Shown here one piece after another: positions 1 to 35,774 of a stretch of DNA of 35,774 nt. The first letter of the stretch is position 1; the number at the start of each line of letters is the position of its first letter. The translations under genes and the position numbers were made by a program. Source of the stretch: a virus; IMG/VR virus record IMGVR_UViG_3300049732_000304, positions 1 through 35,774 of that record, one strand, 5' to 3'. The notes beneath the pieces were generated by a model that saw only the letters and a program-made list of their open reading frames with translations, was not told where the DNA came from and ran no database searches.

Positions 1-830
1 TCCTCTTCCTGTATCTGCGTAATGAATGCAATTTCCAGTTGACGGTACACCTTGCGAGCTTCGGGCGGAAGATCCACAAGAATGTCCTGAAATATGAGAT
101 CTGGCATGTCCAGCCAATCCTCTGCCTTGAGGCGTAGGACCATAGGATCAATCTTGGCGGCGATGCGCTCAGCCGAATTCATTTTCGGCTGCCAGTCGTA
201 CCCACCAAATCCGGACGGGTAGAAGTACTCGTTGCGATAGTGAGTGATGAACCGCCCCAGCGCAAGTCCCTGATCCAGAATGTAAATCTGCCCGAACAAG
301 TCCAGCAGCGATCGTGGGGCGGGCGTGCCAGTCAAGATCCAGCGCCGCTTGAAGCTCGGCACCATCTGGCGCATGGCTTTGAATCGCTTGGTGGACGAAT
401 TCTTGAACTTGGTGCTCTCGTCCACGCAGAGGATGTCAGCCCCGATACGCCGAAAGCGATTGTTCTCAAGAAGCCACGAAATCGCATCGGGGTTGATAAG
501 AAAGATATCAGCCTCAAGGTCGAGACATTGCTCCTTCTGGGCACCGTGGACGATGCAGTACGACAACTCGTTGAAATCAGCCCACTTCTGGATTTCGTCG
601 GGCCACGTCACCATCATCGGACGCAGGGGCGCTATCACCAGCATCCGCTTGTTGATCTTCTGCTGTTTGAGGATCTGGAACGCCGTCAGGGCTATTGACG
701 TCTTGCCCAGCCCCGGATCCAAGAACATCCCGCCGCAGCCCTGAGAAATCAGGAGGCGGATGGCCTTCTTCTGGTAATCTCTAGCGGGCCAATAGGACTT
801 CGACTGCTCGCTCGAAGGTATGGCAGACAT
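1..830 (-). CDS. SNF2/DEAD-like helicase (partial, C-terminus off left edge)
   Basis: About 276 N-terminal residues are visible and the frame stays open to the window edge. I see a Q-motif-like YQKKAIR near residue 19, Walker A DPGLGKT (38-44), a DEST motif II inside CVDESTKFKNSSTKRF, and motif III ILTGTPAP. This order is typical of phage SNF2-type superfamily 2 ATPases, which remodel or unwind DNA during replication or recombination. The start is ATG at 828-830, preceded by GAGGT at a short distance. It lies inside the end of the VRR-NUC gene, a 50-base overlap that implies translational coupling. The gene is the last visible member of the minus-strand replication operon. The family call is fairly sure; the exact role (helicase, translocase or branch migration) is inferred. 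Confidence 0.88.
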   Translation of the reverse strand, partial: MSAIPSSEQSKSYWPARDYQKKAIRLLISQGCGGMFLDPGLGKTSIALTAFQILKQQKINKRMLVIAPLRPMMVTWPDEIQKWADFNELSYCIVHGAQKEQCLDLEADIFLINPDAISWLLENNRFRRIGADILCVDESTKFKNSSTKRFKAMRQMVPSFKRRWILTGTPAPRSLLDLFGQIYILDQGLALGRFITHYRNEYFYPSGFGGYDWQPKMNSAERIAAKIDPMVLRLKAEDWLDMPDLIFQDILVDLPPEARKVYRQLEIAFITQIQEE

Positions 831-1059
831 AGACCTCAAAGCCCCTCTTAATTAGTAACCTGTGGATGTAATCCTGCAATGGTCTTGCTTCTTCCTTCAC
901 CCGTTTGAATTCAATGAATACCGCGCGCCCTCCATAGTCTAGAAATACACGATCCGGCCAACCGCGCCGACCCAGAAGATTGAGCTTAACAACGACCCCG
1001 TCTTGCGCTTCCCACCAATCGACGACGTCCTGCTCAGTCTTCTTTTCTAATACCGACAC
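781..1059 (-). CDS. VRR-NUC domain nuclease
   Basis: A 92-residue protein with the compact VRR-NUC fold signature: an early Glu, then GRRGWPDR with the metal-binding Asp, then FIEFKR (the E-x-K pair), then a downstream Gln (PLQDY). VRR-NUC proteins are small PD-(D/E)xK-type structure-specific nucleases, common beside phage SNF2 helicases and probably acting on replication or recombination branches. I chose GTG at 1057-1059 because AAAGGAGGT lies just upstream. A GTG at 1090-1092 would add 11 residues that include that Shine-Dalgarno sequence. The chosen start overlaps the end of the upstream nuclease gene by 13 bases, and the 3' end overlaps the helicase start. The SNF2 plus VRR-NUC pair probably works as a unit. 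Confidence 0.88.
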   Translation of the reverse strand: MSVLEKKTEQDVVDWWEAQDGVVVKLNLLGRRGWPDRVFLDYGGRAVFIEFKRVKEEARPLQDYIHRLLIKRGFEVYVCHTFERAVEVLLAR

Positions 1060-1685
1060 GGACCTCCTTTGCGCTGGGAGAAGTCGCACCACAGACAGTG
1101 TTGTCCGGGACGTGGGGAGAAGAATGTGTCGTTGAGCATCGGCTCGGCTCGCTTCATCCAGATTACTTGCTTCTCTGCGAGATTCTCCCGCTTCAGGGTG
1201 TCAGTCACCCCGTGTCCTTGATCGATGTAAATCGTGGTGATGCTGGCCTCGTCAGTCTTTGGGCGGCTGGATAGCCCCATGATCAGATAGAGCTCACGCT
1301 GGTAGACGTGGTCTTCCCACACCTTCCCGGTTTTCCATTCACCGAGATGCAGCGCGGGAGGGTCCTCCAGCAAGGCATCTATGACGCCCCGCACCCATGC
1401 TTCGGGAGAGTCCCATGGCACGACTTCCCAGCGGTCGTTGAATGCCACGCGAACTTCAGGCTCAAAACCATCGTCTCGCATGGCCTCCGCCCGGTTGACC
1501 GCGAACTGCGGCAGCGCCTCGGTCCAAGAACCAGACTTTAGGTAGCTCTCTAAGACTTCATGGATAAAAGAGCCACGCGCTGCCGCCGGACCCTTCGGCC
1601 CCATGGGAACTCGGTCCTTGTGGCGAAATTTGAACGCCAGCGGGCATTTCTGGTAGAGCCCGTACTGGCTAAGAGTCCATGGCAT
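1047..1685 (-). CDS. Cas4/RecB-like PD-(D/E)xK exonuclease with probable Fe-S cluster cysteines
   Basis: A 212-residue nuclease of the RecB/Cas4 type (PDDEXK_1). Visible motifs: QYGLYQKCP (Cys14), GSFIHEVLE (His42), GVIDALLED (Asp103), GEWKTGK (Glu116 and Lys118), then YQRELYLI with the conserved Q-x3-Y. Three further cysteines end the protein (C197, C200, C210). One early Cys and three late ones is the arrangement that holds a 4Fe-4S cluster in Cas4 and AddB. Expected role: 5'-3' ssDNA exonuclease in replication or recombination. ATG at 1683-1685 is preceded by GGAG, and the gene overlaps the polymerase stop by 17 bases. A longer upstream start exists (to 1739) but lies deep inside the polymerase gene. 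No Cas genes are nearby, so this is not a CRISPR component. Confidence 0.87.
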   Translation of the reverse strand: MPWTLSQYGLYQKCPLAFKFRHKDRVPMGPKGPAAARGSFIHEVLESYLKSGSWTEALPQFAVNRAEAMRDDGFEPEVRVAFNDRWEVVPWDSPEAWVRGVIDALLEDPPALHLGEWKTGKVWEDHVYQRELYLIMGLSSRPKTDEASITTIYIDQGHGVTDTLKRENLAEKQVIWMKRAEPMLNDTFFSPRPGQHCLWCDFSQRKGGPCRY

Positions 1686-3459
1686 GGAGTTCTCCGAAGT
1701 TATAGCCCCAGAAGCCCTCGGAGCGCATGGGGACGTCAAAGCGGTCGCGATTCATGACCTCTTTGAGAATCTTCATGTCCATGATGAGGTCATCTTCGGG
1801 CACGGAGATGTCAATTTCATCGTGCATGGCGATGAGAAAGACGTTGGACGATGGGCGGACAGCGTCCCAATCGATCACGGTTTGCTTCGTCTGGTCCGCC
1901 GCGCTAGGTTGAATCAGATAATTCAACAGCTTGTATTCGAAGGAGCGCATCACGCCGTTCACTAGCCGGGGAGCCTCAGGTAGATAAAGCCGTCCGCCCC
2001 ACGTTCGTAGGGGAGTGTTATTCCGCCCCCGAATCCGTAGCGCGTTTCCAAGCTGGCGGACACCGGGAAGTGCCGACATGTAAGCTTCACGCAGAACATG
2101 GGCACGGCTGTAGTCGGTCCCGAGTTGCTGGGAAAGCCCCGTAACTCCAGAACCGTAGATGATGGAGAAGCCGATGATCTTCACCTCCTTCCTTTGGAGT
2201 TCGATGCCGGTGAGGTTAAGAATCATCTGGCGAGCCATTTCGTGAGGATCGAGGTCCGGGTTCTCACGATACGCCTGCATGAGCGCGCCATCCTCGTAGT
2301 GCGCCAGAATGCGAATCTCCTGCGAGGAGAAGTCGCGCTTCGCCCAGCGATGCCCCTCTTCTGGGAGAAGGTACTGGCGCATCATCGGAATTTCCATGAA
2401 TCCCTCGGGAGCCTTCGCCTTCATCTCTCCTGGAGGATTGGTGAGGTTAGGTTTATCGCAAGATAAACGACCCGTGCGGGTGCCCTTGAATGACTCCGAG
2501 CCGCCGTAGCCTTCTTGACGAACTTGATTCCAGTTGGGGTGGACTCGCCCGTTGGATGCAATCGCCTGATTATACCACGGCACTCCAAACGTGCCGTGAC
2601 ACGTTGACATACCGCCCCGGTACAGCAGCAGAGCCAGCAATTCCGGATTGTTCACACCGCTGGTCAGCGCTCCCTTGGCCATAGATCTACGGCCCGTGGG
2701 GGTAAGTTTCCACTGAGTAACTGCCCCGGCGGAGTCGAGCGCTTGCGCCAACTCTTCATCAGAATCCACATTGAACGTGCATCCGAGAATGGAATGGATA
2801 CGGGCGTCCGCCGACTTGATGGATGCGTCCATCAAGTCAATATCTTTGCTCAGGCGCTCCGTGTCCACCCGTAGACCTTGACGCTCCGCCCGGTACAGGA
2901 TAGGCATCAAGCGCTGTTCACGCTGATATGCCTCGAGCATTCCTTGCTCTCTGATTAACGGGTAGAGCTTCTCGAATAGACGCCACGTACGTCCGATGTC
3001 ACCGAGAGCATAGAGCTCCACGATCTCCACGGGTGCCTTCGCAATGAAGGCACCCCAGTTCTTCTTAGTCGCGCCGGGGACGTTACGGAGGATCCAGTCC
3101 TTGAGAATATCTTGCTCTTCTGGAGGTTCTCCGAGAATGCGCTCGGCCGAGGGTTTGAGGCTCAGACTGTCGGCATGGGGGTCGTGAAGGAAAATGAGAA
3201 ACTGCGTGTCGTGAACCTTGAGGGGGTCCCGGGGCATTGGAAGTCCGAACCAGTACATCGCCACGGAAACGTCGAACTTGGAATGGTGGAAGAGAAGTTC
3301 TTGCTCCCAAACTTCATGACAAGCGGCCCTCATGGCTTGCCAATCGGTGAGGTAGTACTCGTGGCTGTTTGATTCTCGGATTGCTAGACCTACTGGCTTC
3401 GGCGGATACTTGCTGGTATTCCCTTCGATTGCTTCTGTTTCAAAGTCCAAGACCCACAT
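1669..3459 (-). CDS. Family A DNA polymerase with 3'-5' exonuclease domain
   Basis: A 596-residue replicative polymerase. N-terminal proofreading domain: ExoI LDFETE (Asp5, Glu7), ExoII HHSKFD (Asp63), ExoIII YALGD (Tyr150, Asp154). Polymerase domain: TGRLS (329-333), motif A RDFSSQEIR (Asp376), motif B RKEVKIIGFSIIYG (about 423-436) and motif C MHDEID (His546, Asp547, Glu548). All catalytic residues are present. It is shorter than T7 gp5 (about 700 residues) and lacks a 5'-3' exonuclease domain, which neighbouring nucleases may replace. AAGGAG lies seven bases before the ATG at 3457-3459. It sits centrally in the minus-strand replication operon and should copy the phage genome with the primase-helicase at 7845. 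Confidence 0.97.
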   Translation of the reverse strand: MWVLDFETEAIEGNTSKYPPKPVGLAIRESNSHEYYLTDWQAMRAACHEVWEQELLFHHSKFDVSVAMYWFGLPMPRDPLKVHDTQFLIFLHDPHADSLSLKPSAERILGEPPEEQDILKDWILRNVPGATKKNWGAFIAKAPVEIVELYALGDIGRTWRLFEKLYPLIREQGMLEAYQREQRLMPILYRAERQGLRVDTERLSKDIDLMDASIKSADARIHSILGCTFNVDSDEELAQALDSAGAVTQWKLTPTGRRSMAKGALTSGVNNPELLALLLYRGGMSTCHGTFGVPWYNQAIASNGRVHPNWNQVRQEGYGGSESFKGTRTGRLSCDKPNLTNPPGEMKAKAPEGFMEIPMMRQYLLPEEGHRWAKRDFSSQEIRILAHYEDGALMQAYRENPDLDPHEMARQMILNLTGIELQRKEVKIIGFSIIYGSGVTGLSQQLGTDYSRAHVLREAYMSALPGVRQLGNALRIRGRNNTPLRTWGGRLYLPEAPRLVNGVMRSFEYKLLNYLIQPSAADQTKQTVIDWDAVRPSSNVFLIAMHDEIDISVPEDDLIMDMKILKEVMNRDRFDVPMRSEGFWGYNFGELHAMDS

Positions 3460-3555
3460 CTGTTTCTCCTTAGAATTGTAGGCCGGGGATTCTTACCTTA
3501 GGCTCCCCGACAGGCCCGTCCACGGTTTTCCCTGTGATCTGCAGGGCTCCTGTGA

Positions 3556-4371
3556 TCAGTATTTCCTGGATGTTGGGACGGCGGGCTGCGGCGCCGACTG
3601 CTGCGACTTCGCGTACGGCGCGAGCAAGAGACTCTCGCTGGCCTTGATCTTCTGGCGCAGGGCCTCCAAGCGGTCGTCGGGAACGTAGCCGACCTTGTTG
3701 AAATAGACGTGGAACTGATGCTTCGGATGGGGCTCGGTGTAGATCTCGGTAATGACGCTCCACACGGGCCTTCCGTCGAGTCCGGCGAGCTGCGTGATGT
3801 ACCCCGCCCAATAGCGAGTGGACGTGACGGGCAGCTTCATGATCGCCGTTTCCGCATCCAGCGTGTTCTCGTCGGAGTCGACCGCCGTGGCCGGAATCAA
3901 CACCAGACGCCGAACTTGGCTGCACGCCTTCCCGCGACCGCCGCGCGGGTCGGAGCCCCACGCGTTCTTCGGACAGCCGAAGCATTTGCCGTCGGGACCG
4001 CCCTGCCGCTCCTCGGAGTCCTCGTGAGGAGCAAGCTCCTCCTCTTCCCTAGACATGGCGAAGCATGCGGGATTCGCCGGCTGTTCGGGGTTGAACGGCT
4101 TGTTGTACCAGCGATTCTCGAAAATCACGTCCAGCACGACGCACTGGAGGCGATTGTTCGCAACGGGAGTCCCCTGCCACGAGATCTGCCCCGCACGCAA
4201 CGAAATCGCCCCACCGACCGGGCGCTCGAGCATCGCCGCAGCCTTGGCTTCGTTCGCAAGCTGCTCGGCGACGCTCACGGGGAGGTTGCTCTTGCGAACT
4301 ACGGGCATGTCGCCCATGGTGGACGGCTGGAGGACCACCTTCTCCTCCGGTTTGATCTCCTGCTTTGCCAT
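3556..4371 (-). CDS. Probable ssDNA-binding / replication-associated protein with Cys motif
   Basis: A 271-residue protein. A central loop carries CFAMSREEE, then CFGCPKNAWGS and GRGKAC, a C...CxxC...C pattern suggesting a metal site. It is followed by beta-rich sequence (RRLVLIPATA, YWAGYITQLA, VWSVITEIYTEP, HQFHVYFNKVGYV) that could be an OB-like fold. The C-terminus is low in complexity (SQQSAPQPAVPTS). I recall this CxxCxxNxWGS...GKAC arrangement from phage proteins encoded next to polymerases and recombination genes, often considered ssDNA-binding. The function is inferred from that and from its place directly upstream of the polymerase. ATG at 4369-4371 is chosen because AAAGGAG lies just upstream; a longer start adds 19 residues that include it. 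The 96 bases to the polymerase start hold no gene I can support. Confidence 0.72.
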   Translation of the reverse strand: MAKQEIKPEEKVVLQPSTMGDMPVVRKSNLPVSVAEQLANEAKAAAMLERPVGGAISLRAGQISWQGTPVANNRLQCVVLDVIFENRWYNKPFNPEQPANPACFAMSREEEELAPHEDSEERQGGPDGKCFGCPKNAWGSDPRGGRGKACSQVRRLVLIPATAVDSDENTLDAETAIMKLPVTSTRYWAGYITQLAGLDGRPVWSVITEIYTEPHPKHQFHVYFNKVGYVPDDRLEALRQKIKASESLLLAPYAKSQQSAPQPAVPTSRKY

Positions 4372-4382
4372 TCGTAACTCCT

Positions 4383-4763
4383 TTAGGTCGGTTGTTTTGA
4401 AATGCTGAGCTTGTCGACCGGGAACCATTCGATCCCCGGAACCTCCACGCCAACATCTTTCCTCTCCTTCACGGCCTTGGCGTTGATGCGCCGGTAGAGC
4501 AAATCGAATTCTCCGGTCGCCCGGATGTGAGTGTAGAGCTTGTCGATGTCGCCGATGGACGGCTCCGAGGACACCGAGTGCTTGATGATCGCGACTTTAC
4601 CGCCCGCCGCCGTGATCTTTCCCTCGCGGAAGGCGTCGACTAGACGCTGTTTGAGCGCTTTTTCCTCGGCGTCCATAGCGTCGACTTCACGTTGCTTCGC
4701 CAACCGGGCTTCTCTGGCAAGATAGTAGCAATCGACGAGTGCTGCGAGTTCTTCGGCGGTCAT
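4383..4763 (-). CDS. Conserved phage protein, Gam/Gp157-like candidate
   Basis: 126 residues. An N-terminal helical segment rich in Ala, Glu, Arg and Lys (about residues 1-48, LAREARLAKQREVDAMDAEE) looks like a coiled coil. It is followed by a compact domain with KVAIIKHSVSSEPSIGD and YTHIRATGEFDLLYRRIN, ending in GVEVPGIEWFPVD. Proteins with this two-part layout are common in phage replication operons beside ssDNA-binding proteins; their function is usually unassigned. The ATG overlaps the stop of the upstream gene as ATGA, so translation is probably coupled. A role in binding ssDNA or a nuclease is a guess from context only. Confidence 0.75.
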   Translation of the reverse strand: MTAEELAALVDCYYLAREARLAKQREVDAMDAEEKALKQRLVDAFREGKITAAGGKVAIIKHSVSSEPSIGDIDKLYTHIRATGEFDLLYRRINAKAVKERKDVGVEVPGIEWFPVDKLSISKQPT

Positions 4764-4951
4764 TTGGCCCCCAAGAATTTGACTTGAGTTTTATCTTTGG
4801 TCCAGTGGAACATATTGTTCTCTTCCGGATTAAATTGACCAGACCATAGATCTACCGCTTCTTTGATGTACAGAGAGACCTCGTGCGGTTTGAGATTTTC
4901 TCCATCCGTGCCTTTGGAGGGCACGGTCACCAAGAAGGTAAAAGATCTCAT
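4760..4951 (-). CDS. Small hypothetical protein
   Basis: 63 residues, starting MRSFTFLVTVPSKGTDG, with a region EVSLYIKEAVDLWSGQF that could be an amphipathic helix and a basic end (KDKTQVKFLGAK). I recognise no family. It is joined to both neighbours by ATGA stop/start overlaps (4948-4951 and 4760-4763), which supports real, coupled translation despite its size. It belongs to the early replication operon. Confidence 0.65.
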   Translation of the reverse strand: MRSFTFLVTVPSKGTDGENLKPHEVSLYIKEAVDLWSGQFNPEENNMFHWTKDKTQVKFLGAK

Positions 4952-5169
4952 CGGTCTACGATCTCCTCGATCTTGGTGATGGCCGACTCCAGGCTGTCGT
5001 GCGCCTCGACGAGATCGTCCGCGTTGGATTGATCTTCATCGCTACGCAGAGATTCGGGCTTGTTCTCGAAGGCATCGCTTTCGTCATCTTTGACCCCTTC
5101 GAGGGCTTGGGACTGCTCTTTGAGGACTTCCAGGATCTTCTGCAACTCCTTCTTACGGCTTTGATTCAC
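4948..5169 (-). CDS. Small acidic coiled-coil protein
   Basis: 73 residues. A short basic start (NQSRKKELQK) precedes a largely helical, strongly acidic body (GVKDDESDAFENKPESLRSDEDQ) and a final heptad-like SLESAITKIEEIVDR. A coiled coil is likely; no enzyme motif is present. GTG is the start, with GGGAG five bases upstream. It is the first gene after a 76-base gap carrying an extended -10 promoter candidate (5211-5219), so it may head a transcript running through the ssDNA-binding, polymerase and nuclease genes. Acidic small early proteins are sometimes DNA mimics; nothing here proves that. Confidence 0.68.
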   Translation of the reverse strand: MNQSRKKELQKILEVLKEQSQALEGVKDDESDAFENKPESLRSDEDQSNADDLVEAHDSLESAITKIEEIVDR

Positions 5170-5210
5170 AGTAACTCCCTCTGAGATTGAAGTAACCCAC
5201 CTACCCCATC

Positions 5211-5219
5211 AGTATAGCA
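5211..5219 (-). promoter_or_regulatory. Candidate extended -10 promoter for the replication genes
   Basis: On the minus strand the sequence reads TGCTATACT, a TGn extended -10 with five of six matches to TATAAT. No good -35 is seen (TTACCC lies roughly 18 bases upstream). It sits in the gap before the gene starting at 5169, about 40 bases upstream of its GTG. Confidence 0.4.
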
Positions 5220-5245
5220 CAGGACAGGTGGGATGGGTAAGACAT

Positions 5246-5389
5246 TTACCGATTACACCCGTCCGGACCACACCAAACCTTCTCCAGAAAGGTCCGGAGC
5301 CCGTGCTTCTGGACGTTGTCAATGACAACGTAGAGGGCGGCGCTCATGAGAAGCCAGAGCACAAGGAGAAACACGATGATCTTTTTCAT
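5246..5389 (-). CDS. Small single-pass membrane protein
   Basis: 47 residues beginning MKKIIVFLLVLWLLMSAALYVVID, a Lys-Lys start followed by about 20 hydrophobic residues. A polar tail ends in CGPDGCNR. This is an inner-membrane anchor (or uncleaved signal) with a short exported or cytoplasmic tail carrying two cysteines. The ATG at 5387-5389 overlaps the upstream stop as ATGA; a longer upstream frame exists but is Arg-rich and unconvincing. Its position among early genes, near a lipoprotein and another tiny membrane peptide, fits superinfection exclusion or another membrane effect better than lysis, but that is inference. Confidence 0.68.
   Translation of the reverse strand: MKKIIVFLLVLWLLMSAALYVVIDNVQKHGLRTFLEKVWCGPDGCNR
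5313..5331. repeat. Perfect 8-bp hairpin inside the small membrane-protein gene
   Basis: ACGTTGTC-AAT-GACAACGT forms a perfect 8-bp stem with a 3-base loop within the coding sequence. There is no T-run next to it, so it is not a classical terminator. Confidence 0.55.
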
Positions 5390-5865
5390 CCGAAGTCGAC
5401 GGCGCCGTTGTCCGCGCCGAGCTCGAAGGCTTTCATCCAGTGGACGTAACGATCGTAGAACCACGTTCCGCCGCCCTTGGCCCGATCATTCCAACCTTGG
5501 AAATCGTGGAGGAGCTTCTCGCAGATTTCGGAGCCGAGCGTGCCTTCATTATCGGCGAAGTTGATCAACTCCATGAACGGACCGGGCTGGGGTTCGGCCC
5601 ATACCTGATCGGTCGTGGTACCGACGAGCGCCGCGAGCTGCTCCCGCCACTCATTGTATCCGCTGTACGACCCCGCCCGGAAGCTATATTCGCTGACGTA
5701 CGAGTAAAGCATGTTCTCTTCCAGCGGAGTAAAACGCGAGGCGGGGAAATCTATGTGGGGGTAGAACTTCCGCAGTCCCTGGTCGTAGTAGTCCCCGCTC
5801 TCATCGCCTTCGTTGAATGCGCGAACCTTCACAAGTCCGCTGTAAGCCCTGATGTCAAGTCCCAT
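5386..5865 (-). CDS. Conserved hypothetical phage protein (MGLDIRAYS family)
   Basis: 159 residues beginning MGLDIRAYSGL, a start I recall from many phage hypothetical proteins. It is rich in aromatic residues (YYDQGLRKFYPHIDF, LYSYVSEYSFRAGSYSGYNEW, GGGTWFYDRYVHWMKAFELG), suggesting a soluble alpha/beta fold. No catalytic motif is recognised. AAAGGAG lies just before the ATG at 5863-5865. It is coupled to the small membrane protein downstream by an ATGA overlap. The function is unknown in the family as far as I know. Confidence 0.8.
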   Translation of the reverse strand: MGLDIRAYSGLVKVRAFNEGDESGDYYDQGLRKFYPHIDFPASRFTPLEENMLYSYVSEYSFRAGSYSGYNEWREQLAALVGTTTDQVWAEPQPGPFMELINFADNEGTLGSEICEKLLHDFQGWNDRAKGGGTWFYDRYVHWMKAFELGADNGAVDFG

Positions 5866-5882
5866 TTGTAACTCCTTTGAGG

Positions 5883-5972
5883 TTATTCACGATCACCGAA
5901 ACGAGCTAATAGTCCATAGATGATTGCCACAACCAGACTGACCACCACCCAGCAGACTATTAGCTCAAGCAC
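5883..5972 (-). CDS. Candidate 29-residue membrane peptide
   Basis: A GTG-started frame encodes a peptide with a nearly continuous hydrophobic stretch (LIVCWVVVSLVVAIIYGLLA) and a charged end (RFGDRE). The start lies four bases after the lipoprotein stop (TGA), with GGGAAG upstream as a possible ribosome site. An alternative ATG at 5975-5977 gives only five residues. Single-pass peptides of this size are typical of phage early operons but hard to prove from sequence. Confidence 0.45.
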   Translation of the reverse strand: MLELIVCWVVVSLVVAIIYGLLARFGDRE

Positions 5973-5976
5973 TTCA

Positions 5977-6189
5977 TCACTTCCCACCGCCGTCCGCAGC
6001 GCTGCCTCCATCCCCTGGCTGACCGGACGGAATCGCAGAGGTGTTGCCCGAGAGAATCAGCTTGGTGTAGGGAGTCGTCACGATGACCCCGCCCACTCCG
6101 AGAACAGGCTTGCCTTCGGGCACGATGTAGTCGAACGATTGCGTGGTCGAACAGCCCGCGAGGGCCAGAAGTACGATGAATCTTTTCAC
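5977..6189 (-). CDS. Small phage lipoprotein
   Basis: 70 residues with a classical lipoprotein signal: basic start MKR, hydrophobic core FIVLLA, and a lipobox LAGC with Cys13, so the mature lipoprotein would have about 58 residues. The body (YIVPEGKPVLGVGGVIVTTP, LILSGNTSAI) is beta-prone and the tail is Gly/Asp-rich. AAAGGAG precedes the GTG start. Early phage lipoproteins often block superinfection by occupying an outer-membrane receptor (for example T5 Llp), but the sequence itself does not show this function. It lies in a cluster with two tiny membrane proteins. Confidence 0.75.
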   Translation of the reverse strand: MKRFIVLLALAGCSTTQSFDYIVPEGKPVLGVGGVIVTTPYTKLILSGNTSAIPSGQPGDGGSAADGGGK

Positions 6190-6254
6190 TTGGTCTCTCC
6201 TTTATCCGACGAAATTGTCGGCTCAAGAGGCCGAAGCCCCTTGCGCGGACCTTC

Positions 6255-7025
6255 TCATGCGGCCAGCTTGATAGCGTGGTCCCAGAGTCCCCGGTTGATG
6301 TTGACCTGCTCTTTGATCGCCCGTACGGCGCGGATATTCGAGCGTCGCCCGCTGAAGGAACGTCCCGAGTGCGTGCGGGAGAGGATATTCTCCTGGATCA
6401 CATTCAAAGTCGTCCAGGCATCATTCGCCGCGTCCTTGTCACGATGCCGCTCCAGCACTTGATCGGTTGTGAGCAGCGGCGAGAGCCCGTGATAGCGGAG
6501 CTCCAGCGCGCGGCGGGCAAAGTCATGTTGCTCACTGCGCGTCAGAACGCGAGTCGCCATTGAGCGGACCGAGCGCATGAGCACGGGTAGCTCTTCGGTA
6601 ATGATCTTCACCGCCCCGAACTGCACCGCCTCGAGAGTCGCGGCGTAGCCGGAGTGTCGGACGGTTGCGCCGCCGAGCATGGTTCCGACAATCAAACCGT
6701 TCGAGCAGATAAAGCTGAAGAGGCCCGAGAACAGCCGATACGTCGCCGTGCCGTCATGCCCGTTGACGAGAATCATCTCCGGGAAGAGCTCTCCGCCACG
6801 AGGGTCTTCGAGCTTCTCGAAATCCTCGTGGCGGAAGCGCAGCATGTGTCGGGCGTACGGCGCCCGTTCCTCGGAGCGGCTCTTCGTTTGGGAAGCGCCC
6901 ACGACGCTCCAGCCGCTGTCGATCAGCCCCTCCACGATGGGCTTCGTGGGGATGAACACGTACGAACTCGACACACCCGGATAGGGCTTGGTCGCGTAGA
7001 TTGCTGGTAGAGCTTTGAGATCCAT
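6255..7025 (-). CDS. DUF932-like phage protein
   Basis: 256 residues resembling the DUF932 / phage-plasmid-like TIGR03299 group. Features: VFIPTKPIVEGLIDSGWSVVG near the start, PYARHMLRFRHED, ILVNGHDGTATYRLFSGLFSFICSNGLIVG in the centre, and AWTTLNVIQENILS with GRRSNIRAVRAI near the end. The NxHDG...SNGL pattern is the most telling. Family members are common on plasmids and phages but have no settled biochemical role. ATG at 7023-7025 follows AAAGGA. It lies four bases after the winged-helix gene, so the two are probably co-translated. Confidence 0.85.
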   Translation of the reverse strand: MDLKALPAIYATKPYPGVSSSYVFIPTKPIVEGLIDSGWSVVGASQTKSRSEERAPYARHMLRFRHEDFEKLEDPRGGELFPEMILVNGHDGTATYRLFSGLFSFICSNGLIVGTMLGGATVRHSGYAATLEAVQFGAVKIITEELPVLMRSVRSMATRVLTRSEQHDFARRALELRYHGLSPLLTTDQVLERHRDKDAANDAWTTLNVIQENILSRTHSGRSFSGRRSNIRAVRAIKEQVNINRGLWDHAIKLAA

Positions 7026-7029
7026 GGTG

Positions 7030-7425
7030 CTATCCTTTGAAGATGGGTGCGAGTGCGTCGTAGATGGCGCGGGCCTCTTCCATAGAGACCACAGCCGACT
7101 GTCCCTTGGGGAGAGGAATCATGAGGAGCACGGCGTCCTTCTTCTTGATGCGGGTGGTTTTCCGAACGACGGGAGCATCGAGCCGCCCTTCGCCGTTCAT
7201 TTCCTCCGGAAGCTCCTTCGCTACCGCCCGATACTGCGCCGCCCGCATCTTGTCCTTCTTTTCCGAGGACACCAACTTCGCTTCGACGAGCGTCGAAAGG
7301 GACGAGGAAACTGTCCCCTTGGGGATCGGGATGTGTTTGAGAGCCTGGAAAATCTGCTGCCCCGACAGAGGTCTGTCGGCGCCCTTCAGGACTGTGAAAA
7401 TCTCCTTCTTCGGATTGTAACTCAT
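7030..7425 (-). CDS. Winged-helix-like DNA-binding protein
   Basis: 131 residues. The first 60 read like a winged helix: ILTVLKGADRPLSGQQIFQ-type helices (here FTVLKGADRPLSGQQIFQAL), then PKGTVSSSLSTLVEAKLVSSEKK as the recognition helix and wing. The second half holds a basic linker (RKTTRIKKKD) and VLLMIPLPKGQSAVVSMEEARAIYDAL. It resembles small MarR/BlaI-type regulators but I cannot name a family. The ATG at 7423-7425 has GGGAG upstream; an in-frame TTG at 7434 directly abuts that site and is less likely. Being near the head of the early operon, it may regulate this operon or the repeat region at 15.3 kb. Confidence 0.68.
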   Translation of the reverse strand: MSYNPKKEIFTVLKGADRPLSGQQIFQALKHIPIPKGTVSSSLSTLVEAKLVSSEKKDKMRAAQYRAVAKELPEEMNGEGRLDAPVVRKTTRIKKKDAVLLMIPLPKGQSAVVSMEEARAIYDALAPIFKG

Positions 7426-7465
7426 AACGATCAACTCCCTCTGTGATGTTAGGCACTACAGAAGC

Positions 7466-7474
7466 ATAATACCA
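7466..7474 (-). promoter_or_regulatory. Candidate extended -10 promoter (TGGTATTAT)
   Basis: Minus-strand TGGTATTAT, an extended -10, lies about 40 bases before the winged-helix gene start and downstream of the gene ending at 7497. No strong -35 is seen. The TGGTA core recurs at other operon heads in this window. Confidence 0.5.
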
Positions 7475-7496
7475 TAGTCACGCAGGAACAGGGTGA

Positions 7497-7796
7497 TCAG
7501 TGTACATTTTCGTGCGAAGACTGCGGCACGTAGAGTTGATCTCCTTGAATGTAGATGCCGAAGGGAATTTCGGGGTATGCTTCTCTGAGTTTCTCTAGTT
7601 CTTCTTTCGCAGTTTGGACTCGGTCGAAATACTGAAGAGGAATCAATTCAGGACCATCCTCCCTCATGATCGCGTAAGCCCAGCGGAACGCGTCCTCATC
7701 CATAAAATCCCTTTCGGTCACTTGTGTTGGAACCCTCCCATGGTGCATAATTAACCATGTAGCTCGAGGGTGTATCTGAGCCTCTACAGGGGCCAT
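7497..7796 (-). CDS. Small hypothetical protein heading the left operon
   Basis: 99 residues when begun at the ATG at 7794-7796. It includes TWLIMHHGRVPTQVTERDF, AFRWAYAIMREDGPELIPLQYF and a helical TAKEELEKLREAYPEIPFG. No family is recognised. The frame is open far upstream, but that part is antisense to the primase gene and is rejected. The -10 at 7804-7809 would place transcription start almost at this ATG, so the mRNA may be leaderless. A second in-frame ATG at 7746-7748 would give 83 residues and also lacks a clear ribosome site. The gene is plausible but its start is uncertain. Confidence 0.6.
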   Translation of the reverse strand: MAPVEAQIHPRATWLIMHHGRVPTQVTERDFMDEDAFRWAYAIMREDGPELIPLQYFDRVQTAKEELEKLREAYPEIPFGIYIQGDQLYVPQSSHENVH

Positions 7797-7803
7797 TAGA
7801 GCT

Positions 7804-7832
7804 ATTATAGGGTAATCGGGGCTGGAATACAA
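7804..7832 (-). promoter_or_regulatory. Strong sigma70-type promoter at the divergent junction
   Basis: On the minus strand, TTGTAT (7827-7832), a 17-base spacer and a perfect TATAAT (7804-7809). This is the best sigma70-like -10 in the window. It lies between divergent genes starting at 7796 and 7845. CTATTATAG is palindromic, so a plus-strand -10 could overlap it. Confidence 0.65.
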
Positions 7833-7844
7833 GGGTGAATAACG

Positions 7845-9878
7845 ATGAGTCAAGAGTCGCCGATTCAGTTGGTGACCTTCAGAGATGTTTACGACTATGC
7901 AAAGAAACGGGGATTCGGTGAAGCCGATTTTGAGCAGTCCGGGTGGCAAATTCTCCCACTCGCTCGCGCTAAAGAATCTCTTGGCCATCAGGTCTTTCCT
8001 AGCGACGCCAACGCCTTCGCTATTGTCTTTCACTATCATGGCCCTGATGGATCCCCATTCGGATATGCCACGCTCCGCATCATTCGTGGCGCAAGGGACC
8101 CCCGGACGTTTGCTGGAGCCACCGAAGGCGACGGTCCTAAGATGCTTGCTCCGCCGAGACGGCCGCCTCGTGTCTATTTCAGCCGACGAGTGGCGTGGGG
8201 TGCTCTCCCGGTTGGAACAGAAGTACAGATCCATGAGTCCGTACTTAAAGCCGAATCGGCGATAAAGAAAGGCTATGTCGCTCTTGGAATTTCCGGATGT
8301 TGGGGCTGGGGCTCCAAAATACATAGGATCCCTCTTCTCGATGACTTCGGATTGCTCCCATGGAGCGCAAAAGGTCTCCGTCCCGTCGTGGTATTCGATT
8401 CCAACACGGTACGAGGATATCCCGAATTTCAAGAGCTCTTGGAAGTTGCTATCAAGCGATTTGCTGGAGCTTTCCAAATTGAACACCACGTACCGGTCAC
8501 TCGTAGACGAATCCCGGCCGGACCCGGAGGGCACTCGTGGGGGTATGACGATTGGGCGGTTACTCCTGATGGTGGGCGCTTTGAAGGCGAATCTGACGTG
8601 GTTGAGTCCGATTCTTCTCGAGCAGCACTCGAGAAGATCAACTCCGAATACGCCTACGATCACGGAGTTAATCGCATTGTCACACTCAGTGCTCCTCATC
8701 AAATCATTTCAGTCCGGGATTTTAAGGATAAGATTAAACCACTGCGATATGAAGACGCTGACGGAGAACTGAGACCAGCGTCTGAAGCGTGGATGGTGTG
8801 GGACAAAAGATTTGAGACCTACGGGCCGGTCTACCGGCCCGGCGCAGAGACTATCTGGATCGACGCAATCTCGCGCCCGCACGTGAATATGTGGTCGGGC
8901 TGGGGCTGCGACGCCAAAGAAGGGGACGCATCCCCTTTCCTCAAACTCTTGGAGAATTGTCTTGATCGAGAAGAAATTCAAGAATTCCTCATGTGGATGG
9001 CATGGCCGCTCCAGCGCCCTTCGGAAAAGAAAAGCTCAAAGGTTCCTATCCTTGTTGGACCCGAGGGTGTGGGGAAAAGCGCCATATTCCGCGTTCTTGA
9101 AAAGATTCACGGACCGAAAAACTGCGCTTTTATCAACTCTGCGGACCTTGAAAGTTCTTTCAATTCGTACATCGCCAACCGTACGCTCGTTGTTGTTGAC
9201 GATTTCACCAAGATCGATCGGAAGACGAACGCCAAGCTACGGAATATCGCGACGAATGAGACAATTCGGGTCAATGCGAAGTTCACGCCGGAATACGATG
9301 TGGAGAATTGGGCATCGCTAGGCTTCACCGGCAACGAATATGACGCATTGGCGATGGAGGAAGACTCCCGTCGATTCTTCGTTATGAAGATGACTCCGAA
9401 GGTTCGTTGGACAACGGTCGAGTGGGACCCATTCTGGAAATGGGTCCTAGAATCAGGACCTTCAGCGCTTAGGTTCTTTCTAGAACATCTTGACATCAGC
9501 TTGTTCAAGGCTGACGCACCGGCGATACTGACCACAGGCAAGAAACTCGTCGCCAGCGCAAGTGCTTCACCTCTCCACACATGGCTTCGTGATTTGAAGG
9601 ATTTCACCGGGGCGCGTCGGGTGTGTACTGCCAAGGAACTTGATTTCCTGTATGTCCGTTTCGGTGGAGGATCGCAAGATGTAACTCCGGGGCGGACTAA
9701 AGCGATTACCGACTGGTTGGCCTCCCATGGATACGTCCTTGCGACCGAGGCCAAGGTCAAAATTGACGGCCTTCCCACGCGGGTGTGGTCCCTCGATGGA
9801 TCTAGCGACTGGTCCGCGCAGGCGATTCGTGAAGAAATGACGAAGCATCCACTCGTTCCACAATCAAAGGTGGACTGA
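7845..9878 (+). CDS. Primase-like / SF3 helicase replication protein
   Basis: 677 residues. The N-terminal half resembles the Toprim-like DUF3854 domain of phage and plasmid primases: EVQIHESVLKAESAIKKG (about 127-143), ALGISGCWGWG, RPVVVFDSN (179-187). The C-terminal half is a D5-like superfamily 3 helicase: Walker A GPEGVGKS (405-412), Walker B TLVVVDD (447-453), sensor-like GFTGNE (493-498) and the Arg pair in DSRRFF (507-512). Together these suggest a replication initiator or primase-helicase that opens DNA and primes the family A polymerase. The upstream AAGGG is a modest ribosome site. The gene starts plus-strand block 2, 48 bases from the divergent minus-strand gene. The helicase call is firm; the primase activity is inferred. 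Confidence 0.9.
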   Translation: MSQESPIQLVTFRDVYDYAKKRGFGEADFEQSGWQILPLARAKESLGHQVFPSDANAFAIVFHYHGPDGSPFGYATLRIIRGARDPRTFAGATEGDGPKMLAPPRRPPRVYFSRRVAWGALPVGTEVQIHESVLKAESAIKKGYVALGISGCWGWGSKIHRIPLLDDFGLLPWSAKGLRPVVVFDSNTVRGYPEFQELLEVAIKRFAGAFQIEHHVPVTRRRIPAGPGGHSWGYDDWAVTPDGGRFEGESDVVESDSSRAALEKINSEYAYDHGVNRIVTLSAPHQIISVRDFKDKIKPLRYEDADGELRPASEAWMVWDKRFETYGPVYRPGAETIWIDAISRPHVNMWSGWGCDAKEGDASPFLKLLENCLDREEIQEFLMWMAWPLQRPSEKKSSKVPILVGPEGVGKSAIFRVLEKIHGPKNCAFINSADLESSFNSYIANRTLVVVDDFTKIDRKTNAKLRNIATNETIRVNAKFTPEYDVENWASLGFTGNEYDALAMEEDSRRFFVMKMTPKVRWTTVEWDPFWKWVLESGPSALRFFLEHLDISLFKADAPAILTTGKKLVASASASPLHTWLRDLKDFTGARRVCTAKELDFLYVRFGGGSQDVTPGRTKAITDWLASHGYVLATEAKVKIDGLPTRVWSLDGSSDWSAQAIREEMTKHPLVPQSKVD

Positions 9879-9958
9879 TGAATGAATTCTGGCTTTTCAT
9901 TTTATTCTTAGTCGTTCTCTACCTACTCGCCACCGGGTCAGGGCCAACCGATGATTGA
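9878..9958 (+). CDS. Candidate 26-residue membrane peptide
   Basis: The ATG overlaps the primase stop by one base (TGATG). The peptide starts MNEFW and continues with LFILFLVVLYLLATG, a clear membrane span, then a short polar end (SGPTDD). Coupling to the upstream stop and the clean hydrophobic profile support it. Its role is unknown; it is the third tiny membrane peptide in the window. Confidence 0.5.
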   Translation: MNEFWLFILFLVVLYLLATGSGPTDD

Positions 9959-9974
9959 TCGTTCAGGAGGAACA

Positions 9975-10493
9975 ATGGAGTATGGTCCCAACAGGATATT
10001 TACGATTTGCAAAGATCATCGAAACACCGACTGGAATCCCCCTACGTTGGAGGATTCGTACTGCATTCTCTGTCGTTTGTTCTACTTGGAGGCGCAGGAA
10101 TCACTGCTTGAAGAATGGCAGCAGCGCGCCACGCGAGCCGAGGCCACCATCGAGGAGATAAAGCGACCGCTAGATGCGCAGATGGCGCGGCTGAACGAGA
10201 CGGTCACGCGGCTCAACGGTGAGAACGAGCGCCTACGTGCCGTCAACTCCGCAACACGAGCGACACAGAATGACCCGGTATCGGCGAAGGCACTGGAGCA
10301 GGACGCGGCGCGCTACCGATTCTGGCGCGAGCACCATCGGGGCGTGTGGGTAACAGTGATAGACCGCGATGGCAAGGCGAGTCTCAAGTTCGATCCCGCA
10401 AAGCCGTTCGTGATTCCTGGCGAGAACACGGCGGAGAACATAGACGCCGCGATTGACGCTTCGATGGCACGCACAGAGCAGGGGGACGTATGA
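9975..10493 (+). CDS. Hypothetical protein with Cys/His N-terminus and coiled coil
   Basis: 172 residues. The N-terminus has CKDH and, 18 residues on, CILC, a possible zinc knuckle. A heptad-like coiled coil follows (about residues 40-95, including LDAQMARLNETVTRLNGENE). The C-terminal part has DAARYRFWREHHRG and AENIDAAIDASMA, a layout I recall from many phage hypotheticals. ATG at 9975-9977 is chosen for its AGGAGG five bases upstream; an ATG at 9951 lacks a site. It is coupled to the next gene by ATGA. Confidence 0.78.
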   Translation: MEYGPNRIFTICKDHRNTDWNPPTLEDSYCILCRLFYLEAQESLLEEWQQRATRAEATIEEIKRPLDAQMARLNETVTRLNGENERLRAVNSATRATQNDPVSAKALEQDAARYRFWREHHRGVWVTVIDRDGKASLKFDPAKPFVIPGENTAENIDAAIDASMARTEQGDV

Positions 10494-10693
10494 TCCCGAG
10501 CCACTTCCGCAAGCAGATCCACTCCGCGACCTACTTCCTCGTGTTCGGGCTCGGCATGAGCATCCAGAAGGCAGAGGCAGTGCTCGAGCTTGCCCCGCGG
10601 CTGATTCCAGCCTTAGCGGCCGAAGGGTCGGCACACTGGCGAAGATGCGAGCGCGCTCTGATCGCCTTGATCGACCGAACGGCGGCGAAATGA
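10490..10693 (+). CDS. Small hypothetical protein
   Basis: 67 residues, mostly helical (SATYFLVFGLGMSIQKAEAVLELAPRLIPALAAEG) with a basic C-terminus (HWRRCERALIALIDRTAAK). It overlaps the previous gene by four bases (ATGA), with AGGGGG just upstream. No family is recognised. The moderately hydrophobic helices might associate with a membrane, but no clean transmembrane span is present. Confidence 0.6.
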   Translation: MIPSHFRKQIHSATYFLVFGLGMSIQKAEAVLELAPRLIPALAAEGSAHWRRCERALIALIDRTAAK

Positions 10694-10808
10694 ACGGCGT
10701 TCCGACCAACGAAGATCCGCCGAGCCTACGATGAACACGCCGCCAACCGATAAAACGACACACCGAGGACGCGCATCTTCGAGCAATTCTCCAAGCGATA
10801 GATCATAA
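10690..10808 (+). other. Chain of two tiny overlapping frames, coding uncertain
   Basis: After the gene ending at 10693, an ATGA overlap opens a 14-codon frame (10690-10734). A second ATGA overlap opens a 25-codon frame (10731-10808) ending before the HAD gene. Neither has a Shine-Dalgarno sequence. They could be remnants of a decayed gene or translational relays; I would not annotate them as proteins. Confidence 0.2.
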
Positions 10809-10829
10809 AAACTCAGAAGGAATTTGACA

Positions 10830-11159
10830 ATGGGATGGATCGGTGTAGATCTTGATGGCACACTCGCGAAGTATGACGGGTGGAAGAATGGAGAGATCGG
10901 AGAAGCGATTCCCGCCATGCTCTTCCGTGTGAAGAAGTGGATCGCCGATGGAAAGGAAGTAAGGATCTTTACTGCTCGTGTTTGCGATCCGAGACACATC
11001 GATTCGCTTCTTGTCGAATGGAAGCGGTGGTGTCGCCTCTACGGTCTTCCAGAGCTCAGACTCACGAACATCAAAGACTTCCACATGATCGAGCTCTGGG
11101 ATGATCGGGCAATCCAGGTGGAGCCGAACACCGGGCGGCGCGTCGACGGCAAGCCGTGA
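10830..11159 (+). CDS. HAD-like phosphatase
   Basis: 109 residues. GVDLDGTLAKYDG gives the HAD motif I DxDGT (Asp7, Asp9), EVRIFTARV resembles motif II, and a later NIKDFHMIELWDDRAI resembles the motif III/IV region with Lys and a double Asp. The small size, without a large cap, fits phage-type HAD hydrolases that may act on nucleotides or nucleic-acid 3' phosphates. The substrate cannot be read from sequence. ATG at 10830-10832 follows AAGGA; an in-frame TTG at 10824 is less likely. Stop and next start overlap (GTGA). Confidence 0.82.
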   Translation: MGWIGVDLDGTLAKYDGWKNGEIGEAIPAMLFRVKKWIADGKEVRIFTARVCDPRHIDSLLVEWKRWCRLYGLPELRLTNIKDFHMIELWDDRAIQVEPNTGRRVDGKP

Positions 11160-11377
11160 TTACTGCTCGGTTTATCGGGGGGCCTCTTCACGGAAAGAGA
11201 AAAGATCTTCCAGAGCCTCGTGATAGATATCAAGTTCCGGCATACGCGGGATTTCCAGAAATGCTTCTTGGTGGAATCGGTGCGGAGCCTAATATCGTTG
11301 AAGTTCATGTGTATCGCGTTCTTGATGAAGGTGAGGGCAACGCGGTAATCATGATGTATATCGGGAAGCAGAAATGA
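11156..11377 (+). CDS. Small conserved phage hypothetical
   Basis: 73 residues. It begins with the sequence ITARFIGGPLHGKRKDLPEP, a pattern (FxGGPLxG then Leu-Pro) I recall from many small phage proteins. It ends with beta strands (EVHVYRVL, NAVIMMYIGKQK). GTG start overlapping the HAD stop by four bases, and ATGA overlap into the next gene. Function unknown; probably a small beta-sheet protein. Confidence 0.7.
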   Translation: MITARFIGGPLHGKRKDLPEPRDRYQVPAYAGFPEMLLGGIGAEPNIVEVHVYRVLDEGEGNAVIMMYIGKQK

Positions 11378-11739
11378 GCGTCGGACTGTACCGATTCACG
11401 AAGGATGGGAAGGCGTGTGGTCAGTGCTTCACACTTTGTACGAAGCACTTTAGAGCTCAGAAAGTCCCCGCGGGGATGCGACTCGAACGAGTTGAAGATG
11501 CTCGATTGTGTGAATCGTGCGAGCCCTTCCGCCTGTTCGTGAACCATGCAGAACGAGCTCGCAAGCGATTCATCGCGAAGCTTCTGCGAGTTGGTTCAAG
11601 AGGATTCGGTGGGCGAGCGAGAGCTTCTTCCACCACCGCGCAGTCGCGCGGCGCGAAAAATCATCCGGCATCTCCGAGCGGGGCTGATTCTCGTACAGAG
11701 GGACGAGCGCCCAGAGCGCCCCGGACAAGTCCGGGGTAA
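11374..11739 (+). CDS. Cys-rich small protein; C-terminal half overlaps a convergent gene
   Basis: 121 residues as read. The first 70 look like a real zinc-finger-type domain: CGQCFTLCTKHF, then CESC about 30 residues later. From about residue 75 the frame becomes Arg/Ala/Ser/Pro-rich and lacks protein-like order. It is also antisense to the minus-strand gene at 11570-11809. The start overlaps the previous stop (ATGA). Either the two genes truly overlap by 170 bases tail to tail, or this frame has lost its original stop and now reads into block 3. Confidence 0.6.
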   Translation: MSVGLYRFTKDGKACGQCFTLCTKHFRAQKVPAGMRLERVEDARLCESCEPFRLFVNHAERARKRFIAKLLRVGSRGFGGRARASSTTAQSRGAKNHPASPSGADSRTEGRAPRAPRTSPG

Positions 11740-11809
11740 CGCCCTCCAGACATTCGGCGACTTCGTCGGGAGACCATACGTGGAACAGAGAATTCGGGGT
11801 TATATCCAT
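11570..11809 (-). CDS. Small hypothetical protein, last gene of minus-strand block 3
   Basis: 79 residues, starting MDITPNSLFHVWSPDEVAECLEGV and continuing DLSGALWALVPLYENQ and ARWWKKLSLAHRILLNQLAEA. The composition is more protein-like than the opposing frame. The start overlaps the upstream gene's end by 10 bases and AGGA lies nearby, so it extends the block 3 operon. No family recognised. A perfect 8-bp hairpin falls in its middle. Confidence 0.6.
   Translation of the reverse strand: MDITPNSLFHVWSPDEVAECLEGVTPDLSGALWALVPLYENQPRSEMPDDFSRRATARWWKKLSLAHRILLNQLAEASR
11719..11736. repeat. Perfect 8-bp hairpin in the convergent overlap
   Basis: CCCCGGAC-AA-GTCCGGGG, a perfect GC-rich stem with a 2-base loop. 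It ends directly at the TAA of the plus-strand gene and lies inside the minus-strand gene. It lacks a T-run on either side, so if it stops convergent transcription it is not a canonical terminator. Confidence 0.55.
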
Positions 11810-11979
11810 TTTCCATTTTCCTGTTCTTGGCGTAGCTTCTTCAGCATTCTACGAAGTTGTTCTGCTCGTGAATGTGCGCGTTTGGCGATTATCTTTTTAG
11901 ATTCAGCACCAGTTTCAAGATCGTGTCCGATACTGTCAAGAACTGAAATCGCCCACTCAGTCATTTCTTGAGCGTTCAT
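11800..11979 (-). CDS. Small helical hypothetical protein
   Basis: 59 residues, almost entirely helical and charged: MNAQEMTEWAISVLDSIGHDLE, then KKIIAKRAHSRAEQLRRMLKKLRQEQEN. The basic helix could bind nucleic acid. ATG at 11977-11979 has AGGGAAAG upstream; a longer start adds 17 residues and overlaps the previous gene more. It overlaps the upstream paralogue gene's end by 23 bases. Confidence 0.62.
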   Translation of the reverse strand: MNAQEMTEWAISVLDSIGHDLETGAESKKIIAKRAHSRAEQLRRMLKKLRQEQENGKWI

Positions 11980-12160
11980 GTCTTTCCCTTTCGCGATATG
12001 TGATGAGCGCCTGCTCGGCGCCCCTGTCAAAATCGGTATAAAAATCTAGATCCTTCGCCATCCTGATATTGTCCTCGATTTCCTCGATGGTCAGCCGTTG
12101 CGCGCCCAGTTCGTCCAGGACCCAGTTGTATCCTTCCCAGAAAGTTCCGTAGAGTTTCAT
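11957..12160 (-). CDS. Small hypothetical protein, paralogue A
   Basis: 67 residues with WEGYNWVLDELGAQRLTIEE, then a DFDRGAEQAL segment and a charged tail. It aligns well with the gene at 12314-12502, sharing a GYxW start, EEIE/PEIE, an Asn and Ala-rich helix, and an identical DFDRGAEQAL. The two are products of a local duplication. GAGGAA lies before the ATG at 12158-12160, which overlaps the upstream stop as ATGA. Function unknown. Confidence 0.7.
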   Translation of the reverse strand: MKLYGTFWEGYNWVLDELGAQRLTIEEIEDNIRMAKDLDFYTDFDRGAEQALITYRERERHERSRND

Positions 12161-12336
12161 CGCTGATTCCTCATAATGTTCGCGATAAGGCGGGTGTGGG
12201 CTCCCATGCGCTCGATTTCTCGAGCGATCAGGAGCGATCCTATGATGATCGCCTCGGTGACGTTCGCGCCGATTCCGCACTCGATCATAATCTGATCGGT
12301 GCGCTTTTTGAGCTCAGCGATTTCCTGTGTGGTCAT
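12157..12336 (-). CDS. Small hypothetical protein between two paralogues
   Basis: 59 residues: MTTQEIAELKKRTDQIMIECG, then ANVTEAIIIGSLLIAREIERMGA and HTRLIANIMRNQR. A helical protein with one moderately hydrophobic helix. GGAGAG lies six bases before the ATG at 12334-12336. It overlaps the upstream paralogue by 23 bases and the downstream paralogue by four, so all three are probably translated together. Confidence 0.65.
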   Translation of the reverse strand: MTTQEIAELKKRTDQIMIECGIGANVTEAIIIGSLLIAREIERMGAHTRLIANIMRNQR

Positions 12337-12502
12337 ATCTTGCTCTCCAATTCTTGAGGGCTTGTTCGGCACCTCGGTCAAAGTCATCGTAATCGTTGAA
12401 GTCTCGAGCCTTCTCGACGTTGGCCTCGATTTCTGGAGGGGTTACAGACCCCTCCATCAATCCATTCATCGCCCACGCATATCCTCTTTCGAAGATATTC
12501 AT
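12314..12502 (-). CDS. Small hypothetical protein, paralogue B
   Basis: 62 residues: MNIFERGYAWAMNGLMEGS, VTPPEIEANVEKARDF, then DFDRGAEQALKNW. Paralogue of the product at 11957-12160, with an identical ten-residue DFDRGAEQAL block. GAGGAG sits just before the ATG at 12500-12502. A perfect 8-bp hairpin (12435-12455) lies in the codons for the divergent Gly-Ser-Val-Thr-Pro loop and has no equivalent in paralogue A. Confidence 0.7.
   Translation of the reverse strand: MNIFERGYAWAMNGLMEGSVTPPEIEANVEKARDFNDYDDFDRGAEQALKNWRARYDHTGNR
12435..12455. repeat. Perfect 8-bp hairpin inside paralogue B
   Basis: GGAGGGGT-TACAG-ACCCCTCC. Eight base pairs and a 5-base loop, entirely within coding sequence, with no adjacent T-run. 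Confidence 0.55.
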
Positions 12503-12530
12503 GTCTGCTCCTCAAACCTCGGGGTCTTCA

Positions 12531-12740
12531 TTATCCCTCCCAGGTGATTTCAACAGGTTCGGCAGTGACTTTCGTCACGGGATCCCCACCCTCGCGGGTG
12601 GGGGCGAGATTTACCGGCTCCGACGCCCGGTGCGGCCCGGTGTGAGCATATGGGAGTCTGCATTTCACCAGAAACTTCAAATACGGAGTTCCGTAGAGAT
12701 TGCAGAATCCTAAATCGGCCTTGCGCCCGCAGAGTTTCAT
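12531..12740 (-). CDS. Small protein with GPHR-type Cys/His motif
   Basis: 69 residues. Cysteines at 4, 13 and 27, followed by HTGPHRA: CRLPYAHTGPHR resembles the C-x5-HxGPHR motif of small phage proteins thought to bind zinc. The C-terminal half is Pro/Glu-rich (SEPVNLAPTREGGDPV, then VTAEPVEITWEG). The ATG overlaps the upstream stop (ATGA). Two short hairpins lie in the last third of the gene. Function unknown. Confidence 0.68.
   Translation of the reverse strand: MKLCGRKADLGFCNLYGTPYLKFLVKCRLPYAHTGPHRASEPVNLAPTREGGDPVTKVTAEPVEITWEG
12565..12603. repeat. Two consecutive hairpins inside a small gene
   Basis: GTGAC-TTTC-GTCAC (12565-12578, 5 bp) and CCCCACCC-TCGC-GGGTGGGG (12584-12603, 8 bp). 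Both lie in the C-terminal coding part of the 12531-12740 gene. Confidence 0.5.
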
Positions 12741-13135
12741 TTGACCTCCCAGGTGTAATAGATCAATGTCGGCTTCTCGGTTTCTTCGTACCTGCTGAAG
12801 CCGAGGAAGTCGCCCTTGTGCTTGTCAAGATAGGGCATGATCCAGCCCACGAACTTTTCGATTTCGTTGTCGTAGTTCTTCAGACTGCACCGGATGCAGA
12901 GGTAATGCGAACCTGAAATGTCGTCCCAGCGCAGGGTGCTGTGCGTGTCGGCGTCGAAATAGTAGCTATTTGTCTGGAGCATGTAGCGCCAGCGCGTCGT
13001 GCTAAACAGCGGGTGTGAGGGCAGGTCAGGAGTGCGAACTTTCTCGTTCAGCATGTAGCGGAGGACGTGCAGCACGTCGAGCGGTGTGTCTTTGCGCAGC
13101 TTGGCGTTGAAGTGCAATTCCGTGTACATGCCCAT
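12737..13135 (-). CDS. Conserved hypothetical phage protein (MGMYTEL family)
   Basis: 132 residues beginning MGMYTELHFNAKL, a start I recall from many unrelated phages. The rest looks like an alpha/beta fold with many aromatics: TTRWRYMLQTNSYYFDADTH, SGSHYLCIRCSLKNYDNEI, FVGWIMPYLD. No catalytic motif is seen. ATGA overlap with the next gene; the start follows the upstream stop directly with no gap. The family is widespread but uncharacterised. Confidence 0.78.
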   Translation of the reverse strand: MGMYTELHFNAKLRKDTPLDVLHVLRYMLNEKVRTPDLPSHPLFSTTRWRYMLQTNSYYFDADTHSTLRWDDISGSHYLCIRCSLKNYDNEIEKFVGWIMPYLDKHKGDFLGFSRYEETEKPTLIYYTWEVK

Positions 13136-13519
13136 TTAAGTGACCTCCCATGCGCGGACGATCCGGCCGCGTGATCCGGTTCCGTTGGTCCAATCGTGAA
13201 CCACGCCGTCGATGAGAGCGAAGGCGTGGTCGCGTGTGTGAAGGATGTACCGCCCGCGCGGGTGCGACTGCACGAATACGTGCAGTGTCGGGAAGCCCAT
13301 CCAATCGGTCCAGGTATCGATCTTCTTGTATCCGAGAGTCTCCTCGTGGATGAATCGTGATGCTGCCACCGACGTTCCGCAATTCGGCGCGCGGCCCGCA
13401 CAGGCGAATAGTGCATGACACTCGCCGTAGCTCTTCCCAGAGGCTACGGCGAGCGCGCGAACCGAACAGTCTCTCATTTCACCATCGAGGCCCGCGTACT
13501 CAGTCGCGGTGCATTTCAC
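13136..13519 (-). CDS. Papain-like fold protein, candidate cysteine peptidase/amidase
   Basis: 127 residues. DCSVRALAVASGKSYGECHAL places Cys18 at the start of a helix, RDHAFALIDGVVHDW supplies His98 and Asp109. This Cys...His...Asp order with the DCxVRAL and GHAxAxxDGxxxD patterns fits phage papain-like or C39-like proteins. They could cleave peptides or act as transferases; the substrate is unknown. GTG start at 13517-13519 with GGAGG nine bases upstream. An 8-bp hairpin lies in the coding sequence. The fold call is moderate; activity is inferred from the triad only. Confidence 0.68.
   Translation of the reverse strand: MKCTATEYAGLDGEMRDCSVRALAVASGKSYGECHALFACAGRAPNCGTSVAASRFIHEETLGYKKIDTWTDWMGFPTLHVFVQSHPRGRYILHTRDHAFALIDGVVHDWTNGTGSRGRIVRAWEVT
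13267..13286. repeat. Perfect 8-bp hairpin inside the papain-like gene
   Basis: ACTGCACG-AATA-CGTGCAGT, with a 4-base loop, in coding sequence. The 10-base palindrome CCCGCGCGGG lies just before it. Confidence 0.5.
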
Positions 13520-13683
13520 GATTGCGGACCTCCGTCACAATCCGGATCCCCCGCGTCAGAGGGGGGCGGGCAGTATTCAGCACACTCCTGGTCGGTGGTG
13601 CAGCCGATTTCGTCTGGTTCGCTAACCGCGAAAAGACCCGCTACGTCAGCAGCGAGAATGGCGAGGAAAAGAGCGATCCACAT
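13516..13683 (-). CDS. Small signal-anchored Cys-rich protein
   Basis: 55 residues from ATG at 13681-13683: MWIALFLAILAADVAGLFAV is a signal peptide or membrane anchor, followed by an acidic Cys-rich tail (CTTDQECAEYCPPPSDAG, four cysteines in all). The cysteines suggest disulfides in the periplasm. GAGGAG lies nine bases before this start. An ATG at 13699-13701 overlapping the previous stop (ATGA) would add MRRSEI, also plausible as the basic part of a signal peptide. It overlaps the next gene by four bases. Confidence 0.6.
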   Translation of the reverse strand: MWIALFLAILAADVAGLFAVSEPDEIGCTTDQECAEYCPPPSDAGDPDCDGGPQS

Positions 13684-13697
13684 GATCTCTGATCTCC

Positions 13698-13937
13698 TCA
13701 TTTGACTTTCACCACGATGCCATCCCGAACTTCCACTTGGGCGTACCACCGATGAGGGGCTGGATACCACGGACCTTCCACGTATTCCGTACCGTTCACG
13801 GCGGGCGCGCCCAGACCGGGCGCGAATAACGTGACCGGTTCGCAGTGAGCGTCTTCGCTCACTGCGGTGGCGGAATTCCAAGCTGCCACGGCAGCTTGGA
13901 ATTCCTTTTTGCTTTTGAAATTTCGGTTCGCGTACAT
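13698..13937 (-). CDS. Conserved hypothetical with hairpin-rich insert
   Basis: 79 residues: MYANRNFKSKKEFQAAVAAW at the start; VTLFAPGLG, EYVEGPWYPAPHRWYAQVEV and DGIVVKVK at the end. I recall this layout from phage proteins, where the N-terminal helix leads almost directly into V(T)xFxPG. Here an extra stretch (about NSATAVSEDAHCEP) separates them, and the DNA coding it forms strong hairpins (13841-13905). ATG directly follows the stop of the upstream gene. Function unknown. Confidence 0.72.
   Translation of the reverse strand: MYANRNFKSKKEFQAAVAAWNSATAVSEDAHCEPVTLFAPGLGAPAVNGTEYVEGPWYPAPHRWYAQVEVRDGIVVKVK
13806..13905. repeat. Three consecutive perfect hairpins inside a coding sequence
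   Basis: Hairpin 1: CGCGCCC-AGACC-GGGCGCG (13806-13824). Hairpin 2: CGCAGTGAGCG-TCTT-CGCTCACTGCG (13841-13866), 11 bp. Hairpin 3: GGAATTCCAAGCTGCC, loop AC, then its exact complement (13872-13905), 16 bp without mismatch. All fall within the 13698-13937 gene. Hairpin 3 is the longest perfect short-loop palindrome I found in the window. The arms differ from one another, so this is not a simple dispersed repeat. Confidence 0.85.
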
Positions 13938-14108
13938 CTAGCCCGCCTTCAGGGCGTAGGTTTCCACGAATTTCTTGACCTGCTCGTAGTTCGCAAGGAA
14001 AAGCTGCGCCTTGGCGAGCCCGAACGAGAAGGGATACTTCTCCGAGGGGTTGAGGGTCAGAATTGGGTGGCCCTTGAACATGCTGACTTCCGGTGTATTC
14101 TGTTCCAC
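13938..14108 (-). CDS. Small conserved phage hypothetical
   Basis: 56 residues from a GTG at 14106-14108 with AAAGGAG seven bases upstream. The protein starts MEQNTPEVSMFKGHPILTLN, then KYPFSFGLAKAQLFLANYEQ and VKKFVETYALKAG. The FSFGLAKAxL...I/VKxFVE pattern is familiar from small phage proteins of unknown role. Its stop TAG abuts the next ATG with no gap. The strong ribosome site and operon fit make it convincing despite its size. Confidence 0.75.
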   Translation of the reverse strand: MEQNTPEVSMFKGHPILTLNPSEKYPFSFGLAKAQLFLANYEQVKKFVETYALKAG

Positions 14109-14120
14109 GGTGTCGCTCCT

Positions 14121-14324
14121 TTAGTTGGATTCGTAACGAGAATCTTCGTTGTCGGAAAACCACTGGACATACTCGGGGACGGACTGAAAGCCGTGCCCCG
14201 GCTGGAACCTCGTATCTTCTTCGAGTCCAGCAGCTTCGAGGCTGATATCAGCGAGAAGCATCGCGTCCTCAAAATCGATGCAGTCGTCGATGAAGGCATC
14301 ATCCCACATATTCATCGCTTCCAT
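14121..14324 (-). CDS. Small highly acidic protein
   Basis: 67 residues, strongly acidic: MWDDAFIDDCIDFEDAMLLA, SLEAAGLEEDTRF, WFSDNEDSRYES. I count only two Arg and no Lys against about 18 Asp/Glu. AAAGGAG lies six bases before the ATG at 14322-14324; an in-frame upstream extension includes that site and is rejected. It is the first gene after the promoter candidate at 14361. Very acidic phage early proteins can mimic DNA and block restriction or nucleoid proteins; here that is only a suggestion. Confidence 0.7.
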   Translation of the reverse strand: MEAMNMWDDAFIDDCIDFEDAMLLADISLEAAGLEEDTRFQPGHGFQSVPEYVQWFSDNEDSRYESN

Positions 14325-14360
14325 CTTGCTCTCCTTTGGACGTGGCACGGGCCACACTGA

Positions 14361-14369
14361 ATTGTACCA
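14361..14369 (-). promoter_or_regulatory. Extended -10 promoter (TGGTACAAT)
   Basis: Minus-strand TGGTACAAT, identical to the extended -10 at 15230-15238. It lies about 37 bases before the first gene of the small-gene operon. No good -35 is visible. Confidence 0.55.
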
Positions 14370-14828
14370 GTCCTAAGGGTCAGGTGTTGGGTTTTCGGGC
14401 GATAGCACGATGAGGTAGCCTCGGCTACCGGGCTATGGTCCTCCGTGGCACCGCAGCATTCTGTCTTGTCGGTACTTTGCGTGAACATCGGTAAGTTGAC
14501 GGCTACCGTGGCACCCTCGGCTACCCGATGAGGATAGCGAAGTGCTTGGTTTTATTGGGGAAAATGGGCGAGGTAGCCATGGTAGCCGAGGTAGCCTTGA
14601 AAAGTCAGTATACGTGCGCAGGCAGGAAGGTCAAGATGTTGTATGTTGTGCAGAGTATAGCAGGTACGGCTACTCGGCTACCCATGGCTACCTCTGGGGC
14701 GCTCCCATGCCCTCGGTGGCGGTCGTTTTGGGCCGACTTGGACAGCCGGGTCCCCAACGCAATTGCGACTCTTATGATCTTGGATTTGGCGATTCGCATC
14801 AGATTTTCGCCGGAGGAGGAAGAAAAGA
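14370..14828. repeat. Non-coding region with GGTAGCC/GGCTACC heptamer repeats
   Basis: No frame here looks like a gene. GGTAGCC occurs at 14414, 14572, 14581 and 14590. Its complement GGCTACC occurs at 14423, 14501, 14519, 14676 and 14686, with a one-base variant GGCTACT at 14668. The first pair forms a 7-bp hairpin (14414-14429). CCTCGGCTACC occurs twice (14419, 14515). Between the copies lie AT-richer stretches (TTTTATTGGGG, GTATGTTGTG). Iteron-like density in a gene-free gap suggests an origin, a protein-binding array or a structured RNA. Confidence 0.75.
14570..14694. repeat. Near-perfect 27-nt inverted repeat, 71-nt loop
   Basis: The left arm 14570-14596 and the right arm 14668-14694 are reverse complements except for two single-base shifts. 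Each arm contains three heptamers. It could extrude as a cruciform, fold as RNA, or be a paired binding site. Confidence 0.8.
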
Positions 14829-14854
14829 CCTCCGGGACGATGACGTCCCGGAGG
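14829..14854 (-). terminator. Intrinsic terminator 2 (minus strand)
   Basis: CCTCCGGGACG-ATGA-CGTCCCGGAGG, a perfect 11-bp stem, followed on the minus strand by TCTTTTCTTCC. It lies just past terminator 1 and would stop readthrough from the 15185-14889 gene. Confidence 0.82.
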
Positions 14855-14861
14855 AAGAAAA

Positions 14862-14882
14862 GGGCGCCCTCGTCGGGCGCCC
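14862..14882 (-). terminator. Intrinsic terminator 1 (minus strand)
   Basis: GGGCGCCC, 5-base loop, GGGCGCCC (self-complementary arms, 8-bp stem), followed on the minus strand by TTTTCTTCC. It lies seven bases after the stop of the 14889-15185 gene, making a tandem pair with the next hairpin. Confidence 0.85.
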
Positions 14883-14888
14883 TTCCCG

Positions 14889-15185
14889 TCAGGCCTGTTC
14901 GGCCAGCCAGCCGCGCCGGACGGCGTAGCTGACGTAGAGCAGTCCGTTGCCCTTCGGCCCGCCGCACTCCGGAACTTTCAGTTCCGGAAGCGCCGCGAGC
15001 TCGGCCGCGGTGGCCGGGAGCTTCTTGGTGATCGCCGCCCACGCCGTCGCGGTGTGGGCCGTGCGATGCTTGGGTGCCTTGGACCCGAGGACCAGTTTCT
15101 TGACGACGGGCGCTGCCGGGGCAGCGGGTGCGACCTCGGGCGCTGCCGGGGCAGCGGGTGCGACGGGTGTTACGGTCTTGGCCAT
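14889..15185 (-). CDS. Small basic protein with Ala-Pro repeat arm
   Basis: 98 residues. The first 28 are an Ala/Pro/Val arm containing two copies of VAPAAPAAP, encoded by a 27-nt direct repeat (15108-15134 and 15138-15164, 30-base period). A compact domain follows: VKKLVLGSKAPKHRTAHTATAWAAI (shown in part), PATAAELAALPELKVPECGG and LLYVSYAVRRGWLAEQ. The arm resembles flexible tails of DNA-binding or structural proteins. AAAGGAG precedes the ATG, it has its own promoter and tandem terminators, so it is a strongly expressed single-gene unit. Function unknown; an abundant nucleic-acid-binding protein is one possibility. Confidence 0.72.
   Translation of the reverse strand: MAKTVTPVAPAAPAAPEVAPAAPAAPVVKKLVLGSKAPKHRTAHTATAWAAITKKLPATAAELAALPELKVPECGGPKGNGLLYVSYAVRRGWLAEQA
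14968..14988. repeat. Perfect 9-bp hairpin inside the Ala-Pro gene
   Basis: TCCGGAACT-TTC-AGTTCCGGA, within coding sequence, no T-run. One of the intragenic hairpins clustered between 11.7 and 15.0 kb. Confidence 0.55.
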
Positions 15186-15229
15186 ACAAACTCCTTTGTG
15201 CGGTAAGGACCATTCCCTACCGTAAAATC

Positions 15230-15257
15230 ATTGTACCATAGCCCTAGAAAAACGCAA
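15230..15257 (-). promoter_or_regulatory. Promoter for the Ala-Pro protein gene
   Basis: On the minus strand: -35 TTGCGT (15252-15257), 16-base spacer ending in TGG, -10 TACAAT (15230-15235). A 7-bp palindrome AAAACGC-AA-GCGTTTT (15249-15264) overlaps the -35 and could be an operator. Confidence 0.7.
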
Positions 15258-15294
15258 GCGTTTTCCACGGAAAAGTGTTTTGCTCTGCAAAACA
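15249..15294. repeat. Two hairpins in the control region
   Basis: AAAACGC-AA-GCGTTTT (15249-15264) and TGTTTTGC-TCT-GCAAAACA (15276-15294), both perfect. They sit between the minus-strand promoter and the SOS-like repeats. A third short one, GGGGGT-CGGCC-ACCCCC, lies at 15416-15432. Confidence 0.6.
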
Positions 15295-15324
15295 GCTCTG
15301 GCACGAGACTTGCTTGGGCACCCT

Positions 15325-15409
15325 CACTGTATATCCATACAGTCATGTGGATCTAACCACTGTATATCCATACAGTCATGTGGATCTAACCACTGTATAT
15401 CCATACAGT
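15325..15409. repeat. Triple 33-bp direct repeat carrying LexA/SOS-type boxes
   Basis: Two full 33-bp units (15325-15357, 15358-15390) and a partial third (15391-15409). Each contains ACTGTATATCCATACAGT. The boxes CTGTATATCCATACAG fall at 15327-15342, 15360-15375 and 15393-15408, exactly 33 bases apart (about three helical turns). They fit the LexA consensus CTGT-N8-ACAG, and differ at only one position from the E. coli sulA SOS box as I recall it. They may be LexA operators, sites for a phage repressor with the same specificity, or iterons. Confidence 0.85.
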
Positions 15410-15511
15410 AGTCACGGGGGTCGGCCACCCCCAACGACGAACAACGAAGATCGCGTCCGGTTATGGCCATCGGGGAGTTAAATGCAGTCCTCTAGGGTCA
15501 GGAACTGTATG

Positions 15512-15523
15512 TCGCGTACGCGC
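15512..15523. repeat. 12-mer TCGCGTACGCGC, copy 1
   Basis: Contains the 10-bp palindrome CGCGTACGCG. An identical 12-mer lies at 16393-16404, directly before the large terminase start. The pair brackets the three small genes upstream of the terminase. Confidence 0.5.
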
Positions 15524-15525
15524 CC

Positions 15526-15554
15526 TTGCAGGACGAGGTTTTTCATGGTACACT
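15526..15554 (+). promoter_or_regulatory. Promoter for the packaging/late operon
   Basis: TTGCAG (15526-15531), 17-base spacer ending TGG, -10 TACACT (15549-15554). GTACA-CTC-TGTAC, a short palindrome, overlaps the -10 and start region and may be an operator. The mRNA leader to the first GTG would be about 27 bases. Confidence 0.65.
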
Positions 15555-15587
15555 CTGTACAAACTAAGTTCGCAAGGGGAAGACAGC

Positions 15588-15938
15588 GTGGGTCAGGTTA
15601 TCGAGTACATTCCACATGACCAAAATCTCGATAGCGAGCAAACCCTCGAACGTCTAGCGGGAGAGCCGAATCTCAAATTCCTTAAAATCTTCCCACGGCG
15701 AGGGCCGTTGTCACGGGCCGCCGTGGTCCAAGCATTCAACGATGCCTTCGAACAGATCGGTGGGATTTCCCGCCTTAGCCTCTGGGCAGACTCACACCCG
15801 GACGAATTCTTCAAACTCTACGCGCGTCTTCTCCCGCCGTCCTCCCACCCGGAACTCGATGACAAGAAGGACGTGAAGGTGCTTCACGTCCTCCCGCCCA
15901 CGGCGCTCGACGCGCCTCCGGAAGAAAAAGATGACTGA
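15588..15938 (+). CDS. Probable small terminase subunit
   Basis: 116 residues. GPLSRAAVVQAFNDAFEQIGG looks like a helix-turn-helix-type helical core, followed by LSLWADSHPDEFFKLYARLLP. The LWxxxxPxEFxKLYAxLLP segment is typical of phage small terminase-like proteins. The tail is acidic (PPEEKDD). The position, first gene of the late operon just before TerL, supports a role in recognising the packaging site. GTG at 15588-15590 with GGGGAAG upstream. The function is inferred; the family often appears only as hypothetical. Confidence 0.7.
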   Translation: MGQVIEYIPHDQNLDSEQTLERLAGEPNLKFLKIFPRRGPLSRAAVVQAFNDAFEQIGGISRLSLWADSHPDEFFKLYARLLPPSSHPELDDKKDVKVLHVLPPTALDAPPEEKDD

Positions 15939-16158
15939 GACCCTGCCAGCAGGGCCTCTCAACGACATACTTTCCGTACCGGAACGGAGAGAAAAGCTCC
16001 GCGCGGAGATTGCTCACGTCCTCAACGTGAATTGCGCGGAGAATGGCAGCGACACTCCGGATTACATTCTCGCAGAATACCTCGTTTCTTGCCTCGAGGC
16101 GTGGAATCACACCACGCGCACGAGAGACAAATGGTGGAGTTTCAAACCATGGAAATAG
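15931..16158 (+). CDS. Small conserved phage hypothetical
   Basis: 75 residues: helical N-terminus (VPERREKLRAEIAHVL), then NCAENGSDTPDYILAEYLVSCL and a basic aromatic end (RTRDKWWSFKPWK). The ENGSxTPDxILAxxLxxCL pattern is familiar from small phage proteins often placed between structural and terminase genes; the role is unknown. The start overlaps the previous stop by eight bases, and the end overlaps the next gene by ten. Confidence 0.72.
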   Translation: MTETLPAGPLNDILSVPERREKLRAEIAHVLNVNCAENGSDTPDYILAEYLVSCLEAWNHTTRTRDKWWSFKPWK

Positions 16159-16382
16159 AAGAGCCCAGCACGGCCAAACTGGCCGCCGCGTTCGCGAAAT
16201 ATCGCACTCCCGAAGATCGAAAGCTCGATCGACGAGCGCGAGACATGATGGAGCAGCAGCGCCGCAGAGCGGCGGTCCTCCAAGGGAAGGAAAACATCCG
16301 CAGGCTTGAGCTCCCAAATCTCGATCCTGTCGACGAGCCGGCGAAAACGAAGTACGTACCTATCATCGGTGTCCGCGGCTGA
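16149..16382 (+). CDS. Small charged helical protein upstream of TerL
   Basis: 77 residues: KLAAAFAKYRTPEDRKLDRR, then RDMMEQQRRRAAVLQGKENI, then a Pro-rich end (LPNLDPVDEPAKTKYVPI). Strongly basic helix, which could bind DNA or the terminase. ATG at 16149-16151 follows GGTGGAG. It lies 24 bases before the TerL start, which has no clear ribosome site of its own, so it may help translate TerL by coupling. No family recognised. Confidence 0.65.
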   Translation: MEIEEPSTAKLAAAFAKYRTPEDRKLDRRARDMMEQQRRRAAVLQGKENIRRLELPNLDPVDEPAKTKYVPIIGVRG

Positions 16383-16392
16383 CATTATGGTA

Positions 16393-16404
16393 TCGCGTAC
16401 GCGC
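16393..16404. repeat. 12-mer TCGCGTACGCGC, copy 2
   Basis: Identical to 15512-15523 and lying immediately before the TerL GTG. Possible packaging-recognition or regulatory site; two copies only. Confidence 0.5.
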
Positions 16405-16406
16405 AC

Positions 16407-17726
16407 GTGAAAACCGTCACCATCCCATATGCGCCGCGGGATCAATTTCTCCCATTTCACCAGAGAAATCAGCGATGGACCTGTATGGTCTGTCATCGGC
16501 GCGCTGGGAAAACGGTCGCCACGATCAATGATTTGATCACGAAAGCGCTCTACGCAAGACGAGAAAGACCCCGCTACGGATACATCGCCCCGTTTTACTC
16601 GCAAGCGAAGCAAATCGCCTGGGATTACCTCAAGCACTACTCAAAAGAAGTCGCCGTAAAGTCTTCAGAATCAGCGCTCTCCGTTGACTTGTTCAACGGG
16701 GCGAGAATTACGCTCTACGGAGCGGATAACCCAGACTCTTTTCGGGGTCTGTACTTCGACGGAGTTGCCGTGGACGAATACGGCAATTGTCGTCCGAACT
16801 TGTGGTCGGAAATTCTGCGTCCAGCCCTGTCGGACCGACGGGGATGGGCAGTTTTCATTGGAACACCGAACGGTCCCAACCATTTTTACGATATTTGGGA
16901 GCAAGCTGGGGAAGACGCGCAGTCGTGGTATCGTCTTATGCTCAAGGCGAGTGAAACGGGCATTATAGACCCGGACGAACTCGCTGAAATGAAGAAGTCT
17001 ATGAGCGAGGATGAGTATGAATCAGAAATGGAGTGCTCTTGGTTTGCCGCCGTTCGAGGGAGTTACTACGGGCAAGAAGTCAAGGCCGCGAAGATCGGCA
17101 ATTTTCCGTCGGTTCCAGGAGTGGAAAGTCACTACGTGTTTGATCTTGGGTACACCGACACCACCGCCGTCTGGCGATGGCAAGAATTCGTCGACCACAT
17201 TCTCGTCAGCTACGCTAACGAGTGGGAGTCCAAAAGCATCGAGTTCTACATAAACTGGCTCCATGCTCAGCGTGAGGCCGGTTATCGGATGGGGCAAATC
17301 TGGCTCCCTCAGGACGCGCGGGCGAAATCCCTTCAGACAGGGCGCTCTATCGTTGAACAGATGCTCAACGGAGGCATCCGCCCACGGCTGGTCCCAAATC
17401 TTGGCATTCAGGACGGAATTAGCGCCGCTCGGTTAATGTTCAAAGACATTGTGTTTGACGGGCAAGGGTGCTACAATGGGCTCAAAGCTCTAAAGAGTTA
17501 CAAAAGGGAGTTCGACGAAGAAAAGAAGGTCTTTCGCGACAAGCCGCTACACGATTGGGCGTGTAACTACGCGGATTCCTTCCGGTATTTGAGTCTCGTA
17601 GCGAAACTTGGAGCGCCGTCTCCGCTCGTGGAGGCGCCGAAGCCATTCGCGGTCCCGCTGCACTACAGCTTCACGATGGATCAGGCCTGGACATGTGGCC
17701 CCATCCGTGATAAGAGGATCCGCTAA
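16407..17726 (+). CDS. terL: Large terminase subunit (ATPase and nuclease)
   Basis: 439 residues. ATPase: Walker A CHRRAGKT (29-36), Walker B DGVAVDE (118-124), coupling motif IGTPNG (151-156). RNase H-like nuclease: FDLGYTDTTAVW (Asp246, Asp251), LPQDARAKS (Asp303) and HDWACNYADSFRY (Asp383/Asp390). Both halves are intact, so it should cut concatemers and drive DNA into the prohead through the portal. The start is GTG at 16407 with no Shine-Dalgarno sequence; an in-frame stop at 16380 leaves no better choice. The stop overlaps the portal ATG by one base (TAATG). The packaging mechanism cannot be told from sequence alone. Confidence 0.96.
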   Translation: MKTVTIPYAPRDQFLPFHQRNQRWTCMVCHRRAGKTVATINDLITKALYARRERPRYGYIAPFYSQAKQIAWDYLKHYSKEVAVKSSESALSVDLFNGARITLYGADNPDSFRGLYFDGVAVDEYGNCRPNLWSEILRPALSDRRGWAVFIGTPNGPNHFYDIWEQAGEDAQSWYRLMLKASETGIIDPDELAEMKKSMSEDEYESEMECSWFAAVRGSYYGQEVKAAKIGNFPSVPGVESHYVFDLGYTDTTAVWRWQEFVDHILVSYANEWESKSIEFYINWLHAQREAGYRMGQIWLPQDARAKSLQTGRSIVEQMLNGGIRPRLVPNLGIQDGISAARLMFKDIVFDGQGCYNGLKALKSYKREFDEEKKVFRDKPLHDWACNYADSFRYLSLVAKLGAPSPLVEAPKPFAVPLHYSFTMDQAWTCGPIRDKRIR

Positions 17727-20011
17727 TGGCCGAATACGATTGCGAATACTGGAAAAACCAGATCACCCTCTCCGAGAAGGACTTGGAGAATTTCCATTCG
17801 GCGGGGGACACGGTCAACGGACACTACCTCGACACGAATACCTCCAATGAGGAGGGCCTTGGTGCTCACAAGGTCAATATGTTCTGGGCGAACGTCGGCA
17901 TTCTCAAGGCGGCACTCTACGGAAACCCGCCCAAGCCGATCGTAGGACGCGAATTCCAGGATCCAGAAGACGATGTGGCTCGCGTAGCAGGCGAAATCAT
18001 TTATCGTCTTCTGCAGACAGGTCCCGGAGGCTCGGGAGCCGATATGCACAATGCTCTAAATCAGGCGGTCGAGGATCGCCTGATTCCGGGCCTCGGGCAA
18101 ATCTGGTTCCGCTACGATTCCGACATCTCCAGCGGAACTTACGAGGGCGTTCCCATCGAGAAAATCAACGATGAGAACGTCCCTTGTGACTATGTCCACT
18201 GGAAGGACTTCTTCTACAGCCCGTGTCGCTTCTGGACGGAGTGTACATGGGTCGCGCGACGCGTTTGGATGTCCAGAGGCGCGATGAAGAAGCGCTTCCC
18301 GCAGCACGCCGACGCCATTCAGTTATTTGCGTACCAAGACGGTAAGGGTATTACGGTACGAAATGACGATCCTGCGAAAACCGAGATGCGGGGAGAGATT
18401 TTCGAGATTTGGTGCAAGGCCACGAAGCGAGTACATTGGATCGCGCGGGGCTACGACACCATGCTCGATGAAAAAGACGATCCGTACCAGCTTAAAGATT
18501 TCTATCCGTGCCCGAAACCACTTCTGGCGAACAAAACGAACAAGAAATTCATCGGGCGTGCCGACTATACGATGGTGCAGGATCAGTATCAGCAGCTCAA
18601 CAACATCAATATCCGGATAAACTACCTCGTCGATGCGTGCAAGGCCGTCGGGGTCTACGACAAGACGGCCAAAGGCGTCGAAAGAATGCTCAATCAGGGA
18701 GTGGAAAACCAACTCATCCCTGTGGACAATTGGGCCGCATTCGCCGAGAAGGGCGGCGTTAAAGGAGTCATCGATTGGCTCCCGTTGGAAGTCATCATTA
18801 CCGTCATCGAGAAGCTGCGCGAGGCGCGCAGCGACACGATTCAGCAAATCTACGAATTGACGGGTATTTCCGACATCATGCGTGGTGTCACCAACGCCCG
18901 CGAGACCTACGGAGCCCAGAAACTCAAGGCGCAGTACTCTAGCTCGCGCCTACAGCTCTATCAACAAGAGGTGGCCGAGTTCGTGGCGGAGGGGCTTGTC
19001 ATTAAAGCTCAGATTATCGCCAACCACTTCCAACCAGACACCATTTTTAAGAAATCCTTGATCGAGTACACGCCAGACGTCATGTACGCGCGGCAGGCGA
19101 TTCAACTCATCAAGGACAAGCTCATGTTGATGTATCGCATCAACGTGTCCGCGACCCAGATGTCGCTGCCGGACTACAATGCCGAAAAGCAGAATCGACT
19201 GGAGTTCGTCGAAAAGATGGGCCAATTCTTCGGCCAGATGGCGCCGATCCTGGAGAAGGCTCCCACGGCAGCGCCATTCGCTCTCAGAATGCTTCAGTGG
19301 GCGGGGGCGGCGTTCGACACTCGCGGAGGCGTGGAAACGCTGTTCGACAACTACATCCGCGAGGTGGAGAAGACACTCAGCACCCCACCTGCCCCTCCGC
19401 CCGATCCGACGCTCCAAAAGGCGCAAATCGACGCGAAAAACAAGGTCGACATCGCCCAATTCGACGCCAAGAGCAAGGAAACGCTTGCCACCATCGACGC
19501 GAACGTGCGGTGGCAGATCGCCCAACTTGAAGCTCGCACGGAGAAGGAAATCGCGGGCCTCAAAGTTGATTCGGATCAGCAAATCGCGAATAATGCCAAT
19601 ATCAAGGCGTTTGGCGAAGAGGCTAAGGGCCTCGATGAGGAGCGCCAGAAGCTTGAGTCGGACCGCCGTGACTTCGAAAGCATGGCGGAAATCACGGAAG
19701 TCCAAGTCAAGTCTCTCGTGGATGCTGCCCTGCTTGAAATCGAGCGTTTGGGCCTGAACCATGAGGCCAAGACGAAAGATGCAATCGCGACGGCCGAGCG
19801 GAAGAATAAGGAGGCCGTGACGACCTCCGAGAAGGACAGCTCGGCTAAGGAAGTTGCAGCCCTTCAGAAGATGCACCGTGAGATGGTCACGGCTGTGAAC
19901 GAAGTAGCGTCCCATCTGAAAGAGATGAAGAAATCCAAGCCGAAGTCGGTAGCCATAGAGCTTCCCGACGGCAAGACGGCGTCCGCTACGATCACAGAGG
20001 AGACTAAGTAA
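17726..20011 (+). CDS. Portal protein
   Basis: 761 residues. The N-terminal two thirds read as a podovirus-type portal: MFWANVGILKAALYGNPPKP, GLGQIWFRYDSD, WKDFFYSPCRFWTECTWVAR, YTMVQDQYQQLNNINIRINY and the conserved ELTGISDIMRGVT. The last roughly 180 residues form a long charged helical region (QIDAKNKVDIAQFDAKSKET, then many Lys/Glu heptads), likely the barrel or an internal coiled coil. It forms the dodecameric DNA gate at one capsid vertex and the platform for the tail tubular proteins. It is directly coupled to TerL upstream and to the next gene (TAATG). Confidence 0.95.
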   Translation: MAEYDCEYWKNQITLSEKDLENFHSAGDTVNGHYLDTNTSNEEGLGAHKVNMFWANVGILKAALYGNPPKPIVGREFQDPEDDVARVAGEIIYRLLQTGPGGSGADMHNALNQAVEDRLIPGLGQIWFRYDSDISSGTYEGVPIEKINDENVPCDYVHWKDFFYSPCRFWTECTWVARRVWMSRGAMKKRFPQHADAIQLFAYQDGKGITVRNDDPAKTEMRGEIFEIWCKATKRVHWIARGYDTMLDEKDDPYQLKDFYPCPKPLLANKTNKKFIGRADYTMVQDQYQQLNNINIRINYLVDACKAVGVYDKTAKGVERMLNQGVENQLIPVDNWAAFAEKGGVKGVIDWLPLEVIITVIEKLREARSDTIQQIYELTGISDIMRGVTNARETYGAQKLKAQYSSSRLQLYQQEVAEFVAEGLVIKAQIIANHFQPDTIFKKSLIEYTPDVMYARQAIQLIKDKLMLMYRINVSATQMSLPDYNAEKQNRLEFVEKMGQFFGQMAPILEKAPTAAPFALRMLQWAGAAFDTRGGVETLFDNYIREVEKTLSTPPAPPPDPTLQKAQIDAKNKVDIAQFDAKSKETLATIDANVRWQIAQLEARTEKEIAGLKVDSDQQIANNANIKAFGEEAKGLDEERQKLESDRRDFESMAEITEVQVKSLVDAALLEIERLGLNHEAKTKDAIATAERKNKEAVTTSEKDSSAKEVAALQKMHREMVTAVNEVASHLKEMKKSKPKSVAIELPDGKTASATITEETK

Positions 20012-20457
20012 TGGCTGCTTTCAACAAGATTCAGGACTTCGTGGAGCAGCTTGGCCTCGCGGTCCACAATCTCAACACCCACACCTTCAAGGTCGCACTC
20101 AACCGATCCGACGCCGCCGCAGGAGCGGGTTCGGCAGTCCAGGCGACCGACACCATCCTCGCGAATATCGTCCAGCCGACGGGTACGGGGTATGCGCCGA
20201 TCGATGTGCTGAACACATGGGCAGAGTCGGGCGGCACGGGCACCATGACCGGAACGAAGGCTGTATTCACGGCCGGAGCCGGCGACTGGCAGACCTTCCG
20301 CTACGTCGTGCTCTACAACGACGATGCCACCTCTCCAGCCGATGCACTCGCCGGCTATTGGGACTACGGCAGCGACCTTCAGCTCAACAACGGAGAGACG
20401 TTCTCCGTCAAGTTCAACAACAGCGACACAACCGGAACGATTCTCACTATCGCGTAG
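20011..20457 (+). CDS. Conserved virion-associated hypothetical
   Basis: 148 residues: MAAFNKIQDFVEQLGLAVHN, FKVALNRSDAAAG, DTILANIVQPTGTGY, then a beta-rich half (WQTFRYVVLYND, FSVKFNNSDTTGT). This FNKxxxFVExL...VHNL...FKVAL pattern recurs in phage structural gene clusters, and the fold is probably a small beta protein of head or tail. Start overlaps the portal stop by one base. Decoration or adaptor role is a guess. Confidence 0.72.
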   Translation: MAAFNKIQDFVEQLGLAVHNLNTHTFKVALNRSDAAAGAGSAVQATDTILANIVQPTGTGYAPIDVLNTWAESGGTGTMTGTKAVFTAGAGDWQTFRYVVLYNDDATSPADALAGYWDYGSDLQLNNGETFSVKFNNSDTTGTILTIA

Positions 20458-20465
20458 GAGAAAGC

Positions 20466-20642
20466 ATGGAGCAAGGCGACAAGCGGAAAGAGTGCTGCCG
20501 GGACGAGAAAAATCTCGGCCCTGTGGTCCAGGAACGGAAGGATCTCACCTATCGCAGATGTCAGGTCTGCCAGTGCCGTCACTTCGAGTTGACGGTAGAG
20601 CCGGGCAGGCTCGGTTTGCGAGGTGGACAAGTAGGAGGTTGA
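20466..20642 (+). CDS. Small zinc-ribbon-like protein
   Basis: 58 residues from ATG at 20466-20468 with GGAGA upstream. It carries KECCRDEKNLG early and RRCQVCQCRHFEL later, giving five cysteines and a histidine that could bind zinc (CC...CxxCxCxH). I recall similar CCRDxxNLGP...RRCxVCxCRHF proteins encoded in many phage structural clusters; the function is unknown. It is easy to overlook because the same frame is open upstream. Confidence 0.72.
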   Translation: MEQGDKRKECCRDEKNLGPVVQERKDLTYRRCQVCQCRHFELTVEPGRLGLRGGQVGG

Positions 20643-20643
20643 A

Positions 20644-21741
20644 ATGCTTGGACTTCGCGCGAATGTCGACGACCTGATCATCAATATCGGCACTGCTGCC
20701 AATATTGAAATCAGTCGTAACGTTATCATCGCAGATAGCGCAGGCCCTCCGGCGATTAAGGCTATTCCAGATCTCGGCACTCTTGGAGATCAGACGGGTA
20801 CTGGCGATGTAACCATTGTCGACACTAGCGGTGGGACATCTGGGGATACGTGGAACGTTCAAGATTGCTGCATCGCCAACACCCACGCGAGCGCAAGCAC
20901 TCTTGTCAAAGTACGAATCGACGACGGCACGAATTCTTCGCAGAAAACCCAGGCGACGCTACTGCCGGGCGAATCGCTGACGCTGCTGGAATCCGGCCTG
21001 TGGATCCATCAGGACGCGAACGGCGGGATTTACCCGGCGTCGTTCAATTCGATCAACGTCCAAGTGTTCACAGCGAGCGGCACGTACACCCCTACACCGG
21101 GGATGAAACATTGCATTGTCATTGCTACAGGCGCAGGAGGTGGTGGAGGAGGCGCGGATAATGACGCTACATCTGGAGCGACTGGCGTTGGCGCAGGGGG
21201 AGGTGCCGGAGAAACTCGCATCGGCTTCTTCACCGCGGCCACTATCGGCTCATCGCAGACAGTTACTCTCAACGCGGCTGGTACAGCAGGCTCAGCCACA
21301 AACGGAGCAAATGGTGGCGCTGGTGGTTCTACTACGTTTGGTTCCTTAATTACCGCAAATGGTGGATCAGGCGGGACAGGCTCTGGCAATAGCGCCATTG
21401 ACGTTAGCGGAACCGCAGGAGGTGCTGGAGGCACTGGCGGTTCCGGGGGCACGCTTGCCATCGATGGAGGAGATGGTGGTGACGGCTTCGGAATGTCGGT
21501 GGACGGGACTACGGACGTCAGTGGTGGGATGGGGGGCTATGGTGGAAATTCCTTCTGGGGAGGTGGGTCTCGCGGAGCGATCCAAATCAGCGCAACTCTC
21601 ACCAACGCCGCCAACACGGCTGGAGTAGCCGGAAAAGCATACGGCTCGGGCGGCAGCGGCGCTGTCAGCACGAACTCCGTGACGGGTGCCGCTGGTGGCG
21701 CGGGCAAGTTGGGAGTCATACTGGTTATTGAGTACGTTTGA
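20644..21741 (+). CDS. Glycine-rich adhesin-like virion protein
   Basis: 365 residues. Residues about 1-135 look like a beta-rich virion-binding part (LLPGESLTLLESGLWIHQD). Then VFTASGTYTPTPGMKHCIVI and ATGAGGGGGGADN start a glycine-rich domain running to the end (SGTAGGAGGTGGSGG and similar). The sequence FxxSGTYTPxPG followed by Gly-rich repeats is the signature of phage glycine-rich tip or receptor-binding domains, some of which fold as polyglycine-II bundles. GGAGG precedes the ATG. Its position between portal and scaffold, not at the tail end, is unusual, and it may be a head fibre or decoration. Confidence 0.75.
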   Translation: MLGLRANVDDLIINIGTAANIEISRNVIIADSAGPPAIKAIPDLGTLGDQTGTGDVTIVDTSGGTSGDTWNVQDCCIANTHASASTLVKVRIDDGTNSSQKTQATLLPGESLTLLESGLWIHQDANGGIYPASFNSINVQVFTASGTYTPTPGMKHCIVIATGAGGGGGGADNDATSGATGVGAGGGAGETRIGFFTAATIGSSQTVTLNAAGTAGSATNGANGGAGGSTTFGSLITANGGSGGTGSGNSAIDVSGTAGGAGGTGGSGGTLAIDGGDGGDGFGMSVDGTTDVSGGMGGYGGNSFWGGGSRGAIQISATLTNAANTAGVAGKAYGSGGSGAVSTNSVTGAAGGAGKLGVILVIEYV

Positions 21742-21742
21742 A

Positions 21743-22054
21743 ATGCCTCAAACTGACATCTCGCCGCACGCACGCATTCAGGCGATACTTCTCTTCGACG
21801 GTGTCGGCAATGCCGGGGCAGTGAACGGCGAAACTCGTACGATCACTGGTCTGCAAGTCAACAACACGGCTGAGCGACGGGTCGATCTCAAGATCGAGGA
21901 GGAGTCAACCAAGCGCTCATTCGGGGGCTCAATCAGGGGTGGGCAGACCCTAAACGTTGAGGCGGTGCCGAACTACACGATTACGTGGAACGCAGCGAGA
22001 GGATTCTGGGACGGCCTGAATATTCACTGGGTGATGCCGCCGCACAATGGCTAA
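21743..22054 (+). CDS. Small beta-rich virion hypothetical
   Basis: 103 residues: MPQTDISPHARIQAILLFDG, NGETRTITGLQVNNTAERRV, GGSIRGGQTLNVEAV, YTITWNAARGFWDG. Alternating strands and turns suggest an immunoglobulin-like or jelly-roll fold. It follows the glycine-rich protein by one base and overlaps the next gene by eight, so these are one translation unit. Function unknown; probably a virion accessory protein. Confidence 0.62.
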   Translation: MPQTDISPHARIQAILLFDGVGNAGAVNGETRTITGLQVNNTAERRVDLKIEEESTKRSFGGSIRGGQTLNVEAVPNYTITWNAARGFWDGLNIHWVMPPHNG

Positions 22055-22808
22055 AAAGATGCCGTTCCTACGAGCTAATAGCTCGGTGCTGTCAGGAACT
22101 CGGACGAATACGACTATCACGGCACCGGCTGGGATCAAAGACGGCGACATCCTGCGGATCTACTTCGAGTTGACCGCGGATCCAGGGCCACCCGTCAGTG
22201 TGACGCCGCCCTCTGGCTTCGTCGAGCTTGCCTCCGACGATACGCTGAACGCGCTGGGAGGAAGCGGTGTAGGCGATCTTCGCGCGCGTATCTGGGAGAA
22301 AGTGGCGCTTAACGAGTCCGGTGACTACACTGTTACTCACAACAACGCCAGCAGTATTGCCTATATGGAAGTCGTTGCGAACTGCCTCGCGGCATCAGAT
22401 TTCGCGGCGACCGAGAACCCGGTCAACGAGAATGGCACGAACTACACCGCGACTGGCGGGACGACGACGCAGCCTAATACGTGGGTGACGTTCTGCTCGA
22501 TGTGCTGGGAGGATGGCTCGCCGTTTTCGCCTCCTTCTGGAAGTACTCCAACATTCACAGAGCTGTTCGATCCCGCAACTGGCTTTATGTACATCGCCAG
22601 CGGAGTTATGCTTTCGCCGGGCTCAACAGGCAATAAGACGGCGACGGGGAACTCGCAGGCGACGACCGGAGGGCAGGTGGGCTTTCTGACCAGTCTGCTT
22701 TCGGATTATGTACAGCCGGTGAGCGATCTTGACAGAAGAATCATTAACTTGATTTCCGATCCCAGCGGATACCTTAACAAGGTCAAATCTAGCAGGAATT
22801 GGTTCTAA
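22047..22808 (+). CDS. Beta-rich virion surface protein
   Basis: 253 residues. TNTTITAPAGIKDGDILRIY, PPSGFVEL, ARIWEKVALNESGDYTVTHN, MEVVANCLAASDF, VTFCSMCWEDGSPF and GFMYIASGVMLSPG give a sandwich-like beta pattern found in phage and bacterial adhesion domains. The C-terminus (DLDRRIINLISDPSGYLNKV) may be an attachment segment. No enzyme motif. The neighbours suggest a surface module of the head or the portal vertex. Confidence 0.65.
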   Translation: MAKKMPFLRANSSVLSGTRTNTTITAPAGIKDGDILRIYFELTADPGPPVSVTPPSGFVELASDDTLNALGGSGVGDLRARIWEKVALNESGDYTVTHNNASSIAYMEVVANCLAASDFAATENPVNENGTNYTATGGTTTQPNTWVTFCSMCWEDGSPFSPPSGSTPTFTELFDPATGFMYIASGVMLSPGSTGNKTATGNSQATTGGQVGFLTSLLSDYVQPVSDLDRRIINLISDPSGYLNKVKSSRNWF

Positions 22809-23840
22809 ATGGGCTTTAAGCTCATAATCGAGAAGTGGTTCAACCCAATTCTCGATCCGGCAGCGGGAACTCCAGGCGTTTACTCTATCAACGCCGAACC
22901 GGGCTCATTTACGATTACAGGATTCGCAGCGACTCTAGTCGCTGGGCGTATTATTGACGCCCAACCGGGATCCTTTGCGGTCACCGGATTCGCAGCAACA
23001 CTCGCGAAAGGATATTCACTCGATGCCCAGCCCGGAGTCTTCATCCTCACCGGCTTTGCAGCGACCCTCCTTGCTGATCGTAGCATCAACGCCGTTCCGG
23101 GAAATTTCGCGATTACAGGATTTGCTGCGACGCTCGCGAGAGGGTTATTCCTCGATGCGCAGCCGGGAGAGTTCACCGTCACTGGTTTCCAAGCTGACCT
23201 CTTGGCTGGAAGATCTATTGACGCTCAAGTAGGCTCTTTTGCGATCACCGGCTTCTTGGCGGGCCTTCTCGCAGACCGTAGCATCAATGCGGAGCCGGGG
23301 TCGTTCACGATTACGGGCTTCGCGGCCGATCTTGTATACACGGCTGGAACTCCTGGAGCCTACGTTCTTGACGCTCAGCCCGGAGTCTTCCTACTCACGG
23401 GGTTTGATGCGTCCACCGTAGCTGATCGTTTTATTAATGCTGCGCCTACGTCTTTTACGATTACCGGCGCTGATGCTACGTTTGTCGTAGAGCGCAGCAT
23501 TTCCGCGGATTTCGGCACCTTCACGGTGACCGGATTCCCGGTGGAGTTTGTCGCGCCCACACCCATCGAAGTCCCGAGGGTCGGTGGCGGATTTTATGAG
23601 TTGATGTATCGCCGAAGAAGAGAATATGAAGAAGAACACGAAGAGCCGAAGACGGCCGTTCGGGATGCGATACTTGCAACTCTGGAAAAGCAGGGTGTGG
23701 AATTCACTCCCAAACAGGTCACGACGACAGTGGTGGCTGTATCACCTTCTATGGTGGAAGTGAAAGTCACACTGCCGCCCGTTACAAAGAGTCAACTTGA
23801 TGCTATAATCGCGGCCATCCTCGTAGCGGAGCTTCTATGA
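22809..23840 (+). CDS. Virion protein with ten 22-residue repeats
   Basis: 343 residues. Residues 25-252 hold ten tandem units of 22-23 residues with consensus (S/F)(I/L)(N/D)AxPGxFxITGFAATLxAxR; unit 7 is 27. Between units 7 and 8 a spacer AGTPGA repeats the AGTPGV that precedes unit 1, hinting at a larger duplication. Alternating residues suggest a beta-solenoid or stacked hairpins. The C-terminal 90 residues switch to charged helix (YRRRREYEEEHEEPK) and a VEVKVTLPPV strand. It starts right after the previous stop. I cannot name a family; a fibre-like surface or adhesin role is inferred. Confidence 0.75.
   Translation: MGFKLIIEKWFNPILDPAAGTPGVYSINAEPGSFTITGFAATLVAGRIIDAQPGSFAVTGFAATLAKGYSLDAQPGVFILTGFAATLLADRSINAVPGNFAITGFAATLARGLFLDAQPGEFTVTGFQADLLAGRSIDAQVGSFAITGFLAGLLADRSINAEPGSFTITGFAADLVYTAGTPGAYVLDAQPGVFLLTGFDASTVADRFINAAPTSFTITGADATFVVERSISADFGTFTVTGFPVEFVAPTPIEVPRVGGGFYELMYRRRREYEEEHEEPKTAVRDAILATLEKQGVEFTPKQVTTTVVAVSPSMVEVKVTLPPVTKSQLDAIIAAILVAELL
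22881..23564 (+). repeat. Tandem 66-base coding repeats (10 units)
   Basis: DNA encoding the ten ITGFAATL repeats. The DNA copies have drifted far more than the protein, so the repeat is old and kept by selection at the protein level. Confidence 0.8.
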
Positions 23841-24154
23841 AACGCAGATTCATTCAGCAGTTGGACGGAACTCTTGTGGAAGTTTCGCCTGATTTCGTGG
23901 CCGAACCACAGAACCATGATGGAGTTTTGTGGAACGATCGTGCCTATCAGGACGCGGGGGATTCAAGATTTAGTTCTCGCTCGCAGCACCGTGAGTTCAT
24001 GAGGGCGAGGGGGCTAACGACCACTGACGACTTCAAGAATCAGTGGAGAACAGACGAGAAAAATCGTATAGAAGCACGCAAGGGAGTCGATCCGAGTCGC
24101 AAAGCAGATATTGCGAGAGCCATCGAGGTAGTGAACTCTAGGAGAAAATCATGA
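23837..24154 (+). CDS. Conserved small podovirus hypothetical
   Basis: 105 residues: MKRRFIQQLDGTLVEVSPDF, WNDRAYQDAGDSRFSSRSQH, REFMRARGLTTTDDFK, then a helical tail. I recall similar small proteins just before phage scaffold or capsid genes, where RFxSRSxHREFMRxxGL is the best-kept part. Overlaps both neighbours by four bases (ATGA). The role is unknown; assembly-related is a fair guess. Confidence 0.72.
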   Translation: MKRRFIQQLDGTLVEVSPDFVAEPQNHDGVLWNDRAYQDAGDSRFSSRSQHREFMRARGLTTTDDFKNQWRTDEKNRIEARKGVDPSRKADIARAIEVVNSRRKS

Positions 24155-25275
24155 GCGATGTACGCGCAGACATCGAAGCAGCCCTGACAAGAGCCGAGGC
24201 GGCAGCGGCTCCGCAGCCCGAAGAAAAGCCGACCGAAGTCAAAGCGGAGGAAAAGCCCGCCGAAGAAAAGCCCGCTGAAATCAAAGCGGAGGAAAAGCCC
24301 GCCGAAGAGAAACCGGCAGAAGAAAAGCCCGCTGGAGAGCAGAGGCCAGCGGAAGAAAAGAAGCCAGAAATCAAGGCGGAAGAAAAGCCCGACGAGCAGA
24401 AGCCTGCGGAGCAGAAACCTGTCATCAAAGTTCGCCCGCCGGAAAGCTGGAAGCCCGCCATCCGGGAAAAGCACTGGACGACACTTCCTCTGGAGGTGCA
24501 GGCGGAAATTCATCGTCGCGAGCGCCAGATTGACATAGCGCTCCAGCAGTCGGCCGAAAGTCGCAAATTCGCCGAGCAATTCGGTGGACTTTTCGCCCAG
24601 CACAAGAACTTCATCGAATACGAGAAGACCCCGCCCGCGCAGATCGTCTCTAACCTATTCAACATCGCCAGCAGTCTCCGCTTTGGAGCCCCTGCTCAAA
24701 AAGCACAAGTCGCCGCGCAAATCATCCAGGGATTCGGTGTCGATGTCAAGCTTCTGGATCAGGCGCTGGCCCTCGTGGTCTCTGGCAATGGAGCTCCAGC
24801 GAACGGAGGTTTCGACCCCAACGCTCTGGACGCCGCCATCTCTCGCCACATGGCTCCGTTCCGTGATTTCATGCAAAACGTGACCACGCAACGTGAGAAT
24901 GTGGTGAAGGACCAGAACAAAAAGATGGAGGACGAAATCAACACGTTCGCCAACGATCCGAAGAACGAATACTTCGAGATCGTCAAAGACACTATGGCCG
25001 ATCTTCTGGATGCGGCGGCTAACCGCGGAGAGCAAATGAGCTTGCAAGTCGCCTACCAGCGTGCTATACTCGCCCATAGTGATCTCGCGGCCACAGTGAC
25101 GCAAAAGGAAGTGTCCAAAGCGGCCTCGAATCTGAATGCTCCGGCTCAGAAGTCTCGCGAACTCGCGGGAATGAGCGTAACGGGAGCGCCGTCAGGTTCG
25201 GCCCCTTCCGCGAATGTGGACACAGTCCGGGGAGCCATCGAAGCCGCGATCGCGAAGCACAGTGGTCGGCAGTAA
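24151..25275 (+). CDS. Scaffolding protein
   Basis: 374 residues. The first 95 are a charged repeat arm built from EEKPAE/EIKAEEKPAE units. A helical body follows (EVQAEIHRRERQIDIALQQS, VAAQIIQGFGVDVKLLDQAL, MEDEINTFANDPKNEYFEIV) with an Ala-rich end (GAIEAAIAKHSGRQ). The acidic, helical, low-aromatic character and the location directly before the major capsid protein are typical of podovirus scaffolds. It should guide capsid assembly and be lost before or during packaging. Start overlaps the previous stop (ATGA). Confidence 0.88.
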   Translation: MSDVRADIEAALTRAEAAAAPQPEEKPTEVKAEEKPAEEKPAEIKAEEKPAEEKPAEEKPAGEQRPAEEKKPEIKAEEKPDEQKPAEQKPVIKVRPPESWKPAIREKHWTTLPLEVQAEIHRRERQIDIALQQSAESRKFAEQFGGLFAQHKNFIEYEKTPPAQIVSNLFNIASSLRFGAPAQKAQVAAQIIQGFGVDVKLLDQALALVVSGNGAPANGGFDPNALDAAISRHMAPFRDFMQNVTTQRENVVKDQNKKMEDEINTFANDPKNEYFEIVKDTMADLLDAAANRGEQMSLQVAYQRAILAHSDLAATVTQKEVSKAASNLNAPAQKSRELAGMSVTGAPSGSAPSANVDTVRGAIEAAIAKHSGRQ

Positions 25276-25365
25276 CGGGAAGCCATAGGTTCATCCCGAG
25301 AAGGAAGCGAAGCCGAAAGGTTCATCGTAGAATAAGCAGTAAACGGCTTCTTTTCTAACAATCTC

Positions 25366-25372
25366 AGGAGGT
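25366..25372 (+). promoter_or_regulatory. Strong ribosome binding site of the capsid gene
   Basis: AGGAGGT four bases before the GTG at 25377, among the best Shine-Dalgarno matches in the window. It fits the need for the most abundant virion protein. The 101 bases before it, after the scaffold gene, hold AGGTTCATC twice but no clear promoter. Confidence 0.7.
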
Positions 25373-25376
25373 AAAA

Positions 25377-26336
25377 GTGGCTTTCCCGAACGTCACGGAC
25401 ATCGTGGCATCGACCATCGAATCGCGTTCGAAGAAGATCGAGGACAACGTCCTCAACAACAACGCGGGTCTGGCGTACATCAAGAGCAAGGGGAACGTCA
25501 AGACCGTCTCCGGGGGCAGGATCATCTACGAGGAACTCTCCTTCGCCGAAAACGCGAATGCGGGCTGGTACTCGGGCTACGATCTTCTCCCGGTGGCGGC
25601 GCAAGACGTCCTCTCCGCAGCGGAGTTCTCGCTGAAGCAGTGCGCGGTTCCAGTCACCATTTCGGGCCTGGAACAACTCCAGAACGCCGGACGCGAGCAG
25701 ATGATCGACTTGCTCGATTCCCGCGTTACTGTGGCCGAGTCGACCATGCAAAACATGATCGCCAACGGCTTCTACAGCGACGGCACCGGATCCGGCGGCA
25801 AGGAAATCGTCGGCCTGGACGCTGCCGTCCCTCTCGGCGCCGCCACCGGCCGAGTCGCGACCGGGCAGTACGGCAACATCGACCGCTCCCTGTGGGGTTT
25901 CTGGCAACCGTACACCCTCCGGGGTACGACCACCACCGCCGCGAACATCCAGGCGCAGTGGAACTCCATCTGGGCGCAGCTCGTTCGCGGCCGTGACCGT
26001 CCCGACCTCATCATCACGGATGCCGCGATGTGGGCGCTCTACATGGCGTCCCTCCAGGTGCTGCAACGGTTCACGGACCCGTCCAAGGCGAAGCTTGGAT
26101 TCCCGACCGTGCAGTACATGGACGCCGATGTCGTTCTGGACGGTGGTCTGTACTTCCCGTCCTCGGCGTGGGGACCCGGCATGACGGTCAACACCGCGAT
26201 GTTCCTGAACACGAAGTTCCTGAAGTGGCGCCCCCACGCTCAGCGGAACATGGTGTCGCTGAGCCCGAGCCGCCGCTACGCGGTGAATCAGGACGCGGAA
26301 GTTTCCATCCTCGCCTTCGCTGGAGCGCTGACCTGA
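25377..26336 (+). CDS. Major capsid protein
   Basis: 319 residues, with features of an HK97-fold capsid protein: an N-terminal helix (TDIVASTIESRSKKIEDNVL), a domain with ISGLEQLQNAGREQMIDLLD, the GFYSDGTGSGGKEIVGL segment, RPDLIITDAAMWALYMASL and VVLDGGLYFPSSAWG, ending VSILAFAGALT. GTG start with AGGAGGT. It sits right after the scaffold gene and before a probable decoration protein. The family name is inferred from layout and familiar segments; an E-loop is plausible near residues 55-75. Slightly shorter than T7 gp10 (about 345). Confidence 0.9.
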   Translation: MAFPNVTDIVASTIESRSKKIEDNVLNNNAGLAYIKSKGNVKTVSGGRIIYEELSFAENANAGWYSGYDLLPVAAQDVLSAAEFSLKQCAVPVTISGLEQLQNAGREQMIDLLDSRVTVAESTMQNMIANGFYSDGTGSGGKEIVGLDAAVPLGAATGRVATGQYGNIDRSLWGFWQPYTLRGTTTTAANIQAQWNSIWAQLVRGRDRPDLIITDAAMWALYMASLQVLQRFTDPSKAKLGFPTVQYMDADVVLDGGLYFPSSAWGPGMTVNTAMFLNTKFLKWRPHAQRNMVSLSPSRRYAVNQDAEVSILAFAGALT

Positions 26337-26387
26337 TCGGGGCAAGCGTTCCAGGGCCGGCACCTCGGAACCTAACCGGAGACCTCC

Positions 26388-26894
26388 ATGGCCTACAAGA
26401 TCACCGAGCCGCAAATCGGCTTCCCGGCACTCAACGATGTCTCGACGTCCCAGAAAGTGCCTCTGGGTACGGTCGCGAAGATCAGCGACAACGACGAGAC
26501 GGTGCCCCACGCGGGTGAAGTCATCTACCTCAAGGCCTCCGGCGCTTCGATCGTCGTGGGTTCTCTGGTGGATTACGACACCCACCTCGCGACCGCGGTT
26601 CTGGCTCCCGCCACCGGCGGCGTCGGCCCCGTGGCGGTGTCCCTCAACATCGTTCCGGCGGCCTCTTTCGCGTGGTTCCAGATCGTGGGACGCGCGGCGG
26701 TGAAGGCTCCGAACGCGATGGCTGCGGGCGCCGATGTGTTCTCGCTGGCGGCGACCCCCGGAAGCGTCGATGACGCGGCGGTGGCCGGCGAGCAGATCCT
26801 GGGCGCGAAGGTTTCGACCACGACCGGCACTCCGTCCTCGGGGCTGGCCTACGTCGAAATCAATCGTCCGTTCCATCAGGGCCAGATCACCTAG
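26388..26894 (+). CDS. Probable capsid decoration/stabilisation protein
   Basis: 168 residues, Ala/Val/Gly-rich beta protein: VPLGTVAKISDNDETVPHAG, EVIYLKASGASIVVGSLVDY, FAWFQIVGRAAVKAPNAMA, QILGAKVSTTTGTPSSGLAY. The spacing of short strands resembles small trimeric decoration proteins. It follows the capsid gene by 51 bases with a GGAGACCTCC leader. High GC and codon use match the capsid gene, consistent with high expression. Decoration is inferred from place and composition. Confidence 0.72.
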   Translation: MAYKITEPQIGFPALNDVSTSQKVPLGTVAKISDNDETVPHAGEVIYLKASGASIVVGSLVDYDTHLATAVLAPATGGVGPVAVSLNIVPAASFAWFQIVGRAAVKAPNAMAAGADVFSLAATPGSVDDAAVAGEQILGAKVSTTTGTPSSGLAYVEINRPFHQGQIT

Positions 26895-26896
26895 CC

Positions 26897-27220
26897 GTGT
26901 CGGCCCTCACAGGTATTCCCGGCGCAGACGGCCGTATCGTGGTCGCTGCGCCGGGAGTCCCTGCCGATTTTCGGCGAGGGATGGCCTTCGACGCTACAGG
27001 CGCGCTCTGCACTGGAGCATCCGCACCCGGCGGATTCAGCAATGGCTCTTGCATGATGGAGACCACTGGTCACGTCATGACTACTCTAGGAGCCATCGTT
27101 CAATACGTCGCAGGGCTTCCAGTGGATGCAAATGGAGCTCTTTGTGTCGAAGCTGCGGCGGCGGTATTTTTCGATCAAGGTGTTGGCTTCACAGCGGGTG
27201 GCCGAATTGCCATTGTCTAA
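26897..27220 (+). CDS. Small beta-rich virion hypothetical
   Basis: 107 residues from a GTG two bases after the previous stop. GADGRIVVAAPGVPADFRRG, MAFDATGALCTGASAPGG, GLPVDANGALCVEAAA, FTAGGRIAIV. The repeated (F/V)DAxGALC motif (around residues 32 and 76) indicates an internal duplication of a short beta unit. No family named; probably a minor virion protein. Confidence 0.6.
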   Translation: MSALTGIPGADGRIVVAAPGVPADFRRGMAFDATGALCTGASAPGGFSNGSCMMETTGHVMTTLGAIVQYVAGLPVDANGALCVEAAAAVFFDQGVGFTAGGRIAIV

Positions 27221-27227
27221 CACAGAG

Positions 27228-27431
27228 ATGCTCGCCCTTGTCGATGCGGAGGCCGCAGCGCGTGAGTCAGTCCGTGTTGCGCGACAAGCGTTTAGAGCTG
27301 CAAGAGATCAGGTACCCATTCTGAAGCAACTTCTCGCAGACAAGAAGCTGGCCTTGGAGCAAGCCGAGGCGGCTTTGAAGATCGTCCAACAAGCGACTGA
27401 AGAGGGTATTCGCAAAAGAGCAAGTCCCTAA
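27228..27431 (+). CDS. Small coiled-coil protein
   Basis: 67 residues from ATG at 27228-27230: LVDAEAAARESVRVARQAFR, DQVPILKQLLADKKLALEQA, then EAALKIVQQATEE. An alanine-rich helical hairpin or coiled coil. The start is uncertain: a GTG at 27198 in the same frame overlaps the previous gene, and the ATG at 27126 overlaps it by nearly 100 bases. None has a strong ribosome site. Function unknown. Confidence 0.5.
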   Translation: MLALVDAEAAARESVRVARQAFRAARDQVPILKQLLADKKLALEQAEAALKIVQQATEEGIRKRASP

Positions 27432-27452
27432 GCTTCCTGGGGATCAGGAAGC
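27432..27452 (+). repeat. 8-bp hairpin in the gap after the coiled-coil gene
   Basis: GCTTCCTG-GGGAT-CAGGAAGC, perfect stem. No T-run follows, so it may be an RNA-processing or attenuating hairpin rather than an intrinsic terminator. Confidence 0.5.
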
Positions 27453-27485
27453 AACCGAATTGGACTAAGGTCCTGGAGACACGAA

Positions 27486-28070
27486 ATGGCAATCGGTGAA
27501 GAGCTCGACTACGATCACACCGTACATACTCGCCAGCGCGGTGGAGATGACAAGCTGGCGATCCGCTTCTTCAAGAAAGCGCGCCCCAATCCCGAAAAGA
27601 CGCAGAAAGAGGGGCGCCCCATCTTCGAAGAGGTAGACTTCATCCAAATCATGGTACCCGGAGATCGGACAAGCGTCATCGTTCGTCCCGTAGGCCCCGG
27701 CGACGAGGAGCGCTTCAGGCGCCAGTACGATCACTGGAAGACGACGCAGTCCAACGATCTCACCATCGGCACCCCGCTGGAGGCGTGGGGCGTCCTCAAC
27801 ATGGCGCAGATCGAGGAATTCCGCTATTTCGGCATCCGCACCGTCGAGCACATGGCAGATCTTCGCGATGACATCGTCGCGAAGATTATGGGCGCGACCA
27901 TTCTGAAGCAGAAGGCGCGTATCTTCGTCGATGCGGCCAAGGCGGAGGCTCCGCTGAAGGCCGTGACGGCGGCTCTGGAGGAGCGCGACTCGCAGATCGC
28001 TGCCCTTCAACAGTCAGTGGCGGAGCAGGCAAACCTGATCAAGGAGCTTCGCGAGAAGCTCCCCGACTAA
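27486..28070 (+). CDS. Conserved hypothetical in the head-tail cluster
   Basis: 194 residues. KLAIRFFKKARPNPEKTQKE, IFEEVDFIQIMVPGDRTSVI, ERFRRQYDHWKTTQSND, GTPLEAWGVLNMAQIEEFRY, GIRTVEHMADLRDD, then a C-terminal coiled coil (about 150-194). The central WGxLxxAxIEEFRYxGIxTVExxA resembles a helix-hairpin-helix-like domain and recurs in phage structural clusters. Function unknown. CTGGAGA lies upstream of the ATG. Confidence 0.75.
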   Translation: MAIGEELDYDHTVHTRQRGGDDKLAIRFFKKARPNPEKTQKEGRPIFEEVDFIQIMVPGDRTSVIVRPVGPGDEERFRRQYDHWKTTQSNDLTIGTPLEAWGVLNMAQIEEFRYFGIRTVEHMADLRDDIVAKIMGATILKQKARIFVDAAKAEAPLKAVTAALEERDSQIAALQQSVAEQANLIKELREKLPD

Positions 28071-28082
28071 GGGAGGATCGAC

Positions 28083-28832
28083 ATGCCCTTCGAAGTTGCG
28101 GATCCGACTTACGGACAAGCGATTATCGAGATCAGCAAGTTCGTGGGGCATTCGATTCCTGCAGATCCTGCAGGCTCTACAGATCCAGCCCATCAACAAA
28201 TGGGGGCTGCAATCAATCTTGCGCTTGAACAACTACTGACGTTCAATGAATGGCAGGAATTGACGAAGCGGGCGACCTTGTCTGTCGTGGCAGACTTCGA
28301 GGGGCAGCAGGAGAAAGGTTTCGATCTTCCCGAGGATTTTGACCGCTTTGTGGATCAGACACAGTGGTCTTCGAGATCTACAGAGCCCGCAGGTGGGCCG
28401 ACTAGCGCTCAGGCGTGGCAGTCGTATATTGTTCGCAACATGGTGATGCAGTTGACGCTCTATTGGCAGCGTCGGCAGAGCCAACTCTGGTTTCTGTATC
28501 CGCCGCACCTGACCGCTGTGGACTTCGAGTACATCTACATTTCGAAGTGTCAGGTCGTGGACGCAGACAACCCCGCTCTCTTTAAGGATCGTGCATCCAA
28601 GAATGGAGACACGTTCCTCCTCGACAGCACCATGGTCAGACTTCTCGGCAGATATCACTATCTGACTTGGAAGGGCTTCGATACGGCGGCGGCCGACAAT
28701 GATTTTACCCAGATCTTTGAAGCGCGTACGGGATCGAATAAAGGCGCGACAGTGCTCTCACTCTGCCGCCAGTATCGCGTGCCACTAATCAGCCCCATTT
28801 ACTCCGTACCTGACACAGGATTTGGGAGTTGA
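28083..28832 (+). CDS. Tail tubular protein A-like head-tail adaptor
   Basis: 249 residues. AAINLALEQLLTFNEWQELTKRA (in part), FDLPEDFDRFVDQTQWSSRS and AWQSYIVRNMVMQ follow the pattern of podovirus adaptor proteins (T7 gp11 type), where a W...xT...DLPxDFxRxxxxTxWD core is conserved. GGGAGG is just upstream. It should form the ring between the portal and the nozzle. It is coupled to the next gene (TGATG overlap). Confidence 0.83.
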   Translation: MPFEVADPTYGQAIIEISKFVGHSIPADPAGSTDPAHQQMGAAINLALEQLLTFNEWQELTKRATLSVVADFEGQQEKGFDLPEDFDRFVDQTQWSSRSTEPAGGPTSAQAWQSYIVRNMVMQLTLYWQRRQSQLWFLYPPHLTAVDFEYIYISKCQVVDADNPALFKDRASKNGDTFLLDSTMVRLLGRYHYLTWKGFDTAAADNDFTQIFEARTGSNKGATVLSLCRQYRVPLISPIYSVPDTGFGS

Positions 28833-30493
28833 TGCTTCTCAAACCTACCGCGAAGAAGCATAAACGTCCTCAGGCTCAAATTCAGAAATGGGATTTGTTG
28901 CCCGCGCCCGTCAAAGGGTTGGACGTCACGCTTCCATTTTCAGATCAAGATCCACGCACAGGTCTTATCCTTGAAAATGTCATTTGCCGCCGTGCTGGAA
29001 TTGAACTGCGCGGCGGGGCTGGGCGCTGGACTACGAATCTTGGCGGTGTCGGGGTAGACTCGCCCGTACGGTCTTTGGCCGGATATCTTCCGGAAAGAGG
29101 CACAGGTAGTGCTCAAACATCAAAACTCTTCGCTTTTTGCGAGGACGAAAAAGTTTACGACGTAACTTCTCAGACCGACGAAGCCACCGCACCTACGTCT
29201 GTTCTCACTATCGCAGGGCAGACAGAACCGGGCTACGTCAGCCATGTGAATTTCGCGGGGGTGGGGACAAATTATCTCCTTGTGGCAATTCCTGGAGTTG
29301 GGTACTACACTTACGATCACGTGGGTGGATGGGTAAATCGCACCGCCAGCGTTACGGGAGTGGCTCCAGGAATGTCTTCGGTAGCATTCGTCATGATTTG
29401 GAAGAAGCGCGTTTGGTTTCTTTTTCATAATGATACTCGCGCGTACTTCTTACCTGTCGGAGCGATCACAGGGGCGGCTTCGGAGTTTGATTTTGGGCCT
29501 AATCTTGCTCACGGGGGTACTCCACAGGTATTGGCCTCTTGGACTCGCGACAGTGGTGATGGAATAGATGATAATCTCGTCCTTGTGGGGTCGGGAGGAG
29601 ATGTAATCATCTACGCAGGAACCGATCCGGCGGGAGCTTCGACTTTCGGCATGATTGGTCGGTGGTACATTGGACCGCCCGCTTCGGGGAGGCGCTTTGC
29701 CACGAAATATGGCGGGGATCTTGGCATTCTTTGTGAGAACGGTATTGAATTCATGTCTCGCCTTGTCGCCGCACAAGGCTTGCTAGATCCTGACGGCGAA
29801 CAAGTCAATGCGGCCACTCGGCGATATAATGAAGTTATCGCCAATGATATTCGCAATACTCGAGGAGATTTCGGATGGCAAGCCATCCACACTACCTCAG
29901 AAGATTGCGTAATCATCATAACTCCCCACAATGCCGTAGCGGCTTCTTCAATTCAATATTGCTTTTCCACAATCCCTGCTGCATGGTCAACTTTTAGAGG
30001 AATTCCCGCCGCTACAGCAGAATTTTTTGAAGGAAATTTATTCGTTGGCACTCCGAATGGGACTATTCAGAGAATGTTTGATTCGGATAAAGACGACGTT
30101 CTAACCGATGGCTCTGAAGGAACGGACTTTGTAGCGAATATCCAAACAGCGTTCATACCGCCTAATGACGATAGAATGCGTCAAAAGATTCCGCAGTTGG
30201 TGATGACGATGTTTACCGCCCCAGAGCCGCCGTCTATTATCGCAAGAATTAATACAGAGTGGAGTGGCACGCCCCCATCTGGAACACTTACATTTCCTCC
30301 AAATGACAATGCCCTGTGGGACAGTGCCATTTGGGATGAAGCAGTCTGGGCAGGTCCTGGGAATACATATCTAGTCTGGGTTGGAGTTGTGGGTCTCGGC
30401 TGCTATGTTTCACTCAGTCTTTCTATTGTCGGTAAGCCGCGAACACTCTTCACTAGTTGGAAGATCATCTACACTCTCGGAGGATTGATGTGA
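28832..30493 (+). CDS. Tail tubular protein B-like nozzle protein
   Basis: 553 residues. It starts with a basic segment (LLKPTAKKHKRPQAQI) and then GLDVTLPFSDQDPRTGLILE, NVICRRAGIELRGG, followed by beta-propeller-like repeats (GVGYYTYDHVGGWVNR, VWFLFHNDTRAYFLP, DDNLVLVGSGGDVIIYAGTD, FEGNLFVGTPNGTIQRMF). This matches the T7 gp12-type nozzle: large, beta-rich, directly after the adaptor gene. I start at ATG 28832-28834; a TTG three bases earlier is less likely. The beta-propeller reading is inference. Confidence 0.82.
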   Translation: MLLKPTAKKHKRPQAQIQKWDLLPAPVKGLDVTLPFSDQDPRTGLILENVICRRAGIELRGGAGRWTTNLGGVGVDSPVRSLAGYLPERGTGSAQTSKLFAFCEDEKVYDVTSQTDEATAPTSVLTIAGQTEPGYVSHVNFAGVGTNYLLVAIPGVGYYTYDHVGGWVNRTASVTGVAPGMSSVAFVMIWKKRVWFLFHNDTRAYFLPVGAITGAASEFDFGPNLAHGGTPQVLASWTRDSGDGIDDNLVLVGSGGDVIIYAGTDPAGASTFGMIGRWYIGPPASGRRFATKYGGDLGILCENGIEFMSRLVAAQGLLDPDGEQVNAATRRYNEVIANDIRNTRGDFGWQAIHTTSEDCVIIITPHNAVAASSIQYCFSTIPAAWSTFRGIPAATAEFFEGNLFVGTPNGTIQRMFDSDKDDVLTDGSEGTDFVANIQTAFIPPNDDRMRQKIPQLVMTMFTAPEPPSIIARINTEWSGTPPSGTLTFPPNDNALWDSAIWDEAVWAGPGNTYLVWVGVVGLGCYVSLSLSIVGKPRTLFTSWKIIYTLGGLM

Positions 30494-30948
30494 TTCTTAC
30501 ATCACGTAATCCGGGCGATCGTAGACTCCTTTTTGAATTCTTACATGAGAGTGAAATTCTCCTTTCGTGGTCGGACGATTTTCAAGCCTTTGGAGTTCTA
30601 AACAAGGAACTTGCGCTCAAGGCTGTTGTAGGCTACAATTCGTTTTGTCGGAGAACGTGCTCGATGCACGTTGCTGGGAAAGGACATTGGCTTAGTCACG
30701 AATTTCTGTTTGCGATATTCGACTATCCTTTCCGGCAATTGAACATCGTGCAGGTGTTTACGACGACAGCGGCTAACAATGAACGATCGCTGAAGCTGCA
30801 ACGTCACGTAGGCTTCAAGCCTTTCGCCATCATTCCTCGGGGTTGGGATGAACAGACTGATTTGATCGTCTTAACGATGACCAAAGCAGGCTGCAGATGG
30901 TTAAAGGGACGACATGAGCAAAGGGAGCTCGCCTCCGCCTGCGCCTGA
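30490..30948 (+). CDS. GNAT-type acetyltransferase-like protein
   Basis: 152 residues from GTG at 30490-30492, with GGAGG eight bases upstream. The C-terminal half shows the GNAT layout: FRQLNIVQVFTTTAANNERS, LKLQRHVGFKPFAIIP and a final strand LIVLTMTK, with the Asn-x3-Ser-x2-Leu...Gly-Phe acetyl-CoA-side pattern. The N-terminal half is more diverged (FLHESEILLSWSDDFQAF). Such genes lie among podovirus tail genes, and their substrate is unknown. It overlaps the next gene by 35 bases. Earlier in-frame starts run into the nozzle gene. Confidence 0.75.
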   Translation: MILTSRNPGDRRLLFEFLHESEILLSWSDDFQAFGVLNKELALKAVVGYNSFCRRTCSMHVAGKGHWLSHEFLFAIFDYPFRQLNIVQVFTTTAANNERSLKLQRHVGFKPFAIIPRGWDEQTDLIVLTMTKAGCRWLKGRHEQRELASACA

Positions 30949-32107
30949 CTATAGGGGCGCTGCGGAGCAGACTGCGCAAGGGAACAAAGAAGCACTTAAT
31001 ATCCAGACCTTTGCGAATCGACCGGACCAGGTCACCCCATGGGGAACCTCGACGTGGACTCCGACTTCGTCGGTGGACCCCTCCAGCGGGCAGACGGTCA
31101 CGAAGTGGCTTCAAGAACAGAATCTTTCGCCGGAGCTTCAAGCTGCTCTCGCGAAGCAATTTCAACTTCAAGGGCAAAAGACCGATCTAGCCTCCGGGCA
31201 GATGGATCGTGTTGCGCAGGACTTCGAGCAGCCTTTCGATTGGATAAACTTGCCGCAGACTGGAGCCGCGCCCACGGCTCGAGAGATCGCCCCCACGACC
31301 AGCGGTTGGGATCCCAATGCTTTCGCGAAGCAGCGGGAGGAGTACACTCAGGCGGCGTGGGCTGCGATGCAGCCAGAGCATCAGCGTCAGGAAGAGGCCC
31401 TCCGTACGCGTCTGATGAACCAAGGTCTCCCCGCTGGCAGTGAGGCCTTCAACAACGAAATGAATCGTCTTCAAGGGGCGCAAAGCGCCGAGCGCTGGAA
31501 TGCACTCAATGCTGGAATTACTCAGCAGAAGACGCTGAACGACATGATGTTGCAGAATCAGAGCCAAGCCTTTGGGCAGACTCAAGCTGCGGCGGGGCAG
31601 GGATTTCAGCAAGAGAAAGACTCCGCGGCGTATCAAAGCCTTCTCCGCCAGCAGGCGATCGCCGAACAGTCGCAGCGGCGCGGAATGTCTCTCAACGAGA
31701 TGAACGCCATTCTCCAGGGACAGCAAGTCAACCCTGCATCCATGCCGAGTTTCACCGGAGCGGGACAGGGGCAAGGCCCGAATTATCTCGCCGCCGCGCA
31801 AGGTCAAGGTCAGTTTGATATGTCCAGATATGCCGCCGATCAAGCGCAGGCAGGGGCGACAAACGCAGGACTCGGCTCATTGGCGGCAATTGCTGCCTAC
31901 GCGATGTTGTCCGATCGCCGACTCAAGAAGAATATTCGGCGTGTCGGTAAGCTACCCTCGGGTATCCCCGTCTACACATTTGAGTATCTCGATTCCAACG
32001 AAATGTTCGTTGGGGTCATGGCGGACGAAGTTCTTCCCATCATCCCGGAGGCCGTCATCCTCCGCCCGGACGGGTTCTATATGGTGAATTACGCGCAGCT
32101 TAGATAG
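30914..32107 (+). CDS. Virion protein with C-terminal S74 (intramolecular chaperone) domain
   Basis: 397 residues. Gln/Ala-rich helical body (PEHQRQEEALRTRLMNQGLP, NDMMLQNQSQAFGQ, GMSLNEMNAILQGQQ) and a Gly/Gln linker (FTGAGQGQGPNYLAAAQGQG). The end, MLSDRRLKKNIRRVGKLPSG, PVYTFEYLD, FVGVMADEVLPIIPEAV and MVNYAQL, is a peptidase S74/ICA domain. The Ser-Asp and Arg-Leu-Lys in SDRRLKKNI match its catalytic Ser/Lys. S74 domains usually trimerise and release tail spikes; here the domain is attached to what looks like an internal or adaptor protein. Whether it cleaves itself is not shown. Confidence 0.83.
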   Translation: MSKGSSPPPAPDYRGAAEQTAQGNKEALNIQTFANRPDQVTPWGTSTWTPTSSVDPSSGQTVTKWLQEQNLSPELQAALAKQFQLQGQKTDLASGQMDRVAQDFEQPFDWINLPQTGAAPTAREIAPTTSGWDPNAFAKQREEYTQAAWAAMQPEHQRQEEALRTRLMNQGLPAGSEAFNNEMNRLQGAQSAERWNALNAGITQQKTLNDMMLQNQSQAFGQTQAAAGQGFQQEKDSAAYQSLLRQQAIAEQSQRRGMSLNEMNAILQGQQVNPASMPSFTGAGQGQGPNYLAAAQGQGQFDMSRYAADQAQAGATNAGLGSLAAIAAYAMLSDRRLKKNIRRVGKLPSGIPVYTFEYLDSNEMFVGVMADEVLPIIPEAVILRPDGFYMVNYAQLR

Positions 32108-32118
32108 CGGAGACGACA

Positions 32119-32523
32119 ATGCCCTACGGACCAGGAACTTACGGACCTGCCCCGATCGAAGATCAGAAACAAAAACTTCGGGAGTCGGGACTTTCTGAGG
32201 ATTTGATTAATCAGATTCTCGGCATGTCTTCGAATGATCCTGCCAATCTCAGTAAGATGTACGAGATGAGCGCGTACCTTCGCCGAGGCGCCTTCTCCCC
32301 GCCAGCAAACCAGAGCATTCCTGGAGCTATTGCTCAAGGTCTCATGGGTGGAGTCGCCGGAATGCAAGACAAGCGATACGCCGATGCCGTCCGCAACTAC
32401 GAGAAGCAGGGAATGGCCGGACGACGGGCATGGTTCGAGCGCTTCCGTAGGCGCGATCAGCAAAATCCGTTCAACTATTACCCCGAAGTAGGCGCCAGCG
32501 GCGAGGATCACGAGTATGGCTGA
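32119..32523 (+). CDS. Small virion hypothetical
   Basis: 134 residues: MPYGPGTYGPAPIEDQKQKL, SGLSEDLINQILGMS, LRRGAFSPPANQSIPGAIAQ, GLMGGVAGMQDKRYADAVRN, then a basic aromatic end (AWFERFRRRDQQNPFNYYPE). The central Gly-rich segment could insert in a membrane or pack in the capsid. CGGAG precedes the ATG. It overlaps the next gene by eight bases and belongs to the internal-protein cluster. Confidence 0.65.
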   Translation: MPYGPGTYGPAPIEDQKQKLRESGLSEDLINQILGMSSNDPANLSKMYEMSAYLRRGAFSPPANQSIPGAIAQGLMGGVAGMQDKRYADAVRNYEKQGMAGRRAWFERFRRRDQQNPFNYYPEVGASGEDHEYG

Positions 32524-33604
32524 CAACCCCTACGACGCACGAGTTCTACGGTTGACTGCGGAGCTGGATAAGCTTCGCGGGACTCCCGTGGCTCCTCTGT
32601 TTTCCCCTGCTGAGGTCGCTCAGATGGAGGAGAAGCGTCGTAGAGACGAAGAGCTTGCCATTCTGGGCAAGCTCTCGGGAGACAAAGCGTTGACAGCAGT
32701 TTCTCAGCCCTTGCTCACACAGGCGCTCGCCGCCAGTCAGCCGCGCTATACGGAGCACGGGGTCTACGATCCCAAGGAAGGCAAACTTCGGGTGTTTCCC
32801 GAGTACCAACGCCGCCTCGATGAAACTCGCCTTCAAGGCGAACTCGGACGCGCTGAATCCGCACAGGCGGCGTTCACAGGCAGGGCCGAAGAAGCAGAGC
32901 GCGCCCGTGTGTTCCGTGAATCGGAAGCGGAGAAGACGCGTTTGGCCCGTGAAACTCTTCAGGCTCAGCAGCAAGCGTTTCTCGCCCCGTACAAAGACGC
33001 GACGGCGCGTCTTCAAGACGCTACCAGAAATTTGACGGATCTTCGCGCCCGTATCAAGGCACAAGAGGAAGGACGCGGCAAAGCACTCACTGGTCAACCC
33101 TACAAAGACATGAAGAAAGCGGGGGAAGATCTTGATGCTCTTGATCTCATTGAGAAGAAAGTTACCAAGGATTTTGCGGGTGGTACCTCTCAAGGAGTTA
33201 CTTGGCTGGGTAAGACCCAAGACGCGATTGCCTCGGCCGTCCCCGGCTTCGCTCCAGATCAATGGGTTAAGAATCGTGACTCTTGGGCAATTCTTCAAAG
33301 GCTCCAGGAGATGAAGGCGCGGTACGCGCTCTTCGGTGCGACTCTTACGGGTAACGAAAAGAGCTCGTGGGAGGCAGTCACTCCGCCGCGCGGCCTGAAC
33401 AATGAACAACTCAAGGGATGGTTCGACGAGCAGAAGGGGCTGATTCACCGAGCAATTGCTAACAACGCCGAGAGTCTGGCGCAAGGCGGGTTCAACAAGG
33501 AGCAACTGGAGACCTTCACTCGGGGTCTGTACAAGGCTCCTAAGAAGAACAAGGTGATGATGTGGGATCCCAGCAAGAACACCTTCGTTGAGGTCGAAGA
33601 GTAA
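32516..33604 (+). CDS. Internal virion (ejection-type) coiled-coil protein
   Basis: 362 residues. A long helical, charged middle (QRRLDETRLQGELGRAESAQ, AEEAERARVFRESEAEKTRL, TARLQDATRNLTDLRARIKA) and a more globular end (FAPDQWVKNRDSWAILQRLQ, EMKARYALFGATLTGNEKSS, WFDEQKGLIHRAIANNAESL). The position after the tail tube and S74 genes is where podoviruses encode the core/ejection proteins. No lytic transglycosylase motif is visible. Function inferred from layout. Confidence 0.72.
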   Translation: MADNPYDARVLRLTAELDKLRGTPVAPLFSPAEVAQMEEKRRRDEELAILGKLSGDKALTAVSQPLLTQALAASQPRYTEHGVYDPKEGKLRVFPEYQRRLDETRLQGELGRAESAQAAFTGRAEEAERARVFRESEAEKTRLARETLQAQQQAFLAPYKDATARLQDATRNLTDLRARIKAQEEGRGKALTGQPYKDMKKAGEDLDALDLIEKKVTKDFAGGTSQGVTWLGKTQDAIASAVPGFAPDQWVKNRDSWAILQRLQEMKARYALFGATLTGNEKSSWEAVTPPRGLNNEQLKGWFDEQKGLIHRAIANNAESLAQGGFNKEQLETFTRGLYKAPKKNKVMMWDPSKNTFVEVEE

Positions 33605-35358
33605 TGGCCGACAAATCCTACAAGAGCAGGATGATCCTCGGGGATCAGGAATTGCGGTTCCCGATTGAGACCCCTGACGAGGAAATCGAGGCCATCGTAC
33701 AGCGTTTTGAAGCCGCTAGGACCAGCGGAGGAAAGGGTAGGGGTGGCAGTACCGCCCCCGGTGCTGGCGGCGGTCCTGACTTGTCTGGACAAGCTGCAAG
33801 CACATCCACAAAGGTGGTTACACCCTATGTGACCGGCAACCTCCCGGCTACGCTGAAGCAGATGGGTGAAGAATCCACAGGCACGGAGAAGTTCGGCCTG
33901 GGACTGGCTCAATCCGGTTCTCGGACTGCTCGCGGATTGATGATTCCGCAAGCTCTGCGCGCTGCGGGCGTTCCTTTAGATCCTCAAGGCGACGAAGCTC
34001 TCGATCAAGCGGCTAAAGGAACGGGCTGGCAGGGAACTGTCGGTGACCTCACGAGCTCTCTCGCGCAGTCCGTAGGTCCGGGAGTGCTCGCCAGCCGTGC
34101 TTCGGCCGTACGGAATTTCGCTGCGGCTAATCCTCGGATTGCGTCTTATGTCGCCGCTCCGGCGGCTTCCGCTGTCCAGACGGCGGCGATGACTCCTGGA
34201 GATCTGGAGGAGCGTGCGAAAGCGGGAGGTACTGCCGCCGCACTGACTCTTCCCGCGACTTTTATCGCCCGACAATTTGCTCAGCCGCTCAAGATGAGCG
34301 AAGCGGGCCAGCACATCAAAGCGGCTACGGGAGAGACCCCGCCCGTTCACGTAGGTGCGGAGAGCAAACTCGTGCGAGATGTGGGGCAATTCGTCAAGGA
34401 TGTTCCCGTGGTGGGTACTCCGCTTCTTGAAGGAGAGAAGCGCGTATTCGATTCTGGAGTCAAGCAACTCTGGGCCAGTGCCACTCCTCCGGGAAAGCCC
34501 AACCTTCTTTCGGCAGGCGGAGAGGTCAAAGCGGGCAAGCTCTTCCAAGATCTGGAGCAACAATTCGATGACACTTACAAGACGTTACTCACTGGACATC
34601 GCATTCCGGTGAATAACAAAGATCGCGCGGCCATCGTCAATCTCATCGATAAGAACCTTATCCCTGAGGATGCGGCAGCGGTACACAAGTTAATCACTCC
34701 ACGCTTCCCGAAGGGCAATCATATCGGTGGAGAATCGTGGCAGGAGCTCCATGACATCATCCGCCAACAGGCTTCGCGCGTCAAAGAGGGCGATACGATC
34801 AGCGAGAACGTCGCGGAAGTGTACAAGAAGATCGACAAGTATCTCATCACGATGCGCAACCGAGGAGTCCCGCGCAATGTCGCCAGACAACTCGATGAGA
34901 CCGACCGTGCCTTCGAATCCCGTCGTATACTTGAAACTGCGATCGCTCTACCGGGAGGAGAGAAAGGGCTCACGCCCAGCATGCTCGCCAAGGCCCTTCG
35001 CGACCGTACATCCGATCGGGGTCTTGCCCAAGGTCAGGGAACGAACCAACAACTCATCTACCCCATGGCTGAAGCTCTTGGCGATATGGGTGAGAGAAAT
35101 ACCGCGCAGGCTCTCTGGGGCCTACGACGATTGGCGATTCCGACGGCTGCTGCGGGTCTTGCAACAGGATCCCTCCCAATGGCGGCGGTTCCCGCCCTCG
35201 GCGTAGCAGGAACAAGTGTTCTGGGGGCGGGTCGTCGGGGAGCAAACGTGCTGTTCGGGAATACCGGGCCGCAGAAGAATCTCGCTCGCTGGTTGAGAGA
35301 ACGTCCACAAGACATTCCGCTGACGGCAGCGGGAATCGAACTACAGAGTCAGGAGTAA
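33604..35358 (+). CDS. Large Ala/Gly-rich internal virion (ejection-type) protein
   Basis: 584 residues. The N-terminal 35 residues (YKSRMILGDQELRFPIETPD, EEIEAIVQRFEAAR) are a separate small module. Ala/Gly-rich, weakly hydrophobic segments follow (ASAVRNFAAANPRIASYVAA, GTAAALTLPATFIARQ) and, near the end, LRRLAIPTAAAGLATGSLPM and PALGVAGTSVLGAG. The middle is helical (DRAAIVNLIDKNLIPEDAAA, VAEVYKKIDKYLITMR). The hydrophobic helices would suit a protein that is ejected into the cell envelope. The gene overlaps the previous stop by one base. No enzyme motif found. Confidence 0.72.
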   Translation: MADKSYKSRMILGDQELRFPIETPDEEIEAIVQRFEAARTSGGKGRGGSTAPGAGGGPDLSGQAASTSTKVVTPYVTGNLPATLKQMGEESTGTEKFGLGLAQSGSRTARGLMIPQALRAAGVPLDPQGDEALDQAAKGTGWQGTVGDLTSSLAQSVGPGVLASRASAVRNFAAANPRIASYVAAPAASAVQTAAMTPGDLEERAKAGGTAAALTLPATFIARQFAQPLKMSEAGQHIKAATGETPPVHVGAESKLVRDVGQFVKDVPVVGTPLLEGEKRVFDSGVKQLWASATPPGKPNLLSAGGEVKAGKLFQDLEQQFDDTYKTLLTGHRIPVNNKDRAAIVNLIDKNLIPEDAAAVHKLITPRFPKGNHIGGESWQELHDIIRQQASRVKEGDTISENVAEVYKKIDKYLITMRNRGVPRNVARQLDETDRAFESRRILETAIALPGGEKGLTPSMLAKALRDRTSDRGLAQGQGTNQQLIYPMAEALGDMGERNTAQALWGLRRLAIPTAAAGLATGSLPMAAVPALGVAGTSVLGAGRRGANVLFGNTGPQKNLARWLRERPQDIPLTAAGIELQSQE

Positions 35359-35361
35359 ACA

Positions 35362-35774
35362 ATGCCCCGCAACGCTTCTGGAGCCTATACACTTCCAAAT
35401 CCGGATGTAATCACGGATACAACTATCGAGTCAAGCGATGAGAATGCGACTCGCAACGATATCGAAACGGAACTTACCAGTTCGCTGGATCGCAGCGGGC
35501 GTGGGACGATGTTGGCGGCGCTCAAAATTACAGATGGCACGGTTGCTAATCCAGGAATAGCTTTTGCTTCCGATCTTGATAACGGATTTTTCCGCAATAC
35601 CACCAACGATTGGAGTGCAGCGGCGGGCGGAACTGATGTTCTCCGCTTTACTTCTTCAGGAATCTCCTTTCCTGTAGGAGTTACTTACGGAGTTCAAACC
35701 ATCGCGCAGTTCACGGCAGATCAAAATGATCTTGCAGTCACTGCGCCCATGGTTCGCACATCAGCAGACACCAC
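35362..35774 (+). CDS. Tail fibre protein (partial, C-terminus off right edge)
   Basis: 137 residues visible. MPRNASGAYTLPNPDVITDT, then TIESSDENATRNDIETEL and TSSLDRSGRGTMLAAL match the N-terminal virion-attachment pattern of podovirus tail fibres (MxRNxSGxYxLP...I.S...N....DI...LT.SL..DG). FASDLDNGFFRN is also a typical fibre segment. AGGAG lies before the ATG. It should carry the receptor-binding domain beyond the window. The S74 domain expected on such fibres, if any, would be outside. Confidence 0.88.
   Translation, partial: MPRNASGAYTLPNPDVITDTTIESSDENATRNDIETELTSSLDRSGRGTMLAALKITDGTVANPGIAFASDLDNGFFRNTTNDWSAAAGGTDVLRFTSSGISFPVGVTYGVQTIAQFTADQNDLAVTAPMVRTSADT

Follow-up and report, generated by a model that had tools for sequence, protein, structure and literature searches.

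What is the function of a gene-free stretch of phage DNA that carries one seven-letter word over and over on both strands, and which protein would read it? To our knowledge, the replication origins of most phages are unknown, and such an array could mark one. The region in question occupies positions 14370 to 14828 of a virus record from IMG/VR, and the stretch of DNA that we analysed (the window) is that record in full, 35,774 bases. Comparison of its sequence with those of relatives and of unrelated carriers suggests, with a probability of roughly 0.8, that the array consists of the iterons of the phage's own helicase at its replication origin, or at a major part of it.

Genomic context of the array

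No end repeats of at least 10 nt and no tRNA genes were detected in the 35,774-base record, and no Rfam match was obtained anywhere in it, the array included. The phage has genes of its own for the large terminase, the portal and the structural proteins of the virion. The genes that bear on the function of the array are the following.

1669-3459, minus strand: family A DNA polymerase, in the same replication module as the helicase (domain and profile matches)
6255-7025: DUF932 protein, between the DNA polymerase and helicase genes
7845-9878, plus strand: SF3 helicase/primase-type protein (PF19263, DUF5906; VapE-like), the proposed initiator
16407-17726: large terminase
17726-20011: portal protein

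Other elements of the window were recorded as well. A strong terminator-like hairpin with 15 pairs (GGAATTCCAAGCTGCC... and then a run of T) is located at 13872-13905, and a Glu/Lys/Pro-rich coding repeat with periods of 15-42 (24218-24339) lies within a 374-aa gene (24151-25275). At 15325-15409, upstream of a 116-aa gene at 15588, there is a perfect 33-bp tandem repeat of 2.6 copies; every unit contains ACTGTATATCCATACAGT, so that CTGT-N8-ACAG, the E. coli LexA/SOS-box pattern, occurs there three times. This tandem repeat is absent from the related records L003 and L008, and the relatives L027 and L028 have a single, different CTGT-N8-ACAG at another place.

A two-strand heptamer array without a gene

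An earlier note on this DNA had described ten GGTAGCC/GGCTACC heptamers, one of them degenerate, in about 280 bases. We found nine exact copies (14414+, 14423-, 14501-, 14519-, 14572+, 14581+, 14590+, 14676- and 14686-) and a word with one mismatch at 14668, giving ten words on both strands within 279 nt (14414-14692). The heptamer had been judged not to be prominent elsewhere, and its density is indeed not uniform over the record, the sole further exact copy being at 19948. Whole-window shuffles contained 2.5 exact copies on average and 5 at most, and the densest cluster of any 7-mer per 280 nt had 9 copies in the window, whereas it had 3 or 4 in each of 100 windows simulated with a first-order Markov model. 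The words form an outer pair and three clusters of three units with a period of about 9 nt, the clusters being in the order minus, plus, minus.

14414-14429, one heptamer per strand: outer pair, GGTAGCC TC GGCTACC
14501-14525, minus strand: putative iteron cluster 1, GGCTACC GT GGCACCC TC GGCTACC, with a 9-nt period and a degenerate middle unit
14526-14571: spacer of 46 nt between the opposed clusters 1 and 2, 52% A+T, with AAGTGCTTG at 14540-14548
14572-14596, plus strand: putative iteron cluster 2, GGTAGCC AT GGTAGCC GA GGTAGCC
14668-14692, minus strand: putative iteron cluster 3, GGCTACT C GGCTACC CAT GGCTACC, the inverted-repeat partner of cluster 2
14829-14854, minus strand: terminator-like hairpin (consensus match only) of the adjoining 98-aa gene (14889-15185, minus strand), which bounds the gene-free region on one side

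The near-perfect inverted repeat of 27 nt, with its 71-nt loop, that had been reported is present at 14570-14596 and 14668-14694; it has no substitutions, but its alignment requires a single 1-nt bulge in each arm. Because of these bulges, a gap-free repeat finder returned no 27-nt entry. Cluster 2 also pairs, imperfectly, with 14499-14525.

All six reading frames contain stops within 14370-14828. Longer frames overlap the region in part (14528-14932 on the plus strand and 14605-15213 on the minus strand), and these are not conserved because the indels between orthologues are not multiples of three. The region thus holds no credible gene, as had been proposed, and the orthologue comparison revealed no conserved gene that had escaped recognition. 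Analysis of GC skew showed no turning point at the array.

The array word changes in concert in relatives

Conservation in relatives had been suggested as a check, and the array is conserved. L003 and L008 have the same word and the same plan, that is, three perfect minus-strand units, 48 nt, three perfect plus-strand units and then a minus-strand cluster. The orthologous array of L027 and L028 (70% identity over 645 columns) has the same layout, including a 46-nt spacer in L027, with a changed word: GGTTGCC is exact in five units, two more have one mismatch and the remaining two are degenerate. Cluster 1 of L027 is made of GGCAACC units, and its cluster 2 reads AGTTGCC, GGTTGCC, GGTTGCC. At the place aligned with the outer pair, L008 has the plus-strand copy only and L027 has neither copy in exact form. 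Judging from these alignments, the word change in L027 and L028 is concerted, which is what one would predict for sites recognised by a single protein. The distance between array and helicase gene is 4.5 kb in the window and about 1.1 kb in L027. Another record, L019, is 99.99% identical to the window over 8.3 kb and adds no information.

The terminase relatives L161-L163 had no array in the available sequence, which starts within 1.7 kb (L162 and L163) or 1.3 kb (L161) of the terminase gene. No clear array was seen by eye in the named phages PW916, AXL_3 and ctUtU524, whose helicases are 27-29% identical to that of the window. Nucleotide searches of named phages and plasmids with the array alone gave nothing convincing (best E 3-4), and a search with 7.9 kb gave short matches only, all of them outside the array.

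The C-terminal domain of the helicase diverges with the array word

The proposed reader is the helicase encoded at 7845-9878, which matches PF19263 with an E value of 1.7e-17 and also PHROG primase families. Its orthologues are 86% (L029) and 82% (L027 and L028) identical to it. At its end the L029 contig shares 230 identical nt with the beginning of L008, and we therefore infer that L029 is linked to the GGTAGCC array. Over residues 601-650, the L029 protein differs from that of the window at 1 of 50 positions, with 25 synonymous codon changes, and the L027 protein at 12 of 50, with 24 synonymous codon changes. The corresponding differences over residues 1-600 are 83 of 600 in L029 and 101 of 600 in L027. 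Of the 153 variable sites, eleven in succession (590-644) are changed in L027 alone (permutation p 0.002); this stretch was not preselected but is the longest such run.

A structural model of the helicase was built from 47 sequences (mean pLDDT 82.9, pTM 0.64). In this model a helix at 596-605, a helix at 615-627 and strands at 638-649 adopt a winged-helix arrangement.

9606-9800, plus strand: codons for the winged-helix-like C-terminal domain (residues 588-652), the proposed heptamer reader
9687-9725, plus strand: putative recognition helix of the model (residues 615-627)

The substitutions between the window and L027 include G616Y, A620Q, T622S and S627A in the putative recognition helix, and E635N, A636V, L643I and P644S at the wing. 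With the whole model, Foldseek matched the C-terminal region of the NrS-1 protein best (6k9c, E 7e-20) and also the SaPI5 primase-helicase (7ola/7pds, E 4e-10). The C-terminal domain modelled alone (pLDDT 76.3) gave no Foldseek match below E 0.001; its weak structural matches, with Z up to 5.9, included many winged-helix proteins (Fur, FoxO and ORC domains). The change in this domain thus covaries with the array word in one independent switch, since L027 and L028 share one array; part of the pattern reflects ancestry because the window is closer to L029 overall.

GGTAGCC arrays in unrelated records

IMG/VR was scanned for three GGTAGCC units with a 9-nt period, and 24 loci were found. Two-strand arrays, defined by at least two words per strand within 400 nt, were present at 8 of them: three loci of the window's lineage, L012, L025, L018, L021 and L011. 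The L011 array is a coding repeat, and L012 and L025 share an identical helicase. In a control with the reversed heptamer, none of 66 loci had a two-strand array. The arrays lie 38 nt (L012 and L025), 10 nt (L018), 34 nt (L021) and 362 nt (L024) past the 3' end of a helicase or primase gene. In L024 the helicase is of the PF19263 family, and the words are on one strand only. Support for the L018 helicase is weak, consisting of a PHROG match with E 0.0086 and a P-loop recognised by eye. PF19263 was found in none of the 16 records of the remaining GGTAGCC loci, a profile that also does not detect L018 or L021. It was substituted for a local helicase-core profile, which was dropped as a control because it missed even L012.

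Relatives of the L021 helicase have another word in the same place, AACGTAGCC in L082 (67% identity) and GCTGGGAAC in L083 and L084 (54%). The array of L083 and L084 consists of GCTGGGAAC and GTTCCCAGC units at about 6880-7130, directly after an SF3 helicase-type gene. Arrays therefore adjoin the 3' end of the helicase gene in L012, L018, L021, L024, L082 and L083. The C-terminal domains of the unrelated GGTAGCC-array helicases did not align with that of the window. Sampling from the many origins in the collection may suffice to explain why one word recurs in unrelated carriers.

A scan for the dimer GGTAGCCACGGTAGCC gave 29 loci, mostly coding, and besides L018 and L021 a loose two-strand array was found in L078 only. 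Tandem GGTAGCCNN runs are common in genes and in intergenic DNA. A scan of bacterial genomes gave 19 loci, which were simple repeats, none with the two-strand layout by eye.

Arrays of other words at distant helicase loci

Distant relatives of the window helicase, with best segments that are mostly 24-34% identical, gave 49 loci that are non-redundant at 90%. A two-strand 7-mer array was present at 14 of the 49, the window and L027 included, compared with 0, 0, 1, 0 and 1 of 49 in five Markov replicates, a contrast that is overstated because the Markov controls ignore codon structure. The other 35 loci had no array at the stringency used. Clear arrays were located just upstream of the helicase gene in L104 (GTTGCC), L142 (GTAATAG), L124 (TGTAACA) and L123 (GCGCAGT); several of the 14, among them L092, L097, L105, L110 and L132, are weak, genic or remote. 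We also considered GGTAGCC as a universal signal of SF3 helicases and found this idea unsupported, as no GGTAGCC array was found at the distant helicase loci scanned and the C-terminal domains did not align among unrelated carriers.

A separate motif was seen at some of these loci. The spacer of the window array carries AAGTGCTTG, a shorter form of AAGTRCTTGATT, which fits the IHF consensus. AAGTRCTTGATT occurs at 5 of 50 loci in distantly related phages (L088 at 6241, L098 at 8945, L104 at 9233, L128 at 9501 and L139 at 8207), in each case no more than 1.6 kb upstream of the helicase gene, compared with a uniform-base estimate of about 0.2 in 843 kb; its middle GTRC is also kept. Of the two, only AAGTRCTTGATT stands out; enrichment of AAGTGCTTG by itself is weak (13 of 50 loci, when permuted words averaged 4.8 loci and reached 20 at most).

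Alternative explanations for the array

Because terminase genes lie close to the array, the main surviving rival is a cos/pac-type packaging site read by a terminase small subunit, which would be the product of a gene adjoining that of the large terminase, such as the 116-aa gene at 15588; we consider this explanation unlikely. The large terminase gene (16407) begins 1.7 kb after the array, which is situated between the replication and packaging modules, as it seems to be in L024 and L021 when judged by eye, and the 116-aa product diverges more in L027 (82%) than in L008 (91%). However, this protein has no PHROG match, the change in the helicase is concentrated in a single DNA-binding-like domain, and the array is tied to the 3' end of the helicase gene in L018, L021, L082 and L083, with no terminase recognised by eye in the open frames near the L018 array. 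Operators, too, may consist of short direct and inverted sites that lie between transcription units. An array of this kind for another regulator (a repressor, partition or transcription factor), without a role in replication, is more improbable still, since no other DNA-binding family match was recognised beside the array among the proteins scanned, and in unrelated records the gene repeatedly found beside such arrays is that of a helicase or primase.

A structured untranslated RNA, which had been among the readings first offered, or a cruciform in which the stem rather than the word matters, has very little to recommend it. The predicted folds of both strands are better than those of shuffled sequences (z -3.7 and -3.2), and the pRN1 plasmid, as described in the accessible part of one account, requires a stem-loop after its SF3 gene (PMC4234260). 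Such fold scores are expected, however, because an inverted repeat, whatever its kind, gives either strand a higher score. Between clusters 1 and 2, the 2-nt spacers that separate the units are paired in L008 and unpaired in the window and in L027; this pairing is absent from two of three orthologues, and therefore the stem is not the conserved feature. The one-strand copies of L024 and the absence of an Rfam match argue in the same direction, and we rejected the structured RNA as a candidate. That the array is a functionless 9-nt repeat, arising by chance or like a microsatellite, is scarcely credible. Tandem GGTAGCCNN runs are common, the bacterial scan included, and 16 of the 24 viral loci are in records without the helicase family; against this, the two-strand clusters of the window have a conserved spacing, and relatives have kept them, with a joint change of their units. 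We regard it as almost certain that the array is functional DNA.

Proposed function of the array

A replication origin and a binding array for the SF3 helicase had also been put forward in the earlier note, and the concerted word change, the divergence of the C-terminal domain and the arrays beside other SF3 genes all favour iterons at an origin. The phage's own SF3 helicase would bind the heptamers directly through its winged-helix-like C-terminal domain, and the opposed clusters would load two hexamers. Melting and priming may then begin in the 46-nt spacer, so that replication would start at the array. Doubt about the origin reading comes mainly from three sources: there is a single independent switch, the array is distant from the helicase gene, and terminase genes are close by.

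We give about even odds to a broader proposal, in which the array belongs to a large and mostly undescribed class of phage origins with words of about 7 nt, a period of about 9 nt, copies on both strands and an SF3 C-terminal winged helix, the word drifting with the domain. The words counted in this class are GGTAGCC, GGTTGCC, AACGTAGCC, GCTGGGAAC, GTAATAG and GTTGCC. If the class is real, the domain should predict the word, and sequence alone could locate the origins of phages that have not been cultured, which offers a possible route to origins in those that encode SF3 helicases. The natural joint switch of iterons and a few residues also offers a ready case for testing how initiator and origin come to be re-matched.

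Comparison with known systems

A literature search for the word and for such phage origins, in which subscription journals were thinly covered, left the array undescribed among the papers found. The accessible parts of the published accounts put the origin of SaPI/PICI elements immediately past the 3' end of rep, where two sets of iterons flank an AT-rich region (PMC6092414), and state that the Rep helicase reads these short iterons via its C-terminal domain (PMC6092414, PMC7581432). The window likewise encodes an SF3/D5-like helicase, whose model matches the SaPI5 primase-helicase structures, and its word sets (clusters 1 and 2) are opposed across 46 nt; the likeness to the AT-rich region is weak because the spacer is only 52% A+T. 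Unlike in SaPI/PICI, the window array has three clusters and is 4.5 kb from the helicase gene rather than directly 3' of it, and it is carried by a phage that encodes a terminase, a portal protein and a DNA polymerase of family A. In its overall plan the array is akin to the origins of SaPI/PICI, P4 and SCCmec Cch2. We did not class the window as a PICI, a satellite that depends on the virion genes of a helper phage, because of this distance and because it has its own packaging genes.

For SCCmec, the accessible text reports that direct repeats downstream of the cch2 gene are bound by Cch2 and that its isolated C-terminal domain binds the site (PMC7581432). Those repeats, unlike the heptamers of the window, are 5-nt AAGTG words in three copies, and replication in vivo is still to be demonstrated according to the same text (PMC7581432). 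What Cch2 and the window have in common is a D5-type helicase with a direct-repeat site. The iterons of P4 ori and crr differ from those of the window in word and layout. The alpha protein of P4 combines a helicase with a winged helix that binds origin repeats, as noted in the accessible part of PMC4234260.

That part of the same paper also describes pRN1 ORF904, an SF3 protein with a C-terminal winged helix whose gene is followed by a required stem-loop, and a stem-loop inverted repeat 3' of the SF3 gene of Bordetella phage BIP-1; in pRN1 it reports no iterons and no detectable specific binding to the stem-loop (PMC4234260). The window array is unlike a stem-loop origin of the pRN1 type in that it conserves heptamers and not a stem, as indicated by the unpaired cluster 1 and 2 spacers in two of three orthologues. 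Phage NrS-1, by the accessible account, differs from the window in having just two copies of an 8-nt recognition sequence (PMC7102993). Its primase-polymerase is the protein that the modelled window helicase matches best in structure (6k9c, E 7e-20).

Follow-up and report, generated by a model that had tools for sequence, protein, structure and literature searches.

In the Bacillus thuringiensis phage GIL01, host LexA controls the promoters P1 and P3; one LexA box lies downstream of P1 and two are found at P3 (PMC6182141, PMC4551915). Pseudomonas phage YuA is referred to as a sigma-54-dependent phage in PMC5053324, and its record NC_010116 annotates three -24/-12 promoters. A bacterial operon, rsr-yrlBA-rtcBA of Salmonella, brings both inputs together: after DNA damage it is switched on by the sigma-54 activator (bEBP) RtcR in a manner that depends on RecA and on LexA cleavage (PMC7790460, PMC9879122). 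The use of LexA (GIL01) and the use of sigma-54 (YuA) by phages are each known, but we found no report of their combination, with a LexA box placed at a phage promoter of the sigma-54 type, in a literature search that took in subscription journals only to a small extent.

Here, we describe such a candidate promoter in IMG/VR virus record IMGVR_UViG_3300049732_000304 (35,774 nucleotides), the whole of which was analysed and is called the window below. The window is a podovirus-like phage. Its left part encodes DNA polymerase A, two nucleases (one RecB-type, one VRR-type) and a primase/helicase; the right arm encodes a small terminase-adjacent protein, the large terminase, the portal (phrog_12082), the major head protein and tail genes. 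No tRNA was found in it. The DUF5906/D5-like primase-helicase gene (7845-9878, + strand) reads rightward amid a mostly leftward arm and creates a second divergent region at 7434/7845.

Box array and predicted sigma-54 promoter

Between the first leftward gene and the terminase-side gene (Table 1), the 18-mer ACTGTATATCCATACAGT occurs three times without a mismatch at spacings of 33 and 33 bp. The units 15325-15357 and 15358-15390 are identical letter for letter, and the third copy departs after the box. This is the arrangement that the earlier note had read from the sequence, and it was recovered by coordinates, by unit comparison and by Tandem Repeats Finder. Given this identity, they should be counted as a single box that was duplicated in tandem and not as three independent occurrences. 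A scan of the whole record for CTGT-N8-ACAG returned these three sites only. In shuffled sequence the 18-mer is expected 0.01 times with up to three mismatches, and CTGTAT-N4-ATACAG was seen in none of 400 shuffles of the window. An identical array is present in IMGVR_UViG_3300045936_000194, which belongs to the same phage species. Across IMG/VR the exact 18-mer is found in more than 119, mostly unrelated contigs, in a single copy in each, which indicates a common box and nothing more; a box pair 33 bp apart gave 14 matches, by our estimate about the number expected by chance, apart from the same-species contig L129. Another recent tandem duplication, of 30 bp, lies near the array at 15107-15164, within the leftward gene.

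Table 1 Features of the control region and its flanking genes (window coordinates)
Feature	Position	Strand	Remarks
First leftward-operon gene, small Ala/Pro-rich protein	14889..15185	-	No function assigned
-10 TACAAT of leftward sigma-70-like promoter	15230..15235	-	Sequence match
Inverted repeat GTTTTGC-TCT-GCAAAAC	15277..15293	.	Just upstream of sigma-54 promoter; kept in L137, with loop AGA
Predicted sigma-54 (-24/-12) promoter TGGCACG-AGAC-TTGCT	15299..15314	+	Exact consensus match; predicted start ~15325
Tandem array, 33-bp unit	15325..15409	+	Tandem Repeats Finder (2.6 copies of 33 bp, 100% match) and unit comparison
SOS-type box 1	15326..15343	.	Predicted +2 to +19 of sigma-54 transcript
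SOS-type box 2	15359..15376	.	33 bp after box 1
SOS-type box 3	15392..15409	.	33 bp after box 2
Leader hairpin GGGGG-TCGGCCA-CCCCC	15416..15432	+	Weakly conserved in L137/L138
Leader block CCGGYTATRG..GGGAGTTRAAT..CCTCTA	15450..15497	+	Common to three lineages; candidate short hairpins
Extended -10 sigma-70-like promoter TGGTACACT	15546..15554	+	Adjoins terminase-side gene; similar sites in L137/L138
First downstream gene, terminase-adjacent small protein, 116 aa	15588..15938	+	Putative TerS by position
Large terminase subunit	16407..17726	+	phrog_2, E=2.8e-32

Just upstream of the array, the pattern TGGCAYR-N4-TTGCW, including the GG and GC dinucleotides at -24 and -12, is matched exactly, and this is the sole exact match in the record. 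Dinucleotide shuffles of the window contained the strict pattern 0.0125 times on average, and a sigma-54 core with a nearby box was found in none of 400. With the C of TTGC set at -12, the predicted start falls at the edge of box 1, which argues that the boxes are start-site operators rather than remote elements. The promoter and box 1 are 11 bp apart, and CTGT would begin at +3, +36 and +69 of the transcript. Box 1 thereby lies over or just downstream of the predicted start (+2/+3), a GIL01-like layout, and this predicted position is the classical one for blocking. The earlier note had placed the boxes 68 and 118 bp away from two extended -10 promoters. These distances are right, but the promoter that matters was overlooked, and the idea built on them, that a remote placement would suit looping or iterons, does not hold.

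The control region contained no sigma-70 site of consensus sequence and standard spacing, and no activator site was identified for the predicted sigma-54 promoter. The sigma-70-like promoter directly before the terminase-side gene may also drive the terminase genes. The inverted repeat upstream of the -24 element is a candidate for a terminator on the - strand or for an activator site. Toward the terminase genes, the predicted transcript has a leader of 263 nt that may have a role of its own. Equivalents of its conserved block lie at about 960-1010 in L137 and 3112-3160 in L138, and matches in IMG/VR are confined to the same three lineages; no Rfam family was matched, the block included. The product of the first downstream gene had no family match in profile searches; homologues in L172 and L168 are encoded at the corresponding place beside the terminase, and the gene precedes that of the large terminase.

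Close relatives and recurrence in unrelated phages

The relative L137, whose portal is 80% identical to that of the window, retains every consensus base of the sigma-54 site, with changes confined to the free N4. In L137 and L152 a single palindrome, GTAAGT-GCTT-ACTTAC, replaces the boxes and starts at the predicted +1. L138 and L158 do not have the sigma-54 site; here a sigma-70-like TTGCAT-N17-TATCAT is found instead, and a palindrome TGGTGC-ATC-GCACCA covers its -10 and start. What is conserved is thus a palindrome in this place, and neither the boxes nor their 33-bp phasing. The earlier note had taken relatives that lack this phasing as evidence against its proposal, and these four are such relatives. 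The palindrome of L137 and L152 is not of the LexA type; this and the different arrangement in L138 and L158 count against LexA as the predicted binder.

To look beyond close relatives, IMG/VR was scanned for a sigma-54 core followed, after a gap of 4-30 nt (27 gaps allowed), by CTGTAT-N4-ATACAG. Seventeen contigs matched, and 13 of them have the window's gap of 13 nt. These 13 fall into four sequence groups: group 1 (L177, L179, L187), group 2 (L178, L181-L184), group 3 (L164-L166, L172) and the window with L129. The gap is 11 nt in L168 and longer than 13 nt in L180, L185 and L186. Between groups the 13-nt gap sequences are otherwise dissimilar. If gaps are assumed to be uniform, at least three of seven other groups would share the window's gap with a probability of 0.0016; merging of relatives lowers this value to 0.0005. 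When 84,980 species of bacteria and archaea were scanned for the same pattern, there were eight hits (L188-L195), with scattered gaps. Conservation of the arms between groups is partly by construction, because the scan demanded LexA-like arms; this does not apply to the fixed gap. Similarly, TGGCAYR-N4-TTGCW has 26 matches in 18 records and the reversed control pattern none; most of these records had entered the set through one such site, so that it is the additional ones that are informative.

In every group with readable terminase genes the element is intergenic and lies next to the gene for the small terminase or to the one in the equivalent position. The terminases are distant: that of the window is 45% identical to that of L172 and 36% identical, over 208 residues, to that of L184. 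The promoter faces the terminase in the window, in L168 and in group 2; those of groups 1 and 3 face the other way, and "late promoter" is therefore not a general description. Some promoters of groups 1 and 2 have further boxes upstream, at -63, -98, -134 and -187. Group 2 has, on the terminase side, divergent perfect sigma-54 promoters 28 bp apart (L184 3427-3486, L178 4227-4286 and relatives), of which only the rightward one carries an SOS box at +3.

Among phages with related terminases, the element was absent near the terminase in P26218, Venkman, HTVC103P, HTVC106P, two Manatee Spring podoviruses, ctYwJ313 and Mvi-Yong. A search for portal homologues in 399 Burkholderiales genomes and 369 genomes of its class gave two distant relatives (35% identity) in which the element is absent. 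A sigma-54-like core near a box in L076 lies in an AT-rich stretch and was judged a coincidence; hits of a looser scan (L163, L167, L169-L171, L174-L176) were set aside, as they have other contexts and mostly other gaps.

Several further sites came to light. The Zobellviridae Vibrio phages 172P1 (L215, 2476, + strand) and 1.293.O (L216, 34, + strand) have sigma-54-like sites before an early operon, with no SOS box at the start; the sequence downstream, TTGCTACGTGCGTA, is similar to the second sigma-54 site in L172 (position 6073). A 49-kb phage contig (L227; G018:C1; IMGVR_UViG_3300010233_000031) has three sigma-54 matches and one SOS-type box. It encodes a sigma-54 activator (L227 1318-2199, - strand; G018:C1 35494-35985, - strand; PF00158, E=3.9e-57, 293 aa) in which GSYTGS replaces GAFTGA, possibly a phage-encoded bEBP. 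At around 47109 of G018:C1 (- strand; L226), the -12 element of a sigma-54 site is inside a perfect inverted repeat, AACTTGC-TTGTAT-GCAAGTT.

Candidate binders of the boxes

The boxes of the window agree at 16-17 of 20 positions with the gamma- and beta-proteobacterial LexA consensus TACTGTATATATATACAGTA, as the earlier note had supposed, although this consensus may not be that of the host; across all groups the agreement is 15-18 of 20. The centres vary (ATCC, ATCT, ATAT, GTTT, GGGC, ACAC), the arms are constant and the flanks extend to TACTGTATATATATACAGTA; varying centres with constant arms are also a property of SOS operators. The window box is one base away from the sulA box of Escherichia coli, and the group 3 box is one base away from the recA box. 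Both of these E. coli SOS promoters use sigma-70. The earlier note had seen neither LexA nor an integrase in the phage, and our searches of the record likewise gave no S24/LexA-type peptidase, tyrosine integrase or sigma-54 activator (bEBP) gene; S24 peptidase and tyrosine integrase were found in none of eight records searched. A host protein common to several phage lineages would account for their having the same motif.

Different host or phage proteins could nevertheless read these palindromes. Three close relatives carry three different palindromes at the predicted start, as would be expected if a phage-encoded repressor or another host protein bound there, relatives switched operator specificity in an immunity-like manner and the SOS likeness were convergent. 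The window even has a weak winged-helix candidate at 7030-7434, below the cut-off. We consider such a repressor unlikely: the searches found no repressor family and no S24 peptidase, and the sharing of a LexA-consensus motif by unrelated phage groups fits a common host protein. It seems equally worth asking whether the boxes activate rather than repress, as enhancers of a host bEBP that recognises CTGTAT-N4-ATACAG. Sigma-54 promoters require a bEBP, the boxes co-occur with them, often in multiple copies, and some of the upstream copies in groups 1 and 2 are at usual enhancer distances. However, the copy that varies least lies over the start, at +3 and with a fixed gap of 13 nt, which an enhancer would not need, and neither the opposite promoters in group 2 nor the sites in Vibrio phages have a box over the start. 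The motif matches LexA, and we know of no bEBP with this motif. Altogether, an enhancer role appears improbable to us.

The palindromes could also act as RNA, as hairpins at the 5' end that make the transcript more stable or give structure to its leader. A transcript starting at 15325-15326 would open with a 7-bp hairpin, that of L137 would likewise open with a hairpin, and the three boxes fold into a single long stem (z -4.6). This role is nonetheless very unlikely, since boxes upstream of start sites cannot be hairpins of that transcript. Moreover, the outer base pair is broken in group 1, loops vary freely, the arms are without covariation except in L137, and the palindrome of L138 spans the -10 and start and would be transcribed incompletely. 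The upstream boxes argue in the same way against iterons for replication or packaging, a role suggested by identical tandem 33-bp units adjoining terminase genes. Iterons would be conserved as an array at the origin among close relatives, but the array is missing at the same place in the 80%- and 72%-identical relatives, the number of boxes in other phages ranges from one to three, with differing spacings, and the boxes are tied to promoter geometry. We regard this role as highly improbable.

LexA-like arms, upstream boxes, a motif that crosses lineages and the lack of S24 peptidase and integrase favour host LexA. We put at roughly 60% the probability that host LexA represses a sigma-54 phage promoter at its start site, and does so until the SOS response; LexA as the binder, its repression, the activity of the promoter and the identity of the activator are what we infer from the nucleotide sequence. 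Host RNA polymerase with sigma-54 would bind the -24/-12 element and be poised to start, reading right toward the terminase genes. Host LexA would occupy box 1 and, cooperatively or redundantly, the tandem copies downstream, and thereby prevent open-complex formation or block early elongation. Activation of RecA by DNA damage or infection would lead to self-cleavage of LexA and lift the block. An ATP-hydrolysing host activator (bEBP) would still be required, which would make the promoter an AND gate with an active sigma-54 activator and an active SOS response as its two inputs. The phage may live in a carrier or plasmid state.

Meaning and comparison with known systems

The recurring layout suggests that viruses couple a terminase-side control promoter to the DNA-damage alarm of the host. 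It is tempting to speculate that unrelated environmental phage lineages converged on, or exchanged, a two-key promoter in which host LexA, at a fixed distance, holds sigma-54 polymerase at the start and which fires only if the SOS response and a sigma-54 activator signal arrive together, a view to which we give slightly less than an even chance. If true, a promoter that joins LexA and sigma-54 at a fixed geometry across unrelated phages would be a new control logic, and viruses without integrase or repressor genes could still sense the DNA-damage and nutrient/stress state of their host. Sigma-54 with a box at a fixed gap would then be a simple sequence signature with which to find such phages.

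Like the window, as predicted here, YuA uses host sigma-54 promoters for its structural-gene region. Unlike the window, its 59-kb genome does not contain CTGT-N8-ACAG, and its annotated promoters do not match the strict -24/-12 pattern used by us. The Salmonella operon is bacterial; its dependence is indirect, via tRNA fragments, with no LexA box on the promoter. The coupling of RtcR to LexA cleavage indicates that a cell can receive both inputs at once but does not by itself implicate RtcR in the window. GIL01 differs from the window in its Firmicute LexA motif, in the helpers gp6 and gp7 and in that no involvement of sigma-54 has been reported, and it is a known temperate linear prophage, whereas no integrase was found in the window. 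What GIL01 and, by prediction, the window have in common is silencing by host LexA at boxes downstream of promoter elements, with neighbouring boxes also at P3.

Follow-up and report, generated by a model that had tools for sequence, protein, structure and literature searches.

The 343-residue protein encoded at positions 22809-23840 (+ strand) of the window, the whole 35,774-nucleotide stretch analysed here, is probably an accessory, swap-prone spike or fibre of the virion, with a beta-helix rod, a C-terminal anchor and a likely role in host contact. Its carrier is a short-tailed phage, represented by a 35.8-kb virus record. The initial annotation had read the protein as a repeat-built virion fibre, and this interpretation stands in part: we infer presence in the virion from gene order, from tail and head-spike-base proteins to which the same repeats are fused, and from an adaptor-like partner, whereas the breadth of the repeat family, the hypervariable slot in which the gene lies and the conservation of its C-terminal domain alone were not visible from the single sequence. 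Appendages with beta-helices are known already, as are tailspikes and head spikes; in the open-access literature, no paper was found on the 22-residue unit as a family, on its linkage to an adaptor-like gene, or on a slot between the portal and scaffold genes.

The protein begins with a 26-residue leader (22809-22886), which resembles the IIEKWF start in locus L010 and whose first six residues have a low pLDDT in the AlphaFold2 model. The ten tandem 22-residue units described in the initial annotation follow, with their count and placement upheld, in two arrays: units 1-7 (aa 27-48, 49-70, 71-92, 93-114, 115-136, 137-158 and 159-180; positions 22887-23348), predicted to be beta-helix coils, and units 8-10 (aa 187-208, 209-230 and 231-252; positions 23367-23564). 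The periodicity is far above chance, as evidenced by a lag-22 self-identity of 94/208 against a maximum of 40 at lags 10-49 in 5000 shuffles, and by a two-unit DNA pattern that matches six times in the window but never in 100 shuffles that preserve dinucleotides. Unit positions A3, F8, T11 and G12 do not vary across the ten units. The AGTPGx spacers reported ahead of units 1 and 8 are located at aa 19-24 and aa 179-184 (the second at 23343-23360), the second lying within a six-residue insertion in the predicted turn between strand 3 of one unit and strand 1 of the next; in locus L127 the same inter-array junction reads PVSGAFV. The remainder of the protein (aa 253-343; positions 23565-23837) is a C-terminal domain, the putative anchor, that the lineage retains while exchanging everything ahead of it.

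Divergence of the DNA copies with retention of the protein pattern, also proposed at the outset, is borne out by mean pairwise unit identities of 52% for protein and 53% for DNA, and by NG86 estimates in which the mean dS of 1.9 exceeds the mean dN of 0.49 (22 of 45 pairs computable). At the DNA level, units 3 and 8 are the most alike of all unit pairs (74% identity), which suggests that array 2 may have begun as a copy out of array 1.

The repeats likely form a right-handed parallel beta-helix, a reading that draws on the predicted model and on the hydrophobic pattern of the units. AlphaFold2, run on a single chain with 47 natural sequences as input, yields a right-handed parallel beta-helix with one unit per turn and three short strands per unit (mean pLDDT 84.6; repeat blocks 71-96, mostly 82-96), followed by a C-terminal domain predicted as beta-alpha-alpha-beta-beta-alpha with a pLDDT of about 80-96 from aa 261. 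Sequence set A1 comprised the window protein, six lineage proteins and 40 of 48 repeat runs. In structure comparison with VIA-align, the best row is Cthe_2159 (4peu, of family PF14262), with a Z of 19.6 and an rmsd of 3.1 over 213 aligned residues; the two proteins differ in sequence (12% identity), and the window protein has no match to PF14262, whose curated cut-off it does not reach. Other high rows are a calcium-dependent beta-helical antifreeze protein (3p4g, Z 18.5) and HxuA (4i84, Z 17.7). The leading beta-helix entries are presumably right-handed; hexapeptide acyltransferases, which we take to be left-handed, align to the repeat model only at an rmsd near 12. Most right-handed parallel beta-helix proteins are not known to have a regular sequence repeat. 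Lower rows include the tailspikes CBA120 TSP2 (5w6p, Z 14.6), phi29 gp12 (3gq8, Z 14.1) and P22 (1tyv, Z 12.6), which likewise have a beta-helix body. Those tailspikes form trimers that carry enzyme sites and attach to the virion through N-terminal anchors, whereas it is the C-terminal end of the window protein that is kept. The comparison list is filled with parallel beta-helices, so the stacked hairpins once offered beside a beta-solenoid are not favoured; the beta-solenoid, a prediction still, is backed by the model, the structure comparison and the sequence pattern. Foldseek found no match below E 0.001 in the PDB for either the repeat model or the model of the partner gene product described below, and a single match below 0.001 among viral predictions for the repeat model, to an uncharacterised phage protein.

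It is unlikely, on the evidence that follows, that the helix is an artefact of AlphaFold2 and that the repeats instead make up, for instance, a fibre of three intertwined chains or a flexible linker. Many phage fibres are trimeric, and the models here are of single chains. One published study also describes a bias of AlphaFold2 towards solenoids, in which even random perfect repeats are modelled with confidence, and gives internal charged stacks as a warning sign of false solenoids (PMC11795689). Because AlphaFold2 over-predicts solenoids for repeats, evidence independent of any model was sought in the sequences. Among 439 distinct units from the matches listed, unit positions 1, 3, 15 and 17 are hydrophobic in 88, 80, 88 and 90% and charged in 8, 0, 0 and 1% of cases, respectively, positions 6, 8 and 10-12 being excluded from the count as fixed by the search pattern. 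Internal charged stacks are thus absent, and the positions predicted to face inward are hydrophobic and almost free of charged residues, as in a right-handed parallel beta-helix. Moreover, the input consisted of natural units of 52% mean identity, together with 46 relatives, rather than of perfect repeats. One repeat protein (L065) scores above the curated cut-off of the PF14262 beta-helix family with three stretches, though unrelated families score there too; overall, 8 of 95 repeat proteins match PF14262 with E-values no higher than 0.001, in most cases through summed weak repeat matches, which makes the match weak support for the fold.

The genomic setting of the repeat protein is a variable slot. 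The late genes run in the order terminase large subunit (TerL, 16407), portal (17726), slot (20011-23836) and a conserved 105-aa gene (23837-24154, + strand), followed by a probable scaffold gene (24151, assigned by position), the major capsid protein gene (25377) and the tail genes. The 105-aa gene marks the boundary of the slot, and its start overlaps the stop of the repeat gene, the last gene of the slot, by four bases (ATGA). The N-terminus of the probable scaffold (24151-24430) carries low-complexity EEKPAEEKPAE-type repeats. Searches with TerL and the capsid protein yielded 100 related loci, some of which overlap on one contig; among 52 non-redundant relatives, the interval from the portal gene to the next recognised gene ranges from -35 to 3825 bases and is shorter than 200 bases in 20. 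Thus the slot is hypervariable and the repeat gene is accessory, many relatives lacking such a slot.

In the window, the slot opens with a 148-aa partner gene (20011-20457), and all of its genes are on the + strand. Second is a glycine-rich tail-fibre-like gene (20644-21741; PF21722, 9e-8; phrog_863, 6e-38; phrog_6202, 1.1e-16), located between the portal and scaffold genes and outside the tail module. A 122-aa gene of no assigned function (21686-22054) has homologues only in two near-identical contigs, and the 253-aa gene directly upstream of the repeat gene (22047-22808) is matched by phrog_6813 only, at 2.5e-4. The idea that the product of this last gene is a split-off form of the N-terminal part found in the L127 repeat protein was dropped, the best blastp match being no better than E 6.

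The C-terminal domain of the repeat protein is kept in seven distinct proteins, behind several kinds of N-terminal part, and a profile of it matches only these seven source proteins among the ORFs of L002-L225. In the case of L127, whose terminase is 90% identical to that of the window, the slot proteins between the partner and the repeat gene have no match to those of the window, and the repeat protein opens with a different N-terminal part, some 260 residues long, ahead of its units, of which there are eight by motif and nine by eye (arranged 6+3, versus 7+3 in the window). The C-terminal domains of the two proteins are 69% identical over 88 aa, with a dN of 0.22 and a dS of 3.4. In other relatives, the same domain stands behind 20-22-residue GxYxWxG repeats in L132 and L160, after a basic low-complexity stretch in L136, after almost nothing in L130 and, in the same slot of L156 (3560-5233), with a repeat of about 32 residues that contains QPDT and a conserved W. 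The most economical interpretation is a C-terminal domain docking on a component that stays constant in the lineage, with the remainder as exchangeable cargo.

The unit itself extends well beyond this lineage. A plain protein search with the 343-aa protein found it 100% identical in two more viral contigs and found no relative in bacterial genomes; tblastn retrieved five phage records at about 30-33% identity, and there was no match at E 0.001 to Pfam, PHROG or NCBIfam models or to PDB sequences. A profile match in the PDB to the large bacterial adhesin 6xi3 (E 4.8e-7) was rejected as compositional, its best single stretch having an i-Evalue of 0.023. Pfam matches such as Lipocalin_4, ComJ and Yop-YscD were rejected because they sum weak repeat matches with no significant stretch. 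Relatives were found with a degenerate DNA pattern that encodes the motif G-x-[FY]-x-[ILV]-T-G twice in succession, at a distance of 22 codons. In the viral collection this pattern hits at least 120 stretches, with an ORF of at least two motifs in 119 of the 120 listed, and among these matches the motif-to-motif spacing is 22 in 479 instances, 44 in 89, 20 in 55 and 24 in 41. The same pattern hits 36 stretches in the bacterial genome collection, 20 of them with an ORF of at least four motifs; two of those 20 loci (L245 and L248) have irregular spacing. The pattern restricts length changes to the part of the unit after TG; within that part, units longer than 22 residues (24-30) carry the extra residues after position 17, in the turn following the third strand (judged by eye), and 54 shorter units have lost two residues somewhere within positions 13-22. 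The 22-residue unit is thus a widespread family, recurring in many unrelated phage proteins, and looks like an interchangeable part of spikes and fibres.

Additional domains and termini of these proteins are varied. Sequence set A2 comprised the window protein and 94 of 114 distinct repeat proteins, the 20 omitted ones being chosen by hand and mostly cut by contig ends or near copies; Laminin_G_3 is present in 7 of 95 repeat proteins and CBM96 in one of 95. A recurring leader like MLGFSPLASAPLAD precedes the repeats in L006, L036, L038, L058, L090, L091 and L112, and a looser version of it in L029; such a leader may be a docking peptide. Behind the repeats, a short tail like YIELRSFTERRRM recurs in L004, L014, L016, L017 and L079, and other groups of repeat proteins end in DPNWTLVA or ETWTEAA. 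Given these differing C-termini, several anchor types seem to exist among repeat proteins.

The partner gene at 20011 (phrog_644, 1.3e-11), whose product is a predicted beta-sandwich, is linked to the repeats well outside the window. By phmmer, a homologue is present in 68 of the 119 repeat loci among the matches listed and none was detected in the other 51, some of which are incomplete loci. All 68 are on the same strand as the repeat gene: 64 are upstream, one more is upstream with a one-base overlap (L061), and three are downstream (L034, L098 and L121). By profile, among loci with at least four motifs, the partner is present in 59 of 97 viral ones from the matches listed and in 10 of 20 bacterial ones. 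As a control, among the 100 TerL/capsid relatives the partner occurs in 4 of 4 loci with the motif versus 2 of 96 without, and the two motif-less loci (L132 and L162) are one contig that carries the variant GxYxWxG array; the control is small, since it includes overlapping pieces of one contig and its four positives come from three contigs. Across 50,697 phage records, the partner matches ten at 1e-5, including the five repeat-carrying records. Sequence set A3 comprised the window partner and 64 of 70 further partner sequences, six being omitted.

The AlphaFold2 model of the partner has a pLDDT of 90.3 and a pTM of 0.86, and each of its best 12 VIA-align rows is a tailed-virus protein of the neck, tail tip, baseplate, tail or fibre. 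These include a T4 baseplate protein (5iv5_BJ; Z 12.4, 127 aligned), the GP4 'Fiber I and fiber-tail-adaptor' (8jou_a; Z 8.9, 118 aligned of 136), the Bxb1 tail tip (8.3), the Bas63 connector (7.3) and the Sf14 neck (7.1), with others down to 4.7, against a Z of at most 4.6 for cellular proteins. Rows below Z 8 may reflect a merely common arrangement, and the three above Z 8 weigh most. The likeness of the partner to the GP4, T4, Bas63 and Sf14 proteins is one of predicted fold, with no detectable sequence similarity, and no sequence link to a solved structure was found for the 20011 family or for its homologue in Pam1; the fold comparison covers the families that VIA-align lists. That homologue lies between the needle-head and needle genes of Pam1, and in L166 a GDSL lipase comes after an adaptor-like ORF that itself stands right behind the portal gene. 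The predicted fold suggests that the 20011 product is probably an adaptor linking such appendages to the neck or tail.

Where on the particle the window protein would sit is a further question, on which fusions and gene order bear. In L093, the repeats are placed after a tail protein (phrog_1101, 2.2e-260, aa 2-1039), and in L027 and L075 they precede a C-terminal head-spike-base domain of gene transfer agents (GTA; NF048002). These fusions thus suggest that some phages place the unit on head spikes and others on tails. For the window protein, a GTA-like head spike at a capsid vertex, capturing the host capsule away from the tail, is a rather doubtful placement. It is in keeping with the position of the repeat gene next to the scaffold and capsid genes, with the L027 and L075 fusions, whose rod-then-anchor order the window protein shares, and with spike-base genes beside the repeat cassette in L015 and L062; the weakly matching PDB relatives of the spike-base family are a Spike Base Protein (E 0.0038) and the head spike base Rcc01079 (E 0.042). 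The gene order in L015 and L075 (spike base, 20011-family gene, repeat protein) suggests a head-spike cassette. However, NF048002 is above cut-off in 5 of 50, 0 of 38 and 0 of 17 records of three sets, the last of which comprises the window and its near relatives, so that no spike-base gene accompanies the repeats there; the C-terminal domain of the window protein, a predicted mixed alpha-beta fold, has no match to NF048002; and the partner model resembles neck and tail proteins.

That resemblance leads to a neck or tail fibre, in which the 20011 product would be a collar-like adaptor holding the repeat protein, a placement that is tentative but to which slightly more weight is given because of the adaptor-like neighbour at 20011. 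Besides the fold of the partner, the slot starts directly after the portal gene, and the L166 and Pam1 arrangements described above point the same way. For DEV, fibre N-domains are described as forming collars around the head-to-tail adaptor, in a comparison with GP4 (PMC10925440). Set against this, the adaptor match is one of predicted fold, with no sequence link, and the binding of the repeat protein to the 20011 product is presumed.

The location of the repeat gene in the head module, apart from the tail genes, counts against the reading as a spike or fibre. A protein of the capsid interior, an assembly aid or a non-virion protein, such as a late blocker of superinfection at the cell surface, would suit a gene that neighbours the scaffold gene and shares four bases with the gene after it, and late non-structural genes between the portal and capsid genes have been proposed for Gratiaviridae (PMC8008677). 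Such a role is nonetheless improbable, as the same repeats are fused to tail and head-spike-base proteins and a neighbour in the slot is tail-fibre-like.

An accessory spike or fibre would work as follows. The repeat gene would be expressed late, together with the scaffold and capsid genes, as its four-base stop/start overlap suggests. The ten units would coil into a right-handed parallel beta-helix of about ten turns, creating a stiff rod; beta-helix turns are spaced about 0.48 nm apart, which would make the rod about 5 nm long. The C-terminal 90 residues would anchor the protein to the particle or to partner subunits, directly or via the 20011 adaptor, and this proposed anchoring role would be why they are kept. 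The rod and the parts joined to it would be exchanged by recombination within the hypervariable slot, from the portal gene to the 105-aa gene. Either the surface of the rod or partner proteins from the slot, for instance the glycine-rich 20644 product, would make contact with the host, perhaps with its polysaccharide, by analogy with other repeat proteins, in which lectin-type domains (Laminin_G_3 and CBM96) suggest carbohydrate contact.

A broader reading, put forward with reserve, is that the unit may serve Caudoviricetes in general as an as yet uncatalogued building block: a beta-helix rod of tunable length set between varied anchors and binding domains, and travelling with the adaptor gene as a portable cassette in head and tail modules. 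Its anchors could conceivably be the head-spike base, the tail protein and lineage-specific C-terminal domains. If so, one simple repeat would explain a large set of phage proteins named hypothetical and would help to recognise surface appendages, together with their adaptors, in uncultured phages. It would also mark a recombination slot where one lineage swaps its probable host-contact parts, and the cassette would link GTA head spikes with ordinary tail appendages, making the origin of head spikes testable.

Two further genes of the window lie within the tail module. The gene at 28829-30493 has an amidase as its best PHROG match (5.8e-71), yet is located among tail genes right after a tail protein, and the amidase name may be wrong. 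An acyltransferase-like gene (30457-30948; phrog_4470, 3.2e-31) is also present there, and in Pam1 an acetyltransferase gene is likewise found among the tail genes.
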